From assembly GCA_009773315.1 (NCBI GenBank), contig WRPE01000003.1, positions 1 to 64,000 of the forward strand: a stretch of 64,000 bases of DNA. The letters are read 5' to 3'. This DNA is from Syntrophaceae bacterium (lineage in GTDB: Bacteria; Desulfobacterota; Syntrophia; Syntrophales; Smithellaceae). The translations under genes and the position numbers were made by a program. The first letter of the stretch is position 1. Each line of letters starts with the position of its first letter. Positions 1 to 64,000 of the stretch are shown here, one piece after another. The notes beneath the pieces were generated by a model. The model had not been told where the DNA came from. It did not search any database and saw only the letters and a list, made by a program, of their open reading frames with translations.

Positions 1-41
1 CGCTCAATTTCTTCTTTACTGATGTTAGCCTGTCTCGACAT
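1..41 (-). CDS. Start of an unidentified protein, cut by the window edge
   Basis: An ATG at 41-39 on the minus strand is preceded by a strong Shine-Dalgarno sequence, GGAGGTG (46-52), four bases upstream. It opens a frame reading MSRQANISKEEIE to the window edge. The reading frame and ribosome site make a real gene start likely, but 13 residues are too few to name a family; the polar, Lys/Glu-rich start would suit a small DNA-binding or regulatory protein, which is only a guess. It lies downstream of the caspase-like gene on the same strand. Confidence 0.5.
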   Translation of the reverse strand, partial: MSRQANISKEEIE

Positions 42-114
42 GTTGCACCTCCATGTCGATTATATATCACAGTGTCATCTTGAATGCAAATTGGAATTAG
101 ACCCGCCAAGGCAC

Positions 115-183
115 ACGAACCTGAAGGTTCGAACTACAATTCCCATCCCCACAAACCAAGCGCAGCTAAAGCTACGCACTACT
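115..183. repeat. REP-like palindrome cluster 1
   Basis: Two palindromic units of the island's repeat family. CGAACCTGAAGGTTCG followed by AACTAC lies at 116-137. A second unit, complementary to GTAGTGCGTAGCTTTAGCTG, lies at about 160-183. The GTAG/CTAC edge beside a hairpin is the signature recognised by RAYT transposases, and one is encoded at 5326-5817. Confidence 0.7.
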
Positions 184-185
184 TA

Positions 186-695
186 TTATTTCAGCACAAC
201 CATGACATCGCCAGGGTTTCCCATCACCACCGGCTGCTGCTCCAGGCCTTTGAGCCTTCTTGCCATGTACGGCACATGTTCATTCAAATATTCTGAAAGC
301 TCGCCCACGGTGATTTTCCCATCCTTGTTATGATCCGCCTCTCCCTGCAGGCCCTTGAGGAAATAATAGGTAAACAGGGAATGGCGCTTTTCCGGATACC
401 AGACAGATACCTGATCTACAGAGGCGCTTGTCATGAGCACCGCACCTGCCGGACCCCGGTATTCTTTTTTGACCTTCACCATCGCCGGACTGATGCCCTT
501 GAAGAGCATTCCCTTATCCGTGTTGCCGGAGAAGCAGGCATCCAGCACCACCGTAACTTTCTTTGCCGGTAGTTTTGAGAGATTGTCATAGAAGGTTTGG
601 AGGCGATAGCCGCTTGCGCGGATATACTCTGGATTGCCATCTACGGGGACAAAAAAGGCGTCTCCCGATTCGAGATCCGGCGCGCCGTGGCCGCC
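186..695 (-). pseudogene. C-terminal catalytic half of caspase-like protease, cut off by an in-frame amber codon
   Basis: This is the direct in-frame continuation of the 698-1880 reading frame after TAG at 698-696. Translation resumes as GGHGAPD, holding the catalytic His of peptidase family C14, and continues to VVLDACFSG with the catalytic Cys. An EF-hand-like loop (DHNKDGKITVGE) follows near the C-terminus. Both dyad residues therefore lie beyond the stop, so without readthrough the protein would be inactive. An internal ATG at 551 sits inside the DACFSG region and lacks the His, so it is unlikely to be a real start. I read this as a nonsense-mutated gene, with sequencing error as the alternative. 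Confidence 0.7.
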
Positions 696-1880
696 CTAAT
701 AGATAAACACGCGGGAGACATTTGGCTTGATGTACTTATGTAATCGGCCCTTCGGGTCTCGTTCGGTTCCGAAAATCTCATTGAGTTTGGAAAGCGTCGC
801 GTTTTCGGCATAGATTATATTGCCTTCGTCGAAGCCCATCGTCCGCAGAATGTATTCTTTCATGACGCGGGCGTCGCGGTCGGCATAGGCAACTTCGGGA
901 ATACCCTGCCCATAGGTCTTGTTGCCGATGACCACGGCGATATCGTATTTTCCGGCCTTCTGTCCTATGGGAATGTTTGTATCCACATCCACACTCAAGC
1001 CGCCGGCAATGGCGATTTCTGCCGTCTTTTCCGTATCCTGCCCGGCAACGACAATCTCTTCAACTTTCTTTTGTGGCGCATTCATGATCAACGCCAACGG
1101 ATTCTCTTTATTGAAGCGGGGGCGCGCTTCGGCCAGACTAATAGTGAGGGGAATTTTTTCACCATTGGCTATGCGGGTATTGGTATAGAACATGAATTTA
1201 AAATCCTTGAATTTGCTGGAAGGCAGAGAGCCGAGATCAAAATGCGTCTGTCCGTCCCCGCCGATAAAGACATTATTTCCTGCCTTGACATCCGCAACAA
1301 CACCCCGTGCGTCGCCCTGACCGACATTCTGGATACGGACGGTAAGTTCCACCATCTCCATCGGGTCAATGCGACCGTTTTGATTCTGGTCGTTGATTCC
1401 CATATCCGCCACAATCAGTTTCGGTTCGGCAAAGGCTTTCGTGCGGAAAGCCAGCTTGATGGGTGCCGGATCAAACCCATTGGCCTCTTTCACGTTAATG
1501 GTAAAGCCGGCATTGTCCGTGGGAATGTCCTCATCGGCCTTGACCTCGATCTCTTTGACCATTGTCTCACCGGCGGCAATCGTTCCCAGCAAAACTTCCT
1601 TCTCAAAGCTCATACCTTTGATTATTTTTGCCGTAGAAACATTCGCTTTGCAGTCAAAGGCATCTCCCTTGCCGCTGTTCTTGACGGTGATGACGAGTTT
1701 TCCTGTTTCATCAGCGTCCAACATATTGTTTCCCGATGGCTCAATAAACTTGATGGACATCGTAAGCGCCGGAGGAACAGGCGAGACGGCTATGTCAACT
1801 TTTCCCTTCCCTGCCTGCGCTGTTGATGCCAAAAGAATTAGACACCCCAAAAAGACTGCGAATAAAATATTTTTCAGCAT
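696..1880 (-). CDS. Exported CARDB-domain protein with truncated caspase-like (C14) domain
   Basis: The start at ATG 1880 is chosen over the GTG nine bases upstream because GAGAGG lies eight bases before it. The N-terminus is a signal peptide ending about AQA-GKGK. Two CARDB-type beta-sandwich modules follow: around residues 45-150, and from about residue 160 (QNGRIDPMEMVEL) to 260. From about residue 315, YDIAVVIGNKTYG begins a caspase-like fold. The frame stops at TAG 698-696, between FIY and GGHG, just before the catalytic His. Family knowledge: exported C14 proteases with CARDB modules often occur beside FGE-like lectin proteins, as here (target at 4054-5091). It is the last gene of the DGR block, downstream of TR. 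Confidence 0.75.
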   Translation of the reverse strand: MLKNILFAVFLGCLILLASTAQAGKGKVDIAVSPVPPALTMSIKFIEPSGNNMLDADETGKLVITVKNSGKGDAFDCKANVSTAKIIKGMSFEKEVLLGTIAAGETMVKEIEVKADEDIPTDNAGFTINVKEANGFDPAPIKLAFRTKAFAEPKLIVADMGINDQNQNGRIDPMEMVELTVRIQNVGQGDARGVVADVKAGNNVFIGGDGQTHFDLGSLPSSKFKDFKFMFYTNTRIANGEKIPLTISLAEARPRFNKENPLALIMNAPQKKVEEIVVAGQDTEKTAEIAIAGGLSVDVDTNIPIGQKAGKYDIAVVIGNKTYGQGIPEVAYADRDARVMKEYILRTMGFDEGNIIYAENATLSKLNEIFGTERDPKGRLHKYIKPNVSRVFIY

Positions 1881-1949
1881 ACGCAACACCTCTCACCAAG
1901 ATTAATTGGAATATACGCATAAACATTATTTCCCGCAATAGATTGTTTT

Positions 1950-2035
1950 GCGGGTCTAAAGATCCGAACTACTTTTTATGGTGTAGTGCGTAGCTTTAGC
2001 TGCGCTTTCCCTGCGGGCCTGAAGGCCCGAACTAC
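1950..2035. repeat. REP-like palindrome cluster 2
   Basis: Three units in a row: GCGGGTCTAAAGATCCG + AACTAC (1950-1972), GTAGTGCGTAGCTTTAGCTG (from 1983, to 2005 with flank), and GCGGGCCTGAAGGCCCG + AACTAC (2013-2035). They fill the gap between the DGR template region and the caspase-like gene. Confidence 0.75.
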
Positions 2036-2173
2036 ATAAAACAATGACGGAACCTTGGCCTGGCCGTCCGGCACAAGCTACCAGCACCGGCTTTGTCTTC
2101 TCTCTTTGCCCTTCTGCAAGGGACGGGATTTCGTCCGGGTCAGAGGGACCGGCATCCGCCGTTTCCCGGTGAG

Positions 2174-2321
2174 CTGGGGGCAAGGCAAGCCGGAACCCCA
2201 GGTTGTTGTTGCGGTTGTCCGGTTTGTTCCTGTTGCGATTCGCCGCGCGCGTGTTGGCGGCATTGTTGTTCCAACTGCCGCCGCGTTTGACGCGGTTGGA
2301 ACCGGAAGACGGCCCCTCAGG
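2174..2321 (-). other. DGR template repeat (TR)
   Basis: This 148-bp segment aligns without gaps to 4062-4209 (the VR) at a constant offset of 1888. By hand comparison there are 22 mismatches, and every one falls on a T of the plus strand, that is, an A of the template on the coding strand. None of the G, C or T template positions differs. In the frame of the target protein, TR is rich in AAC/AAT (Asn) codons; full randomisation of these gives many residues but never a stop. It starts at the RT stop codon (2319-2317) and runs downstream, so it is probably transcribed with RT. The G/C-rich 29 bp at 2174-2202 contains a single template adenine, unchanged in VR, and corresponds to the IMH* end. 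Confidence 0.95.
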
Positions 2322-3324
2322 ACAAAACCCCAAAACGGGATACCACATTATTTCGAAACCCGACGCAGTCGGCAAAGCGCGTAAATTCAATCAACGGTTC
2401 CATGTGCCGGATATGTTCGTCCACCGACCATTCTCCCTTTTGCCACCTGCCCTCATAGCACCGGAATTTATTGACAAATCTTCTTTTACTGTGCGGCGTA
2501 AGCAGGATCTTTTGTGGAAAAACACGATAGCCGAGAAAAGGAATTCCCCCGGCACAGCGGTTCATCTGAATATCCGGCTTCACCGTAAGCGACAGGCGCG
2601 ATTGCGTGAAATCCTTAATTGCCGGTAATTCCTCATCCATCAATTGATCCCGGTCATGGCCGAAAATCAGGAAATCGTCCATGTACCGGACATAGCCGCG
2701 CACCTTTCTTTCTTCCTTGATCCAGTGATCGAAAACGGACAGATAAAAATTAGCCAGATGCTGCGAAACCAGATTTCCGATGGGTAATCCTTTTCCGGCC
2801 TCTATTTGGTATGAGGCCATAATCTTCTCGAAAAGCAAAAGAATATCTTTTTCGCGAAAGCGACGCGCCAGCGCCGCAAGTAATATCCCGTGGTCAATGG
2901 AATCGAAATATTTGCGGATATCCAGTTTGAGAAACCAATCGAAACGCCCGGCAAATTCTTTTGCGCGCAAAACCGCCTTCTGCCCGCCCTTTCCTTTCCG
3001 GCAGGCATAGGAATCCGCGATGGCGTAGGATTCTAGAACCGGCTCGCAGACACTCATCATTGCGTGATGCAAGACGCGTTCGGGGAAAGAAGCCGCACAG
3101 ATCAACCTTTTCTTGGGATCAAAAACCTGAAAATAGCGGTAATGACCGATATCCGGATTTCTTTCTTCCATCTGGGAGTAAAGTATCTCTATATTTTCAT
3201 CAAAATTTGCCCTGAAATCGATCACGTCGCAGCGCGCCTGTTTTCCTCGGGCGGCTTTGAGAAAGGCCAATCGGATATTGTCCCGATCCGCCATTTGGCG
3301 ATAAAGATCCCCCACGCTCTTCAT
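2317..3324 (-). CDS. DGR reverse transcriptase
   Basis: This 335-residue protein copies the TR RNA into mutagenised cDNA that replaces the VR. Visible RT motifs are [14 protein letters not shown] with Asp about 135 (motif A), [10 protein letters not shown] with SQ at 187-188 (motif 4; SQ is typical of DGR enzymes where group II introns have SP), RYMDDFLIF with the catalytic YMDD at 214-217, and GIPFLGYRV later. There is no maturase or endonuclease domain and the length is normal for a DGR RT. Its ATG (3324-3322) overlaps the stop of the HRDC gene (ATGA), implying translational coupling. Its last codons overlap the first bases of TR. Identification rests on the motifs plus the adjacent TR/VR pair. 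Confidence 0.96.
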
Positions 3325-3803
3325 GCCTGCCCTCCGGTTTCGGCGGTTTTTTCCATGCCGACGATTTTCATAATCGCGTCACCGTATTTGCCAGCGCGGC
3401 TTTCACCCACGCCGTCAATGGTTTTGAGATCGGTAAGCGTGGCGGTTCGTTTTTGCGCGATGGCCGCCAGTTGTTCGTTGGTGAAAATGGTATAGACAGG
3501 CACGGCTTCCTGCACGGCGGCCTGCTTGCGCCAGTCACGCAGTTTGACAAACAGCACAAAATCTTCGGCGGAGAGAATTTCCCGGTAATCGGTCTTATTG
3601 CGATTGTCGCTTTTTTTAAAGTCCTTTTCTCCTGCCTGTGGCAGATATTCGACGGCCAGGCACCACACGGAATTCTCACCATGGCTGACAAATTCCTTAT
3701 CAATCGTCAGCGCCCGCACCGACCGCAGAAATGCATTCAATTCCGTTTCGGCCTCTGCAGACTGTGTTATTGGAATTGCAAAAAATTTGAATTGTATAGT
3801 CAT
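3321..3803 (-). CDS. HRDC-domain DGR accessory protein
   Basis: This 160-residue protein lies immediately before RT and overlaps it by four bases. Residues about 82-150 match an HRDC domain: FVLFVKLRDWRKQAA, VPVYTIFTNEQLAAIAQKR and the helix-turn IDGVGESRAGKYG. HRDC domains bind nucleic acid in RecQ helicases and RNase D. The N-terminal 80 residues (MTIQFKFFAIPI...) are not recognised. Most DGRs carry an Avd four-helix accessory protein in this position; a minority are known to carry HRDC proteins instead, and no Avd gene is visible here. The inferred role is nucleic-acid binding during TR reverse transcription or homing. No clear ribosome site precedes the ATG. Confidence 0.88.
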   Translation of the reverse strand: MTIQFKFFAIPITQSAEAETELNAFLRSVRALTIDKEFVSHGENSVWCLAVEYLPQAGEKDFKKSDNRNKTDYREILSAEDFVLFVKLRDWRKQAAVQEAVPVYTIFTNEQLAAIAQKRTATLTDLKTIDGVGESRAGKYGDAIMKIVGMEKTAETGGQA

Positions 3804-3825
3804 ATGTCTAAACCAATGACAGAAA

Positions 3826-3953
3826 GCGGGCCTAATAACCTAACCACGCGATGCCCGCACTACATTGTTTAACGTCGAGCTTAACGTAGTGCGTACCTCG
3901 CGTGACCTTTAGGTAATTAGGTGCGCAAAACGGGCCTGAAGGCCCGAACTACA
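3826..3953. repeat. REP-like palindrome cluster 3
   Basis: The gap between target and HRDC genes holds several units: a long one beginning GCGGGCCTAATAACC and ending CCCGCACTAC (3826-3852), one starting GTAGTGCGTACCTCGCGTGA (from about 3886), and CGGGCCTGAAGGCCCG + AACTAC (3931-3953). All carry the GTAG/CTAC edge. Confidence 0.7.
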
Positions 3954-3983
3954 TCCCACATACAACATCTGCTGACTGGCCCG

Positions 3984-4041
3984 CATCATCTCTGTCGAAT
4001 CAGGCCGGCTCCGCTGCGGCCTGCTTACGCCAGAGATGATG
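3984..4041. promoter_or_regulatory. Cruciform-forming inverted repeat just downstream of VR
   Basis: The outer arms CATCATCTCTG (3984-3994) and CAGAGATGATG (4031-4041) are perfectly complementary (11 bp). A nested pair, CAGGCCG (4001-4007) and CGGCCTG (4017-4023), adds a 7-bp inner stem. It lies 20 bp past the 3' end of VR in coding direction, outside the target gene, and has no T-run on either side, so it does not look like a terminator. In well-studied DGRs a hairpin/cruciform at this place stimulates target recognition; that role here is inferred from position. Confidence 0.7.
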
Positions 4042-4053
4042 AACATGCCCGAC

Positions 4054-5091
4054 TCACTGACCTGGGGGCAAGGCAAGCCGGAACCCCAGGTCGCAGTAGC
4101 GGACGCCCGGCTTGACCCTGTAGCGATCCGCCGCGCGCGTGCTGGCGGCAAAGTTGCCCCAACTGCCGCCGCGCTGGACGCGGAGGGAACCGGAAGACGG
4201 CCCCGCAGGGTTATCCCTTGGGCTTTGGTTATAATACTTATTGCCATACCAGTCACTACACCATTCCCAGACATTGCCGCTCATATCATGTAGCCCCAAT
4301 CCATTGGGCTGCTTTTGGCCTACCGGATGAGTCTTGCTACCTGAATTGGAACTATACCAGGCGTAATCTCCCAGAGAAGATTCACTGCTCGTGCCCGGCC
4401 ACTTTTCGCTCTTTCCGCCGCTTCTTGCGGCGTATTCCCACTCCGCCTCCGTCGGCAGGCGATACCGCTTGCCACTATTGCGATTGAGCTTTTCAACGAA
4501 TGTCTGCACATCGTTCCAGGATACCATTTCTACAGGGCAGTTATCACCACAACCGCTGTAATAGGATGGATTGTTTCCCATGACTTTTTTCCACTGACCC
4601 TGTGTGACTTCGTATTTCCCCATGTAAAAATCATTAACGCAAACTTCATGCACCGGCTTCTCGTTACTTTCGCCACCACCAACGGTATCCCCCATCTGGT
4701 AACAGCCGCCTTTGACGAAGATCAATTCGATGCCGGTTACGGAATCGGTTAATGCATCCCCGCTTGTCGTCAGTTCCCAATCCGCCGCGCCCCGCAGACC
4801 ACGCGGAAAGTCTTGCAGAATGTTCCAGGTCACGCGTTTGCCCTTACCGGTCTTGAGCTTTCCCACATCACCTTCAATATGCAGTTCAGAGGATTTGTAG
4901 GTTTTCCCTTCCACCGTGATGGTCAGATTTACCTCCGCCTCTTTTTCCTTCCCTTCCAGATCATAACTGATCACCAGGCGGTTCCCCTCCTGCCGCGCCT
5001 TTTCGTTTTTGAGTTCGGCGGCGGATAAAGGCAAAGCGAGCAGCATTGTCAGCATCAGAACAAACAGCAAGCATGTATTCTTGTTTATCAT
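4054..5091 (-). CDS. DGR target: exported FGE-like C-type lectin-fold protein
   Basis: 345 residues, with ATG at 5091 preceded by GAGGTT. Residues 1-24 are a signal peptide. Residues about 25-110 form a beta-rich module (ISYDLEGKEKEAEVNL, KGKRVTWNILQDFP) of the kind found with FGE-like and caspase-like proteins. Residues about 115-345 are an FGE-sulfatase fold: VKGGCYQMGD, EVTQGQWKKVMG, RLPTEAEWEYAAR, GNVWEWCSDWYG, and GGSW through LGFRLALPP. The VR encodes residues 295-343 and 14 residues differ from the TR-encoded version, at 296, 303, 306, 312, 314, 317, 322, 324, 326, 329, 330 and 332-334. The fold probably serves as a ligand-binding scaffold rather than as a formylglycine enzyme, since the region of the usual catalytic cysteines is the randomised one. 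The export signal suggests a periplasmic or surface role. Confidence 0.93.
   Translation of the reverse strand: MINKNTCLLFVLMLTMLLALPLSAAELKNEKARQEGNRLVISYDLEGKEKEAEVNLTITVEGKTYKSSELHIEGDVGKLKTGKGKRVTWNILQDFPRGLRGAADWELTTSGDALTDSVTGIELIFVKGGCYQMGDTVGGGESNEKPVHEVCVNDFYMGKYEVTQGQWKKVMGNNPSYYSGCGDNCPVEMVSWNDVQTFVEKLNRNSGKRYRLPTEAEWEYAARSGGKSEKWPGTSSESSLGDYAWYSSNSGSKTHPVGQKQPNGLGLHDMSGNVWEWCSDWYGNKYYNQSPRDNPAGPSSGSLRVQRGGSWGNFAASTRAADRYRVKPGVRYCDLGFRLALPPGQ
4062..4209 (-). other. DGR variable repeat (VR)
   Basis: This is the partner of TR 2174-2321. Relative to the template, 11 substitutions are A to G, 8 are A to T and 3 are A to C (hand count); 21 of the 22 are nonsynonymous and one is silent (Lys327). 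The conserved G/C-rich end (4062-4090) is the presumed IMH, and homology breaks at 4061, where VR and TR differ at a non-adenine. VR ends five bases before the target's stop codon. Confidence 0.95.
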
Positions 5092-5108
5092 AATAACCTC
5101 AATATTTT

Positions 5109-5282
5109 GCGGGGCTAAAGCCCCGAACTACTTTTATATGGCGTAGTGCGTAGCTTTAGCTGCGCTTTTATTTTCGGGTCTAATAACCTGTAGGTCACAC
5201 GAGACCCGCACTGCGTTTAGATGACGTAGTGCGTTCCTTCAGGTGCGCCTGTTCTTCTCGGGGCTGAAGCCCCGAGCTACGT
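5109..5282. repeat. REP-like palindrome cluster 4
   Basis: Several units between the RAYT gene and the DGR target: GCGGGGCTAAAGCCCCG + AACTAC (5109-5131), GTAGTGCGTAGCTTTAGCTG (from 5143), a longer imperfect unit ending CCCGCACTGCG, GTAGTGCGTTCCTTCAGGTG (from about 5226), and CGGGGCTGAAGCCCCG + AGCTAC ending about 5281. Confidence 0.75.
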
Positions 5283-5325
5283 TTTTACGCAGGCTTAGAT
5301 TACGTTTTCTAACACCAGGGACAGA

Positions 5326-5817
5326 CTACAATATGTTTTTTATATCAAGCGCCAATGATCCTGAATACTGATAATCAAGATAATGTGCAACTAATTCTTT
5401 TCTTACGGGATTGTTCAGGATATACCGCAAAACTTCGCTGGTATCTTCTTCTTTCCTCAATACATGTTCATAATATCCGGGTTGCCACAGTTTTTCCCCG
5501 GCATTAGCTTCTTCATGCGTGAACCAGTAACCTGTTTTCTGCTTAAACTCCTTTATGAAATTCTTCAGATCCGAATGTTCATTTACACCCTCCACAAGCA
5601 GATGCAGGTGATCCGGCATGAAACAATAAACCCAAGTTGTAAAATATTGCTTTTCTCCCGTTCGCGCAAGGAATGAAATCATCTTTGCTATAAGCTGATC
5701 ATTTTCCACAAAGACGTTTTTCTTGCTGTCTGTGCAAATGGTCACAAAATATCGATAACGGCCGCGATAGTCAAAATTTTTGAGATGGGGTTTTGGTTTG
5801 TATTTTATTTTGTTCAT
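5326..5817 (-). CDS. REP-associated tyrosine transposase (RAYT, Y1/HUH family)
   Basis: 163 residues, full length for the family. The HUH metal-binding motif is seen in FMPDHLHLLVEG, and the presumed nucleophile region in WQPGYYEHVLRKEED, followed by LRYILNNPVRKEL. RAYTs are single-copy domesticated relatives of IS200/IS605 transposases that bind and cut REP sequences carrying a GTAG edge next to a hairpin. Here the gene sits among seven clusters of exactly such repeats (115-8392), so enzyme and substrate are probably matched. It lies between the DUF4384 gene and the DGR target on the same strand. Whether it has any part in the DGR is unknown. Confidence 0.9.
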   Translation of the reverse strand: MNKIKYKPKPHLKNFDYRGRYRYFVTICTDSKKNVFVENDQLIAKMISFLARTGEKQYFTTWVYCFMPDHLHLLVEGVNEHSDLKNFIKEFKQKTGYWFTHEEANAGEKLWQPGYYEHVLRKEEDTSEVLRYILNNPVRKELVAHYLDYQYSGSLALDIKNIL

Positions 5818-5829
5818 CCTGCCATCCGC

Positions 5830-6082
5830 AACCTAGTTTTTCGTAGTCCGGGTCTTCTTGGAAACTTGAATGAGCAATCCCCTTCTATACATGTAGTTCG
5901 TAGCTTCAGCCCCGCAATAGGTTAGACCAATTAGCATGGTGCGAAGCTTTCTTATTAAAGCGCAGCTGAAGCTACGCACTACATATTCATCGTCGTACAT
6001 TTTTACGTAGTCCGGATCTTCAGATCCGCAATAAAAAGCGAATCTGATAACCTGGCGGTCACGCGAGGTTCGCACTACATTA
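5830..6082. repeat. REP-like palindrome cluster 5
   Basis: A 250-bp block between DUF4384 and RAYT genes made only of repeat units, some degenerate: GTAGTCCGGGTCTTC, GTAGTTCGTAGCTTCAGCCC, GCGCAGCTGAAGCTACGC + ACTAC, GTAGTCCGGATCTTCAGATC, and a terminal unit ending GAGGTTCGCACTAC. An open frame across it (5833-6075) is just translated repeat. Confidence 0.7.
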
Positions 6083-6090
6083 CCAATGTA

Positions 6091-6933
6091 TTACTGCGCT
6101 ACGACTTCGTAGGGCAAAATCGTATCTTCACACTGGTCAATGATTTCTGAAAGCTTTGCGAAAAATTCGCTCATGGGGATTGCTTCACCCGGCGCAAAGT
6201 GTTGCAAAATATTGATTCCCCGCGTTTCATCCCACGCGACAACAAAAATAGCCTCGGCATCCTTTTTATGATCGGCAAGGGTCTGCATCTCCAACTCTAC
6301 TTTCGCATCTTTGGCAGGAAAGACAAAATTCTCCCCGGCGGCAAGCTTGTTGTCCTTCTCATAGGTATTGGGAAACAAGAGCGCGACGGTATCATCGGCC
6401 ATGATATTGAATAGCGCAATTCTTGCCGCGCTTTTCGTCTTGATCGTTACCCTTGCTTTTTCACCATTACGAAAAATGACGTTGTTGAGATTGGCTGTAA
6501 GCCCGATTGCCTTTGATTTTCGTTTGGGGATATAGACATCCGCTACGATTTTGACACGATATTCCGGGATGGGTGCGGTGGATGGGTCTTTCTGGTATTG
6601 CCCCAAGGGCAGCCAGGTCACTTTCTCGGCGACAATGAACCCACGTGAATAAGTTTTGATGAAATCGGCGGCAACGGTGTAATTGGTGACCAGGGTTGCC
6701 GCGGTTACGGAAACACCTGCCGCCTGCTCGATTGCCGCCGCCCGCGCCCGCTGCAACGCTGTCAACTGCGACTGCTCGGCGCTCATGCCGACAATGGCGC
6801 AGGCCGCTTCGGCCTGAATGCCTTTTTTAACCTCGCCGCCACGTCCGGTTTTTGGCTCGGCCAACGCAAAAACAGGTAAAATCAGCATCACAGCCAGCAG
6901 TAGAACAAATATCATGTATGCATTCTTTTTCAT
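6091..6933 (-). CDS. Exported DUF4384-domain protein
   Basis: About 280 residues from ATG 6933, chosen because GGTGAGG lies just upstream; a TTG at 6948 is also in frame. A hydrophobic signal sequence (AYMIFVLLLAVMLILPVFA) is followed by a segment with ALQRARAAAIEQAAGVSV, as in LPP20/curli-assembly-like domains. The C-terminal half (AARIALFNIMADDTVALLFPNTYE ... VVAWDE) matches DUF4384. DUF4384 domains are frequently fused to or encoded beside caspase-like and FGE-like proteins, as here. Its molecular role is unknown; it is probably an extracytoplasmic part of the same system as the lectin and caspase-like proteins. Confidence 0.75.
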   Translation of the reverse strand: MKKNAYMIFVLLLAVMLILPVFALAEPKTGRGGEVKKGIQAEAACAIVGMSAEQSQLTALQRARAAAIEQAAGVSVTAATLVTNYTVAADFIKTYSRGFIVAEKVTWLPLGQYQKDPSTAPIPEYRVKIVADVYIPKRKSKAIGLTANLNNVIFRNGEKARVTIKTKSAARIALFNIMADDTVALLFPNTYEKDNKLAAGENFVFPAKDAKVELEMQTLADHKKDAEAIFVVAWDETRGINILQHFAPGEAIPMSEFFAKLSEIIDQCEDTILPYEVVAQ

Positions 6934-6951
6934 CATCCTCACCTTCAACTC

Positions 6952-7156
6952 GGTAGTGTGTAGCTTTAGCTGCGCTTTCTTACGGGGCTGAAGCCCCGGA
7001 CTACATGTGGTCTGAGGTCATAAGGTGCGATATTATAACAATGTAGTCCGCACCTTAAGGTGCGCTTGTTTTTACGGGCCTGAAGGCCCGGACTACAACA
7101 AAGCCTCATCACCTAATACCTAAAGGGCACTCGAGGTGACACGAGGCCCGGACTAC
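6952..7156. repeat. REP-like palindrome cluster 6
   Basis: Units between pyrD and the DUF4384 gene: GTAGTGTGTAGCTTTAGCTG, ACGGGGCTGAAGCCCCG + GACTAC, GTAGTCCGCACCTTAAGGTG, ACGGGCCTGAAGGCCCG + GACTAC, and a last unit with CGAGGCCCGGACTAC ending about 7156. They lie immediately behind the pyrD stop and could form stabilising 3' hairpins in its transcript. Confidence 0.75.
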
Positions 7157-7168
7157 AAGATAAAATGT

Positions 7169-8104
7169 TTAAGTGCGCAATGTTCCAACAATATCGTTTA
7201 TATTTTTTATTTTATTGTCTTGCAGATAATGCCGGATACCGTCAATGATGTCGATGGTAGCGTGGGGATTGATGAAATTGGCCGTGCCGATTTGCACTGC
7301 CTTTGCGCCGGCGATCATAAATTCCAGCGCGTCTTCAACCGTCATGATGCCGCCGATGCCGATCACCGGAATGGCAACTCTTTGCGCCACCTGCCAGACC
7401 ATGCGTAGCGCAACCGGTTTGATGGCCGGACCGGACAGGCCACCGGTGATATTTTTCAGATGCGGGGTTCTGGTTTTCAGATCAATGGACATGCCGGTAA
7501 GCGTATTGATCAGGGATACCGCATCGGCACCTGCTTCTTCCACCGACTGGGCGATGGCTGCAATGTCCGTCACATTGGGCGTGAGCTTGACGATCACAGG
7601 CAGGTGCGTTTCGGCCTTCACGCGGCGCGTGACTTCTGCGGCCGCCTTCGGGTCGGAGCCAAAACTGAGCCCTCCCTTTTTTACATTAGGACAGGAGACA
7701 TTGACCTCTAATGCATGGACGCCTTCGGCCTGACTCAGCTTCTTTGCGACTTGCGAATATTCCAGAGTGCTTTCACCATAGATATTGGCAATGACAGCAA
7801 CATTATACTGCCGTAAAAAGGGAAGCTTCTCTTCGAGAAATGCATCGACACCGACATTCTGCAGGCCGACGGCATTGAGCATACCACCTGCCGTTTCCAT
7901 GATTCGCGGCGGCGGATTCCCCAGGCGGGGTTTCAACGACAGCCCTTTTACAACAATGCCGCCTAACTGGTTTAAATCCACATAATCCGCGTATTCTTCG
8001 CCATAGCCGAATGTACCCGAGGCGGTCATCACCGGATTCTTCATTTTCAGAGTGCCAATCTCCACGGCCATTGCTGATTCTGTCCTTTTGTTGCTGTTTT
8101 TCAC
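7169..8104 (-). CDS. pyrD: Dihydroorotate dehydrogenase B, catalytic subunit
   Basis: Oxidises dihydroorotate to orotate in pyrimidine synthesis, with FMN; in the class 1B enzyme electrons pass to the PyrK subunit and NAD+. Visible are NPVMTASGTFGYGEEY at the FMN site, VNVSCPN with the active-site Cys about 138 (Cys rather than Ser marks class 1), INTLTG, and GIGGIMTVEDALEFMIAGA in the phosphate-binding loop. 311 residues from GTG 8104; an ATG at 8071 gives a more typical N-terminus (MAVEIGTLKMKNPV) and may be the true start. pyrK lies upstream on the same strand, but a 288-bp repeat cluster separates the two. Confidence 0.95.
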   Translation of the reverse strand: MKNSNKRTESAMAVEIGTLKMKNPVMTASGTFGYGEEYADYVDLNQLGGIVVKGLSLKPRLGNPPPRIMETAGGMLNAVGLQNVGVDAFLEEKLPFLRQYNVAVIANIYGESTLEYSQVAKKLSQAEGVHALEVNVSCPNVKKGGLSFGSDPKAAAEVTRRVKAETHLPVIVKLTPNVTDIAAIAQSVEEAGADAVSLINTLTGMSIDLKTRTPHLKNITGGLSGPAIKPVALRMVWQVAQRVAIPVIGIGGIMTVEDALEFMIAGAKAVQIGTANFINPHATIDIIDGIRHYLQDNKIKNINDIVGTLRT

Positions 8105-8126
8105 CTTTCGATTTTCCTCTCAAGAA

Positions 8127-8392
8127 GCGGACCTCAAGGTCCGCACTACATAGTATATGTGTCACCGACGTAGTCCGGGTTTTTAAACCCGCGCATTTCT
8201 TGGCGGACTACAAGCAGCCCTGGCTTTCAGACACATGCTGACCGCGTGGGCCTAAAGGCCCGAACTACGTCAATTATTCAAAACCAATGTAGTGCGAACC
8301 TCGCGTGACCGTTAGGTTATCAGGTTCGCTTTTTTTGCCGGGGCTGAATCCCCTAATTACATAATATCGTTTATACGGACCTGAAGGCCATT
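8127..8392. repeat. REP-like palindrome cluster 7, inside the pyrK-pyrD pair
   Basis: The 288-bp gap between pyrK and pyrD is filled by repeat units: GCGGACCTCAAGGTCCGC + ACTAC (8128-8150), GTAGTCCGGGTTTTTAAACC (from about 8170), GGGCCTAAAGGCCCG + AACTAC (ending about 8268), a long unit GTAGTGCGAACCTCGCGTGA (from about 8299), and degenerate ends. No gene is seen in it. Confidence 0.75.
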
Positions 8393-9208
8393 TTATTCCC
8401 AGATCACTTTCTCCAGATCAAACACAGGCCCATCGGCGCATACCCGCTTAAAAGCTGGCTTCCCCTGCCCGTCTTTAACGGCAACAACACAGCCCACGCA
8501 AGCGCCGACACCACAGGCCATGCGTTCTTCCAACGACACCTGGCAGACATATTTGCCGGACAATATCGTCGATAACGATTGAAGCATCACTTTAGGTCCG
8601 CAAGCGTAAATAATTGTATTAGAAGGAGAATACGTTTTTATATCTTTTTGAAACATCCTGGTAACCAGAGCCTTTGCTCCCAGACTCCCGTCATCTGTAC
8701 ACACGATGATGTTGTAACAGAGTTTTTGAATACGATCGAGACCAACAACAGCTTCGGCTGTTTGCGCCCCCAGGTAAAATGTCATGGCGTCTCCGGTCAG
8801 GCCGTCTTTCTGACAAAAGCACTTTGCCAGCCAAGACAATGGCGCAATGCCAATGCCTCCGGCAATAAAAACGATGTTCTTCTTTAACGGATCAATGGTA
8901 TAGCTTCCGCCCAGCGGCCCGGATATTTCAACTTGCGACCCTTTAATCAGCCCCGCCAGGATCTGCGTCCCCTTGCCTGCCACACGATAGAGCAATTCAA
9001 TGGCACAATGTGACTTACCGCGTGTATATGAATAAATGCTGATAGGTCGCGACAGAAACGGGTCGTGTAAACCGGCAATGCGGATCATCACAAACTGCCC
9101 CGGAAGGGGTTCCGTAAAACTCGAAGGCAACATCACTTTCATCAGAAAATAATTGATTTGGATTTCTTCGTTTGCGGCAACTTCTCCAATGTAAATGTCT
9201 TTAGCCAT
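8393..9208 (-). CDS. pyrK: Dihydroorotate dehydrogenase electron-transfer subunit
   Basis: 271 residues, normal for the family. An N-terminal FAD-binding beta-barrel contains FLSRPISIYSY. The NAD-binding middle has NIVFIAGGIGIAPLSWLA and YACGPKVMLQSL. The C-terminus has a 2Fe-2S cluster motif, MACGVGACVGC plus a later Cys (KRVCADGP). It carries electrons from PyrD to NAD+. Its start overlaps the rimI stop by eight bases, so the two are translationally linked. Confidence 0.95.
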   Translation of the reverse strand: MAKDIYIGEVAANEEIQINYFLMKVMLPSSFTEPLPGQFVMIRIAGLHDPFLSRPISIYSYTRGKSHCAIELLYRVAGKGTQILAGLIKGSQVEISGPLGGSYTIDPLKKNIVFIAGGIGIAPLSWLAKCFCQKDGLTGDAMTFYLGAQTAEAVVGLDRIQKLCYNIIVCTDDGSLGAKALVTRMFQKDIKTYSPSNTIIYACGPKVMLQSLSTILSGKYVCQVSLEERMACGVGACVGCVVAVKDGQGKPAFKRVCADGPVFDLEKVIWE

Positions 9209-9719
9209 TTTTTCTTTCCTGTTGGTTTTCAGCCCACATCACCAGAGCATCCTCGTGCGTATCGGTGTAATATAAGGGTCGTCTTCCCTTTACTACAAAA
9301 CCGCATTTACGGTAAAGATTTATTGCCTCGTGATTCGATTCGCGAACTTCCAGGGTCTGTCTGTTAATCCCCACTTGAAGCGCGATGTCTGCCATTAAAT
9401 TCATCATATTGTATGCCAGCCCCTGCCTGCGGAATTCATTGCTCACCGCCAGATTGTGCAAATGAACTTCATCAACCACAAACCAGAAAATGATGTAGGC
9501 GGCAATAACTGTTTTTCCTGTAATCTCGATTTTAATGACCAGGCACTGGGCGTGTGTTGTTCGAAGCTCATCGAGAAACATGCCTTCCGTCCAAGGCGTC
9601 GGGAACGACGCGCGTTCAATCGCCAGGATTTCCGGCAGATCATCTTTTTTCATCAGATCGACGCTGACTTGCTGCTTCATGTTTTCAGAAGACATGGAAA
9701 AATTCCAAAGCCACGGCAA
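9201..9719 (-). CDS. rimI: Ribosomal-protein-alanine N-acetyltransferase (GNAT)
   Basis: A GNAT-family acetyltransferase with ASFPTPWTEGMF near the N-terminus, LHNLAVSNEFRRQGLA (acetyl-CoA loop) and RESNHEAINLYRKCGF, the classic RimI signature. RimI acetylates the N-terminus of ribosomal protein S18. The open frame overlaps the upstream PTS IIC gene by 35 bases; internal ATGs at 9695 and 9680 would remove most or all of that overlap and are plausible starts, but none has a clear ribosome site. Confidence 0.88.
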   Translation of the reverse strand: MPWLWNFSMSSENMKQQVSVDLMKKDDLPEILAIERASFPTPWTEGMFLDELRTTHAQCLVIKIEITGKTVIAAYIIFWFVVDEVHLHNLAVSNEFRRQGLAYNMMNLMADIALQVGINRQTLEVRESNHEAINLYRKCGFVVKGRRPLYYTDTHEDALVMWAENQQERKNG

Positions 9720-10380
9720 CCCCTAAAAATATCGCGCAAAAAACGGGAATCGCACCGCGCAGCTTGATGGTATTGATCGCAACGGCAATGCCCAACAGCG
9801 GCAGAAAATAATATGTCAGGGAAAGCATGGCATTGATCTCTGCCGGTAATTTCGGATAAAGCCAGATCAGCATGGGGATTAAGATTGATTGCAGAATGAA
9901 AAGCCCGACAACATAAAATAGAAATACTTTGGCCAGCCCCAGATAGGTTTTTCTTTCTATGGCGCGAATGTCGCGTGTTTTTGCCGCCTCCAGAGCCTGA
10001 TCGGAAAGTAGATTGTTGGACTCTATAATTTTAACATCAATTTTTTTTGCCAGAATACCAAAAGGGATCGCAAGCAGGATTGAGAGGGCCATCAGTTCTT
10101 TTGTGACCACTCCCGAAAATTGCCCGGATAGTATCGCTATCGATGCCGCCAGTGCTGAGGCCATGGAATCATTGGGAGGGACATAAATGCCGACGGGAAT
10201 GCGGTCAATCCAGAACAGTTCGAGAATAGCGCCGATGATCAGTCCCGCATAAGGATTGCCCAGAATAATGCCGATAACCGGGGCAATGATGATCGGCCGG
10301 GAAATCATGGTCTGAATGAATACGCGATCGAGACAAAGCAGGCCGCCGACAAAAGATATAAGAATTATTTTTACAAACAA
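9685..10380 (-). CDS. PTS mannose-family IIC membrane component
   Basis: 231 residues with about six hydrophobic segments. The early IISRPIIIAPVIGIILGNPYAG and GAILELFWIDRIPVGIYVPPND match the EIIC-sorbose (ManY) family. With IIB and IIA genes directly upstream it forms an incomplete mannose-type PTS; no IID gene is present here. In Desulfobacterota such partial systems are often regulatory, though transport cannot be excluded. It begins at TTG 10380, with GAGG upstream. Confidence 0.85.
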   Translation of the reverse strand: MFVKIILISFVGGLLCLDRVFIQTMISRPIIIAPVIGIILGNPYAGLIIGAILELFWIDRIPVGIYVPPNDSMASALAASIAILSGQFSGVVTKELMALSILLAIPFGILAKKIDVKIIESNNLLSDQALEAAKTRDIRAIERKTYLGLAKVFLFYVVGLFILQSILIPMLIWLYPKLPAEINAMLSLTYYFLPLLGIAVAINTIKLRGAIPVFCAIFLGVAVALEFFHVF

Positions 10381-10396
10381 TATCGTACTAACCTCG

Positions 10397-10909
10397 TTAT
10401 TGTTTTACCGGGCAAAACTCCTTTAAAGCATCTCTGATATTCACAGCTTTTTCTCGGGGGACTCGTTTAAGTTCGATGGAAATGCCCTTGTCCTCCAATA
10501 ACTTTAATATATCCTGAATTTCCGGTTCGCATAAAAACACGGACGGAGCGCAACAGACTTTATAGTCTTCATGATGGATATTGCCGATGTTGAGTTTTTC
10601 GAAATGAAAACCTTCCTGATAAGCCTTTAGAGCATCGGCAATACTGCTGAACAATACGATGGTCTTTTTGCCCTCGCCCTGGGCATAAACGTAATTGGCG
10701 GCAAAGTCCTCCACAGAGCAGATATTAACCTCGATTTCGCTGGGGACGGCCATACGAATAACGGTCTCACAGAAAAAATCACTGGCGGAGTTATTATCAA
10801 CGACCATGATACATTTTGCTTTAATAAATGGCACCCAGGCTTCCAGGATCTGGCCGTGAACTAGTCTGTTGTCCACCCGCACCAGAGCAATGTCGTAAGA
10901 TTCCGCCAA
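10397..10909 (-). CDS. PTS mannose-family IIB component
   Basis: 170 residues with VRVDNRLVHGQILEAWV, which contains the phosphorylated His near residue 19, as in ManX IIB/SorB. It would accept phosphate from the IIA protein encoded four bases upstream and pass it to a sugar bound by the IIC component. Start at TTG 10909, four bases after the IIA stop. Confidence 0.9.
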   Translation of the reverse strand: MAESYDIALVRVDNRLVHGQILEAWVPFIKAKCIMVVDNNSASDFFCETVIRMAVPSEIEVNICSVEDFAANYVYAQGEGKKTIVLFSSIADALKAYQEGFHFEKLNIGNIHHEDYKVCCAPSVFLCEPEIQDILKLLEDKGISIELKRVPREKAVNIRDALKEFCPVKQ

Positions 10910-10913
10910 TTGA

Positions 10914-11324
10914 TCACCCGATTGCTTTTTTACTTAAAATTTCACTGGCCAGAGAAATATTCTTTTTCCCGTAGTCTTTAATAAAACAGGCAAACTCATT
11001 GAGCGTGGTCTCTTCTTTAACATCGGATAACTTGAGCAGCATGGGCAAATTAACGCCCGTGACCACTTCCACTTTACCCTCTTTCATGAACGAAAGAGAA
11101 ATGTTCGAAGGCGTGCCGCCAAAAAGATCCGTCAGAATCAAGACGCCTTTACCTTTATCCAGTTTTTTGATGGCGTTTTGGATTTCTTTTTTTAAATCTT
11201 CCACACCTTTAGTCTGTTCAACACAAACATGCATAACGTCTTGTAATTTTCCTTTTATGGACTCCGCTGCATGAATCAATTCATTTCCCAGATTCCCGTG
11301 GGTTGTTATAAGCACACCAATCAT
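10914..11324 (-). CDS. PTS mannose-family IIA component
   Basis: 136 residues; IGVLITTHGNLGNEL contains the phosphorylatable His near residue 9, and ILTDLFGGTPSNISL is the second family signature. The ATG at 11324 has an AGGGGG ribosome site. First gene of IIA-IIB-IIC, with rimI, pyrK and pyrD following on the same strand. A candidate promoter lies at 11416-11444. Confidence 0.92.
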   Translation of the reverse strand: MIGVLITTHGNLGNELIHAAESIKGKLQDVMHVCVEQTKGVEDLKKEIQNAIKKLDKGKGVLILTDLFGGTPSNISLSFMKEGKVEVVTGVNLPMLLKLSDVKEETTLNEFACFIKDYGKKNISLASEILSKKAIG

Positions 11325-11415
11325 TGTTGTCCCCCTTTTGAAAGTGCAAGCAACATTTCAGCTGACGAAATGCCCGGTCCAAACGCCTGCAATGATCCTC
11401 AAAAATCAAGACGGT

Positions 11416-11444
11416 AAGCTAATGGATTGCCTAATAATTGTCAA
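11416..11444 (-). promoter_or_regulatory. Candidate sigma-70 promoter for the PTS genes
   Basis: On the minus strand TTGACA (11444-11439) is followed after 17 bp by TAGCTT (11421-11416). The -35 is perfect and the -10 weak. It lies about 90 bp upstream of the IIA start and downstream of the AddA-like gene. Confidence 0.5.
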
Positions 11445-11519
11445 GATTTATCAAGCATGATTTAAAGAAAAACATACCACAATCACACAAATGGCACTTG
11501 ATTAATATTATTGAATTAT

Positions 11520-14309
11520 TTATTTGTTATCTATTGGCAAGATATAATATTCCACCTTTCGCAATGGATAGAGCAACTTCATGATCCTGGTATATCGCTC
11601 AAGCTGTTCATCGTATTTTTGCCTGAGTCCACGCATGGAGCCGGATTTATAGTCAATGATTGTGATGAGATCATCAGACACTATCATTCTATCCACGATA
11701 CCAAAATTATTCTTATCGGATATCTGCTGCTCGATATAGAGCTTGCCCGGCCGGAACATTATGGTAGAGGCATCGCTTCTTCTGACAAAACGAATTGCCA
11801 CCTCATATTCCTCATCATCCAACTCTCCGGCGGACGGCAATTCAGTCTGATCAACAACTTTCGCAAGCCAGCGGTGAAGCCGTTCACCTCGCATGATACC
11901 TGCCTTAATACAGGCAGATAAAAGCATCGGGTCAATCTCGCCATATGTATCAGGCTCATCATGATGTTTTTCGGGCACATCAAATACTGCGACGGATTCA
12001 GCCTCTTTTGACGGGCTGGATGGAGCACAGATATCCTTCTTGCTGCCATCAGGCGCAAACTGCGCAAATGCGTCAAGAACTGCCTGATGAACAGGCTTGT
12101 AATTCCCTTCTTTTTTAATCGGCAGAAAAATGGTTAGTGTTTGTACCGCCCTTGTCGCGGCGACATAGAATACATTTGCCTTCTCGCGGCGCATCCGCAT
12201 CAGATTTGCTTCCCGATTTTCAACAATCTCCTTTGCAACGGCCGATTTGCTTGCGTTTAAAAATTCAAACTCATCGCCTTTAAATTGCACATGACACTGC
12301 TCGGAACGGAGATAGAATGGCAACTCTTTTTCATCTTCGTTCCAGAAAATAAAAACGTGCTTAAACTGAAGTCCTTTTGTTCCGTGGATGGTATCAACTT
12401 TAATATTGTCAATGTTTTCGGCCTCGGGCACCTTTACGCTAAACCGTATATTGAACATCCGTAAAAGGAACCCTTCTGCGTCAACGCCTCCTTCGCCAAA
12501 GAATGCCTGCGCCTCATCCTGCCATATATCCAGTATGGTTGCCGGCAGTTTCCCTCGCAAAAGCTCAATAGCACTGCTTACAGCCATTATCCCGAACGGT
12601 ACGGGGAATTTTCCAGCGAATTCAGCTCTGACCTCCTCTATATTCCCGAATAGTTCACTCCATAAAGGAGACTGCGCCACTATTTCAGCAAACTGCTTAT
12701 CGCCATCTTTAGAGAAAACACTCGCTAAGAAAAGCATTACCGCGACACCTTCTCTTTTCGAAAGAAGCTGCCTGCCTTTCACCTCTGAGACACCAATGTG
12801 TTCCCCGGCAAGTTCGGATGATATCTTCTGGACATGGTTGTTGGTAGCCGCAAGCACCGCCATGTCTCCCCACTGACAGCCATACTCCGACTTTTTCGCC
12901 TTCAAAACATCTATTATTGCGGAATAGAAAGAGTCTTCCGATCTGCCGTCTTTTTCAAGTTTGACAAGATTCACCTCTGTGACGCCTTCAAACCCATCAT
13001 TTTCCCCCGGCGGCTTCTGTATTTCTGTTCTCTCTTTTCCGATAAAAAGATTTTCCACGAGCTCATTAAAAAACGATATCAGAAGCGGTGTGCTTCTGAA
13101 GTTGTATTCAAGCGAACTTTCAGCGATTATGCCGTTTTCTATATAGCTCCCGATGGCCATTTCCAGCGCCTCGCGGTTCGCGCCGCGCCATCCGTATATC
13201 ATTTGTTTCCAATCGCCCACGGCAAAGAACGATCTTTCGCTTCGCTCCCCAGGACCGGATAAAATCTCGTCAATGAGGGGCAGCAGTATCGCAATATCGC
13301 CCATTGATGTGTCCTGGAATTCGTCAACCAGAAGATGTTCGGTTCTGTCAAGGCCGAGGGAAAAGTAGTTGCTCATGAGTTTCGGTCTTTCACTCGATGC
13401 GGTTCCGTCGAGAGCAAGGAGGGATTTCCGCACATCGGAGAAAAATATCACTCCTTTTTCCTTTTTAACTTTATCCGCCGCATCAAGATAGAGGTCGCAA
13501 AGAAAGGCAACGGCAAGTTCCCTGAGGAGAGCCTTGTTAATTGACAGCTTTTCGGCCGTCTTTCTATAATCCTTGAAAATCCTGTTGAGATCTGAGTAGG
13601 GACTCTGATCCCACATTATCTTTTTGCCAAGGCTCGTGTAAGTCTCCAGATCGGAGTAGGCGGCAACTGTTTTGGAAATAAAACTGTCATAATCTGTCAA
13701 CGCATTTATAACCCAACTATTAGCACGAGCCGAAACCAGTTCTGATAGACTGTTTGCCTTTTTGCTCAGCGATTCCAGCTCATTGGATAATATGCCGTTC
13801 TCTTTTATAAGATCGTCAAGATCTTCAAGCCTGTTCATATCCATCAGGCAGCGCTCAACAGTTTGTTCTTCTGCCAGGGGACTCCAGAGCGCATCCATGT
13901 CCGTTTTCAATATTCTGGCAGCGATGATCAGCTTGTTTCCCTTATCGCTTCGCATGACGCTGTCGCGGAAAAGGCTTTCTATTTCTCCGGATAGTTCCAT
14001 CTGTGCTTTCTCATCAGCCATCTTCGGCGAATGACCGGATGCGGCAAAAAGCCTGTAAAAGAATGAGTCTATCGTTGAGTACCCGACCCGACCCGCCTCC
14101 ATGATAAGACTCAGCCTGGCAAGCAGGGGCATCTCTTTTCTAGATGCTATCTTTTCCATGATGCGGGAGCGCATCTCGGCAGTGGCGGCGCGGGTAAATG
14201 TGAGCGCGGAGATAAATCTCCCCCTGGCGGATATTCGACCAAACACCTCGTCGGTAAGCTTTGTTGTTTTCCCCGAACCTGCCGATGCTTTCAGAAGGAT
14301 GCTTTGCAT
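11520..14309 (-). CDS. AddA/RecB-like UvrD-family helicase-nuclease
   Basis: 929 residues. Walker A KASAGSGKTTKL at residues 8-19, ALTFTRAATAEM (motif Ia), LVDEFQDTSMGD (Walker B), VGDWKQMIYGWRGA (motif III), VDTIHGTKGLQFKHVFI and FYVAATRAVQTL (motifs V-VI) give a UvrD/RecB helicase. The C-terminus has a PD-(D/E)XK nuclease (GIVDRMIV, IIDYKSGS, QLERYTRI). It pairs with the AddB-like gene upstream (overlap TAATG at 14311-14307), pointing to a double-strand-break end-resection complex. It is shorter than Bacillus AddA (about 1230), so the exact subfamily is uncertain. Confidence 0.88.
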   Translation of the reverse strand: MQSILLKASAGSGKTTKLTDEVFGRISARGRFISALTFTRAATAEMRSRIMEKIASRKEMPLLARLSLIMEAGRVGYSTIDSFFYRLFAASGHSPKMADEKAQMELSGEIESLFRDSVMRSDKGNKLIIAARILKTDMDALWSPLAEEQTVERCLMDMNRLEDLDDLIKENGILSNELESLSKKANSLSELVSARANSWVINALTDYDSFISKTVAAYSDLETYTSLGKKIMWDQSPYSDLNRIFKDYRKTAEKLSINKALLRELAVAFLCDLYLDAADKVKKEKGVIFFSDVRKSLLALDGTASSERPKLMSNYFSLGLDRTEHLLVDEFQDTSMGDIAILLPLIDEILSGPGERSERSFFAVGDWKQMIYGWRGANREALEMAIGSYIENGIIAESSLEYNFRSTPLLISFFNELVENLFIGKERTEIQKPPGENDGFEGVTEVNLVKLEKDGRSEDSFYSAIIDVLKAKKSEYGCQWGDMAVLAATNNHVQKISSELAGEHIGVSEVKGRQLLSKREGVAVMLFLASVFSKDGDKQFAEIVAQSPLWSELFGNIEEVRAEFAGKFPVPFGIMAVSSAIELLRGKLPATILDIWQDEAQAFFGEGGVDAEGFLLRMFNIRFSVKVPEAENIDNIKVDTIHGTKGLQFKHVFIFWNEDEKELPFYLRSEQCHVQFKGDEFEFLNASKSAVAKEIVENREANLMRMRREKANVFYVAATRAVQTLTIFLPIKKEGNYKPVHQAVLDAFAQFAPDGSKKDICAPSSPSKEAESVAVFDVPEKHHDEPDTYGEIDPMLLSACIKAGIMRGERLHRWLAKVVDQTELPSAGELDDEEYEVAIRFVRRSDASTIMFRPGKLYIEQQISDKNNFGIVDRMIVSDDLITIIDYKSGSMRGLRQKYDEQLERYTRIMKLLYPLRKVEYYILPIDNK

Positions 14310-16696
14310 TAGTTTTTCCCTCGTGCAGCCTTATAATAGCCTTCTCTTCCGCACAATGCCTGAAACAGGCAGAATTCGCACTCCTGAGAGTCGTGATCAG
14401 GCGCAAGCTCGCTTCCGCCGATTATTTCGTCAAGGCGCTCCTTGATGGCGTACATCAAATCATCCGCTCCGGCGCTTTGCTCCGGGGGAAGAGCCATGTC
14501 TCTATCTTCTGACGATTCTTTCAGAAAATAAAAGCGGGCCCCTTCAACGCCTTTATTAAAGTGCTGATAGATCATAAGCTGCGCCACAGGATGCAGAATA
14601 CCTTTTTCCTTGAAACGCTCCATTACAGTTTTTCTTGCGGGAATTTTGAACCTGTCGTGCTTTTTCGAATACTTGAAATCGATAACCTCGGTACACCCCG
14701 ATATTTTTGCCAGCCTGTCCGACCGTCCGGTTATCTTATAGCACCCGGCGATCTTGCCGCTGAATTTTTCCTCGCACGATATGGCATTGTCGGCAAATAT
14801 TATTCGCCGGTCCGATTCCACCTCGTCTTTATATATTTCCTGCAATAAGATTTTTGCGTTCAGCATATAGATATTTATGCCTTGAATATTTCTTAACTCT
14901 TCATTTTTATCGCTTTTCCAGAGCTCATCGAAAAGCTCCTCCCAGTGATCCAGCAGATTTTTTCTGTCGGTTGAGAGTCGCTGAAGGAATCCATGGACAA
15001 AAGTACCTATCCGCATGTTTATTCTTTCATCATCATCCATAAATGAAGGAGGGTCAATCCCGAGAATGTACTGATGGTAGAATAAAAACGGGCAAGCCAG
15101 GATCTTAGAAAGGCTTGAATAAGAATATGTGAATTCTTTGAGTCTGTTTCTTAGATTATCATCAACGGGTATCGCAATGTTTTTACTGCTCTGGCTTTCA
15201 GGCAATGATTCTTTAAACGTTATAGCATTAACCTGTTTTCCAAACTCCTCCGAGAGCAGGCTCATGTAATAGCTCGGCGTTCTTTCCCTAATTTTGTCGT
15301 CGACAGCCGCTATTTTAATTTTGCCACCCTGCGCCAGGATCTGTCGGAAAATAAGGTCTTCGTATTCAAATACGCTTTTGCGCAGTTGCGGAACATGCAC
15401 CGGATTTATGAAAGGACCTTCAAAAGGCTGCGTCGGCATGATGCCGCTGTCCAAAGGAAGAATCAATCCGCGGCTGAATTTCTCTCCCGATACATGGCCG
15501 AAACCGACAACCTGCACCGGTGCCGACCTGCTGCCCGTGACACGGAATTTTCTCGCTTCGAGAAGCATTTTCGCGGCTTCGGTCAGATGGCGCCCCAGCC
15601 TCTCTTTCCAATCGTCAAGGAGAGTGGAAAAAGATACGGCTGCCTCAAACGCCTCACACTCCTCACGAATGTAATTGTCTCTATTCCTGGATAATTCCAT
15701 TGCACAGCCTGTGGCAAATCTCTTGAAATCAGGCATCAGACTCGATTTTTCAGCTTCTTCAATTTCGACCAGAAGCCTTCTTCCGGCCGAAGTTGTTGAA
15801 AATGGCAGCCAGACAGCAAGATTGACGGCATTTCCGAACAGGCGAAGCGACCTGTTCCAGAGCATTGGCGTGAGGGATTCATCGAGCAGGTATATCATCA
15901 GCTGATCTTTTTCCGACCGTTCTTTAAGGAAATTGGAGACCTCCAGCGTGACAAGGTCAACGATGGCATGAAACCCGGCAAGCCTGACCAATTCAATACC
16001 TGCGCCTTTGGAAGGTTCAACACCGCCGCCGAATGACCCAACAAGATTTTTTGCCGAATCGAACGGCAGCTTGTCCGGCTCGGCCAGCTCAAGCCCGAAA
16101 AGCGGCTTATCCAGGAATAACCTTTCTTTGCTAATCTTTTTATAGAACCGATCAGTCATCGGCGTTATCTCGGGCAATCCGATAAATATCTCCTTTTCAC
16201 CTGGCATGATCTCCTCAAGACGTGCTGTTTCAAGTTCCGGCAAAAACAAATTTATTTTGGAAAGCCACGCGCGAAAAGCCTGTGCAGTTTCAAGGTATTC
16301 TTCAAGCCGGTTCCATTCATCCTCGGTAAACCGTTCCGCACCTGAAATAGTATCCTTCCTGATGTTATATTCCGAAAGTTTAGCAATCACAGGAAGAAAG
16401 GCTGAGGCACGGCGCGCGGGATACGTCTCATCCGGAAGTTTTTCTGCTATGAACTGGGTAAAGTAAAGGAGCCGCTCATCACCAAGCAGCGGCTGAAGAT
16501 TTAAACTCGCACCGATCTTCTTAGCTGCATAGGAATTAAGGCCTTCGACTTTCGGAAGAATGCCGCCCAACTCGCTGTGTATAAGATGCTGCACAGGGTC
16601 TACAGCCCTGTCGCTTGAACAAATTATTGTCCAACCGGAAAGATCGGGATGGTCATTGCGCAGAAACTCGATTAACTTTTTTGAATATTGTGCCAT
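14309..16696 (-). CDS. AddB-like exonuclease subunit
   Basis: 795 residues. The C-terminal third starts FTYSYSSLSKILACPFLFYHQYILG, the usual entry to a RecB-type nuclease with an Fe-S cluster: one Cys here and three more in CEFCLFQALCG at the end. Nuclease core residues appear in TEVIDFKYSKK and AQLMIYQHF. The N-terminal part is a degenerate helicase-like region without a clear Walker A. It is expected to act with the adjacent AddA-like protein in recombinational repair. Length is below that of classical AddB (about 1150). Confidence 0.85.
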   Translation of the reverse strand: MAQYSKKLIEFLRNDHPDLSGWTIICSSDRAVDPVQHLIHSELGGILPKVEGLNSYAAKKIGASLNLQPLLGDERLLYFTQFIAEKLPDETYPARRASAFLPVIAKLSEYNIRKDTISGAERFTEDEWNRLEEYLETAQAFRAWLSKINLFLPELETARLEEIMPGEKEIFIGLPEITPMTDRFYKKISKERLFLDKPLFGLELAEPDKLPFDSAKNLVGSFGGGVEPSKGAGIELVRLAGFHAIVDLVTLEVSNFLKERSEKDQLMIYLLDESLTPMLWNRSLRLFGNAVNLAVWLPFSTTSAGRRLLVEIEEAEKSSLMPDFKRFATGCAMELSRNRDNYIREECEAFEAAVSFSTLLDDWKERLGRHLTEAAKMLLEARKFRVTGSRSAPVQVVGFGHVSGEKFSRGLILPLDSGIMPTQPFEGPFINPVHVPQLRKSVFEYEDLIFRQILAQGGKIKIAAVDDKIRERTPSYYMSLLSEEFGKQVNAITFKESLPESQSSKNIAIPVDDNLRNRLKEFTYSYSSLSKILACPFLFYHQYILGIDPPSFMDDDERINMRIGTFVHGFLQRLSTDRKNLLDHWEELFDELWKSDKNEELRNIQGINIYMLNAKILLQEIYKDEVESDRRIIFADNAISCEEKFSGKIAGCYKITGRSDRLAKISGCTEVIDFKYSKKHDRFKIPARKTVMERFKEKGILHPVAQLMIYQHFNKGVEGARFYFLKESSEDRDMALPPEQSAGADDLMYAIKERLDEIIGGSELAPDHDSQECEFCLFQALCGREGYYKAARGKN

Positions 16697-16740
16697 ATTG
16701 TATTCCTTTGATAACCATGCGAGAGGGAAAGAGAGGTTTC

Positions 16741-17523
16741 TTACGATACACGATGATACAGACGTGAAACCTCATCCGGCCCGTATTGCTTCTCCAAGCT
16801 GCGCATGATGAAATGCCCTCTGGCCATATTCTGGAAATGATCCATGAAGATGGAGTTAATCAGTGCGCCTCCGGCCGCGCCGATTATCGGGACCGCGGAC
16901 ACAGCAGCTTTCTGCGACACGGTCACGCCGAATCGCGATGCGATTGTTGCCAGAAGCCGCACCAGCGCTGGTGCGGCTTCTTCGGCAATACCCCTTTCCA
17001 CAATATATTTTGCCGCCTCGGAGACTTGCCTGGCCAGCAGGATTTTCAAGGCATAGTAGCCGCTCTCGGCACTGTTGTCTTTGCCGGAACTTCCACCCAG
17101 GGCAAAAACCGTCAAACAGGCGAGTTTTGTTTCCATGGCCGCTAAATCTTCGCCTTCGCTCCTGGCAATATCGGCGATGGAGCGAAACATAATCACCGTA
17201 GTGGCCGGCAGTTCAAGGGCCAGGGCCGGAAGACCGAAAGCCCCGCCGATGACCCCCGATGCGGCAACCAGAATTTTGTGCAGGGTGTTTTGGGAAGATT
17301 TTCTGTCCTTCCGGTCCATGGTCTTGACCGCGGCGGTAAGCGCGTATCGCAAGGATTTCCGTGTGATATTCTGAACGGCGGCAGACCATTTTTCGGGCAG
17401 GTAATTAAAGGCTTTCTCAAAAGGCATACCGATAACATTGGTCAGTTTGGCCGCCAAACCCGGGTTTTCCAGAAGCTCCCTGGCATATTGCAGACGTTCA
17501 AGATCTTCCGATGTCATGGCCAT
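16741..17523 (-). CDS. EcsC-family protein
   Basis: 260 residues matching the EcsC family: a long N-terminal helical region, a glycine-rich hydrophobic stretch (ASGVIGGAFGLPALALELPATTVIMFRSIADIA), ETKLACLTVFALGG, and AVPIIGAAGGALINSIFMDHFQNMARGHF near the end. The biochemical role of EcsC proteins is not established; they are thought to be membrane-associated. It lies 44 bp ahead of the AddB-like gene on the same strand, with no evident functional link. Confidence 0.82.
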   Translation of the reverse strand: MAMTSEDLERLQYARELLENPGLAAKLTNVIGMPFEKAFNYLPEKWSAAVQNITRKSLRYALTAAVKTMDRKDRKSSQNTLHKILVAASGVIGGAFGLPALALELPATTVIMFRSIADIARSEGEDLAAMETKLACLTVFALGGSSGKDNSAESGYYALKILLARQVSEAAKYIVERGIAEEAAPALVRLLATIASRFGVTVSQKAAVSAVPIIGAAGGALINSIFMDHFQNMARGHFIMRSLEKQYGPDEVSRLYHRVS

Positions 17524-17599
17524 GGCTTCCTCCCCTCTTATACCGTTATCTTCAACTTCACAGATATCCCGGCTTTTGTCCAGACGTAATCAGCCCGGT

Positions 17600-19594
17600 T
17601 TAATAGCTGACCGCCTGGCGCGCCTTTTCGATGCAGTCGATCAGAGCCTTCATGTGCTCTTCTTCCACAAAGGGCGACATGACAAAAGACTTGATGGCCA
17701 GCACCGGCTCGCCGCAGGCCGCGGTCCGGTAGTGACTGGTCCGTGAAAGGGCAAAGCCGTTTTCCTGTTCCATCTGACGGTGCAGTTCGTCAAACAATTT
17801 CTGGTTGTATGCGTTGCCCCGCCGCAGACTTTCCGCCGCTGCCGGGTTGTTGAGCTCATTGGAAAATGCGGCTTTGGCATCCATGCCGTCGGGATAGGCC
17901 CGAAATAACGTTACCGGACCATAATTGTAATCGTTGACCTGGCACATGGACGGATGTTCATCCAGCCTGCGGCGCAATACTTCGGACATGGTCACCAGAT
18001 GTCCCAGCAGTCCCCGGTAGCCCTCCTGGCCGAACATCTTCAGATTGGCCAGGGCAGCCAGCACAGAGCCACCGGCCCTGGAGGTTTCCAGTGTAAACAC
18101 ACCGGGGTGGTAGTTGCCGAACTGAAACAAGTAGGGCATCGCGCCGGTGTCACGGCTGATAAGGGTCAGGTCGTCTTTGTTCCTGCATAAAACCATGCTC
18201 GAAACGTAGGGGCCAAATCCCGTTTTGTGGAAATCGATGCCCACGGAATCAGCGCGGGACAAGGCGCTCATGTTGACCTGCGTGTCCCAGAGACAACGCA
18301 GGGTGCGGGCATTGAACCCCAGGGGATTGGCGTCGAAATCGTAGTCGTTAAAGACCGACCAGGCCCAGCCAATGACGGCGTCGGCGTGAATGTGCGGCAG
18401 GTAGGGCAGTTGGTATTCCTCGGCCAGACGGTCGCGCAGGCCGGCGATATACTGGAGATTGTCGATGCCGAAGGCGTCGGTGGTTCCCATGGTGGCGATG
18501 ATGGCGGCGATTTTTTCACCCCGCTCCAGAATGTCGCGCAGGCCAGCCTCCAGGGCGGCAAGATCCATGGAGTTGTCGGCATCGGTGGGAATGGTCACCA
18601 GGTTGTCCGTTCCAAGGCCCAGCCAGCCCAGTGCATTGAGCTTGGCGTAATGGGCCGCTGTCGAAGCCACCAGTTTCAGCGTCTCACGCACGCCGTGGCT
18701 GAAGGTTCCGGGAGACGCTTTTTCGATACCCAGTTTGACGCCGTAGAGGATGGTGCCCGTGCCGCCAAAGGTGCAGAACCCCGCAGCCTGATGGGGATCA
18801 TAACCGACAAGAGAAGCGCACATGGCTGCCGTTTCAATTTCGGCCAGGCCGACGCGGTAACTGTATTCATCGGAGATGATGTTCGGATTGTAAATCGCGC
18901 CGAACAGATTGCCGATGATGGCCGGAACGGTTGTGGGCGGAACGACGTTTTCCTGCGTGCGCGGATGGCTCCAGATGAAGCCCCCCTGCATGTATTGGGC
19001 GATATCGGCGACGGTCTCGGTCACACCCGACATGGTTTCCGGAACCTGCTGCAGCCGGGCCTGGCTGTAGTCTATCGGCTCGCGCAGTCCCAGGTAAGGG
19101 TGTCCGGTTTTGAGTTTGTCGATCTGCCGAAGGCCGTCGGCAACCGAGGCGACAAATTTCGCATCGGCATCCGCGTTGGAAACCGGCGAGGGAAAAGCGC
19201 TGCGCAGCAGAGGTAAAAGTTCGGCGCAGGTTCTGCCCGAAGCGGGTGTTTTGTTTTGTATCGGACGGAAGCCGGAGGAAAAAGTTTCCAGCAACCCGGA
19301 AAGCTCCAGCACCTGCCGGATGGCCGGACCGGCCTGAATCAGGCGCAGAGGAAGCATCGCCCGCGATTGTCCGGACGATGAGCGCGCCGTGGCTGTTTTC
19401 ATCAGAAAAAGAAGGGATCGGATCCCGGCGCTCGAAATGTACTGGAGCTGCGAGAAATCAAGAACGATCTGCTGCGGGGCCTGCCGCACCAGCGCTTCAA
19501 GGGTGTTTTCAAACTCTTTTGCTGAAGCGACATCCAGCCTGCCCGCGCATTTCACGGTAATGCGGGTTGCTCTTGTTTCAATTTGTATATCCAT
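17600..19594 (-). CDS. STAS domain fused to a PLP-dependent (group II) decarboxylase
   Basis: 664 residues from ATG 19594, which has GGAAAGGAAAC directly upstream; a frame to 19642 exists without a ribosome site. Residues 1-110 are a STAS domain (TVKCAGRLDVASA, IVLDFSQLQYISSAGIRSLL, with the phosphorylatable Ser about 54/55, as in anti-anti-sigma factors). A linker leads to a group II PLP decarboxylase from about 120: FTFGGTGT-like FCTFGGTGTILYG, HIHADAVIG (Asp about 405) and GIDFHKTGFGP with the PLP Lys about 457. Such decarboxylases act on Glu, Tyr, Asp or related acids; substrate is not predictable here. Fusion to STAS is unusual and suggests phosphorylation-dependent control. Confidence 0.88.
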   Translation of the reverse strand: MDIQIETRATRITVKCAGRLDVASAKEFENTLEALVRQAPQQIVLDFSQLQYISSAGIRSLLFLMKTATARSSSGQSRAMLPLRLIQAGPAIRQVLELSGLLETFSSGFRPIQNKTPASGRTCAELLPLLRSAFPSPVSNADADAKFVASVADGLRQIDKLKTGHPYLGLREPIDYSQARLQQVPETMSGVTETVADIAQYMQGGFIWSHPRTQENVVPPTTVPAIIGNLFGAIYNPNIISDEYSYRVGLAEIETAAMCASLVGYDPHQAAGFCTFGGTGTILYGVKLGIEKASPGTFSHGVRETLKLVASTAAHYAKLNALGWLGLGTDNLVTIPTDADNSMDLAALEAGLRDILERGEKIAAIIATMGTTDAFGIDNLQYIAGLRDRLAEEYQLPYLPHIHADAVIGWAWSVFNDYDFDANPLGFNARTLRCLWDTQVNMSALSRADSVGIDFHKTGFGPYVSSMVLCRNKDDLTLISRDTGAMPYLFQFGNYHPGVFTLETSRAGGSVLAALANLKMFGQEGYRGLLGHLVTMSEVLRRRLDEHPSMCQVNDYNYGPVTLFRAYPDGMDAKAAFSNELNNPAAAESLRRGNAYNQKLFDELHRQMEQENGFALSRTSHYRTAACGEPVLAIKSFVMSPFVEEEHMKALIDCIEKARQAVSY

Positions 19595-19737
19595 GATGTT
19601 TCCTTTCCGCCTGTGCGTGTGCGAGATAAAATAAGCGTGCAAAGATTAACGTGGTTTGTAAAAAGATTCAAGGAACAAAAGCTCTCATTATCTCCCAATC
19701 AAAACGTTGGGACAGTAGTGCTGTTCAATATATTATA

Positions 19738-19766
19738 TTGACATTGCCATTTTCAATACTTATAAT
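19738..19766 (+). promoter_or_regulatory. Perfect sigma-70 promoter for the VKOR-DsbA gene
   Basis: TTGACA (19738-19743), 17-bp spacer, TATAAT (19761-19766): both hexamers match consensus exactly. The start of transcription is expected near 19773, which rules out ATG 19776 and supports translation from ATG 19800. Confidence 0.85.
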
Positions 19767-19799
19767 CCCTGCAAAATGCTTATCAGGAAAAATAAAAGG

Positions 19800-20843
19800 A
19801 TGCAATTTTACCGTTTACTTGTTCAACACCGCCTGCTTATCACCATTAACCTAGCCTTGATCGGCATCGGTATTGTGGCCTTCTACGCCATTTGCGATAC
19901 GTCCTGTTCCTTTCTCAAGGGAGATATTTTTGGAATTGATCTGAAGTACGTCGGTTATGGATATATGGCGGCCGTCATCATACTTGCACTTTTAAAGCAG
20001 GATGATTTATTACGAATGCTGGTCGCATCAGGTATCGGTGTTGAAGTGTTTCTTGTTTCTTTTCAAGTGTCGATTAATGTTTTCTGCCCTTTCTGTCTGG
20101 CTTTTGGCATAATGGTTATATTGATGTATCTTGTTAATTACGAAAGATCCGGCATGACGAATAAGTGGTATCAGAAATTGATATATTTTTTCGGCGACGC
20201 GAAAATTCCTTTCACCGATAATCAACGGCTGCCCCTGTTGGCGATGATGATCATCGGTTATATATTTGTCAGCTTTTCCTTTTCCGGATCGGCAACGCCG
20301 GCCTATGCCGCCGACAATAAGACTATCCCTTCTTACGGCAATGGCCCTTGGGAACTCATTATTTTCACGGATTACTTTTGTCCGCCCTGCCAGTTCGTCG
20401 AGAAAGACCTGGAGCCGGAGTTGGAAAGGCTTCTGGCCAGAGGGGATGTAAAAATTACTTTTGTGGATTATCCGGGTCATGGCAAGGACTCCACACTCTA
20501 TGCAAAATATTTCCTTTACGCCGTCGCAGCGAATAAAGGCTATCAAAATATCATGAAAACGAGAAATATTCTTTTTTCTCTCGCCAAGCAGAAAAAAATC
20601 AATCAGGAAAATGCTCTGGATGACTTCCTGAAATCTCAGGGAATTGCATTAACCATCATTGATCCTACGCTCCTGTATAAAGAATGGATGACGTTGATCA
20701 AACGCTATGAAATTAATCAAACGCCAACGTGTTTATTGCGTTTCTCGAGCACCTATACCCGAAAGTACATTGGTTCGGAAAGTATTAGCAAAGAGCTTAT
20801 TCCTGAGCTTCAGAAAAGGTTTCCCCCAGGGAAGAGCAAGTAG
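19800..20843 (+). CDS. VKOR-like disulfide oxidase fused to a DsbA-like thioredoxin
   Basis: 347 residues from ATG 19800. The N-terminal half has four hydrophobic helices with paired cysteines (AICDTSCSFL in the first loop, VFCPFCLAFG in the membrane), the arrangement of VKOR. After a fifth hydrophobic segment (about 160-180) and an alanine-rich linker comes a thioredoxin-fold domain with TDYFCPPCQFVEKDLEPEL (CPPC) and a cis-Pro region (NQTPTCLL). The protein would oxidise substrate cysteines outside the membrane and pass electrons to quinone. The start was set by a perfect promoter only 34 bp upstream. Confidence 0.88.
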   Translation: MQFYRLLVQHRLLITINLALIGIGIVAFYAICDTSCSFLKGDIFGIDLKYVGYGYMAAVIILALLKQDDLLRMLVASGIGVEVFLVSFQVSINVFCPFCLAFGIMVILMYLVNYERSGMTNKWYQKLIYFFGDAKIPFTDNQRLPLLAMMIIGYIFVSFSFSGSATPAYAADNKTIPSYGNGPWELIIFTDYFCPPCQFVEKDLEPELERLLARGDVKITFVDYPGHGKDSTLYAKYFLYAVAANKGYQNIMKTRNILFSLAKQKKINQENALDDFLKSQGIALTIIDPTLLYKEWMTLIKRYEINQTPTCLLRFSSTYTRKYIGSESISKELIPELQKRFPPGKSK

Positions 20844-21012
20844 TATTTCCATTTCTAAAGCAAGCGTTATCTTTAGTTGGTCCTGATAAATCGCGGTCAG
20901 CCTCGAAAACGTTTGTATTGCTGACAAAAACTTTCTTGATTGATTTTTCCGCTTTCCTGAACTAGAATTAATAAAATCATCATTTTCACAAGACTGATAA
21001 AATATTAAGTGT

Positions 21013-21957
21013 ATGGGCTATTTTTTAAATACCACGGATGATTATCATATTCATACACTGAACTCTCTGGGCTGGGAGCTTACCGTTTGTAACGCGCTTT
21101 ATCCGGAGGACAGTCCCTGCCGGCTTGTGCTTCGATGCAACGAATCTTTCGGCACACAACTATTTCGTTTTCTGGGAGACAAGATTCCATTTGAACACTT
21201 AAATACCGTTTTGGAAATCGGTGGTGGTCTGGGATATGTCATGAAGGATTTTCTCACCCTTGCCCCTCACCTTCAGGCAACCATGGTGGATATTTCACCT
21301 CTTTTGCTGCAAAAGCAGAGGGAAACGTTAACCGAATTCCCCGTGAATTTCCGGGAAATGGATTTTTTAAAGATGTCCATATCCGACCTTCGATCCTTTG
21401 ACCTGGCTATTCTGAATGAAAATCTTGGCGATTTCCCCACGCTGGTTTTTCAGCAAAACCACCCGGAACAAAATGATCCTGACACGATTCGCTCTTTAAG
21501 CAGAATTGCGGATTACCAGAAAGAATACGCTCTCGAATTTACCCCCACTGAAAATATTAATATCGGAGCCCTGGAGGTTGTGGAAAAACTATGCGGTGCA
21601 GCCATTCCTTACATTTATTTAAGTGAACACAGTTGCGAAGCGTCACTAAGCAATCCGCAATCTCCTCATCTTAATTTTACATCGCCCGGAACTCCTGAAA
21701 GAATATCACTTCAGGGTCACGCTGAGTTCACCATCAAATTTTCTCATTTGCAGACGATAGCCCGTGCTTTCCATTATAAAGTCTTCCGGGGTCAATATGT
21801 CTACATCCTGCCCATCGACTTCAATGAGAAAGTAAAGGCCGCCTTGCGATCACCCACACCGCTTACCGATGAGCAGGAAATCATCCAGCAGTTTGTTTAT
21901 GATCTTTACAAGTATGAATACCTTGTGCTTATTAAAGACTCGAAAAAGAAAGGATAA
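21013..21957 (+). CDS. Predicted SAM-dependent methyltransferase, substrate unknown
   Basis: 314 residues. VLEIGGGLGYVMKDFL (about 76-91) is a class I methyltransferase motif I, followed by ATMVDISPLLLQKQRE (motif II with acidic end) and DLAILNENLGDFPTLV (motif IV region). The rest is not recognised. It is followed after three bases by the DUF2845 gene, so they are likely co-transcribed. No clear ribosome site precedes the ATG. Confidence 0.65.
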   Translation: MGYFLNTTDDYHIHTLNSLGWELTVCNALYPEDSPCRLVLRCNESFGTQLFRFLGDKIPFEHLNTVLEIGGGLGYVMKDFLTLAPHLQATMVDISPLLLQKQRETLTEFPVNFREMDFLKMSISDLRSFDLAILNENLGDFPTLVFQQNHPEQNDPDTIRSLSRIADYQKEYALEFTPTENINIGALEVVEKLCGAAIPYIYLSEHSCEASLSNPQSPHLNFTSPGTPERISLQGHAEFTIKFSHLQTIARAFHYKVFRGQYVYILPIDFNEKVKAALRSPTPLTDEQEIIQQFVYDLYKYEYLVLIKDSKKKG

Positions 21958-21960
21958 GAA

Positions 21961-22323
21961 ATGAAAGCAATCAAAATCGTTTTGGTCAGTTTTGTCATTT
22001 TGTTCTTTTTCAGCACTAACGGATTTGCCTTTCGCTGCGGAACCGGTCTGGTCACAAGCGGTGACACAAAAACGCAGGTTACTGTTACATGCGGTAAGCC
22101 AACGTCCAAGGAAAAGGCCTGTGAAGGACGTCAGACGTCCACCCGTACAGACAAAAACGGAAAAATAATAAAATCTAAAAAATGCGCCAATAAGATAGAT
22201 ATCTGGTATTACAACTGTGGCGACAACGATTATATCTACGCTCTGACGTTTGAAAACGGCAAATTAACTAAAGAATCAAACGAAGGACGGGGAAAAGGTA
22301 AATCAGACTGTTTGGGAAAATAA
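21961..22323 (+). CDS. Small exported DUF2845-family protein
   Basis: 120 residues: a signal peptide (VLVSFVILFFFSTNGFAF), then FRCGTGLVTSGDTKTQVTVTCG, the typical DUF2845 opening in which a conserved Cys and a Gly-Asp pair precede a short beta domain. Six further cysteines are present. Function unknown; probably periplasmic. Starts three bases after the methyltransferase stop. Confidence 0.75.
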   Translation: MKAIKIVLVSFVILFFFSTNGFAFRCGTGLVTSGDTKTQVTVTCGKPTSKEKACEGRQTSTRTDKNGKIIKSKKCANKIDIWYYNCGDNDYIYALTFENGKLTKESNEGRGKGKSDCLGK

Positions 22324-22338
22324 CCATCAGACCTTCCC

Positions 22339-24411
22339 CTATTTTTTATTCAGCAAGTCCATCATTTGTACCGGGTCATTGGTCGGTAGCTCGCAGGTAA
22401 AATTCGAGCAGATATACGCGGTCGTTTTGCCGTTGATGCTTTGATGCGGCTGCACATGCGGTGCGATGATTTCAATATCCGGATGTGCTGAACTTTCCTC
22501 GGGACGGAAAATGACGATCGTATTCGGCACAAAGCTTCTTCTTAAAGCCGTAAGCAGCGCCTTCGTGTCTGAATGATCCATAGTCCCGGCAATGATCACT
22601 TCGCTTGCCGGACCGATGGCAAAGTCCAGACCACAGAGAAATTGCGTGAAGGCTGTCGGCATCGCATCCACCTCTGCACAAAAAGCTCTGTAAATTTCGT
22701 GCGCTCTTTCATCCATCTCGGCATCCCCGGTGAACCTCGACAGACGCAATGTATTGATAAACGCCAATGAATTGCCCGACGGGATGGCGCCGTCATAGAG
22801 TTCTTTCGGACGCGTCAAAAGCTCTTCTGCATCATTGGGTGTAAAAAAGAATCCGCCATCCTGATCATCCCGGAAGTATCCAAATAAATGAGACTGATAC
22901 GCCAGCGCTTTGAACAGATGTTGTGTGTCAAACGTTGCCTCGTAGAGTTCCAAAAGCGCCCAGACGATAAACGAATAATCGTCGATATTCGCGGCAATTG
23001 CGCCCTGACCATCCCGAAACCGGTGTAACAGCCGGCCTTCTTTGGTTTGCAGAGATTGAAAAATAAAATCCATCGCCCGGAGGGCAGCTTTAGCATAGGT
23101 CGGTTCATCAAAGACCTGCGCCCCGCGGGCCAACGCCGCAATCATCAGGCCATTCCAATCGCTCAGAATCTTGTCGTCTTTATGCGGGTGCGCTCGTTTT
23201 TCCCGAACCGCGAAAAGCTTTTTCCGGATGTCAGCCATTTTGTCGGACAGTTCCGTCAAACTATCCCCCGCATCGCCACCTGATGACGGTTTGAGATGCG
23301 GGATAAAGTGACCGACGGGTATTTCCTGCATCCCCTGCGCGGATATGTCACTATCGTGCCTGTAGTGAGACAAAAACAAATCCGACTCGTTTTTTGTCAG
23401 AACGCTGCGGATTTCTTCTTCCGTCCAAATATAGAATTTCCCTTCGACACCTTCGCTGTCCGCGTCTTCGGCGCAGTAAAAACCGCCCTTCACATCCGTC
23501 AAATCCCGCAAAACATAGGAAAATATTTCACGGGCTGAAGTTTCGTATTCTTTTTTCCCTGTAGCCTGAAATAGCTCAATGTACGCCATCGCCATAAGCG
23601 CCTGATCGTAGAGCATCTTTTCAAAGTGCGGCACGATCCAGCGGGCGTCTGTCGAATAGCGGTGAAAGCCAAAACCAATCTGATCGTAAATTCCGCCGCG
23701 CCGCATGTTTTGCAGTGTCTGCTCTACCATGTGTAAAGCCTGAGCTTCACCTGTTCGCTTCCAATAGCGCAGCAGAAAAAATAAATTGTGTGGTGAAGGA
23801 AATTTCGGCGCCTGGCCAAAGCCGCCTAACGTCTTGTCAAAGCTCATGGACAAAGACCGATACGCCCGATGCAGCACTTCTTCGCCTATATCCCCGGCCT
23901 TGTCGCTCGTCGGCCGCCGCAGAGCCTGTGTTATTTCCAATGAGGCCGAAATGACATCCGCGCGTTTCGTCTGCCAGAGGGATTTGACTTCCGGAATCAT
24001 TTCCAGCAGGCCGACATGGCCATATCTTGTTTCCCTGGGAATGTAGGTCGCGGCAAAGAAGGGTTTTTGATCGGGCGTCATCATAATCGTCAAAGGCCAG
24101 CCGCCGCTTTGCGTCATTATCTGGCATATCTTCATATAGACCGCGTCAATATCGGGACGCTCTTCACGATCGACTTTAATATTCACAAACGCTTCATTGA
24201 GAAGCTCGGCTACTTCTTCATCCTCGAATGATTCACGCTCCATCACATGACACCAGTGACAGGTGGAATAACCGATTGACAGAAAAATGGGTTTGTCCTC
24301 TCGACGAGCTTTTTCAAAAGCCTCCTCGCCCCAAGGATACCAGTCCACCGGATTTTGCGCATGCTGAAGTAGATAAGGGCTTTTTTCGTTTTGCAGTCGA
24401 TTATATGGCAT
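22339..24411 (-). CDS. YyaL/SSP411-type protein (thioredoxin-like DUF255 plus alpha/alpha barrel)
   Basis: 690 residues, family length. The N-terminal DUF255 domain reads [19 protein letters not shown], then [21 protein letters not shown] with CHWC in the thioredoxin active-site place, and [10 protein letters not shown]. The remainder ([52 protein letters not shown]) is a six-hairpin glycosidase-like barrel. The family is common and conserved but its function is not established. Confidence 0.93.
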
Positions 24412-24634
24412 ATTTCTCCCATTACGTTTTTAAATGCATTCGGACTGTTCGGGGAACAGTCCCTACAGCATGTAGGGCACGCCGAGTAACCTTTAGGTTA
24501 TTTCCAAACGCGCCGCATCTTCTGCAATTACCCGGCTCTTTGGAAATGTAGGATTCAAATGGGTTGTTAATGATGAATCGAAGTATCGTCGGGTGTAGCA
24601 ATTAAACTCATAGAGACAGGTCTGAGACCTGTCT
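24412..24634. other. Intergenic region with two perfect hairpins
   Basis: It holds GGACTGTTC-ggg-GAACAGTCC (24442-24462; 9-bp stem) and most of the 15-bp inverted repeat CATAGAGACAGGTCT/AGACCTGTCTCTATG (24609-24639, one central base). The latter overlaps the stop codon of the ATPase gene (24637-24635) and may act as an mRNA 3' end; it has no long T-run. These palindromes lack the GTAGTNCG edge of the island repeats. No gene seen. Confidence 0.55.
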
Positions 24635-25336
24635 CTATGTTTGTTGTTTAATCAACATTGTCGCCGGATCGAGGAGCAAGGCATCCTGCTTTGCGTCGGG
24701 GGACTGACCTTTGAGGGCTTTGATATAGACTTCCGGCCCTTTGGCGGCAAGCTGCACCAGCACGTCAAAAAGGTCGGCTACATGCAGGAAGGAAAGAGGC
24801 AGCCCGTTTTCTTTGGGAGGTTCATGGCGGTGCGTATGAACGGTAAACCAGATGCGCATAGAATACTTTTTGGCTAATTCCTGTAATTGCAGAAGCAACC
24901 CGCGACCGGATTCATCAAATTTCAAGCCATCGATAATCACGGTGTGCGGCTTAAATATATTTTGCTGCATCAAATCGGTCAGACGCTCCTCCAGCTTCGG
25001 CACGCTGAAACCTTCCACGCGGAAGGTCATAATGAAACGATAAATGAGAATTTTTTCCCAAAGCTCATTGGATTCCACGGAATCGTATTTTGCGGCCATA
25101 TCGTGAAATAATTCCCGATACCAGACATCCACCTTGCTGACTGCATCATTTAAGCTGACATGCAATACGGGCTGTTCGTTCATCATGGCATGTAACGCCA
25201 TCTGAACCAGAAGGGCGGTCTTGCCTACTCCGGCATAGGCTAAAACAGCCCCAAAACCGCCCGTGGGTAAAATATATTCGTCGTTGTATCCAAGGTTAAG
25301 AAGTGGATTGCGTTGGATGATTTCTTTTTTGATCAT
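24635..25336 (-). CDS. RecA-fold/KaiC-like P-loop ATPase
   Basis: 233 residues from ATG 25336, preceded by GAGGTT; a longer frame to 25405 lacks a ribosome site. Walker A is VLAYAGVGKTALLVQMALHAM, Walker B is HTVIIDGLKFD, and IWFTVHTHRHEPP resembles a DnaB/KaiC sensor segment. It looks like a single-domain RecA-fold ATPase of unassigned function, upstream of the YyaL gene on the same strand. The start sequence TTATCATGAT and the short C-terminal tail give no further hint. Confidence 0.6.
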   Translation of the reverse strand: MIKKEIIQRNPLLNLGYNDEYILPTGGFGAVLAYAGVGKTALLVQMALHAMMNEQPVLHVSLNDAVSKVDVWYRELFHDMAAKYDSVESNELWEKILIYRFIMTFRVEGFSVPKLEERLTDLMQQNIFKPHTVIIDGLKFDESGRGLLLQLQELAKKYSMRIWFTVHTHRHEPPKENGLPLSFLHVADLFDVLVQLAAKGPEVYIKALKGQSPDAKQDALLLDPATMLIKQQT

Positions 25337-25461
25337 GATAATAACCTCATAAGGTAAATGAATAACATTGTCTTTCCGTCTTAACACTCTGCCAACCGCC
25401 ATCATCTTTACTTCAGCCTCTCGCCTCGCGCCCGCTGCAAGGGGTTAGCCATCAGCCTATT

Positions 25462-27549
25462 TTATGCTGCCGTCTTCTTGTTCTGAGCAGCTTCCAGGGC
25501 GATCTTTTCTGCAATCGACTGCGGCACCTGACGATACATGGCAAATTCCATAGTAAACTGCGCCTTGCCCTGAGTAGCTGAACGCAGAATTGTCGAGAAA
25601 CCGAACATCTCCGCCAGCGGCACCTGGGATTCGATCACGCACATAACGCCTTCATCCTGCGAGCCGATAATCATACCGCGTCGTTGATTAAGGAGTCCCA
25701 TGACCGGCCCTTGAAATTCCACCGGAGATTCCACAACAACTTTCATAATCGGCTCATGAACAACCGGTTTGGCGCGCAGATAGGCTTCCCGAAATGCTCC
25801 ACGGGCCGCTGCCTGGAAGGCCATATCGGAAGAATCCACCGCATGGGAAGCGCCGTCGTTAATGAGTACTTTCACGCCGGTAATCGGAAATTCCAATTTC
25901 GGCCCTTTGGCCATGCTTTGCTTAAAACCCTTTTCGCAAGCTGCGATATATTGTGTAGGAATCGAACCACCGAATATTTTATTTTCAAAAACAAATTCCG
26001 CGTCGCTGATCGGTTCGATATATCCGGCGATGCGTCCAAACTGTCCGGAACCGCCGGTTTGCTTTCTGTGTGTATAATTGAAGTCTGCGCGCTGGGTAAT
26101 GGTTTCACGATAGGCCACACGGGGATTGCCTGTAGTAACTTCGGCATTATACTCTCGCTTCATTCTTTCTACGTAAATATCCAGATGCAATTCGCCCATG
26201 CCTTCAATGATGGTTTCGTTGGTTTCCGGATCGACATGTGTTTTGAATGTCGGGTCTTCCTTGGAGAATCGATTAAGCGCTTTGGACATGGCCATTTGCG
26301 ACTTGTTATCTTTCGGCACGATGGCCAGCGAAATAACCGGCTTGGGTACAAACATGGAGGTCATCGTCATATTGATGCCGGGAGAAACAAATGTATCGCC
26401 GGAAGAGCATTCGATGCCGAATAAAGCGCCGATGTATCCCGAACACAGAGCTTCAACATCTTCCATCTGATCGGCGTGCATCCGAACAACGCGCCCCACT
26501 TTGACTTTCTTGCCATTGCGCACGTTGACGATGGTGGATCCTTTTTCAACGGTTCCCTGATAAACACGGATATACGTTAACTGCCCGTACTGGCCGTCTT
26601 CCAATTTAAAGGCCAGCGCGATAATGGGTTTTTCCGGATCACTGTTCAAGATAACCGGCTCTTCATTATTGTTCATGTCAAGCGCGATGTTTTCTACTTC
26701 GGAAGGCTTGGGCAGCAGATAAGTCACCCCGTCGAGCAGGGGCTGAACGGCTTTATTTTTATAGGCCGATCCCATATAGACAGGCGTAATTTCTCTTTTC
26801 AACGTTCCCTTGCGAACTGCGGCGTAAAGTAGTTCCGGTGTAATTTCTTTTTCTTCCAGAATGGCTTCCGTCAGTTCATCGGAAAATATTGATGCGGCAT
26901 CGATGAGTTCTTCCCTTTTGGCGTTGGCTTCTTCAAGAAGACTTTGCGGTATGGCCTCGATTCGCACATCCTCGCCACTATCGCCATCAAAATACATCGC
27001 TTTCATGGTCACCAGATCCACAACACCTTGTAGTTCTGTTTCCAGACCAATGGGAATCTGCATGGCTACGGCATTATGCCCCAACTTGGTGCGCAACTGA
27101 GCGATGACACGGAAAGGATTGGCGCCGCTGCGGTCGCATTTATTGATGAACGCAATACACGGAACTTTATATCTCTTCATTTGCTGATCAACGGTGATGG
27201 ACTGCGACTGAACGCCGCCGACTGAACACAAAACAAGGATCGCACTATCGAGAACACGCAGGGATCTTTCCACTTCAATGGTGAAATCGACGTGGCCGGG
27301 CGTATCAATGATATTAATTTCATACCCTTTCCATTCGCAATAGGTAGCGGCAGAGGCGATGGTAATGCCTCTTTCTTTTTCCAGATCCATGGAATCCATG
27401 GTTGCACCAACGCCGTCTTTGCCTTTCACATCATGGATGGCGTGAATTCTCTTTGTGTAAAAAAGAATCCTTTCGCTCAGCGTGGTTTTACCGGAATCGA
27501 TATGCGCGCTGATTCCGATGTTGCGTATTTTTTGATCGTCGAACTTCAT
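25462..27549 (-). CDS. fusA: Translation elongation factor G, first paralogue
   Basis: 695 residues, all five EF-G domains. G1 [10 protein letters not shown], switch region EKERGITI, G3 DTPGHVDF, G4 NKCD. Domains III-V are intact ([40 protein letters not shown]). [10 protein letters not shown] with KDGVGATMD resembles the mitochondrial-type EFG1/spdEFG1 group known from spirochaetes, planctomycetes and some deltaproteobacteria, which performs translocation. A second EF-G of another subfamily is at 32024-34102. The leader carries an intrinsic terminator (27738-27779). Confidence 0.96.
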
Positions 27550-27737
27550 TTCACTTTCCTCTCTTAAAAAACACTCATCTTAATTTATCAACCTACACGC
27601 CTCTCGTGAGGTGCCCATTACCCCTACTCGCTTCGCTCCTCGCATGATGTGTTCACTATCCCTCCTCGCTTCGCTCGCGGGATAGTTCGACCTGCGCGCT
27701 TCAGTGCACTTCGTTTCTGAAACTCGGGTCTCACTAT
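27550..27737. other. fusA leader segment with short direct repeats
   Basis: Non-coding sequence between fusA and its upstream terminator. CTCGCTTCGCTCCTCGC (about 27628-27644) and CTCGCTTCGCTCGCGGGATAG (from about 27667) are two near copies of one repeat that can form short hairpins. No open frame with a ribosome site was found. With the terminator and promoter regions the gene-free stretch spans 27550-27950. Confidence 0.45.
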
Positions 27738-27779
27738 AAAAAAAACCCCGCATTTGGAAGAGTCTCTGCCAGATGGGGG
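27738..27779 (-). terminator. Intrinsic terminator/attenuator upstream of fusA
   Basis: Read on the minus strand: CCCCCATCTGG, an 11-base loop, CCAAATGCGGGG, then eight T residues (27745-27738). The stem has one bulge and one mismatch. It sits between a candidate promoter (27845-27819) and fusA (27549), and no gene lies upstream on that strand, so it would either attenuate fusA or end a small RNA of roughly 75 nt. Confidence 0.75.
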
Positions 27780-27818
27780 ATCCACCGTAATCGAGCCTTA
27801 GTAATAAGATTTTAATTT

Positions 27819-27845
27819 TTTATATTCTTAGACGGAATTTGTCAA
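27819..27845 (-). promoter_or_regulatory. Candidate promoter for the fusA leader
   Basis: Minus strand TTGACA (27845-27840) with TATAAA (27824-27819) after 15 bp, or TAAAAA after 17 bp. The -35 is perfect, the spacing or -10 suboptimal. Transcription from here would meet the terminator hairpin within about 80 nt. Confidence 0.5.
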
Positions 27846-27885
27846 GATAATGTTTTGATATAATCACATATTCCAATACTGCCTG

Positions 27886-27914
27886 TTGACTGGAGGCAAT
27901 CCTGCCGCTATAAT
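27886..27914 (+). promoter_or_regulatory. Sigma-70 promoter for the transglutaminase/ABC operon
   Basis: TTGACT (27886-27891), 17-bp spacer, TATAAT (27909-27914), about 45 bp before the ATG at 27960. One base from consensus. Confidence 0.8.
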
Positions 27915-27959
27915 TCAAGCCATATCATTCACTCTAATGTTTCAGAAAGATTGGCGAAC

Positions 27960-29426
27960 ATGGCAAAGATAAAATGGAATATAGTATGGGGCATTGTAAT
28001 TACTCTGATCTTTCTTGGCCTGCTGGCCGTGCGCCTGGAGTTGTTCAAAGAAAAACCAGAGGATAACCCGGTCTATCAAAAGGCTGAAATTTCACGTTCG
28101 CCCGAATCCTGGATGAATATTTATCAAAATAAGAAAAAAATCGGTGTAATACATCGCAAATTCAACGCACTGGGAAATGGCCGCTTCCAGACCGAGGAAT
28201 CTGTCACCATGCAGATTAACACGATGGGCGTCGTGCAAGCGCTTAATTTATCTACTGAGACAGAGCTTAATCCCGATATGTCCTTCTCTTCTTTCAATTT
28301 CGAGCTCAAGTCGAGTTTGTTTCGGTTTATTGCCCGAGGCTATGTGAACAAAGATAAACTTACTTTATATGCCGGTCTTCCCCCCGCCGAGGAAAAAACC
28401 GTTCTCCCTATCAAGGATATTCCCCATATTAGCGGCAATATTTACGAGGCGGCATTCTCTGCCGGTCTGGAAAAAGATAAGACCCGTGATTTCAGTATTT
28501 TTGATCCATCCACGCTGGGCATACGCAAAATATCCGTCACCCGCAACGCGGATGAGATTATCCTGATTATGGGAAAACGCGTTTTGACACAAAAATTCTG
28601 CGCCGATTTTATGGGAGCTAAAAATTGTGCCTGGTTGGCAAAAGATGGTGAGGTATTAAAAGAAACAGGAATACTGGGGCTTTCCATGGAAAAGGTCAGC
28701 GCCGAGCAAGCGCGGGAAGGAATCGCCGCTGGTGGTGTTGATTTTACGCAAATCGCTTCGATTCCCTCCAATCGAAACATCGCCAATCCATCAAAATTAA
28801 CGGGCATAGAAATCAAAATTGACGGCATTCTTAATTCGGCGCTCCTTCTTCAAGGCGGTCGGCAAAAATTCCATCAGGATATTTTAACGATTACCAAAGA
28901 GCCATATCCTTATGTAGCGTCAGAAAACAACATACCCGCAGTTTTTCAGAAGTATTTACAGCCGTCACCGCTTGTTCAATCCCAAGCCCCGCAAATGAAA
29001 ACGCAGGTGGAAAAAATTGTTTTTCACACGGACAGTCCACAGATCAAGCTTCAAAAAATCGTTCAATGGGTTTATCGCTCGATAGAAAAGAAACCGATAT
29101 TGTCCGTACCCAACGCGTTGGAAATTTTAAATAACAAGCAAGGTGACTGTAATGAACATGCGGTTCTAACCGCCGCACTGCTTCGCGCCGCGGGTATTCC
29201 CGCGCAGATTGAGACCGGATTGGCTTATCTCAATGGCCGCTTCTATTATCATGCCTGGAATCTGGCCTATATTGGACAATGGGTTACCGCTGACGCTGTT
29301 TTTAACCAGATTCCAACCGACGTCACACATATACGGCTGGCGCGCGGCGAAGGCGACGAACAACTGAATTTACTGGGCGTCATGGGCAAAATAAAACTGG
29401 AGGTCACATCCACAAAAAATGATTGA
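27960..29426 (+). CDS. Membrane-anchored transglutaminase-like protein
   Basis: 488 residues from ATG 27960 (AGAAAGA nine bases before it; a TTG at 27951 is the alternative). One N-terminal membrane helix (IVWGIVITLIFLGLLAV) is followed by a long beta-rich extracytoplasmic region. The C-terminal transglutaminase core has the Cys-His-Asp triad: NKQGDCNEHAVLTAALLRA, YYHAWN and TADAVFNQ. Such proteins are proposed proteases or crosslinkers outside the membrane. The stop overlaps the start of an ABC ATPase gene (ATGATTGA), so it probably works with that exporter. Confidence 0.85.
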   Translation: MAKIKWNIVWGIVITLIFLGLLAVRLELFKEKPEDNPVYQKAEISRSPESWMNIYQNKKKIGVIHRKFNALGNGRFQTEESVTMQINTMGVVQALNLSTETELNPDMSFSSFNFELKSSLFRFIARGYVNKDKLTLYAGLPPAEEKTVLPIKDIPHISGNIYEAAFSAGLEKDKTRDFSIFDPSTLGIRKISVTRNADEIILIMGKRVLTQKFCADFMGAKNCAWLAKDGEVLKETGILGLSMEKVSAEQAREGIAAGGVDFTQIASIPSNRNIANPSKLTGIEIKIDGILNSALLLQGGRQKFHQDILTITKEPYPYVASENNIPAVFQKYLQPSPLVQSQAPQMKTQVEKIVFHTDSPQIKLQKIVQWVYRSIEKKPILSVPNALEILNNKQGDCNEHAVLTAALLRAAGIPAQIETGLAYLNGRFYYHAWNLAYIGQWVTADAVFNQIPTDVTHIRLARGEGDEQLNLLGVMGKIKLEVTSTKND

Positions 29427-30144
29427 ACTGAAAAACCTGACCAAAGATTACGGAACAACACTGGCCGTGAACCATCTGAGCTTGAATGTGACAGCGGGAG
29501 AAATTTACGGATTCATCGGACCCAACGGCGCGGGTAAAACCACAACCATCCGGATGATAGGCGGTATTATCGAGCCGACCGTCGGAAGCATCACCATTTC
29601 CGGAATCGATCTGAAAAAAGACCCGGTTGCAGCAAAAAAGATTATCGGTTTTGTGCCGGACAGGCCATTTCTTTATGAGAAACTCACCGGTATGGAGTTT
29701 CTTAAATTCATTGCTGATTTATATAATGTGAACACTCAGCGTCTCTCCCGCAAGTCGGAGGAACTTTTAAAACAGTTCGCGCTTTGGGAGTGGGCAGATG
29801 AAATCATTGAGGCTTATTCTCACGGCATGAAGCAAAGATTGATTATTGCCGCAGCACTACTCCATAATCCGAAAGTGATGATCATTGACGAGCCGATGGT
29901 CGGTCTTGATCCCGAGGCCGTACGTATGGTCAAGGATATTCTTAAGGAACAGGCCGCGCAAAATGTAACCATTTTTGTCTCCACGCATACGTTGAGCCTC
30001 GCCGAGGATCTCTGCGACAGAATCGGTGTTATTCATAAAGGAAGACTTTTGGCGCAGGGCACCCTCGCCGAGTTGAATCTTGCTGCCAAAACCGGCGAAG
30101 CCAAACTGGAAGAAGTATTTTTAACTTTAGTTCGAGAAGCATAA
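29419..30144 (+). CDS. ABC transporter ATP-binding protein
   Basis: 241 residues: Walker A GPNGAGKTTT, Q-loop region IIGFVPDRPFLYEKLTG, signature AYSHGMKQRLIIAAALLHNP (SHGMKQR replaces the classic LSGGQ), Walker B VMIIDEPMVGLDP and switch His STHTLSLAED. Typical of the export ATPases with DUF4162-like families. It overlaps the transglutaminase gene and is followed after four bases by its permease. Confidence 0.95.
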   Translation: MIELKNLTKDYGTTLAVNHLSLNVTAGEIYGFIGPNGAGKTTTIRMIGGIIEPTVGSITISGIDLKKDPVAAKKIIGFVPDRPFLYEKLTGMEFLKFIADLYNVNTQRLSRKSEELLKQFALWEWADEIIEAYSHGMKQRLIIAAALLHNPKVMIIDEPMVGLDPEAVRMVKDILKEQAAQNVTIFVSTHTLSLAEDLCDRIGVIHKGRLLAQGTLAELNLAAKTGEAKLEEVFLTLVREA

Positions 30145-30148
30145 GCCC

Positions 30149-31846
30149 ATGAAGAACACACTGTTGACACTATTGAGACCGCGCCTGCTTTCCGTCGGAA
30201 ATGGATTGAGGTCGGGTACGCAAAATAATCACCGGACGCGGCTTTTCCTGTTCTCATTTATCGGCCTCACTTTCTGGATAGGTACCTTTTTAATATTTCA
30301 CCGCGTTTTGACCTATTTTCAGAGTGTGCAGGATTTTGGCGACATCCTGGCCATGAAACTTCTTTCCATGATGATCATCACCTTCTTCACCCTTTTACTG
30401 TTCAGCAGCATTATCAACATCTTGTCTCACTTGTATTTGAGCCGCGACTTATCCTTGCTGCATTCTCTGCCGGTGCAGATCAAGGATATTTTCTTTTCTC
30501 GTTGGCTTTCGAGCGCCTTCGATTCCTCTTGGATGGTGGTGGCTTTCAGTCTTCCCGTTTTCTTGTCTTATGGGCTGGTTTACCAAGCCGGTATCGTTTT
30601 TTATCTGATTGCGCTTTGCGCAATCGTGTGCCTGTGCCTGATGGCCTCGGCCGCAAGCAGTCTTCTTGTCTTATTGGGCGCGGCTGTGCTGCCTGCGGGA
30701 AAAATTCGCACCCTTTTTGTCATCCTGGGCGTTTTGTTGGCACTGTTGCTTGTGATTGTTTTGAGGATGATCCGGCCGGAACAACTTGTCAATCCTGATA
30801 GTTTTGCCTCGGTTGTCCTTTATTTGAATTCAATGCAGACGCTCAATTTACCCTTTCTACCCACTACTTGGATAACGGATGCTGTGCGTTTTGCCTTGAA
30901 AAGCGAATGGACAAATTCGTTATTTAACCTGTCTCTTTCGGCCAGTTGTGTTTTTTTCCTTATTTTTTTGAATGAAATGGCCGCAAGCGCCATCTACTTT
31001 CGCGGCTTCTCCCGCGCTCAGACAACGGCCAAAAGGCTTTTCGCACCGGTTAAATTTCGTGGCCACCATTGGGAAGGACTGTTGAATTTTCTTTCGCGTC
31101 CGGCAAAAGCTTTCGCCATTAAGGAAATTCGCTCCTTCTTTCGCGATTCCACACAATGGCCGCAATTGTTTTTAATCTGCGCGTTGATTGTTGTTTATCT
31201 TTATAATTTCTCTGTCCTGCCGCTGGATCGATCGCCCATCAAAACGGTCTATCTCCAAAATGTCTTTTCTTTTTTGAATGTGGGACTGGCCGCTTTTGTG
31301 CTTTCGGCCATCGCCGCCCGTTTTGTTTTCCCGGCCGTCAGCATGGAAGGGGAAGCTTTCTGGATTATTCAATCAGCGCCCGTTTCCATTAAAACATTCC
31401 TCTGGATTAAGTTTTTTCTCTACTACATACCACTGCTTATTCTATCGGAATTCCTGATTGTCGTTTCCAATATTCTGCTTGGGGTTACGCCGTTTATGAT
31501 GTTTTTATCCGTCCTGACAATATTTTGTCTTGTCCCCGCTGTCGTAGCGCTCGCCGTAGGACTGGGCGCCCGTTATCCTGATTTTAAATCGGAAAATCCG
31601 GCACTATCGGTGACCAGTTTCGGGGGCGTGCTCTTTATGCTGCTTAGTTTCGGTCTGATTGCTTTGGTCATTATCCTGGAAGCAGGCCCGGTTTATAAAA
31701 TCTTTACATCCAGAATTCACGGTTACGGCTTTTCCTGGATACAAATTCTCTGGTTTGCCCTTTCCTTCGCTTTTGCGTTGTTTCTTTGCGTTTTTGCAGT
31801 ATTTTATCCCATGAAGCTGGGTGAAAAAAATCTACAGAAAAGATAA
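30149..31846 (+). CDS. ABC exporter permease
   Basis: 565 residues with about 12 hydrophobic segments, beginning after a polar N-terminus of 30 residues (LFLFSFIGLTFWIGTFLIF). No ATPase or periplasmic domain is seen. Size and topology fit the large two-half permeases that pair with ATPases such as the one just upstream. Substrate unknown; linkage to a membrane transglutaminase suggests a cell-envelope substrate. Confidence 0.85.
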   Translation: MKNTLLTLLRPRLLSVGNGLRSGTQNNHRTRLFLFSFIGLTFWIGTFLIFHRVLTYFQSVQDFGDILAMKLLSMMIITFFTLLLFSSIINILSHLYLSRDLSLLHSLPVQIKDIFFSRWLSSAFDSSWMVVAFSLPVFLSYGLVYQAGIVFYLIALCAIVCLCLMASAASSLLVLLGAAVLPAGKIRTLFVILGVLLALLLVIVLRMIRPEQLVNPDSFASVVLYLNSMQTLNLPFLPTTWITDAVRFALKSEWTNSLFNLSLSASCVFFLIFLNEMAASAIYFRGFSRAQTTAKRLFAPVKFRGHHWEGLLNFLSRPAKAFAIKEIRSFFRDSTQWPQLFLICALIVVYLYNFSVLPLDRSPIKTVYLQNVFSFLNVGLAAFVLSAIAARFVFPAVSMEGEAFWIIQSAPVSIKTFLWIKFFLYYIPLLILSEFLIVVSNILLGVTPFMMFLSVLTIFCLVPAVVALAVGLGARYPDFKSENPALSVTSFGGVLFMLLSFGLIALVIILEAGPVYKIFTSRIHGYGFSWIQILWFALSFAFALFLCVFAVFYPMKLGEKNLQKR

Positions 31847-32023
31847 ACACCTCCCTGCCTGCTTAAATGCCGGCATCATCAGGCAAAAGAAGATCCGGAA
31901 ATCGTCAGAAGTTGAAAATTATCTTGATTTTAGTTGCCGGATAGGCTAAACATCCCCGCATTCTGAATGACCCGTTTCATCAGATCTTTTGAGGATCTTG
32001 TTGAGATATTGAAAGGAGTTTTC

Positions 32024-34102
32024 ATGGCAAAGTACGAATCCAAATCTCTCAGAAATATGGCCGTCATCGGTCACGGCGGCACAGGTAAAACCTCTCTTTG
32101 TGAATCACTTTTATATGTTTCCGGAAAAAATGAACGGCTGGGCCGTGTTGATGACGGCTCGTCCACTATGGATTATGAACCGGAAGAGCAAAAAAAGCAT
32201 GTTTCAATCTCGTCCGCTGCCAATTTTGTCGAATGGGAAAAACATAAAATCAATATCGTGGACACCCCGGGCGACTCCAACTTTACTTTTGATATTAAGT
32301 GCTCGATGAGCATTGTGGATAACGCAGTCGTGATTATTGATTCGGTTGGCGGCGTTGAATTCCAGACACAAAAAGTTTGGGAACTGGCTGACGAATACTC
32401 CCTCCCCCGCATAATTTTCATTAATCGAATGGATCGGGAAAGAGCTGATTTCAACAAAGTGCTGGAAAGCATCAAAACAAAACTCAAGAAAAAAGCAACG
32501 CCCATCTGCCTTCCTATAGGGGCGGAAGATAAATTTCAGGGTATAATTGATTTGATCACCATGAAGGCTTATACATTTGCCGATAGTAAAGGTGTTGGCA
32601 AGGCGTCTGATATTCCTGTTGACATGATGGATGAAGCCAGCATGATGCGCGGTTCCATGGTCGAAGACATCGCGGAAGCAGACGACGAACTGATGAACAA
32701 ATACTTGGAAGCAGGCGAACTTTCCGCGGAAGAACTCAAGTCCGGTTTGAAAAAAGGCGTGACGTCAGGAAGTATTATCCCCGTCATTTGCGGGTCAGCC
32801 GTCAAAAGCATCGGCATCACGATGTTAATGGATTTAGCGGTCAGTTCTTTCGCATCACCTGTTGACCGTGGACCGGTTAAAGGCACAAAACCGGGCACAG
32901 ATAAAACAGAAGAAAGACAGCCTTCGGAAGATGCTCCTTTTTCCGCAATTGTCTTCAAAACCATTGCCGATCCTTACGCAGGCCGGTTGACATTGTTCCG
33001 GGTTTATTCGGGAAAACTTAATTCCGATACTGCCGTCTATAACTCTTCGAAAAAGATCACGGAAAAATTCGGCCATATTTTCTTTCTGGAAGGCAAAAAT
33101 CAGAAACAGGCGGAAGTACTTATTCCGGGTGACATTGCCGGGGTCGCCAAACTGAAGGAAACCGTCACCGGTGATACACTGAGCCACGAAAAATTCCCCA
33201 TCATCTTTGCCAAAGTCGCTGTCCCGCCGCCGATCATGTCTTTTGCCGTTGAACCAAAATCCAGAGGCGATGAAGACAAGATAGCCTCCACCATTCACCG
33301 TCTTACGGAAGAAGATCCAACCATTGTCTTCTCCCGCAATGTCCAGACCAAAGAAATGATTCTCTCCGGCATGGGTCAGGTGCATATTGAAGTCAACATT
33401 GAGAAGATGAAAAGAAAATTCGGTGTCGAAGTCAATCTGAACACACCGAAAGTCCCCTATTTTGAAACCATTAAGGGAAAAACCACCGTTCAGGGCCGAT
33501 ACAAGAAGCAGTCCGGCGGACGCGGCCAGTTCGGTGATTGTACAATCGACATTGAGCCCATGCCACGCGGCGGAGGCTATGAATTCCTTGATAAAATCGT
33601 TGGTGGCGTTATTCCGGGGCAATACCGCCCGGCCGTAGACAAAGGTATTGTGGAAGCTGCCGCCAAAGGCGTTCTGGCCGGTTATCCTGTCGTGGATTTC
33701 AGGATATCCCTTGTTTTCGGTTCCTATCATACCGTCGATTCTTCGGAAATGGCCTTTAAAATTGCCGGTTCCATGGCTTTTCAAAAAGGCGTCATGGAGT
33801 GTCAGCCAATCCTGCTGGAACCCATTGTCAACATTGCGATTGAAGTTCCAGATGAATACATGGGCGATGTTATCGGTGATCTCAACAGCCGCCGGGGACG
33901 CGTTCTGGGCATGGACACCAATGGCACCAATCAGGTGATTAAAGGTCAGGTGCCTATGGCGGAAATATTAAAGTATGCTCCCGATCTGCGCTCCATGACC
34001 AGCGGACGCGGAAACTTCACCTATACCGATTCGCATTATGAAGAAGTTCCCTCCTATATCGCGGACAAAATTATTGCCGAATCGAAGAAAGAAGAAGACT
34101 AA
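32024..34102 (+). CDS. Elongation factor G-like GTPase, second paralogue
   Basis: 692 residues from ATG 32024, chosen because AAAGGAG lies eight bases before; an upstream frame to 31967 is unsupported. G1 is GHGGTGKTSL, G3 DTPGDSNF, G4 NRMDRE. The switch I region reads EPEEQKKHVSI, without the ERGIT of canonical EF-G. Domains III-V are present (GMGQVHIEVNIEKMKRKFGVEV; SGGRGQFGD; SYHTVDSSEMAFK). This matches the EF-G-2 subfamily found beside a canonical EF-G in several phyla; its in vivo role is not settled. Confidence 0.92.
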   Translation: MAKYESKSLRNMAVIGHGGTGKTSLCESLLYVSGKNERLGRVDDGSSTMDYEPEEQKKHVSISSAANFVEWEKHKINIVDTPGDSNFTFDIKCSMSIVDNAVVIIDSVGGVEFQTQKVWELADEYSLPRIIFINRMDRERADFNKVLESIKTKLKKKATPICLPIGAEDKFQGIIDLITMKAYTFADSKGVGKASDIPVDMMDEASMMRGSMVEDIAEADDELMNKYLEAGELSAEELKSGLKKGVTSGSIIPVICGSAVKSIGITMLMDLAVSSFASPVDRGPVKGTKPGTDKTEERQPSEDAPFSAIVFKTIADPYAGRLTLFRVYSGKLNSDTAVYNSSKKITEKFGHIFFLEGKNQKQAEVLIPGDIAGVAKLKETVTGDTLSHEKFPIIFAKVAVPPPIMSFAVEPKSRGDEDKIASTIHRLTEEDPTIVFSRNVQTKEMILSGMGQVHIEVNIEKMKRKFGVEVNLNTPKVPYFETIKGKTTVQGRYKKQSGGRGQFGDCTIDIEPMPRGGGYEFLDKIVGGVIPGQYRPAVDKGIVEAAAKGVLAGYPVVDFRISLVFGSYHTVDSSEMAFKIAGSMAFQKGVMECQPILLEPIVNIAIEVPDEYMGDVIGDLNSRRGRVLGMDTNGTNQVIKGQVPMAEILKYAPDLRSMTSGRGNFTYTDSHYEEVPSYIADKIIAESKKEED

Positions 34103-34108
34103 TAAAGA

Positions 34109-34603
34109 ATGTTCAACGCCGGAATCATCACGGTGAGCGATAAAGGCTCGCAGGGCAAACGGGAAGATAAAAGCGGCCCCGCAATAGCAGAAATGCTTGC
34201 GGGCGCCGCTATTGACATAAAACATACCCTCATCATTCCTGACGAAGTTGACCAGATACAAAAAGCGATTATTCAATTCGCCGATGTGGAAAAACTGGAT
34301 GTGATTCTGACCACGGGCGGCACGGGGGTCAGCCCGCGCGATCTCACGCCGGATGCCACCCTGAAAGTCATTGATAAAGAAGTGCCCGGCATGGCCGAAG
34401 CCATGCGGATCGCCAGTATGAAAATCACCCCGCATGCCATGATTTCTCGCGCGGTCGTGGGCATTCGTGGCCGCTCATTGATCATCAATCTCCCCGGAAG
34501 CCCCAAAGGCGCCCAAGAGAATCTCGCCGCCATTTTACCCGCGCTTCAACACGCCATTGAAAAGATCAAAGGCGATCCTCGAGATTGCGCCATTTCCGTT
34601 TAG
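34109..34603 (+). CDS. mog: Molybdopterin adenylyltransferase (MogA/MoaB family)
   Basis: 164 residues: GIITVSDKGSQGKREDKSGP, TTGGTGVSPRDLTPDAT (the molybdopterin-binding loop), PGMAEAMR and INLPGSPKGAQENL are the family signatures. It activates molybdopterin with AMP before molybdenum or tungsten insertion. It starts six bases after the EF-G-2 stop. Confidence 0.92.
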   Translation: MFNAGIITVSDKGSQGKREDKSGPAIAEMLAGAAIDIKHTLIIPDEVDQIQKAIIQFADVEKLDVILTTGGTGVSPRDLTPDATLKVIDKEVPGMAEAMRIASMKITPHAMISRAVVGIRGRSLIINLPGSPKGAQENLAAILPALQHAIEKIKGDPRDCAISV

Positions 34604-34638
34604 TCTTTCAATTCACATTAGCACAAAGGAGGACAGCA

Positions 34639-34864
34639 ATGACAGAGAGAGAGCAATAGCAGTGCCAACAAATTCAAAATCATACTGATTGGAGTTTGTT
34701 TATTAGGGTTTGGCTACTTTTGGGGTGGACTTACATTTTACAAACAACTTTTTCCGTATGAGCAATTCAGAGCCATAAGACATGTATTATTACCAAGCTC
34801 ATCACTGCAAGCAAACCCGCGCAACACAATATTCCAAACATTTAGCCCGCAAGCAAACGTCGTA
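34639..34864 (+). pseudogene. Out-of-frame start and membrane anchor of the SGNH hydrolase
   Basis: ATG 34639 has an excellent ribosome site (AAAGGAGG, 34626-34633) but reads only MTEREQ before TAG at 34657. From 34643 to 34864 the other frame is open and continuous with the hydrolase: it encodes a short polar start, a membrane helix (KIILIGVCLLGFGYFWGGL) and a linker into IGDSITAGG. Adding one AG to the (AG)5 tract at 34644-34653 joins start and body. So the gene is either switched off by slippage, mutated, or mis-sequenced. Confidence 0.7.
34644..34653 (+). repeat. (AG)5 dinucleotide tract at codons 2-5
   Basis: Ten bases of AG repeat immediately after the start codon of the SGNH hydrolase gene. 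Six units (or three) would restore the frame, five do not. Five units is short for a phase-variation tract. Confidence 0.6.
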
Positions 34865-35368
34865 ATGATTGGCGACTCAATAACAGCAGGCGGCGAATGG
34901 AGCGAAATCTTTTCTCAAACAAAGATTGCCAACAGAGGCATTGGAGGCGACCGAGCTGAAGATATTTTACGACGAATGGAGCCAATATTTGCCGTCAATG
35001 CTAAAAAAGCATTTGTAATGGTTGGCATAAACGATATCTTTAGATATGAAAGCATTAACACAATATTCAATAACTATACGAATATTGTCCAACAGCTTAG
35101 AAGCAAAGGGACAGAGGTTTACATTCAGTCAACGCTTGAATGCAGTAAAAGCCGCTGCGGAAATAAACTGGAGAAAGCTAGAGAGCTAAACGAAAAACTC
35201 AAAGCATACGCAGCACAACACGAAATTGCCTACATTAACATAAACAATGGACTAACGAGCGAAACGGAAGGATTGCTAAAAGAATACACACCGGATGGTA
35301 TTCACTTGCTTGGCAGCGGATACTTAAAATGGAGTAAAACTATTTCTCCATACGTTTACTCAAAATAA
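34865..35368 (+). CDS. SGNH/GDSL-family hydrolase
   Basis: The body of an SGNH hydrolase: VVMIGDSITAGG (block I, nucleophile Ser), IANRGIGGDRAEDIL (block II Gly), VMVGINDIFR (block III, Asn) and DGIHLLGSGY (block V, Asp/His). Probably an esterase or lipase acting outside the membrane, given the anchor encoded upstream in another frame. Translation from ATG 34865, inside block I, would lack the start of the fold, so this frame alone is unlikely to be the natural protein. It looks more A/T-rich and simpler in codon use than its neighbours, possibly acquired. Confidence 0.8.
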   Translation: MIGDSITAGGEWSEIFSQTKIANRGIGGDRAEDILRRMEPIFAVNAKKAFVMVGINDIFRYESINTIFNNYTNIVQQLRSKGTEVYIQSTLECSKSRCGNKLEKARELNEKLKAYAAQHEIAYININNGLTSETEGLLKEYTPDGIHLLGSGYLKWSKTISPYVYSK

Positions 35369-35401
35369 CTCAACAGCAGCGTTAACCAGCCCAAAGGGTG
35401 T

Positions 35402-35719
35402 TCATTTCGGAGGGATGGAGATCTTGTTGCGGTCTTCAATCATGGGAGGGGCTTCGTGTTCTCTTATTTCTTTGCGCAAATCCCTGATCGTTTTATTCAG
35501 ACGGCTTATCGTGCGATTCAGGCGAAACCTCTCCATCACGCCTAACAACCCCGTAACGATGACACCCACCAGCAAGGCAACAAAAATAAGCATATAAGCC
35601 GGAACAACAATATCCTGTATGGAGTAGTACTTTATCGTTACAAGCGCGGAATTGAATTGTGAAAAGGTAACAATAAAAAAAGCAAAAATGATGGTGAGAA
35701 TTAAATAAAATATTTTCAT
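35402..35719 (-). CDS. LapA-domain (DUF1049) membrane protein
   Basis: 105 residues: two membrane helices (FYLILTIIFAFFIVTFSQF; YMLIFVALLVGVIVTGLLG) with FNSALVTIKYYS between them, then a basic coiled-coil tail (RLNRTISRLNKTIRDLRKEI). This is the LapA/YciS arrangement, linked in E. coli to lipopolysaccharide assembly. It follows the HIT gene by five bases on the same strand. Confidence 0.8.
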   Translation of the reverse strand: MKIFYLILTIIFAFFIVTFSQFNSALVTIKYYSIQDIVVPAYMLIFVALLVGVIVTGLLGVMERFRLNRTISRLNKTIRDLRKEIREHEAPPMIEDRNKISIPPK

Positions 35720-35724
35720 CGCGT

Positions 35725-36210
35725 TTAAACCTCCTGATGATGTTTTTTAAAAAGAGGTGCAAGTTTTGCGGCGGTTGTCGCCAGATCCTCCGGAATAACG
35801 CGGACATTACCGACCACACTCATAAAATTGGTATCACCGTCCCAGCGCGGGATGATATGGACATGAACATGTTCGGCAATGCCGGCGCCGGCTGCCTTGC
35901 CCAAATTCATGCCGATATTAAAACCATGCGGATTCATCGCTTCTTTCAGTACTTTCAAGGCTTTATCCATCAGGGCGAAAATTTCCATGCGTTCTTCGGA
36001 TGTGAGTTCTTCAATACCGCCCAGATGTCTCTGCGGAATAATCATAAGGTGACCGCCGACATAGGGATATCGGTTCAACATTACAAAACAGGTCTTTCCT
36101 TCAAACACGATGTAATCATCGCATCGAATTGAACATTTACAAAATACACATCCGTCTTGCTTTTCACCCACGAGATACTCCATCCGCCAGGGAGCAAACA
36201 TTGTTTCCAT
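35725..36210 (-). CDS. HIT-family nucleotide hydrolase/phosphorylase
   Basis: 161 residues from ATG 36210 (a TTG at 36225 is in frame). The start METMFAPWRMEYL and CVFCKC zinc pair are typical of the Ap4A phosphorylase-like HIT branch; LNRYPYVGGHLMIIPQRH and EHVHVHIIPRW carry the His triad. Likely acts on dinucleoside polyphosphates. Confidence 0.88.
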   Translation of the reverse strand: METMFAPWRMEYLVGEKQDGCVFCKCSIRCDDYIVFEGKTCFVMLNRYPYVGGHLMIIPQRHLGGIEELTSEERMEIFALMDKALKVLKEAMNPHGFNIGMNLGKAAGAGIAEHVHVHIIPRWDGDTNFMSVVGNVRVIPEDLATTAAKLAPLFKKHHQEV

Positions 36211-36240
36211 ATTTCCAACACCCAATGATTATTGACCCCA

Positions 36241-36738
36241 TTATTCTATAGTTATAATCCTGCCTTTTAAATTCTCGCCTACTTCCAGTATTCCGATGCT
36301 TCTGGATTTTGCGAAGCGTTTATCGACCGCCGAACCCGGATTAAAAAAGTAAACGCCGTCAATAATCCTGTTTTCCGGATAATGTGTATGGCCGAACACA
36401 ATGCAATCGAGCTTACCCAGTTTGTCCAGCAGTCTTCTCTCAATCCCTGAAGGTTCGCCCCAGCCATGAATCAGCCCGATTTTAAATCCGTTGATGTCCA
36501 TCAGCAACTGCTGAGGCAGTTCCTCTCTTACGCGGTGGTTGTCCATATTGCCGCAGACCGCTCGAACCTCTTTATCACCGAAAAGAGTTAGGACTGACAA
36601 ATCAACTAAATCTCCGGCATGAAAGATCAGGTCAACATCAGAAAAGTGTTCCTCAATAATTTTCTTTAAGTTCTCGTCATACCCGGAAATATGCGTATCA
36701 GACAACACGCCTATTTTGACTTTATTTTTGTTCATCAT
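36241..36738 (-). CDS. YfcE/MJ0936-family metallophosphoesterase
   Basis: About 166 residues from ATG 36738 (an adjacent ATG at 36735 is equally good). Metal-binding motifs in order: GVLSDTH, HAGDLVD, CGNMDNH, LIHGWGEP and VFGHTHYP, followed by NPGSAVD. Members are broad-specificity phosphodiesterases; the natural substrate is unknown. Confidence 0.88.
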   Translation of the reverse strand: MMNKNKVKIGVLSDTHISGYDENLKKIIEEHFSDVDLIFHAGDLVDLSVLTLFGDKEVRAVCGNMDNHRVREELPQQLLMDINGFKIGLIHGWGEPSGIERRLLDKLGKLDCIVFGHTHYPENRIIDGVYFFNPGSAVDKRFAKSRSIGILEVGENLKGRIITIE

Positions 36739-36853
36739 CTTTGGCGAATTATTAACGGTAAGATTAAAAAAATACAAGTGTTATTTATTGATTTTTTTCC
36801 TTAAAAAAGCTTTTAATTTGACTTTGGAGGCAAGGCAAGTTAAAATTCAAACC

Positions 36854-39141
<2,288 letters not shown>

Positions 39142-39149
39142 ACCATCAC

Positions 39150-39425
39150 ATGAAGAGAATGCACATCACTATCAGCGGCAGAGTGCAGGGCGTTTTCTTT
39201 CGGGCTGAAACGCAACGAACCGCGATGAATCTTAAACTAACCGGCTGGGTACGCAACATGTCAGACGGCCGTGTGGAAGCCCTGCTCGAGGGAGAAGACG
39301 CTGACGTGGATAAAATGATCGCCTGGTGCAAAACAGGTCCACCCGCAGCCCGTGTTAGCCATGTAGAATTTATAGAAGAACATTACACGGGAAACTTACG
39401 GGGTTTCAATATTTCCTGTTCGTGA
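39150..39425 (+). CDS. Acylphosphatase
   Basis: 91 residues: ISGRVQGVFFRAETQRTA holds the catalytic Arg, and LTGWVRNMSDGRVEALLEG holds the catalytic Asn. Hydrolyses acyl phosphates. Eight bases after ligA. Confidence 0.93.
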   Translation: MKRMHITISGRVQGVFFRAETQRTAMNLKLTGWVRNMSDGRVEALLEGEDADVDKMIAWCKTGPPAARVSHVEFIEEHYTGNLRGFNISCS

Positions 39426-39456
39426 TCATCCCATCCCGAAAGCGCCCCTTGGAACT

Positions 39457-40794
39457 TCACGCCACCCCAAGTTTCTCGATGCGATATTTCAAGGAATCAA
39501 GGGTGACACCGAGCAGTTCGGCAGCCTTTGTTTTCACCCCTTTTGTTTTTTGAAGAGCTTTTTCTATCGCTTTTCTTTCGATCTTTTCCAGTTCAGCGTT
39601 TAAATCGATGCCCTGGTCAGAAATATCCAGATAAACATCGGTTGACAACACCAGGCTCTCGGGTAGAATAATGTTGGATGTTTCCATCGCTACGCCGCGT
39701 TCAATGATATTTTCCAGTTCACGAATATTGCCGGGGAACGCGTATCCCATCAGCAATTCCATCGCGTAAGAGGAAATCGTCCTCACTTCTTTATTAAATT
39801 CTCGGGCATATTTTTCAATGAAATGTTTGGTTAAAAGCGGGATATCTTCTTTTCTTTGCCTGAGCGGCGGCATCTGAACGGGAATTACATTCAAGCGAAA
39901 ATAGAGATCTTCGCGGAATTCACCTTTTTTTACTTTTTCCTTCAGGTTTTGGTTGGTGGCAGAGATAATGCGCACATCAACTTTAATATCTTCACCCCCT
40001 CCAATGCGGCGGAAAGTTTTTTCCTGCACGACTCTCAGGAGTTTAACCTGCAGGACCTGCGGCAGTTCACCGATTTCATCGAGAAAGACCGTGCCGCCCT
40101 TGGCCAACTCGAAAAGTCCCGCCCGATCGGCATAAGCGCCGGTAAATGACCCCTTCATGTAACCGAACAGTTCACTCTCCAACAGGTTCTCCGGAATGCC
40201 GCCACTGTTAATGGCCATAAACGGCATTTTGGAACGGGAAGAATTAGCATGAATGGCGCGGGCAACCAGTTCCTTGCCGGTACCACTTTCGCCTAGGATT
40301 AGAATATTTGCCGGTGTATTGGCCACCTTTTGAATCGTCGCAAAAACCTTGGTCATTTCCCTGCTGATTCCGATCATGCCGCAAAAAGATTTTTCAGCTG
40401 TTTCGTTCTTCGTAATCTGATTCTCACTGACCAGACCATTTTTTAACAAAGCCTGACGAACGACCTGCTTTATTTCTTCGATGTTGCCTTTTTCCACGTA
40501 GTCATAAGCGCCTTCTTTCATCGCATTGATGGCTGTTTCACCCGAAGCATAGGCGGTAATTAAAATTACGACCGTTTCCTGCCGATGATCTTTGATGGTT
40601 TTCAGAAATTCAATGCCGTCGATTTTGGGCATTTTCAAATCGGTGATGACTAAATCATATGCTGTTTTGCGACAGAGATTGATCGCCTTTACGGGGCTAT
40701 CGGAGGTTGTGACGTCATATCCTTCTTTAGTCAACATGATTTCCATAACTTCTCTCATGCCTTGATCGTCATCCAGAACCAGAATTTTCGCCAT
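39457..40794 (-). CDS. NtrC-family sigma-54 response regulator, PilR-like
   Basis: 445 residues. Receiver domain with phosphorylatable Asp in LVITDLKMPKIDG (about 53). AAA+ domain with GESGTGKELVARAIH, ELFGYMKGSFTGAYADR (GSFTGA in place of GAFTGA, the sigma-54 contact loop) and LDEIGELP. C-terminal Fis-type helix-turn-helix (KTKAAELLGVTLDSLKYRI). It follows the PilS-like kinase gene by 31 bases; together they probably control pilin or motility genes. Confidence 0.92.
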   Translation of the reverse strand: MAKILVLDDDQGMREVMEIMLTKEGYDVTTSDSPVKAINLCRKTAYDLVITDLKMPKIDGIEFLKTIKDHRQETVVILITAYASGETAINAMKEGAYDYVEKGNIEEIKQVVRQALLKNGLVSENQITKNETAEKSFCGMIGISREMTKVFATIQKVANTPANILILGESGTGKELVARAIHANSSRSKMPFMAINSGGIPENLLESELFGYMKGSFTGAYADRAGLFELAKGGTVFLDEIGELPQVLQVKLLRVVQEKTFRRIGGGEDIKVDVRIISATNQNLKEKVKKGEFREDLYFRLNVIPVQMPPLRQRKEDIPLLTKHFIEKYAREFNKEVRTISSYAMELLMGYAFPGNIRELENIIERGVAMETSNIILPESLVLSTDVYLDISDQGIDLNAELEKIERKAIEKALQKTKGVKTKAAELLGVTLDSLKYRIEKLGVA

Positions 40795-40825
40795 ACTGTT
40801 ACTCCTTTTTTATCGACACGCGACC

Positions 40826-42484
40826 TTAGTTACAGGGCAGCCAAACCGTAATGGACGTGCCCTGATTGATCTGACTTTCAATTTTTATTTTGCCGCCATA
40901 GCCGTCAACAATACGGCTGACGATGGCCAAACCTAAACCGGTTCCTTTATCCTTATTGGTAAAAAAAGGTTCAAAGACATTTTTCAGATCTTTTTCTTCA
41001 ATTCCGCATCCGTCATCCGTTACTTTAATTGCGGCATAGTCTTTTCTATCTTCCAAGTTTACAGTTTTACTTTCAAGTGATAAATTTCCTTTACCTTCCA
41101 TGGCTTGCAGGGCATTCATCATCAGATTTTGAATAATTTGACGGATTTGTTCTTTATTAGCGCAGGCTTTATTTTGCCCGGAAAATGTTCTGACTATTTT
41201 GATGTCTTCCGTCCATTCATTCGACATTTTTATATTTTCCACAACATCCTCGATGACTTCATTAACGTTAACTGGTTCTCTGATTTCTGGAACAGGACGA
41301 GCAAGCATGAGAAAATCACGCACGAAGTTATCCAACTGATCCTTGCCTCGCATAATGATCTGCATCAATCGCCTGTCCGTTTCTTCCATCCTTGCGGTCT
41401 GTCCCAGCAAGTGGATGGAACCGGTAATGGACGCCAGAGGATTTCTCATTTCGTGGGCAAGACCGGCGGCCATTTCGCCAATGAAAGCCAGCCTTTTACT
41501 TTTTTCAAGATTTTCCTCCATGCGCTTGATTTCCGTCAAATCCTGAAAGTTCAGAATATGGCCGATTTGTTTACCATATTTGTCTTTCAACGGTGAAAAT
41601 GAACACCCCAAATGAACCTGTGCACCTTCCCTGATGGTGATTTTCACTTCTTTTCTGCTTTTGATCAAATCAGGCGTGTCAGAGTCAAAAAAAACATTAA
41701 ACGCGGGAAAGACTTCCCGGATCTGATGATTTTCTATTGATTTGAGCTGAAACCCAGTAATTGCTTCAGCCGCTCGATTGAAAGTTTTAATCCGACCCTG
41801 TAGCGTGGTCGTCATGACACCGGTATCCACCGATTCAATAATGCTGCGGAAAATGAGATCCAGTTGATTGAAAGCCGACTCTCTTTCTTCCAATAATGAC
41901 CTTGTTTTCTTTTCCTGTTCGACAACGATACTGGCCAGAAGGGCCACAAGATAAAACGATAAAATGTGAACGATGATTCTCACAAAAACGTCGCCTGTTT
42001 CAACAGAATAATCACGGCCGGTGGAATAAAGGGTAGGAATGATGTTGAAATATTCAAGATCCAACACCAACCCGTAGGCTATGCTGGAAGCGGAGGCAAT
42101 GATCAAAGCGCCTCTTCGGCCCAGAAATATCGCGGAATAGATAATAACCAATGTGAAGAGCAGTGAATAGTTACTGCCGATACTGCCTGTCAGATAAACC
42201 AAAAAAGAAATCAGACAAATATCGGCAATTAATTGGGTATAAATATTATATCTAAAATACTTTTCTTTTCTTAAAAGCAGTGTATAAACTAACGACAGAA
42301 AATACATCATAATAATAACAGCATAAATTAAATGCAGGAGCACCGGCGAAACGGGGAGTACCGGTCTTATCGTGTCCAGAAAAAAAGTAACCAGTAAAAA
42401 TATGGAGAGAATAATCAGTCTGCTGAAAATCAGCAATTTGAGTCTCTGCCAGGTTCTTTCGTCTTGTTCTATGTTTTGATGCAT
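40826..42484 (-). CDS. Membrane sensor histidine kinase, PilS-like
   Basis: 552 residues. Six predicted membrane helices in the first 190 residues, a coiled linker, a PAS domain about 205-320 (GVMTTTLQGRIKTFNRAAEAITGF), HisKA with GEMAAGLAHEMRNPL (phosphorylated His) and HATPase with DDGCGIEEKDLKNVFEPFFTNKDKGTGLGLAI (quoted in parts by motif). The 6-TM + PAS arrangement is that of PilS. Partner regulator directly downstream. Confidence 0.9.
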   Translation of the reverse strand: MHQNIEQDERTWQRLKLLIFSRLIILSIFLLVTFFLDTIRPVLPVSPVLLHLIYAVIIMMYFLSLVYTLLLRKEKYFRYNIYTQLIADICLISFLVYLTGSIGSNYSLLFTLVIIYSAIFLGRRGALIIASASSIAYGLVLDLEYFNIIPTLYSTGRDYSVETGDVFVRIIVHILSFYLVALLASIVVEQEKKTRSLLEERESAFNQLDLIFRSIIESVDTGVMTTTLQGRIKTFNRAAEAITGFQLKSIENHQIREVFPAFNVFFDSDTPDLIKSRKEVKITIREGAQVHLGCSFSPLKDKYGKQIGHILNFQDLTEIKRMEENLEKSKRLAFIGEMAAGLAHEMRNPLASITGSIHLLGQTARMEETDRRLMQIIMRGKDQLDNFVRDFLMLARPVPEIREPVNVNEVIEDVVENIKMSNEWTEDIKIVRTFSGQNKACANKEQIRQIIQNLMMNALQAMEGKGNLSLESKTVNLEDRKDYAAIKVTDDGCGIEEKDLKNVFEPFFTNKDKGTGLGLAIVSRIVDGYGGKIKIESQINQGTSITVWLPCN

Positions 42485-42592
42485 CGCTTGTTTCCGAATA
42501 ATCTAGATTTGGACTTTATTTTTGATTTTATAATATTTTATTTTTTTTAGCTAATCATTTGAAAACTTTTTCATGAAGATGACGTACTGCTT

Positions 42593-45091
42593 ATGCGCAG
42601 ACCTTTATTATATCCCCTCATCACTCTGATGGCCGGTATCATCCTCGGCGATTTTTTCGCCCTGCCCTGCTATCTTTTGTTGGGCGGGACGCTGGCGATC
42701 CTGTTTATCTTACTGTTCAGCCTCCGGCAAAAATGGAATATTGCCTCTTTCCTCTTAATCCTTTGCCTCATGGTGGTCGTCGGATTGTTTAATATTCAAA
42801 GGCAACCATACCTGGTCCATAACGATCAACATATTGTGCACCAGGCTGAACAAGGCCGATTAACGATTGAGGGCATTGTCCTCACAAACGAACAAATTTC
42901 CCCGGCAAACAATGTTCTGGTGGTCCATTGCCGACGACTAATTAAAAACAATTCCTACATCCCTGTAACAGGAAATATCCGTCTTGTTATTCCAGCCGAT
43001 CTCAGTTTCCAATACGGCGACTTTATCCGCTTTCATTCTAAAATAAAAAATATCCAGAGCTTTCATAATCCGGGAAGCTTCGACTATGAGCGCTATCTCA
43101 AACGCCAGGGCATTCATGTTTCGGGCTTTATAGCCAATAGCGCCGGCATTATTCTGATTCGGCACAATACAGCCAGCGGCATCAAACTGAAACTGGAAAC
43201 TTTTCGGTCATATTTAAAACGTTTAATTTATGCCAATGCTCCGTCCCCTCAAAGAGAAATCATTGAAGCCATGACCATCGGCAACCAAAAAGCTATTCCG
43301 CCCGACGTGCGCGACAATTTCGCTAAAACCGGCACCTCTCACATTCTTTCCATTTCCGGACTGCATATCGGCATGGTGGCGGCGGGCGGCTTTCTTCTGA
43401 TATTGCTTATGCTGAAGGCTTCAGAATATCTGATGCTCAAATTTAATATCATCAAAATTGCAACTGCTGCGGCTTTTATTCCGGTTATCGTTTACACCCT
43501 GGTCGCCGGAATGGGAACGACCGTTCTTCGTTCAATGCTTATGACACTGGCTTTTCTGCTTGCGTTACTGATCGGAAAACAAAGAGACCTTTATAATACG
43601 CTCTTTGGCGCGGCTTTGATCATTTTGATCGTTGCCCCCGAGTCCCTTTTTGAAATTTCCTTTCAATTATCCTTCAGCGCGGTTTTCGCCATTCTGTATA
43701 TTGTGCCAAAATTCAGCAACACAACATTTGGTTTTCTGTCGTCAGTTCCCCATCGGCTGCAAACGCTTATTCGCTGGATTTATATTTTTATCCTGGTGTC
43801 CACCGCCGCCACATTGGGAACGCTGCCCATCATTGTCTTTTATTTTAACCGCGTCTCCGCCGTAACCTTGATTGCCAATCTTATCGCGGTACCCCTCCTA
43901 GGCATGCTGACATTAGCTCTGGCGATGTTTTTTATTCTGACGGCCCTCTTCTCACCTTGGCTTGCCGGTTTTCTTATTCAGGCCTCTTCGTTTTTTACCG
44001 GTATCACCGTCGAGATCATCAACTGGCTGGCGGGCCTATCCTGGTCGGCTTTTAACTTCACAAAACCAAATATGGCTGAAATAATGCTTTGCTATGTTTT
44101 TATTTTTCTTCTGATTGAAGTGATCACGTCCGGCAATAAAAATAATCAAAAGGGATTCTCGTCACGTCATCCATTATTGATCAAATCTGCTCTTCTAATT
44201 TCCGTGGCCTTGATTCTTGCTGATGCCGCTTATCTTGTCACGAAAGACAAATATTCCAAAGATCTGAAAATAACAGCCATCGATGTCGGACAGGGCTCAG
44301 CCACGCTTGTTCAGTTGCCTCATGGAACGAACATGCTGATTGACGGCGGCGGCTTTCATGACAGTTCATTCGATATAGGTAAATCTGTTATCGCGCCGTT
44401 TCTTTATTCCCAAAGAATCGGGAAAATTGATATCGTTGTCTTAACACATCCTCACCCCGATCATCTTCAGGGATTGATTCATATTATCAATAACTTTGGT
44501 GTCCGAGAAGTCTGGTGCACAGGTTTGAAAGCAGAGGATGATCTTTACCTGCTCTGGGAAAAAGCAATCTCCGATCGCAAGATAAAAATAAAGCATCTGT
44601 CCGCGCAATCGACGCCTGAAAATATTTCCAATGTTTATCTCCAATGTCTGTGGCCCTTACTTCCACCGGCTCAAAATAATCAGGGAACGTCCTATGATGA
44701 AACCAATGATTCTTCTCTGGTTATGAAAATAACCTATGGAACCAGAAGCTTTCTTGTGACAGGTGATATTGCCGCCCGTGCTGAAGCTCTTCTGGTCAGG
44801 TCTGGACAAAACTTGAAAAGCGATCTTCTTTTCGTACCGCATCACGGCTCCATCCATTCCAGTTCCATAGATTTCATTCGTGCGGTTTCCTGTCGCTATG
44901 CGATTGCCAGCGCCGGTAAAAATAATGTTTTCCGCCACCCTCATCCCACTGTTATTAATCGTTACACGTCCGACGGTGTCAATATTTTCCGTACGGATCA
45001 AGATGGAGCAATTAGCGTAATAACAGACGGCAAAAAGATCAGCATTACCCCCTGGCTCAAAAGCTCGATTGATAATCGCCAAACGCAATAA
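42593..45091 (+). CDS. comEC: ComEC/Rec2-type DNA-uptake channel protein
   Basis: 832 residues with the three expected parts: N-terminal OB-like DUF4131 region, the Competence domain with many membrane helices (ISGLHIGMVAAGGFLL is its signature), and a C-terminal metallo-beta-lactamase domain (VGQGSATLVQL, LTHPHPDHLQGL, FVPHHGSIHSS). It transports single-stranded DNA across the inner membrane in transformation. Nothing else of the competence machinery is in the window. Confidence 0.94.
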   Translation: MRRPLLYPLITLMAGIILGDFFALPCYLLLGGTLAILFILLFSLRQKWNIASFLLILCLMVVVGLFNIQRQPYLVHNDQHIVHQAEQGRLTIEGIVLTNEQISPANNVLVVHCRRLIKNNSYIPVTGNIRLVIPADLSFQYGDFIRFHSKIKNIQSFHNPGSFDYERYLKRQGIHVSGFIANSAGIILIRHNTASGIKLKLETFRSYLKRLIYANAPSPQREIIEAMTIGNQKAIPPDVRDNFAKTGTSHILSISGLHIGMVAAGGFLLILLMLKASEYLMLKFNIIKIATAAAFIPVIVYTLVAGMGTTVLRSMLMTLAFLLALLIGKQRDLYNTLFGAALIILIVAPESLFEISFQLSFSAVFAILYIVPKFSNTTFGFLSSVPHRLQTLIRWIYIFILVSTAATLGTLPIIVFYFNRVSAVTLIANLIAVPLLGMLTLALAMFFILTALFSPWLAGFLIQASSFFTGITVEIINWLAGLSWSAFNFTKPNMAEIMLCYVFIFLLIEVITSGNKNNQKGFSSRHPLLIKSALLISVALILADAAYLVTKDKYSKDLKITAIDVGQGSATLVQLPHGTNMLIDGGGFHDSSFDIGKSVIAPFLYSQRIGKIDIVVLTHPHPDHLQGLIHIINNFGVREVWCTGLKAEDDLYLLWEKAISDRKIKIKHLSAQSTPENISNVYLQCLWPLLPPAQNNQGTSYDETNDSSLVMKITYGTRSFLVTGDIAARAEALLVRSGQNLKSDLLFVPHHGSIHSSSIDFIRAVSCRYAIASAGKNNVFRHPHPTVINRYTSDGVNIFRTDQDGAISVITDGKKISITPWLKSSIDNRQTQ

Positions 45092-45153
45092 TATTTGATT
45101 GCGAACACCAAGGCGATATGCTAGAAGTTACCGCTTTTTATTAGGATATGACT

Positions 45154-46416
45154 ATGGAAAAAATTACAGCGATTAAGGGTATTAAAGATATTCTGCCTCA
45201 GGACACACCAACTTGGCATCAGGTGGAATTAACCGCCCGCAAAATTTTCGAATGCTTCGGTTTTTGCGAAATCCGTGTGCCGATCATGGAAAAAACAGCA
45301 TTATTTCAGCGAAGTATCGGAGAAACAACCGATATCGTTGAAAAGGAAATGTACACTTTCCGTGATCGTGATGACGAACTTCTGACGTTGCGCCCGGAAG
45401 CCACGGCATCCGTAATCCGCGCTTATATTGAGCACAATCTGTCGGCATCCGATCCGGTCACCAAACTCTTTACGCTGGGCCCCATGTTTCGCCGGGAAAG
45501 ACCGCAAAAAGGCCGCTTCCGCCAGTTTCACCAGATTGACGTAGAGTTATTCGGAGACGATAAGCCGCAGTCCGATGCGGAAGTTATCTTCATGCTGATG
45601 CATTTTCTCACCTCGGCGGGGCTTACCGAATTATCTCTGGAAATAAATTCCCTGGGCTGCAAAGCCTGCCGTCCTTTGTTTTCAAGCGCGGTTGTGGATT
45701 ACTTAAAGGACGTAGATCAATCGCTTTGCCCGGACTGTCAGAGGCGCATCAAAACCAACCCGTTGCGTGTTTTTGATTGCAAGGTGGAATCCTGTTCTTC
45801 CACAATTGCCGGTGCGCCTCAAATATTAAATTACCTTTGCGCCGAATGTGAAGATCATTTCTCCGCAGTTAAATCCTGCCTGGACGATCTTAAATTATCG
45901 TATTCGGTTAACCCGAAAATGGTGCGGGGACTTGATTACTACACCAAGACCGCCTTTGAAGTGAAATCAGGCGCGCTGGGCGCGCAGAACTCCCTGGCGG
46001 GTGGAGGTCGCTACGACGGCCTGGTCAGTTTTCTGGGCGGCCCCGACGTCCCCGGCATCGGCTTTGGCATCGGGATGGAACGACTCATTGCCTGCCTTCC
46101 GCCAACCGATAAAAATCCATATCGAACCGATCTATACATTGCCGCGCTAGGTTTGCGTGCGCAGAAAATCGCCTTTGGCCTGACTCAGAAATTGCGCCAC
46201 GCGGGGGTTTGCGCTGCAATGGACTACGCCGATAAAAGTCTGAAAAGCCAGATGAAACGCGCAGATCGATTAAACAGCGCCTACACTTTGATTTTCGGAG
46301 ACAAGGAAATAGAAGAGAATCGTGCCGAGTTACGCAACATGAGCACAAAAAACCAACAAAGCCTGCCCGTGGATCAACTCTTTGCGGCGGTGACGACTAT
46401 TTTAAAAGAGAGGTAA
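45154..46416 (+). CDS. hisS: Histidyl-tRNA synthetase
   Basis: 420 residues from ATG 45154, eight bases after AGGAT; ATG 45148 lies too close to that site. Class II motifs: [38 protein letters not shown] (motif 2), histidine signature [13 protein letters not shown] and motif 3 [12 protein letters not shown]-terminal anticodon-binding domain. aspS follows after seven bases. A decayed second copy of the 5' end lies at 54776-55134. Confidence 0.97.
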
Positions 46417-46423
46417 TCGTTTT

Positions 46424-48199
46424 GTGAGCCAATTTATTACAAAAGACAAAAGAACGCATTATTGCGGGAGCTTAACCAGTGTCGATGACGGTAAAGAAGT
46501 AATTTTAATGGGCTGGGCACATCGCCGGCGCGATCATGGCGGCGTGATTTTCGTCGATCTGCGCGATCGCGAAGGTATTGTTCAGATTGTTTTCAATCCG
46601 GAAGCGGGTGAAACCGTTCACGGTGAGGCGCATAAAATCCGCAGCGAGTATGTCCTGGCGGTAAAAGGCAAAGTACGCAAAAGGCCGGAAGGGATGGACA
46701 ATCCGGCGCTTGCTACCGGCAAGGTGGAAGTCGTCATTTCCGAATTGGAAATCTTGAACGAATCCAAAACACCACCCTTCTCCTTCGATGATGAAGAAAT
46801 CTCAGAAAATATCCGACTCAAATATCGCTACCTGGATTTACGCCGTCCGGCCATTCAGCAGAACCTGTTTCTGCGCAGTCGTCTGGCTTCGGCAACCCGT
46901 CATTATTTTGAAGACAATGGATTTATCGAAGTCGAAACACCTTTTCTCACGAAAAGCACCCCGGAAGGCGCGCGTGACTATCTGGTGCCCAGCCGCGTAT
47001 CCAAAGGCATGTTTTACGCCCTGCCCCAATCCCCGCAGATATTCAAGCAACTGCTGATGGTTTCAGGATTCGACCGCTATTTTCAAATTGTAAAATGTTT
47101 CCGTGACGAAGATTTGCGCGCCGACCGCCAGCCCGAATTCACACAGATTGATGTCGAGATGTCCTTTATCACGGAAGAAGATATTATGAAAATGATGGAA
47201 GGCCTGATGGCAGCAATATTTAAAGCCTGCATGGGCAGGGAGCTTTCGCTTCCCTTGCCCAGACTGACCTACGCCGACGCGATCAGCCGTTACGGCAAAG
47301 ATAACCCCGACGTGCGTTTCGGCATGGAAATTGTGGATCTCACCGTAATCGTGAAAGACTCCGGTTTCAAGCTGTTTGCGGAAGTCGCAGCTTCCGGCGG
47401 ACTTATTAAAGCCATCAAAGCCGAAAACGTCGCAAGCCTGTCACGAAAGGATCTTGATGGTCTGAAGGATTTTGTCGCCATTTACGGTGCTAAAGGACTG
47501 GCCTGGGCAAAAGTCAACGCGACCGATTGGACGTCCCCCATTTTTAAATTCCTCCAACCTGCCGAAGTTTCCGCAATCGGCCAGGCGATGAATGCTAAAG
47601 AAGGCGATGTTGTTTTCTTTGTCGCAGACACAGCAAAGGTTGTTCATGACTCGTTGGGCAATCTACGCATCAATCTGGCCAAGAAGCTTAATTTGATTGA
47701 TCCTGAAGCTCTGGCCTTCACCTGGATTACTGAATTTCCGCTGATGGAATATTCGGAAACGGACAAACGTTTTGTTTCCACGCATCACCCCTTCACATCG
47801 CCGTTTATCGAAGACCTGCCTCTGATGACCACCGATCCCGGAAAAGTGAGAGCCAAAGCCTACGACCTGGTGCTTAATGGCTCAGAGGTCGGCGGCGGCA
47901 GCATCCGTATCCATCGCAAGGACGTTCAGGCGCAGGTTTTCAGCGCGCTGGGATTGAGTGACGAAGAAGCGAAGCTGAAATTTGGTTTTCTGCTGGATGC
48001 TCTCGAATACGGGGCGCCCCCGCACGGAGGCCTTGCCTTCGGTCTGGATCGGCTCACCATGATTATGACAAAGGCGGAATCGATTCGCGACGTGATTGCT
48101 TTCCCGAAAACACAAAAAGCAGCCTGTCTATTGTCCGATGCGCCGTCGAAGGTCAGTATCGAGCAGTTGATGGAATTGTCGCTAAAGATTATCGTCTAG
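46424..48199 (+). CDS. aspS: Aspartyl-tRNA synthetase
   Basis: 591 residues, GTG start with GAGAGG upstream. OB anticodon-binding domain ([24 protein letters not shown]), class II core with [51 protein letters not shown], the bacterial GAD insert and motif 3 GLAFGLDRL. In a pair with hisS, a common bacterial order. Confidence 0.97.
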
Positions 48200-48677
48200 A
48201 ACGAGAAAAGAGCCATAAAAGTTCATCCGGTTCTGGCATATTTGTAAAAAAGCCTTTCTTTCTTGAAAGCGATAATTGTTTCTAAGATTCAATCACTAAA
48301 TATGAAATTGATATTACGCTTTTATATATTATTTTATAGAGATTTGCTTTATGCAGGATCGTCAATGCTTCTGTGTTCGTTCTGGCCTCAAGCATATTGG
48401 CAAGGCGATTCATGCCGACGTTGCGCAGTAATGTTTGAACAGACGACAAAAGACGATTGGCGAGGTAAACGCCTTGTTTTCCTGCGCCATGTTCGCCATG
48501 CTAACACAACTTTAAACACACAACTTTAAAATCTATTGCGGAATCCGGGATAATAATATAAAGTGCTGTCGATGCTGGTAAATAACGCAAGATTTGTTCT
48601 TGCGCGAGTTGTGATCGCGTGTTTTTTATGTGATGATAAGAAATTATCTGTCCTAATTAAAAAAAGTCTTTTTGTAT
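48200..48677. other. 478-bp intergenic region, possibly with a gene remnant
   Basis: Between aspS and the sensor kinase. A plus-strand open frame (48263-48529) has no ribosome site and unlikely composition. On the minus strand 48500-48282 is open for 73 codons and reads plausibly like protein (VYLANRLLSSVQTLL, NRLANMLEARTNTEALTIL) but has no supported start and matches no family I know; it could be the relic of a gene. The last 100 bp is A/T-rich and probably carries the kinase promoter. Confidence 0.35.
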
Positions 48678-50153
48678 ATGATTTCACCTCACATCCCTTT
48701 TCCATGGAAGCCGTTTCTTTTTCGTGTTGTCGTTCCCACGATACTGACGATCATTCTTTTTATCTCCGGCATTATGTTTATGATCATACCCGCGATCGAG
48801 AAAAGCAGTCTCGAGCGGAAACGGGAAATGATTCGCGAGCTGACCAATCTTGCATGGAGTATTCTTACGAAACTTGAAGAAGAGGAACGGGCTGGACTGC
48901 TGACGCACGAACGGGCCAAGCAGATGGCCATTGAACAAATCCGCAATATGCAATATGGGCAGGGCGACAAAGGCTATTTCTGGATCAACGACATGACGCC
49001 GAGGATGGTACTGCATCCGTACCGCTCCGATCTGTACAACAGAGATCTCAACGATTATGTTGACTATAGCGGCAAACGCGTCTTTGTTAGAATTGTCGAT
49101 ATCGTGAAAAAAAACGGATCGGGATTTGTACAGTATAGATGGCAGTCCTATGATGATCCCAATCTCGTGCTGCATAAAATTTCCTATGTCAAAGGCTTTT
49201 CACCCTGGGGATGGATCATTGGAACCGGCAGTTATATTGAAGATATTAAGGCCGATATTGCCCTGCTCACCGACAAAATCATTGGAATTTCGCTGGTCAT
49301 CCTTCTCATTATGACGCTGCTTCTTTGCAGCATTATCAGCATCAGCTATCAAACACATCGCCGGCAAAAGACAGACGAAGCGGAATTAAAAAGAGCGCGA
49401 TCCACCATCGCTCTTTCTGAAAAGCTTGCTTCATTAGGAAGGCTTTCGGCTATGGTCGCGCATGAAATCAATAATCCCCTGTCCGGCATTCTTTCCTACG
49501 CAAAACTTTCCACCAGGTACCTCGGGCAGGAAACCATCACATCGGAAACGCTTGCATCCGTCCGGGAAAACCTTTCTTTTATCGCAACCGAAGCGAAGCG
49601 GTGCGGCGAGATTGTGAAGGACCTGCTTTTGTTTGCCAAACGATTAACAGGCTATCTTAAGGATGCTCACCTTAATGAAATTATTGACCTCAGCGCTAAA
49701 ATAATTGATCACAGCGCGAAAATGAAAGACATCGAACTGGTCTCCGAGCTGGACTCCGGCGATGATTATCTCCAGTGCGACGCAAGCGCGATCCAGCAGA
49801 TCATGGTTGCGCTGATTGTCAATGCAATAGAAGCATCTCCCCAGGGCAAGAAAGTAATTATCCGGACCGATTATCAGGATCGGGAAACGGTGCGGATCAA
49901 AGTCATCGACCATGGCGCGGGCATACCTGAGGATGTGCTGCCGCATATCTTTGAACCATTCTTCTCAACGAAAGAATCAAACAAAAGTCTAGGGCTTGGC
50001 CTTTCAGCCGTGTACGGCATCGTGCAGCACTATGGCGGGAGAATCGATGTTGTGTCCAATGCCGGCAGCACTACGGAGTTTACGGTTACACTGCCCCGTG
50101 TTCAGAAAGTGTTACTCACCGGACAAATTGCAGACAGGAGTAGAAGAGCATGA
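48678..50153 (+). CDS. Sensor histidine kinase with a single Cache domain
   Basis: 491 residues from ATG 48678 (TTG 48672 also in frame; neither has a clear ribosome site). Membrane helix, extracytoplasmic sCache domain (GYFWINDMTPRMVLHPYR, GFVQYRWQSY, WGWIIGTGSYI), second helix near 215-235, then HisKA (LSAMVAHEINNPLSG) and HATPase (VIDHGAGIPEDVLPHIFEPF, LGLGLSAVYGIV). sCache domains of this type usually bind small organic acids. The stop overlaps the start of the regulator gene by four bases. Confidence 0.92.
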   Translation: MISPHIPFPWKPFLFRVVVPTILTIILFISGIMFMIIPAIEKSSLERKREMIRELTNLAWSILTKLEEEERAGLLTHERAKQMAIEQIRNMQYGQGDKGYFWINDMTPRMVLHPYRSDLYNRDLNDYVDYSGKRVFVRIVDIVKKNGSGFVQYRWQSYDDPNLVLHKISYVKGFSPWGWIIGTGSYIEDIKADIALLTDKIIGISLVILLIMTLLLCSIISISYQTHRRQKTDEAELKRARSTIALSEKLASLGRLSAMVAHEINNPLSGILSYAKLSTRYLGQETITSETLASVRENLSFIATEAKRCGEIVKDLLLFAKRLTGYLKDAHLNEIIDLSAKIIDHSAKMKDIELVSELDSGDDYLQCDASAIQQIMVALIVNAIEASPQGKKVIIRTDYQDRETVRIKVIDHGAGIPEDVLPHIFEPFFSTKESNKSLGLGLSAVYGIVQHYGGRIDVVSNAGSTTEFTVTLPRVQKVLLTGQIADRSRRA

Positions 50154-51502
50154 AACCTTCGGATATAGGAATACTGATTGTTGATGATGAGGCATCGGTG
50201 CGCGATGCGCTCGGCAAATGGTTCAAGTTTGACGGCTATCGCGTTGAAACAGCAGAAGACGCAAACACCGCCTTGCAGAAACTTCAAAACAGCGCCTGGG
50301 ATATTGTCCTTTTGGATATCAAAATGCCGGGCATCGATGGAATTGAGCTGCAGCGAAGAATCAAGCAGATTGATAAAAACATCATTACCATTATGATCAC
50401 CGCCTTTGCTTCGGTTGACACCAGTATTCAGGCGCTCAAAGAAGGGGCGTTCGATTATATTATCAAACCGGTCGATCCGGATGATATGAGCCATCTGATC
50501 AGGAATGCTGTTGAGCAGCGCAGGCTTTTGTCTGAAAACATGCAAATGCGATGTCAGATTGAGGAAATATCCTTTTCCGACGACATTGTGGGAGAAAGTC
50601 CGGGGCTTGAAAAGGTCATGGAAAAAGTTGCCACCGTAGCACCAACAGATTCCACGGTGATGATTCGCGGAGAAAGCGGGACCGGCAAAGAACTTATTGC
50701 CCGGTCGATTCACATTAACAGCAACCGCCGATATTTCCCCATCATTACCATCAACTGTGGAGCCTATACCGAAGGGCTTCTGGAAAGCGAACTCTTCGGC
50801 CATGAGAAAGGCGCTTTTACCGGGGCGCTCTACCGGAGGCGCGGAAAGCTGGAGATGGCTGACAAGGGCACCATCTTTCTTGATGAAATCGGCAACATCG
50901 GCATTAAGATGCAGATGGATCTCCTGCGCGTCATTGAAACAAAGCAGTTTACGCGCCTGGGTGGCGACCGGGTGGTCAATGTCGATTTTCGCGTTGTATG
51001 CGCAACAAACAAGGATCTTGAAAGCGCCGTGCGCGATGGGAGCTTCCGAGAGGATTTATACTATCGCCTTAATGTTTTTTCCATCGTGCTTCCATCGCTG
51101 CGCGAACGCAAAACAGATATTCCGATTCTTGCCCGGTATTTTGTAAAAAAATATGCACAATCCATGAATAAAAACGTGACGAACCTCACCCCGGAAACTC
51201 TTGATCTTCTTGCCCGGTATGAATGGCCCGGGAATGTTCGCGAGCTGCGTAACGTTATCGAACGGGCCATGGTTGGCGTGCGCGGCAGCATCATTGAACT
51301 CAAGGACATGTCTTTCCCTTTTACGCCGGCTGCCGCAGTTGCATCCGGCGATGATGTTTCGCTGGAGGATGTGGAGAAGTCGCACATTCAAAAAATTCTG
51401 GAGCGAACGGGCGGCAACATTGCTCAGGCGGCAAGCCTCCTCAAAATTAGCCGTCTGACCCTGTATAATAAAATAGAAAAATATCAGCTGAAAAAAATGT
51501 GA
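50150..51502 (+). CDS. NtrC-family sigma-54 response regulator
   Basis: 450 residues. Receiver with phosphorylatable Asp in IVLLDIKMPGIDG; AAA+ domain with GESGTGKELIARSIH, GHEKGAFTGALYRR (intact GAFTGA) and IFLDEIGNIG; Fis-type helix-turn-helix at the end (GGNIAQAASLLKISRLTLYNKI). Partner of the Cache kinase. A plausible target is the OFA transporter gene, which has a sigma-54 promoter at 54347-54361. Confidence 0.94.
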   Translation: MKPSDIGILIVDDEASVRDALGKWFKFDGYRVETAEDANTALQKLQNSAWDIVLLDIKMPGIDGIELQRRIKQIDKNIITIMITAFASVDTSIQALKEGAFDYIIKPVDPDDMSHLIRNAVEQRRLLSENMQMRCQIEEISFSDDIVGESPGLEKVMEKVATVAPTDSTVMIRGESGTGKELIARSIHINSNRRYFPIITINCGAYTEGLLESELFGHEKGAFTGALYRRRGKLEMADKGTIFLDEIGNIGIKMQMDLLRVIETKQFTRLGGDRVVNVDFRVVCATNKDLESAVRDGSFREDLYYRLNVFSIVLPSLRERKTDIPILARYFVKKYAQSMNKNVTNLTPETLDLLARYEWPGNVRELRNVIERAMVGVRGSIIELKDMSFPFTPAAAVASGDDVSLEDVEKSHIQKILERTGGNIAQAASLLKISRLTLYNKIEKYQLKKM

Positions 51503-51521
51503 TAATCGTGAATATCTGATT

Positions 51522-52085
51522 ATGGCTTGTATCTACGTTGTGCCCATCCATGCGGTTTCTCAATTCTGGCGTGAACCCTTAGAAGCGGGCATACAGAAGG
51601 CATTCGGCATAGAATCCAGATTTGCCGGAAACTGGCCGATAGATCTTCCGAGAGCCTATGACAAAACCCGCAATCAATACAATTCCTCGGACATCCTTCT
51701 TCAGCTTATTTCTGCCCCTCTCACAGGAGCCGGTAAGATTCTCGGGGTCGCCGAGGTGGACCTGTTTATTCCCATTCTGACGTTTGTTTTCGGAGAGGCG
51801 CAGCTGGACGGTATTGGTTCGGTTGTTTCGTCGCATCGGCTGGAAAACAAATTCTACGGACTGCCTGATGACCGGGCGCTTCTGGTGGATCGGCTGATAA
51901 AAGAATCCATTCATGAGCTGGGGCATACATTCGGGCTCTTGCACTGCATGACCCCTGCGTGCGTGCTGAATTCTTCAACCTATATGGAAGATATTGATCA
52001 GAAGTCAGCTGAATTTTGTTCCGGGTGTCTGCACGATCTGCGCCCTAGATTGCAGGATTTTCAATCCGGGAAAGGGATTCGATAA
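51522..52085 (+). CDS. Archaemetzincin-type zinc metalloprotease
   Basis: 187 residues. The extended motif HELGHTFGLLHC is followed by a Cys five residues later and by CSGC, as in archaemetzincins: three zinc His plus a second, Cys-based zinc site. The usual Met of the Met-turn position after the second Cys reads Leu (CVLNSS). The gene starts 20 bases after the response regulator and overlaps the 3' end of the GcvH-like gene by 41 bp on the other strand. Confidence 0.88.
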   Translation: MACIYVVPIHAVSQFWREPLEAGIQKAFGIESRFAGNWPIDLPRAYDKTRNQYNSSDILLQLISAPLTGAGKILGVAEVDLFIPILTFVFGEAQLDGIGSVVSSHRLENKFYGLPDDRALLVDRLIKESIHELGHTFGLLHCMTPACVLNSSTYMEDIDQKSAEFCSGCLHDLRPRLQDFQSGKGIR

Positions 52086-52818
52086 TCTGGTCAAACTGTT
52101 CCGAGGAAAGCCCATTGACAAAACAGGGCATCGGCTCACCGCCGTCCTGCAGCGTCGGGCCGAGCGCTGCGCTGTTTTCATTAAATATTGTCGTACCCAT
52201 GCGTGTGACGATCTGTTCTTTGCTCTGATACCACGAAAGCACTTTTTTGCCGAACAGGAGCGATCGTAAATCCTGCCCCAGGTTTTCCGGTTTGATGGTT
52301 GCCAGCCAACCCTCATCCCAGGGCGCACGGACAAGCAATTGAGGATTATTTCGCAATTCCGGATTGACAGTTATGACCGTTCCCGAAACAGGTGAGAAGA
52401 GCTGCAGAATGTGTTTTGCAAGGATAATATGCGCGAAGCACTGTCCCTGTCTTACGATTTCTCCGTGTTGAGGAAGCACAACGGTTTTAATGCTGGCAAC
52501 AAGCCTGGCAAGGATGCCGTCTATGCCGATACGCACCTCGTCAGGGTCTTCAACTTTTGCCCAGCAGTGATTCTGGTGGTAGAATAGTGCGTTGTTGGTT
52601 TGAAGTGCGTCCGCGCCAGTGATTTCATCAGTGTCCACCGCGGTTGGTTGAGCGTTCCGGCTTGCCTGGACGTTTGTTTCATTGCGCATAACCTGGTCAA
52701 ACACGCACTCCTCACACCGGTAATCGAGGGCGCACAGCTTATAGGAAATCAGGCCGGTGGTCATCCAGATACACTTTTTTTCTTCCGCAGGTATCATCTG
52801 ATATTCTTTTTTTCTCAT
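52045..52818 (-). CDS. GcvH-like lipoyl-domain protein with N-terminal Cys motif
   Basis: About 257 residues from ATG 52818 (ATG 52866 is buried in a hairpin). The N-terminal part has CALDYRCEECVFDQVMR, a possible metal or cluster site. The middle is a GcvH-type domain: HCWAKVEDPDEVRIGIDG, and ILAKHILQLFSPVSGTVI, where Lys takes the place of the lipoylated Lys of H protein. The C-terminal 80 residues are unassigned. No glycine cleavage P or T genes are nearby, so it probably is not the standard H protein. It lies directly downstream of the OFA transporter. Confidence 0.75.
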   Translation of the reverse strand: MRKKEYQMIPAEEKKCIWMTTGLISYKLCALDYRCEECVFDQVMRNETNVQASRNAQPTAVDTDEITGADALQTNNALFYHQNHCWAKVEDPDEVRIGIDGILARLVASIKTVVLPQHGEIVRQGQCFAHIILAKHILQLFSPVSGTVITVNPELRNNPQLLVRAPWDEGWLATIKPENLGQDLRSLLFGKKVLSWYQSKEQIVTRMGTTIFNENSAALGPTLQDGGEPMPCFVNGLSSEQFDQIIESLSRIENPAI

Positions 52819-52862
52819 AGCCGTCCGCCCTGTTATTGTTGCTACGTCCGCCGTAATATTTT

Positions 52863-52902
52863 CCATGGCTGCCGACTCCGCAAGCAGGAGCGGCAGCCAT
52901 GG
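52863..52902. promoter_or_regulatory. Long hairpin between transporter and GcvH-like genes
   Basis: The arms CCATGGCTGCCGACTCC (52863-52879) and GGAGCGGCAGCCATGG (52887-52902) pair over 16 bp with one bulged base. On the minus strand no T-run follows, so it is a likely mRNA-processing or stabilising element rather than a terminator. It would hide the ATG at 52866. Confidence 0.65.
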
Positions 52903-52914
52903 GTGTTGAGTGTT

Positions 52915-54264
52915 TTATTTTTTCTTGTCGTCTTTTTCTATTTTTTCACCACCGTCCGCCATGGTTAAGCCAAGCTGTGGCTGGAAGATAGCGCCTTCTG
53001 GAATTTCTGCCTTTTCTGGAACTGCAACCGGCTCGGCCGTTTTGAGCGTGAGGGTAACCACGGTAGCGAGGATGAGTAGAATCGTGGCAATGATGAACGC
53101 CGAGGAGAAGCTGCCGGTTGACGCGGTCAGCATCTGCTGCATTCTACTCATGACAAAACCGCCAAGGCCCCATGCCGTAAACAGAATTCCATAGTTCATG
53201 CCAAAAGATTTCAAGCCCCAACGGTCTTTGGTTAATGCCGGAAATAGCGACAGGTTTGCGCCGTAGTTAAAGCCGATAAATGTTGCCAGCAGAACAATCC
53301 ACAGAGCGCTTGTTGTTGCGGAACCGACGAGGGGAATGGCTGCAATCATTAAAGCCGCCTGAAGGAGCAGAACGCCGATAAGCGTGGCCTTGCGACCGAG
53401 TTTATCCGACACAATCCCGGCAACAATGCGGCCGGCGGCATTGCCGATGGCAAGAATCACAACCGCTATGAAGGCCGAATCTCCCATACTCTTCTTGGCC
53501 ATGCCGCTGACGCTTCCAATAATCATCAGGCCAACGCCGGCAGCGATAAAATAAATGATCCAGAGCGTCCAGAAATAGTCTGATTTCATCATGACGGAGG
53601 GAGGGGCATCATTTTGCGGGGCGGTGGATGCCTGTAATTGAGCTGCTGCGCCACCAGGCACATAACCTGCCGGAGGATTGACTAAAAACAGCGAGAGTCC
53701 GCATACTACAGCGGTAAATAGACCGCCAAATATCAGCATAGCCTGGTGGATGCCATATGTTTTTAATAAATATTCAGCCGTCGGTGCGCTCCAAACTGAA
53801 GCAAGACCAAAACCGGCAACAACAAGACCCGCGATCAGACCTGTTTTCGCAGCCGGAAACCACTTGAGAGCCGGCGGTGTGGCTGAAGAATAGCCAAAGC
53901 CGATGCCCGTGCCAACCAGTAAACCGAACCCGACAACCCAGTTGACATAGCTTGAGCTCTGAGAGATCAACAGAAGCCCGAGCCCCACCAGTATTCCTCC
54001 GATAAATGCGGTAACTCTGGGGCCGAATTTATCCTGACACTTTCCAGCAAGAATCATAGAAAATGCAAACGCAAGACAACACAACGAATAGGGATCGTTC
54101 AGTTTTGCAATATCCCAGTTAAATGCACCTGCCCCACCCTCGTTAATAGACTTTTCTATCGCACCCTTAAAAATACTCCATGTATAGAGAATTCCAAGCG
54201 CAAGATTAATTCCCGTTCCGGCAGATGCTACAGTCCAGCCTTTGTTCTTAATTCCTTCCGACAT
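52915..54264 (-). CDS. OFA-family MFS transporter (oxalate/formate antiporter type)
   Basis: 449 residues from ATG 54264, with GGAGGA four bases upstream. Twelve membrane helices; the opening WTVASAGTGINLALGILYTWSIF and GKCQDKFGPRVTAFIGG are typical of the OxlT-like OFA family, which exchange small organic anions across the membrane. A sigma-54 promoter precedes it, and a Cache kinase/sigma-54 regulator pair is encoded 3 kb away. Confidence 0.92.
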   Translation of the reverse strand: MSEGIKNKGWTVASAGTGINLALGILYTWSIFKGAIEKSINEGGAGAFNWDIAKLNDPYSLCCLAFAFSMILAGKCQDKFGPRVTAFIGGILVGLGLLLISQSSSYVNWVVGFGLLVGTGIGFGYSSATPPALKWFPAAKTGLIAGLVVAGFGLASVWSAPTAEYLLKTYGIHQAMLIFGGLFTAVVCGLSLFLVNPPAGYVPGGAAAQLQASTAPQNDAPPSVMMKSDYFWTLWIIYFIAAGVGLMIIGSVSGMAKKSMGDSAFIAVVILAIGNAAGRIVAGIVSDKLGRKATLIGVLLLQAALMIAAIPLVGSATTSALWIVLLATFIGFNYGANLSLFPALTKDRWGLKSFGMNYGILFTAWGLGGFVMSRMQQMLTASTGSFSSAFIIATILLILATVVTLTLKTAEPVAVPEKAEIPEGAIFQPQLGLTMADGGEKIEKDDKKK

Positions 54265-54309
54265 ACATTCCTCCTTCAGACCTAATTTTTGGTTGTGCTT
54301 TTTGCACAT

Positions 54310-54769
54310 AAACCTGATTTAACTAATTACTTGCTGACATGCTGTTACAATAGGCATGCCAAAAAAAATTATGCTGGAATATATCGGGATATATTTATGT
54401 ATATATTTGTAATGACAGTATATTATCATGGAAGGAAAAGTTCTGATTTTTAACGCTAATAAAATTGTTCATGTTAATATTATTAACACAAATAAATGAT
54501 ATAATTCTTCACGGCAATTTATTGAAGAAATTCAGACAGGTTAGATGTTTTGAGTCGTGTAAGAAATATGTACACTTTTATGTAAGCTTTATTTACAAAG
54601 CACACCCCCTAGATCGTCTGGCATGCTGTGACCAATACTTTTCCCTTTGATCGACATGCCTCAGAAAAGCAGCAGTCCATTGTGCCCTCCAACTGCAATC
54701 ATCATGCGATCTGGAATTTGCATGTTTACTCATCACGCATAACTGAGGGCCATGAACCTGTTTTAGGAT
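54310..54769. other. A/T-rich intergenic region upstream of the OFA transporter
   Basis: 460 bp between the transporter and the hisS relic. It contains the sigma-54 promoter at 54347-54361 and further A/T-rich sequence upstream of it (relative to the transporter) where an activator could bind. Short open frames here lack ribosome sites. Confidence 0.5.
54347..54361 (-). promoter_or_regulatory. Sigma-54 promoter of the OFA transporter gene
   Basis: Minus strand TGGCATGCCTATTGT: GG and G[C] elements at correct -24/-12 spacing (consensus TGGCACGNNNNTTGC). Two mismatches, one of them the C of the -12 GC. It lies about 85 bp upstream of the transporter ATG. Confidence 0.6.
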
Positions 54770-54775
54770 ATGATT

Positions 54776-55134
54776 ATGGACAAAATTACAGCCATCAAAG
54801 GCATTAAAGATATTCTTCCTGCGAATACACCCGCCTGGCATCAAGTGGAACTTACCGCCCGCAGGATTTTCGAACGCTTCGGTTTTTGCGAAATCCGCGT
54901 ACCGATCATGGAAAAGACAGCTTTATTTCAACGCAGCATCAGCGAGACAACCGACATTGTGGAAAAGTAAATGTACGCGTTTCGCGAACAGCGACGATGA
55001 ACTTCTGACACTTCGCCCTGAAGCAACAGCGTCGGTCATCCGGGCTTTCATTGAACACAACATGTCAGCCTCCGATCCGATCACGAAACTCTTCACGATG
55101 GGCCCGATGTTCCGCCGCGAAAGTTCAACCGGAT
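54776..55134 (+). pseudogene. Decayed 5' fragment of a second hisS
   Basis: The first 64 codons ([19 protein letters not shown]...ETTDIVEK) closely match hisS at 45154, then Glu has become TAA (54967-54969). After a further frameshift near 54980-54990 homology continues ([20 protein letters not shown]) and stops at FRRES, about codon 118, where the helicase gene's 3' end begins. The upstream TTAGGATATG is also shared. The many synonymous differences from hisS argue for an old or foreign copy rather than a recent duplication. Confidence 0.9.
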
Positions 55135-55139
55135 GAGCC

Positions 55140-57107
55140 TTAATAATCATCAAACAGCGTCCATTGTTCAAAGGGGCGCTGTTCGTCTTTTAGAGACAGC
55201 GGCGCTATTTCGCTGATGAAGCGCGACGGGTTGAGCGTAAGCGTGCCTGATGACCGCGAATAATCAAGCATGGGGTAACTAAGATAGAGCCGATCCTTGG
55301 CGCGGGTCAGGGCTACATAAAAAAGCCTTCTTTCTTCTTCTTCGCCGCCCGGTTCCTTAAGCGCCCGCTCTAGGGGAATCATGCCATCGGCGCACCAGAT
55401 CAGAAAGACATAAGACCATTCCAGGCCTTTAGCCTGATGAATCGTGCTTAAGATTACCTTGTCTTCTTGACGGTCTTCGTTTTCTTCCTCTTTGGACATG
55501 TTAGTGAGCAAAGCCAGTTCATTTAGAAAGTCATCCATCCGCTCGAACTTAGCTGCGAAGTTTCCCAATTGGATCAAGTCATCTTCACGGGCGGACGCAT
55601 CCGAATAAGTATCCTGCATGTAAGTCCGGTAATCGCCTTCGTTCAATAATATCTCAATAATTTTTTCCGGTATTCGATCGGGAAGATCAAGTTCAAGCAA
55701 AAAGAGCAACGTCTTTTGGCATTGTTGAACACCTGCCTGCGCCGACTTGGGCACGGCTTTGAGAAACTCATTGGTCAATATCGCTTCGAGCGGATTACCC
55801 TGCTTGACCAGATAGCGCCATAGTTTTTCAAACGTGACTTTGCCCACCTTGGGATACATCATTAAAAGCCTGCGCCAGGCCAGTTCATCTTGTGGGTTGA
55901 CCAGTACTCGCATGTAAGATGTTACGTCTTTGATATGCGCCTGCTCAAAAAAGCGGATACCGGAGCGGATATCGAAAGGAATATCACGCCTTACAAATTC
56001 CATCTGCACTTCCATCGAATGATAGTGCGCCCGGTAAAGCACCGCTATTTCGCTGTAAGGCACGCCGCTGCGGGTCAATTCAGTAATCCGCTGTGCGACA
56101 AAGTCCGCCTGTTTTAAAACGTTTTGCGCTGAAACAATGACCGGCCTCATTCCCTTGTTGCGAACCGCTTTCAGTTCTTTGGGAAACTGATTTTCATTAT
56201 TATTGATACTCAGATTGGCCAGGTGCAGTATTTCCGGCGTACTGCGATAGTTGGTTTCCAGTTTGAATATTTTACAGTCGGGATAGCGCTCAGGAAAATG
56301 GATGATATTCTCGAAATTGGCGCCGCGAAAAGCATAGATGCTTTGCGAATCATCCCCCACAACCATCAAGTTACGATGGCCGGAGGCCAGCAGGTCAACG
56401 ATATCGGCTTGAATGATATTTGTGTCCTGATATTCGTCCACCAACACATGATGAAATCGCTGGGAAAGCGTTTGCAGAATATCGGGATTTTCATGAAGCA
56501 AGCGACGGCAGTTGGCCAGCAGATCATCAAAGTCCATCACGTTGAGGTCTTTCTTTTTCTGCTGGTAGAGACTGGCAATCTGATGGATTTCCGGGCTTAA
56601 GTGCATAAAGAACGGGTATCGGTTAACGACCACCTCTTCCAATGTGATTTGGGTATTCATTGTCAAGCTGATCATTTCCGCGAGAATATTATTTTTGGGG
56701 AATTTAGTGAGCTTGGTGTCGATCTTTAAATCGGTCATCGCTGACGCAATAACCTGTCGGGCATCCTCGCTATCAACAATGGAGAAACTATTATTGTAAC
56801 CCAGACGAAAGGCATAGCTTCTCAGAAATCGATGGGCGATGGAATGAAACGTCCCGCCCATAATTTTTCCGGTGTAAGATTGAAGAAGAGCTTCCACACG
56901 ATTCAGCATGGAATGGGAAGCTTTATTGGTGAAGGTCGCAAGCAGAATATTTTCCGGTCGAACGCCGGATTCCAGCAGATGGGCCACCCGATAGATCAGT
57001 GTCCTCGTTTTACCGCTTCCTGCTCCTGCAAGAACAAGAAGCGGCCCGCCTTCTTCTGTGACAACGCGATACTGTTCCGGATTCAGCTCTTTTTCATACT
57101 CAATCAT
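55140..57107 (-). CDS. UvrD/Rep-family DNA helicase
   Basis: 655 residues. LNPEQYRVV (Q motif), Walker A VLAGAGSGKTRTLIYR, ATFTNKASHSM, LVDEYQDTN, VGDDSQSIYAFRGA, TIHQAKGLEWSYVFL and FYVALTRAKDRLYL give a complete superfamily 1 helicase. It lacks the C-terminal Tudor-like tail of full-length UvrD/PcrA, nearer to Rep. Role in replication restart or repair. Confidence 0.93.
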   Translation of the reverse strand: MIEYEKELNPEQYRVVTEEGGPLLVLAGAGSGKTRTLIYRVAHLLESGVRPENILLATFTNKASHSMLNRVEALLQSYTGKIMGGTFHSIAHRFLRSYAFRLGYNNSFSIVDSEDARQVIASAMTDLKIDTKLTKFPKNNILAEMISLTMNTQITLEEVVVNRYPFFMHLSPEIHQIASLYQQKKKDLNVMDFDDLLANCRRLLHENPDILQTLSQRFHHVLVDEYQDTNIIQADIVDLLASGHRNLMVVGDDSQSIYAFRGANFENIIHFPERYPDCKIFKLETNYRSTPEILHLANLSINNNENQFPKELKAVRNKGMRPVIVSAQNVLKQADFVAQRITELTRSGVPYSEIAVLYRAHYHSMEVQMEFVRRDIPFDIRSGIRFFEQAHIKDVTSYMRVLVNPQDELAWRRLLMMYPKVGKVTFEKLWRYLVKQGNPLEAILTNEFLKAVPKSAQAGVQQCQKTLLFLLELDLPDRIPEKIIEILLNEGDYRTYMQDTYSDASAREDDLIQLGNFAAKFERMDDFLNELALLTNMSKEEENEDRQEDKVILSTIHQAKGLEWSYVFLIWCADGMIPLERALKEPGGEEEERRLFYVALTRAKDRLYLSYPMLDYSRSSGTLTLNPSRFISEIAPLSLKDEQRPFEQWTLFDDY

Positions 57108-57122
57108 TTAGTTATTGAGGAG

Positions 57123-57770
57123 TCAAGCCTTCAAGGCTTTTTTAATATCGGCAACCGTATCTTTGGAGCTGAGTGACAGAAAAGTTTTCAGCATGCCTAT
57201 TTTTCCATAAAAACCGATCAGTGGCGCGGTTTTCAGGTTGTATGTTTCCAGACGGTTGGTTATGGCCTCTTCTGTTTCGTCATCGCGCTGAATAGTCTGA
57301 TGATCGCACAGCGTGCAGGTACCGTCTTCTTTCGGCGGATTGCTTTTGATATTATAAATCGCCTGACAGGATGGGTTCGAGCAGGTTCTGCGCGTCGTCA
57401 GACGATCCAAAATGACGTCCCGCGGCACATCCAGATTGGCAACAAAATCCAGTTTAATATTCAGCTTGGCGAGCAGCTTGGCCAGATCTTCCGCCTGTGG
57501 AATCGTTCGGGGAAAACCGTCCAGAATGAATCCCTTCTGACAATCCGTCTCCTGAAGCCGTGCTTCCATGATTTCCATAATCAGTGAATCAGGCACAAGG
57601 TCTCCCCGATCCATATAGTCCTTGGCTTTCTTGCCCAAGGCAGTTCCTTCTTTTACGGCGAAACGTAAAATATCGCCTGTGGATATCTGCACGGAACCAT
57701 CAAATTCTGTCAATAGTTTTGCCACAGTGCCCTTGCCGGCACCCGGCGCGCCTAATAATATTAGTCTCAT
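57123..57770 (-). CDS. adk: Adenylate kinase
   Basis: 215 residues: P-loop LGAPGAGKGTVAKLL, STGDILRFAV, LDGFPRTIPQAEDL, and a LID with four cysteines (CSNPSCQAIYN...CTLCD), i.e. the zinc-binding long form. Interconverts AMP, ADP and ATP. ATG 57770 has GAGG upstream. Confidence 0.97.
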   Translation of the reverse strand: MRLILLGAPGAGKGTVAKLLTEFDGSVQISTGDILRFAVKEGTALGKKAKDYMDRGDLVPDSLIMEIMEARLQETDCQKGFILDGFPRTIPQAEDLAKLLAKLNIKLDFVANLDVPRDVILDRLTTRRTCSNPSCQAIYNIKSNPPKEDGTCTLCDHQTIQRDDETEEAITNRLETYNLKTAPLIGFYGKIGMLKTFLSLSSKDTVADIKKALKA

Positions 57771-57897
57771 TTTTTCCTCCAGGATTAAATATCCGATGTT
57801 TTAGGTTGCGATTTATAATGCAAAAAAATATTACGGTCAAGTTAATTAAGGTTTTTTAACGTAAATCCATTACTGTTGTTCATCTGTTAAGATTTCC

Positions 57898-57927
57898 TTG
57901 ACACACATACAGCGTTTCCTATATTTT
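57898..57927 (+). promoter_or_regulatory. Candidate promoter of the 1377-residue protein gene
   Basis: TTGACA (57898-57903), 18-bp spacer, TATTTT (57922-57927). The 5' leader that would follow contains the left inverted repeat (57947-58008). Confidence 0.55.
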
Positions 57928-57946
57928 CTCCTGTAAAAAGCAAACG

Positions 57947-58008
57947 CTTAATCAACCACCTCGCGAGCTCGCTGCGGAGAATTAACGCTCGTCTTGCAAC
58001 AGCGGGAT
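57947..58008 (+). repeat. Left copy of 62-bp inverted repeat flanking the 1377-residue gene
   Basis: Matches the reverse complement of 62196-62257 at 52 of 62 positions with no gap (hand alignment). It contains GCGAGCTCGC, itself a palindrome. It ends 21 bases before the ATG at 58029, leaving the ribosome site free. Confidence 0.8.
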
Positions 58009-58028
58009 CAAAAATTAAAGGAGTTGGA

Positions 58029-61000
58029 ATGAAATTTAAAAATCTGATCGCAGCAAGCATTGTTTTATTTATGTTTTTTCTGCTTACCGTCACGGGCGTA
58101 TGTGCGGGAGATGGGAAAGTAACCATGGATCAATGGCTGAAAATCATTACTCCCGTTGGCGCAGAAAAAATTCCTCCGCCGCAGACTTCAGAAACCGGTA
58201 ATGAGAGCATTATCGACTCCTCAATTACTGCCGGCGCCCGAGGCATCGCCGTAACCATATACTGGCATATGGCGGATAATGCCGACGTTTACCTGAACGG
58301 AAAACCGCTAAGACAATATCAACCATCCTTTAAAACCAGGCCGGATGAAGCTCCGCGACCGGCATTTTCCACCATCGCAACGCTTCGGAATGGGGATGTT
58401 TTTACTGTAGGCGGTCGCCGCGGCGGCAGTTTCGGCCTGATGCTTATTGCCGCGGATTCCGCAGGCAGAATTGTCTTCCAGACCGACCAGACCTCATGGA
58501 AAATCTATGAACCGGGCGACCGTGCTGACTGGTACAATCCGCAGGTGGCCATGGCTTCCCCAACTCAACCCGTCACCGTTCAGCCTGATCCTTGGTATCC
58601 TCAGAAGGAGCTGAACGCGAAATACGACAACAAAGCCCTCTCCATCTGGAGCGCTCCGTCCAACAGATTTGCCTATCTTTACGGTATCGTTGGCGGCATC
58701 AGCAAAACAGCTGATTTAATCTCGGTGGCTGAGGCCAAAGAGAAAGGAATTCCTAAGCAGACGGCAAATGATAATCCTTCCGAAGACGACAGAAGCAGCT
58801 ATGCCGCGTCTGATGTAGTGCCTTTCACACTTCAGGAACCTTTGGACATCAACAAGCTCAGCGTTGCTCAATATAACGGCGCCGTAACCGCCGCCATGGA
58901 GACCATGCGGCTTATCATGGGGGACTTTTCCCCTGATGAAGAGAAGCGTTTTAGCACGAAATGGGGCGCTTATTTTGATTTCCCAACGGAAGAAAGCGTT
59001 GATTATTTCAACAAGCTCAATCCTTTGCTTGCGGAGTTTCTGTCTTTGCGCGCCGCCATCGCCACAGCCGCCGTAGAATTTGACGGCGCGTGGGAAGAGG
59101 CTGTTATCGCTGCCGGTTATGAAAGCGAAGACGGCATTCGAGAAGGCCTGTCTATTGCTGAGACACAAAAGAAACAATTGCTAACCATAAAGGCGCGCCT
59201 TGAGCAAATCCTTTCGGCGATAAAAAAACTTGGTAATCCGCCCGACGCGCGGGAAGCTAAGAAAAAGACAAAGAAAAAACATGACGAAGCTCTGAAAATA
59301 ACCCGAAAGATCATCAAAGCAGCATCAAAGACCAGTGAAAGAACAATTCCACCCTTGAAGCGATCCGGTGTCATAAAGATCACGCCGTCTTCATTCGTTG
59401 CTGAAGGAGGCACCTTTATCGAATTTACGGCAGATGTACCTCCGGACATCGCGAAGAAGACAACTCTTTATTATTGGCAATCATGGGGAGGCAACATCGG
59501 AATTGATAGCAACTCCAATTACGCCAATTACACCACCTCTCCTCGGATAACCATGTTTTATCCGCATTCCCCTGGCACATGGGAGCCCGGTTTGGCCATG
59601 GTGAATCTGGAAGCTCATCAAGTCAAGGGAAAGAGCATCGCCTCCGGCAGGGTCTATCTTCCTGTCAAGCGGTTGAACATACAGGATCTCAAAGTTCCCG
59701 AACCGTTTTCCGGCGGCGTTGAATTCGACAATGCGACCCAAAGCAGACGTCATCTGTACATGAAGACGAACCTTCCTGCCGAATATCCGAGAAAGGACCT
59801 GGATTCTCGGCGTTATGACATCCCCCGAATAGAAAATTACAGTTACCTCACCGTTAAAATCAACGGACTCAATGCGAAGGATAAAGAATACAAACTCCGG
59901 GACATTTCGAATATGTCGAAGCCTGAAAGCAAAGAATTTTATTTTGTAACGCAGCAAAAAATCTCAGTCGATATGGGTACCTTTGCCGGCGAAATTATTG
60001 AGTCAACGCAACGATCAACGAATAAAATTGGCTGGGCGGAAGGATTCCAATGGCATACGTTCGGGAAGGGGTTGCTGACCTTGAAGAAAGACGTTCCTTC
60101 CGGGTATAATGGCTCTCTTGATTATGTCTGGATCGAATATGAAGTCAGATCAACCTGTGCAAACTGTCGCAAAAAGCAATATGGCGATTACTCAGGGCTG
60201 TCCGAAAAGTGGGCGCAAGACATGCTTCGTAAAATTGGCGCAACCATCAACTCCGTCAAGATCGACTACGATGCAGACCAGGAGATTCCGCCCGAATCGG
60301 CTGATGAGGCGGATAAGATAGACCCCGAGGCGGTCAAGAGAACCATCGCCTTCCATCAGGCTAATATAAAAATCATCGAGAAAAATCTGGACAAAGATCA
60401 GGTGGAGCTTGCCCGTGAAATCGACTCGATTCGACGTTCATCGCTGGAATTCCGGATTCTCACAGCGCGCTCGGATATTCAGGCAGAGAAAGATTTGATT
60501 GCCTCCCTGCAGACTGGACAAATTATCCATACCCGTACACCGTTTGACGATTACGCTCAAGCTCAGTTTATCAACAACATTAAAGATAATCAGCGACGCA
60601 TGGAAGATTTTCAGCGGACAACCGCGGCGCTAAACCGTCTGGCTGGCATGTTGCCCGGCGACGAGGCCGAAAAGGCACGTGAATTCGTGAAAAGACAACT
60701 TCCTCTATCAAGCATGGCCAATATGGATAAGGAAAAAGCGAAAAATGTAGCAGGCGCTTTGGGTGAAAAGGTGCAGGGTTATTATTTATCCGACGCCGCC
60801 AAAGAAGATGAAAAAGCCGCCTGGGCCAACTTCGGCATGGAAGCCGCGCAAAATATCAAGACGGCCGCGGATACCGGTCTCACGATAACGTCCATGATGG
60901 GCGGCCGCGGCGTAATGATTGCTTATCAGGGAGTAACCGGCTATGTGGATGGCGGCCCCGTGGAAGCTGTAAGCCGTGCGGCATTTTTCTATTCGACGCC

Positions 61001-62162
61001 CACCGCTGTCGCCGCTGATGCTTTCAAAGGCTACCAGGAGAGCGGTTGGAAAGGAGCCGCCAAAAACGCGGCCTTTGCTTTCATAACCAGCAAAGCGTTT
61101 GAATACGGCGCGAAAAAATTAGGAGGCGCCACCGGCCAGAGTTCCATAAAAAGTAAACCAACGGTAAAAGAGCAATTTGCGCAGGCGCAGTTCAAGCAGG
61201 CGCGTCAGGATGGTGAATCACTAGCCAAGGCTTTCAGCCACGCACAGGGCAATCTGGATCGTCTAGGCAAGACAGGCGCTTCTGCCGCCGAGATAGTAAA
61301 GCAGCAGAAAATTGTGCGCGACATGGCGGCTTCCATCAATTCCAGCCCCCATGCCAAAAATTATCTCAAATATAAGGGCGATTATCACAGCCAGAAAGCT
61401 TATAACACCCATATGAAAACGACACACGCGGAAGTGGAAGCGAAATTTCATGAAGAAATGAGCAGGCGTGGCTGGAATAAGCAAGATTTGAAAGAATTCC
61501 GCAATGCCGCAAGTGCGGGCTCCGTGGGAATGGATCATGACATTGGCCTTATTGAAAAGGCGCACTGGGTAACATCTGACGGTGGCAAAATGAATCGGAA
61601 CAATTGGCTGACTCAAAACGGGAAATCACAAACGATTGAAAAATGGCAGATCGACGCACAAAGAGCGTGGGACAAGGCTTATCATAACACGACGGGGCGC
61701 AACGCTAAGCAGGCATGGGAAACGGTAACGACCAGCAAGCATCTGGAAAGCTACCGCGATTTGAATTTGCTCGGCGCTGATAAAAGCAAGGTGCAAGCCA
61801 TCTGGGCGCAGCAAAGCGCTGATGTAACCCGTTATAAAATGCAGCACATGCTCCACGACCCTGCCTTATCCAAAATGGAAGCGTTTCAGGAGGTCAGCCG
61901 CGGCGCAGCTAAAGACATGAGCACCAAACTGATTCCTTTGATGGAGCAGGCCAAAGCACAGGGCGATCTTTCTTCTAAGGCATTGGCGGACTCCAAACGC
62001 CACTGGCAGAAAGTGCAAAGCGTGCTGGACGCTTTCGGAAAAAATGATCTTGATCCCATTACCGCTCAGCGGCGCATTCGGGAATTAACCGGCAAAGGAA
62101 TTCCGGAAGTTGTGGACGACGCGAGCTTTCTGCTGGAAAGCATGATTAAAGGGAAAAAATAG
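58029..62162 (+). CDS. Large exported protein of unknown function
   Basis: 1377 residues, ATG with AAAGGAG upstream. Signal peptide to about residue 26 (VCAG). About 65-160 looks like a ligand-binding beta domain (VTIYWHMADNADVYLNGK, with GDVFTVGGRRGG). About 330-430 is helical with a KKKTKKK stretch. About 450-545 is Ig-like (EGGTFIEFTADV ... VYLPVKRLN). About 770-900 is coiled coil. From about 930 a Gly/Ala-rich region (GLTITSMMGGRGVMIAYQG, WKGAAKNAAFAFITSKAFEYG) resembles pre-toxin segments of polymorphic toxins. The last 300 residues are helical with MDHDIGLIEKAHWV and AWETVTTSKHLESYRDLN. No enzyme motif recognised. Confidence 0.8.
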   Translation: MKFKNLIAASIVLFMFFLLTVTGVCAGDGKVTMDQWLKIITPVGAEKIPPPQTSETGNESIIDSSITAGARGIAVTIYWHMADNADVYLNGKPLRQYQPSFKTRPDEAPRPAFSTIATLRNGDVFTVGGRRGGSFGLMLIAADSAGRIVFQTDQTSWKIYEPGDRADWYNPQVAMASPTQPVTVQPDPWYPQKELNAKYDNKALSIWSAPSNRFAYLYGIVGGISKTADLISVAEAKEKGIPKQTANDNPSEDDRSSYAASDVVPFTLQEPLDINKLSVAQYNGAVTAAMETMRLIMGDFSPDEEKRFSTKWGAYFDFPTEESVDYFNKLNPLLAEFLSLRAAIATAAVEFDGAWEEAVIAAGYESEDGIREGLSIAETQKKQLLTIKARLEQILSAIKKLGNPPDAREAKKKTKKKHDEALKITRKIIKAASKTSERTIPPLKRSGVIKITPSSFVAEGGTFIEFTADVPPDIAKKTTLYYWQSWGGNIGIDSNSNYANYTTSPRITMFYPHSPGTWEPGLAMVNLEAHQVKGKSIASGRVYLPVKRLNIQDLKVPEPFSGGVEFDNATQSRRHLYMKTNLPAEYPRKDLDSRRYDIPRIENYSYLTVKINGLNAKDKEYKLRDISNMSKPESKEFYFVTQQKISVDMGTFAGEIIESTQRSTNKIGWAEGFQWHTFGKGLLTLKKDVPSGYNGSLDYVWIEYEVRSTCANCRKKQYGDYSGLSEKWAQDMLRKIGATINSVKIDYDADQEIPPESADEADKIDPEAVKRTIAFHQANIKIIEKNLDKDQVELAREIDSIRRSSLEFRILTARSDIQAEKDLIASLQTGQIIHTRTPFDDYAQAQFINNIKDNQRRMEDFQRTTAALNRLAGMLPGDEAEKAREFVKRQLPLSSMANMDKEKAKNVAGALGEKVQGYYLSDAAKEDEKAAWANFGMEAAQNIKTAADTGLTITSMMGGRGVMIAYQGVTGYVDGGPVEAVSRAAFFYSTPTAVAADAFKGYQESGWKGAAKNAAFAFITSKAFEYGAKKLGGATGQSSIKSKPTVKEQFAQAQFKQARQDGESLAKAFSHAQGNLDRLGKTGASAAEIVKQQKIVRDMAASINSSPHAKNYLKYKGDYHSQKAYNTHMKTTHAEVEAKFHEEMSRRGWNKQDLKEFRNAASAGSVGMDHDIGLIEKAHWVTSDGGKMNRNNWLTQNGKSQTIEKWQIDAQRAWDKAYHNTTGRNAKQAWETVTTSKHLESYRDLNLLGADKSKVQAIWAQQSADVTRYKMQHMLHDPALSKMEAFQEVSRGAAKDMSTKLIPLMEQAKAQGDLSSKALADSKRHWQKVQSVLDAFGKNDLDPITAQRRIRELTGKGIPEVVDDASFLLESMIKGKK

Positions 62163-62195
62163 AGAAAATGGAGCTTTATGGCCCCTTTTTTCTGA

Positions 62196-62257
62196 ATCCC
62201 GCTTAAGCGAAACGAGCGTTCATTCTCCGTAGCGAGCTCGCGAGGGGGTTAATTAGG
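62196..62257 (-). repeat. Right copy of the 62-bp inverted repeat
   Basis: Partner of 57947-58008, 33 bp after the stop codon of the 1377-residue protein. Contains the same GCGAGCTCGC core. Confidence 0.8.
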
Positions 62258-62276
62258 AAATGGGTACCAAGCCTGT

Positions 62277-63146
62277 TTACTTGGATAGCTGAATTTCAAA
62301 TATTTTAGGCCAGTATTTACCTGTCACAAAAATACGGTCTCTCTTCGCATCATAGGCTATGCCGTTTGGCACATCTACCTGCGCATTCCGGGGAAGATAA
62401 GAACGGAGTGATGATAAATTAATCCAACCCGTCACCTTACCGTTTTTGGGGGAAATCCGGACAATCAAGTCTTCCATAAATATATTCGCCCATATTTCAC
62501 CTTTAATGAACTCCAGCTCATTGAGATGACCAACAGGGGTATCGCTGTCATGAACACGAATTTCCCGAACCACCTTGAACGAATCCGGATCATGAAATGT
62601 GATGGTTGATGACCCGTTGCTCTTCAGCAAATGTTTGCCGTCAGAGGTCAATCCCCAACCTTCTCCCCGATAGCTTATTTTCCTGATTTCCTTGAAAGAC
62701 CGGGCATCATAAATCAGAAGCGTTTCATTCTGCCACGTCAGCTGATAAATTTTCTCCTTCAGCAAGGCAATTCCCTCGCCAAAATACTCCTCGGCTATTT
62801 TGATTTCTTGCAAACTTTTTCCGGTTTCCACTTCTTTTCTGGATAAAGAAGATTTTCCGTGAAGGCCGGTTGATTCATAAAAACAGCCCTGATGGAAAAA
62901 CAATCCTTGCGTGAACGCACCGGTATCGTGAGGATAAGTGTTTTTAACATTAACAGACGCGATCGGAGCCCTGGTTTTCAATAAGGGTGAGCGTTTAAAC
63001 TGTTGCTGCAGCATATCTTCCGAATGGATCGGGTATGGCCATACGATAAATGCCATTAAAAAGAAAACCGTTACCTGCGATATGAATATTCCCGACCATT
63101 TTCCTGTTCCTGATCGAATTTTTTTCCGGGAAATTATGACATTCAT
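62277..63146 (-). CDS. Glutaminyl-peptide cyclotransferase (glutamine cyclotransferase)
   Basis: 289 residues. One N-terminal membrane helix (VTVFFLMAFIVWPY), then a five-bladed propeller of the bacterial/plant-type glutaminyl cyclase: YPHDTGAFTQGLFFHQGCFYESTGLHGKS, YFGEGIAL, LNELEFIKGEIWAN and PNGIAYDAKRDRIFVTGKYWP. It converts N-terminal Gln to pyroglutamate on exported proteins. Confidence 0.92.
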   Translation of the reverse strand: MNVIISRKKIRSGTGKWSGIFISQVTVFFLMAFIVWPYPIHSEDMLQQQFKRSPLLKTRAPIASVNVKNTYPHDTGAFTQGLFFHQGCFYESTGLHGKSSLSRKEVETGKSLQEIKIAEEYFGEGIALLKEKIYQLTWQNETLLIYDARSFKEIRKISYRGEGWGLTSDGKHLLKSNGSSTITFHDPDSFKVVREIRVHDSDTPVGHLNELEFIKGEIWANIFMEDLIVRISPKNGKVTGWINLSSLRSYLPRNAQVDVPNGIAYDAKRDRIFVTGKYWPKIFEIQLSK

Positions 63147-63228
63147 CCTATTAAATACCGCCTGCTCTTTGTTGTGCTGTATAAAAAAATGATCTTAAAT
63201 AAAATCGAATGGCTAGATGATGATATCT

Positions 63229-63918
63229 TTAAGGTAAGGTTTCTTTTTTCAGTTCGGCATCGGCTGAACGTAAATAAACAGGGACACATGTTGCCAAATC
63301 AAGCAAATCATTGCGATGATATTTTTCTATCGCCAGGACTCCCACGGATGAAGCGCATATAAATTGTTGTTCCGCAGAGGCTATTTTATTTTTAATTGAA
63401 AAAGAACTGATCAAGTCGGCATATTTAATTGCGCCGTCACCGACATATATCACGTCCTCTTCATGGGAATGACGAATGCTTTGCGGATCAAGGGTTCTTG
63501 CGGCTTCAAGCTGACTCAAAATACCGCCTTTGTCATATTGGTAGTAAGCAAGATACACCTGCCCACGACCGGCATCCATCATCGAACAGATAATATTTTC
63601 TTTTTTTTGCACATTGAGAGCCAGCGCGGCAAGTGTTGAAATACCCGCCGCCGGTTTTCCCGTTGACAGCATTAATCCCTTGAGGGTGCTGACGCCAATG
63701 CGTAAACCGGTAAATGATCCAGGACCCAGCGTGCAGGCGAACAAATCAATTTCAGGCCATTGAATACCCGTGATACGGCATGCTTCGTCAATGGCCGGAA
63801 GAAGTACTTCAGAATGGTTCAGACCTTTATTGACAATCGTGTCATATAAAACAGCTTTATCCCGTAACAGGGATACTGAGGCTGTTTTCGAAGAGGTATC
63901 AAAAGCTAATGTCAACAT
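63229..63918 (-). CDS. tsaB: tRNA threonylcarbamoyladenosine synthesis protein TsaB
   Basis: 229 residues: LAFDTSSKTASVSLL, NHSEVLLPAIDE and GPGSFTGLRIGVSTLKGL are the TsaB signatures. It is a partner of TsaD in forming t6A37 in tRNAs reading ANN codons. One base after the stop of the upstream (probably rseP) gene, so co-transcribed with it. Confidence 0.94.
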   Translation of the reverse strand: MLTLAFDTSSKTASVSLLRDKAVLYDTIVNKGLNHSEVLLPAIDEACRITGIQWPEIDLFACTLGPGSFTGLRIGVSTLKGLMLSTGKPAAGISTLAALALNVQKKENIICSMMDAGRGQVYLAYYQYDKGGILSQLEAARTLDPQSIRHSHEEDVIYVGDGAIKYADLISSFSIKNKIASAEQQFICASSVGVLAIEKYHRNDLLDLATCVPVYLRSADAELKKETLP

Positions 63919-63919
63919 A

Positions 63920-64000
63920 TTACTTAAAAAATTTCAAAATATCATTGATCGGTTTGATATTGAGCCGTTCAATATCGATCATGATGACAAAAATCATCAG
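63920..64000 (-). CDS. C-terminal end of a membrane protein, probably RseP
   Basis: The last 26 codons of a gene running in from beyond the window: LMIFVIMIDIERLNIKPIN then a Lys/Phe end and TAA at 63922-63920. A final membrane helix followed by a short Asp-containing tail suits the C-terminus of the site-2 protease RseP, which often precedes tsaB in this group; the identification is inferred from position. Confidence 0.45.
   Translation of the reverse strand: MMIFVIMIDIERLNIKPINDILKFFK

Follow-up and report, generated by a model that had tools for sequence, protein, structure and literature searches.

Evidence for a chromosomal diversity-generating retroelement with an exported FGE/TvpA-like target in a Syntrophaceae bacterium

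The window, a stretch of 64,000 nucleotides of DNA from a Syntrophaceae bacterium, carries a compact gene cluster on its minus strand (Table 1). In the direction of reading it comprises genes for an exported DUF4384 protein, a REP-associated transposase, an FGE-sulfatase/TvpA-like protein (the target), an HRDC-domain protein and a reverse transcriptase (RT), followed by the template copy (TR) of a repeat and a gene for an exported protein with CARDB and caspase (C14) domains. The second copy of the repeat, VR, lies at the end of the target gene. The stop codon of the HRDC gene overlaps the start codon of the RT gene (ATGA), and the RT stop codon falls inside the first bases of the TR (CC-TGA-GG), the TR frame being readable as an FGE C-terminus too. 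Inspection of the sequences by eye revealed a hydrophobic, signal-like N-terminal segment in each of the target, DUF4384 and caspase proteins; that of the target ends ALPLSAAELK, with no Cys seen at the likely cleavage point. REP-like palindromes (GTAGTNCG..CTTNAG..CGC) surround the retroelement and the REP-associated transposase, and 12 of the 15 exact copies in the genome lie within 8.2 kb of the contig start (window positions 130-8300).

Table 1. Features of the locus, with positions in the window
Feature	Positions	Strand	Remarks
Exported DUF4384 protein	6091..6948	-	PF14326; upstream neighbour of target
REP-associated transposase	5326-5817	-	
Target gene, FGE-sulfatase/TvpA-like, 345 aa	4054..5091	-	PF03781, E 3.3e-52; VR at C-terminus
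VR	4062..4209	-	Codons 295-343 of the 345-codon target gene; 22/148 mismatches, all at TR A
VR 3' end, IMH-like	4059..4068	-	CCCCCAG then GTC (sequence)
Hairpin/cruciform-forming inverted repeat (predicted)	3984..4041	-	20 nt downstream of VR; fold z -6.5
HRDC-domain accessory protein, 160 aa	3321..3803	-	PF00570, E 5.6e-18
Reverse transcriptase, 335 aa	2317..3324	-	Pfam RVT_1; IGNLVSQ and YMDD motifs
Last RT codons, CGTTTTGGGGTTTTGTCCTGA	2319..2340	-	Nucleotide-identical in window, L015, L017 and L087
TR, 148 nt	2174..2321	-	36 adenines; one pair only in genome
TR 3' end	2171-2180	-	CCCCCAG then CTC (sequence)
Structured RNA segment 3' of TR (predicted)	2038..2178	-	Covariation
Exported CARDB-caspase (C14) gene	186..1889	-	In-frame TAG at 696-698

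An ungapped alignment of TR and VR spans 148 columns, and alignment of the flanks showed that the likeness ends at both repeat borders. All 22 mismatches occupy positions that are T on the plus strand of the TR copy, corresponding to A of the coding strand. The initial annotation had reported this from a hand alignment, and its count proved exact: from TR to VR there are 11 changes of A to G, 8 of A to T and 3 of A to C. The kind of mismatch that it had named as contrary evidence, at a non-adenine template site within the repeat, was looked for in the alignment and occurs at 0 of 112 such sites. For 22 random mismatches all to fall on the 36 adenines the probability is 4.0e-17. A degenerate-pattern search of the 2.98 Mb genome (86 contigs) yielded no further full-length TR copy with <=3 non-A mismatches.

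The encoded residue is altered in 14 of the 15 changed codons. Introduced one at a time into the TR, 20 of the 22 substitutions are nonsynonymous, the silent ones being two third-position changes in the AAA codons 306 and 327; the figure of 21 given in the initial annotation is reached only by counting all substitutions that fall in a changed codon. That annotation had also proposed probable selection for diverse binding residues, which the data do not support. Because the template is rich in AAC and AAT codons, 94% of the A substitutions in the TR are nonsynonymous. Across four TR/VR pairs the residue is changed in 58 of 82 A-containing codons, compared to 57.8 +/- 3.5 expected under random A mutagenesis, and Tyr, Phe, Asp and Leu are slightly over-represented in these pairs, though not significantly after correction for 20 residues. 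Since codon design alone produces the nonsynonymous bias, the bias is no evidence of selection.

Relatives of the RT were collected from 85,000 genomes by RT similarity alone, not by repeats. In nearly all relatives with a detectable repeat the mismatches are on A. When 24 TR/VR pairs of relatives were pooled, 382 of 622 A sites were found changed (207 to G, 120 to T and 55 to C), and 8 of 1398 non-A sites. One Smithellaceae MAG contains an orthologous locus (L015), with an RT 82% identical to that of the window and a target gene 77% identical outside the VR; in its own TR/VR pair, 22 mismatches are at A and one further mismatch is at the edge. The TRs of the window and L015 differ at eight non-A sites, and at each of these both VRs carry the base of their own TR (8/8). 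Where both TRs have A (32 sites), the two VRs differ from each other at 25, and at the 103 shared non-A sites they differ at 1 (Fisher p 7.5e-20). Agreement of each VR with its own TR, together with divergence at the A sites, indicates that, since the window and L015 lineages separated, each VR has been rewritten from its own TR by retrohoming. The initial annotation had taken the many altered adenines to mean that the element has been active, and had suggested comparison with VRs in sibling strains or metagenomic reads; the ortholog, in which the VR tracks the local TR, supports past activity beyond the mismatch count. A plain duplication of the FGE 3' end, followed by A-biased point mutation or sequencing error, would suit copies that lie 1.9 kb apart and a TR frame that reads as an FGE C-terminus, but it is refuted by the template-linked concerted change at all eight sites, and the confinement of the differences to A, here and in almost all RT relatives whose repeat could be detected, as well as the adjoining DGR-type RT, leaves it a negligible chance.

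The top PDB match of the RT is 8ub7 (E 7.6e-40), the RT complex of a diversity-generating retroelement (DGR). The IGNLVSQ motif of the RT also speaks for the DGR type, and in the tree the RT clusters with RTs whose TR/VR pairs are A-specific. HRDC homologs adjoin the RT in L015-L018, L086 and L087, and those RTs that adjoin an HRDC gene make up a single clade (support 100/100) of Thermodesulfobacteriota, without viral rows. PADLOC DpdF matches of the HRDC protein were discarded as reflecting merely the common HRDC domain, and DRT/Cas matches of the RT as general RT similarity. The nucleotide identity of the last RT codons among orthologs suggests a second constraint at the RNA level, and this stretch is possibly a 5' flank element of the TR RNA. 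A second RT in the same genome (L001, G000:C30:11091-11777) has a TGA within its frame. In Bacteroidota relatives (L019-L026, L044) a conserved ORF of ~100 aa, with a pattern like MKxFxDxxIK...FPFxTTI, directly follows the RT and is possibly an accessory gene in place of HRDC.

Many DGRs are viral and the window RT has viral homologs, so that a phage-borne DGR altering a receptor-binding protein was considered. However, the best viral relative of the RT is 40% identical, against 56-89% for cellular Thermodesulfobacteriota, and none falls within the HRDC clade; on these grounds phage origin was rejected as very improbable. The genes around the cassette are chromosomal ones, the target is an FGE protein exported from the cell, and among the viral relatives of the RT no viral contig with an HRDC-RT-FGE set at high identity was seen.

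VR and TR both end in an identical GC-rich stretch closing in CCCCCAG, followed by G in the VR and C in the TR. This G/C difference recurs in L015, L016, L086 and L087, and judged by sequence the 3' ends qualify as IMH/IMH* type. The inverted repeat downstream of the VR occurs once in the genome. It is nearly the same in L018, and in L068 its outer stem is changed with compensation; the predicted hairpins have z values of -6.2 to -6.5. The corresponding stem of L015 is a different one, and L086 and L087 have yet another, with z -3.6 and -3.1 when trimmed to the stem and -1.8 and -1.6 untrimmed. In L067, where HRDC, RT and TR are lost, a chimeric version is present that does not fold (z +1.2). 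Its left arm (hairpin region, L067 1850-1930) is L015-like and its right arm window-like, and the gene body resembles that of the window; the chimeric arms suggest recombination between DGR loci. BPP-1 requires a hairpin/cruciform, the stem of which is free in sequence (PMC3240598). The pattern in the window agrees with this requirement, although the loop differs: the hairpin is unlike the 7-10 bp stem with a 4-nt GRNA loop of phage DGRs.

Conservation of the ~140 nt that follow the TR extends to Desulfobacteraceae. Of 38 predicted pairs in this segment, 14 show double changes, and its covariation score is 0.437 compared to 0.220 +/- 0.033 after shuffling (0/500 shuffles); the exact structure is provisional, as the input comprised only five sequences. 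A covariance model of the segment (R1) detected three further genomes of the order among 155 searched, with 121-130 bits, and all three matches sit at a DGR locus of the window's kind. The spacer downstream of the TR in BPP-1 is folded and brings in bRT-Avd (PMC12875486). By analogy, the TR-3' RNA of the window is a putative counterpart of the Bordetella Sp region and may have the same role. No Rfam family scored above the gathering score in window 1-9000, and a promoter scan near the cassette gave matches below chance expectation.

In sequence, the solved structure to which the target comes closest is 2y3c, the TvpA protein of Treponema denticola (E 4.5e-49). An earlier model of the target, built on six full-length proteins, was of low quality (pLDDT 47); a model of the FGE domain from 18 sequences reached pLDDT 86.7. 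Compared with 2y3c, the latter scores Z 32.6 across 227 residues; against the DGR proteins Mtd (1yu3) and TaqVP (5vf4) its Z is 13.9 and 13.8, respectively. The model places the VR C-terminally within a predicted C-type lectin fold.

On the basis of the A-only TR/VR differences, the DGR-type RT, the HRDC protein, the lectin-fold target, the IMH-type ends, the hairpin, the TR-3' RNA and the rewriting from the local TR, we interpret the locus as a chromosomal DGR, with a probability of about 0.96. If it operates like the Bordetella system, the TR would be transcribed together with the 3' structured segment, which would recruit the RT and the HRDC protein. The RT would then copy the TR RNA, misreading adenines, and the cDNA would replace the VR at the IMH, with the hairpin assisting. 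This would yield an exported FGE/TvpA-like protein whose ligand-binding face varies.

Related loci range from complete to lost cassettes. Genome G154 (L087) has the complete order DUF4384-FGE(VR)-HRDC-RT-TR-caspase. G150 (L086) has the same order, but with a deletion from HRDC into RT, and the G112 locus (L088) begins at the RT end and continues with TR and caspase. In L068 the target is followed by the hairpin, a 98-nt TR remnant and an intact caspase gene, a transposase replacing HRDC-RT and part of the TR. L067 has target and caspase only, without HRDC-RT-TR, the cassette being lost from a stretch flanked by REP-like repeats; L069 and L070 are likewise, and no RT was found at these two loci. 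In L018 (UBA8930 copy) the RT is cut after 154 residues, around 6462, beside transposase-like sequence, and VR and hairpin are intact. With decay so frequent in the genus, as in L067, L068 and L018, and with an interrupted caspase gene beside it, the window DGR could itself be a fossil, a once-active machinery left with an old VR. We regard this as improbable, since all DGR parts are intact in the window and non-A differences are absent from its TR/VR pair; several have arisen in the decayed L068 (TR sites 119, 120, 122, 138 and 144).

The TAG in the caspase gene lies directly before the catalytic GGHG motif, where relatives have a Tyr codon; it may be a lesion, an assembly error or recoding, and the interrupted gene is the sole copy found in the genome. 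A caspase-linked conflict system would call for an intact catalytic caspase beside the sensor, and in the window this gene is interrupted by the TAG. The caspase is intact in L068, L069, L070, L086, L087 and L088 and frameshifted in L067. As a neighbour at the locus it is present in L015, L086, L087 and L088, together with a TR, and in L067-L070 without an RT; a DUF4384 gene is at the same place in L068, L074, L086 and L087. A second DGR, in G047, has as its target an exported caspase-FGE fusion with a C-terminal VR (L078 2129-3862, minus strand; L009), an RT 37% identical and a TR upstream of the RT. The Desulfobacteraceae DGR with HRDC (L016) comprises two NACHT/STAND-like proteins (2232-5258 and 7288-10164) with C-terminal FGE VRs, and one TR.

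The FGE-caspase neighbourhood and the fusion point to target and caspase as partners, and we lean slightly towards the FGE protein being the recognition partner of the adjoining exported caspase-like protease. For this step alone there is a serious competitor, with a chance somewhat below even: on this view the caspase lies there by chance and the FGE protein acts alone, as an adhesin or a TvpA-like surface receptor. In the window and L067 the caspase is broken while the VR frame stays open, so the caspase is not needed for target retention; moreover, TvpA is described without a caspase, and none lies beside the L018 copy. However, the gene order is conserved across several families of the order, the linkage outlasts loss of the DGR, and a caspase-FGE fusion is itself targeted by the second DGR of G047. 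The partnership could be extended to an extracytoplasmic, fast-varied DUF4384-FGE-caspase sensor-protease system of the Smithella group and related families, in which an HRDC-type DGR with its own conserved TR-3' RNA varies the recognition surface of the exported FGE protein, and this protein controls the exported caspase-like protease. We put this forward tentatively, as a rather unlikely whole.

The element is a DGR of the TvpA type, with FGE target and HRDC accessory, which is a published kind: the TvpA DGR of Treponema denticola has an HRDC accessory and an FGE-sulfatase target (PMC4891356; structure 2y3c). Common to both are an exported FGE/C-type-lectin target, an HRDC gene overlapping the RT gene and TR/VR diversification. 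The order in the window is target-HRDC-RT-TR, whereas in T. denticola TR and RT flank the HRDC gene; the window further differs in a single target and linked DUF4384 and caspase genes, and possibly in the signal segment, in which no obvious lipobox was seen by eye. With Bordetella BPP-1 (PMC3240598; PMC12875486) the window shares the TR/VR/RT logic, IMH ends, a post-VR hairpin and a TR-3' RNA. It has HRDC instead of Avd, a larger hairpin without the 4-nt GRNA loop, a cellular location and a TR downstream of the RT.

DGR-diversified FGE or caspase-bearing proteins are known from multicellular bacteria and cyanobacteria (PMC10907252, PMC7517822, PMC7159879), including cyanobacterial targets with orthocaspase domains (PMC7517822). 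As in the window, FGE/CLec VR domains are tied to caspase-like peptidases in these DGRs, but their targets are mainly STAND, MoxR-vWA or multidomain signalling proteins, whereas the window encodes separate exported proteins in a Smithella-group anaerobe. Caspase and FGE fused in one protein are described as metacaspase-FGE-sulfatase in the sections of PMC3501461 consulted, which make no mention of a DGR for this architecture; on that description L078 is of this type, in contrast to the two separate genes of the window. A search of the open-access literature found no papers on DGRs of this bacterial group, which is weak evidence. Three details are new: the setting of exported DUF4384, FGE and caspase proteins, the TR-3' RNA found in the HRDC clade, and a set of cassettes that runs from intact to decayed.

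As a DGR, the locus is a textbook case, and its value lies in the comparative set of intact, half-deleted and lost cassettes within one order. The set of orthologous loci shows retrohoming by concerted evolution and ties the post-VR hairpin to the presence of a DGR, and the covarying TR-3' RNA can be used to search for further HRDC-type DGRs. For the target, whose function is otherwise unknown, the constant DUF4384-FGE-caspase neighbourhood suggests a role that can be tested.
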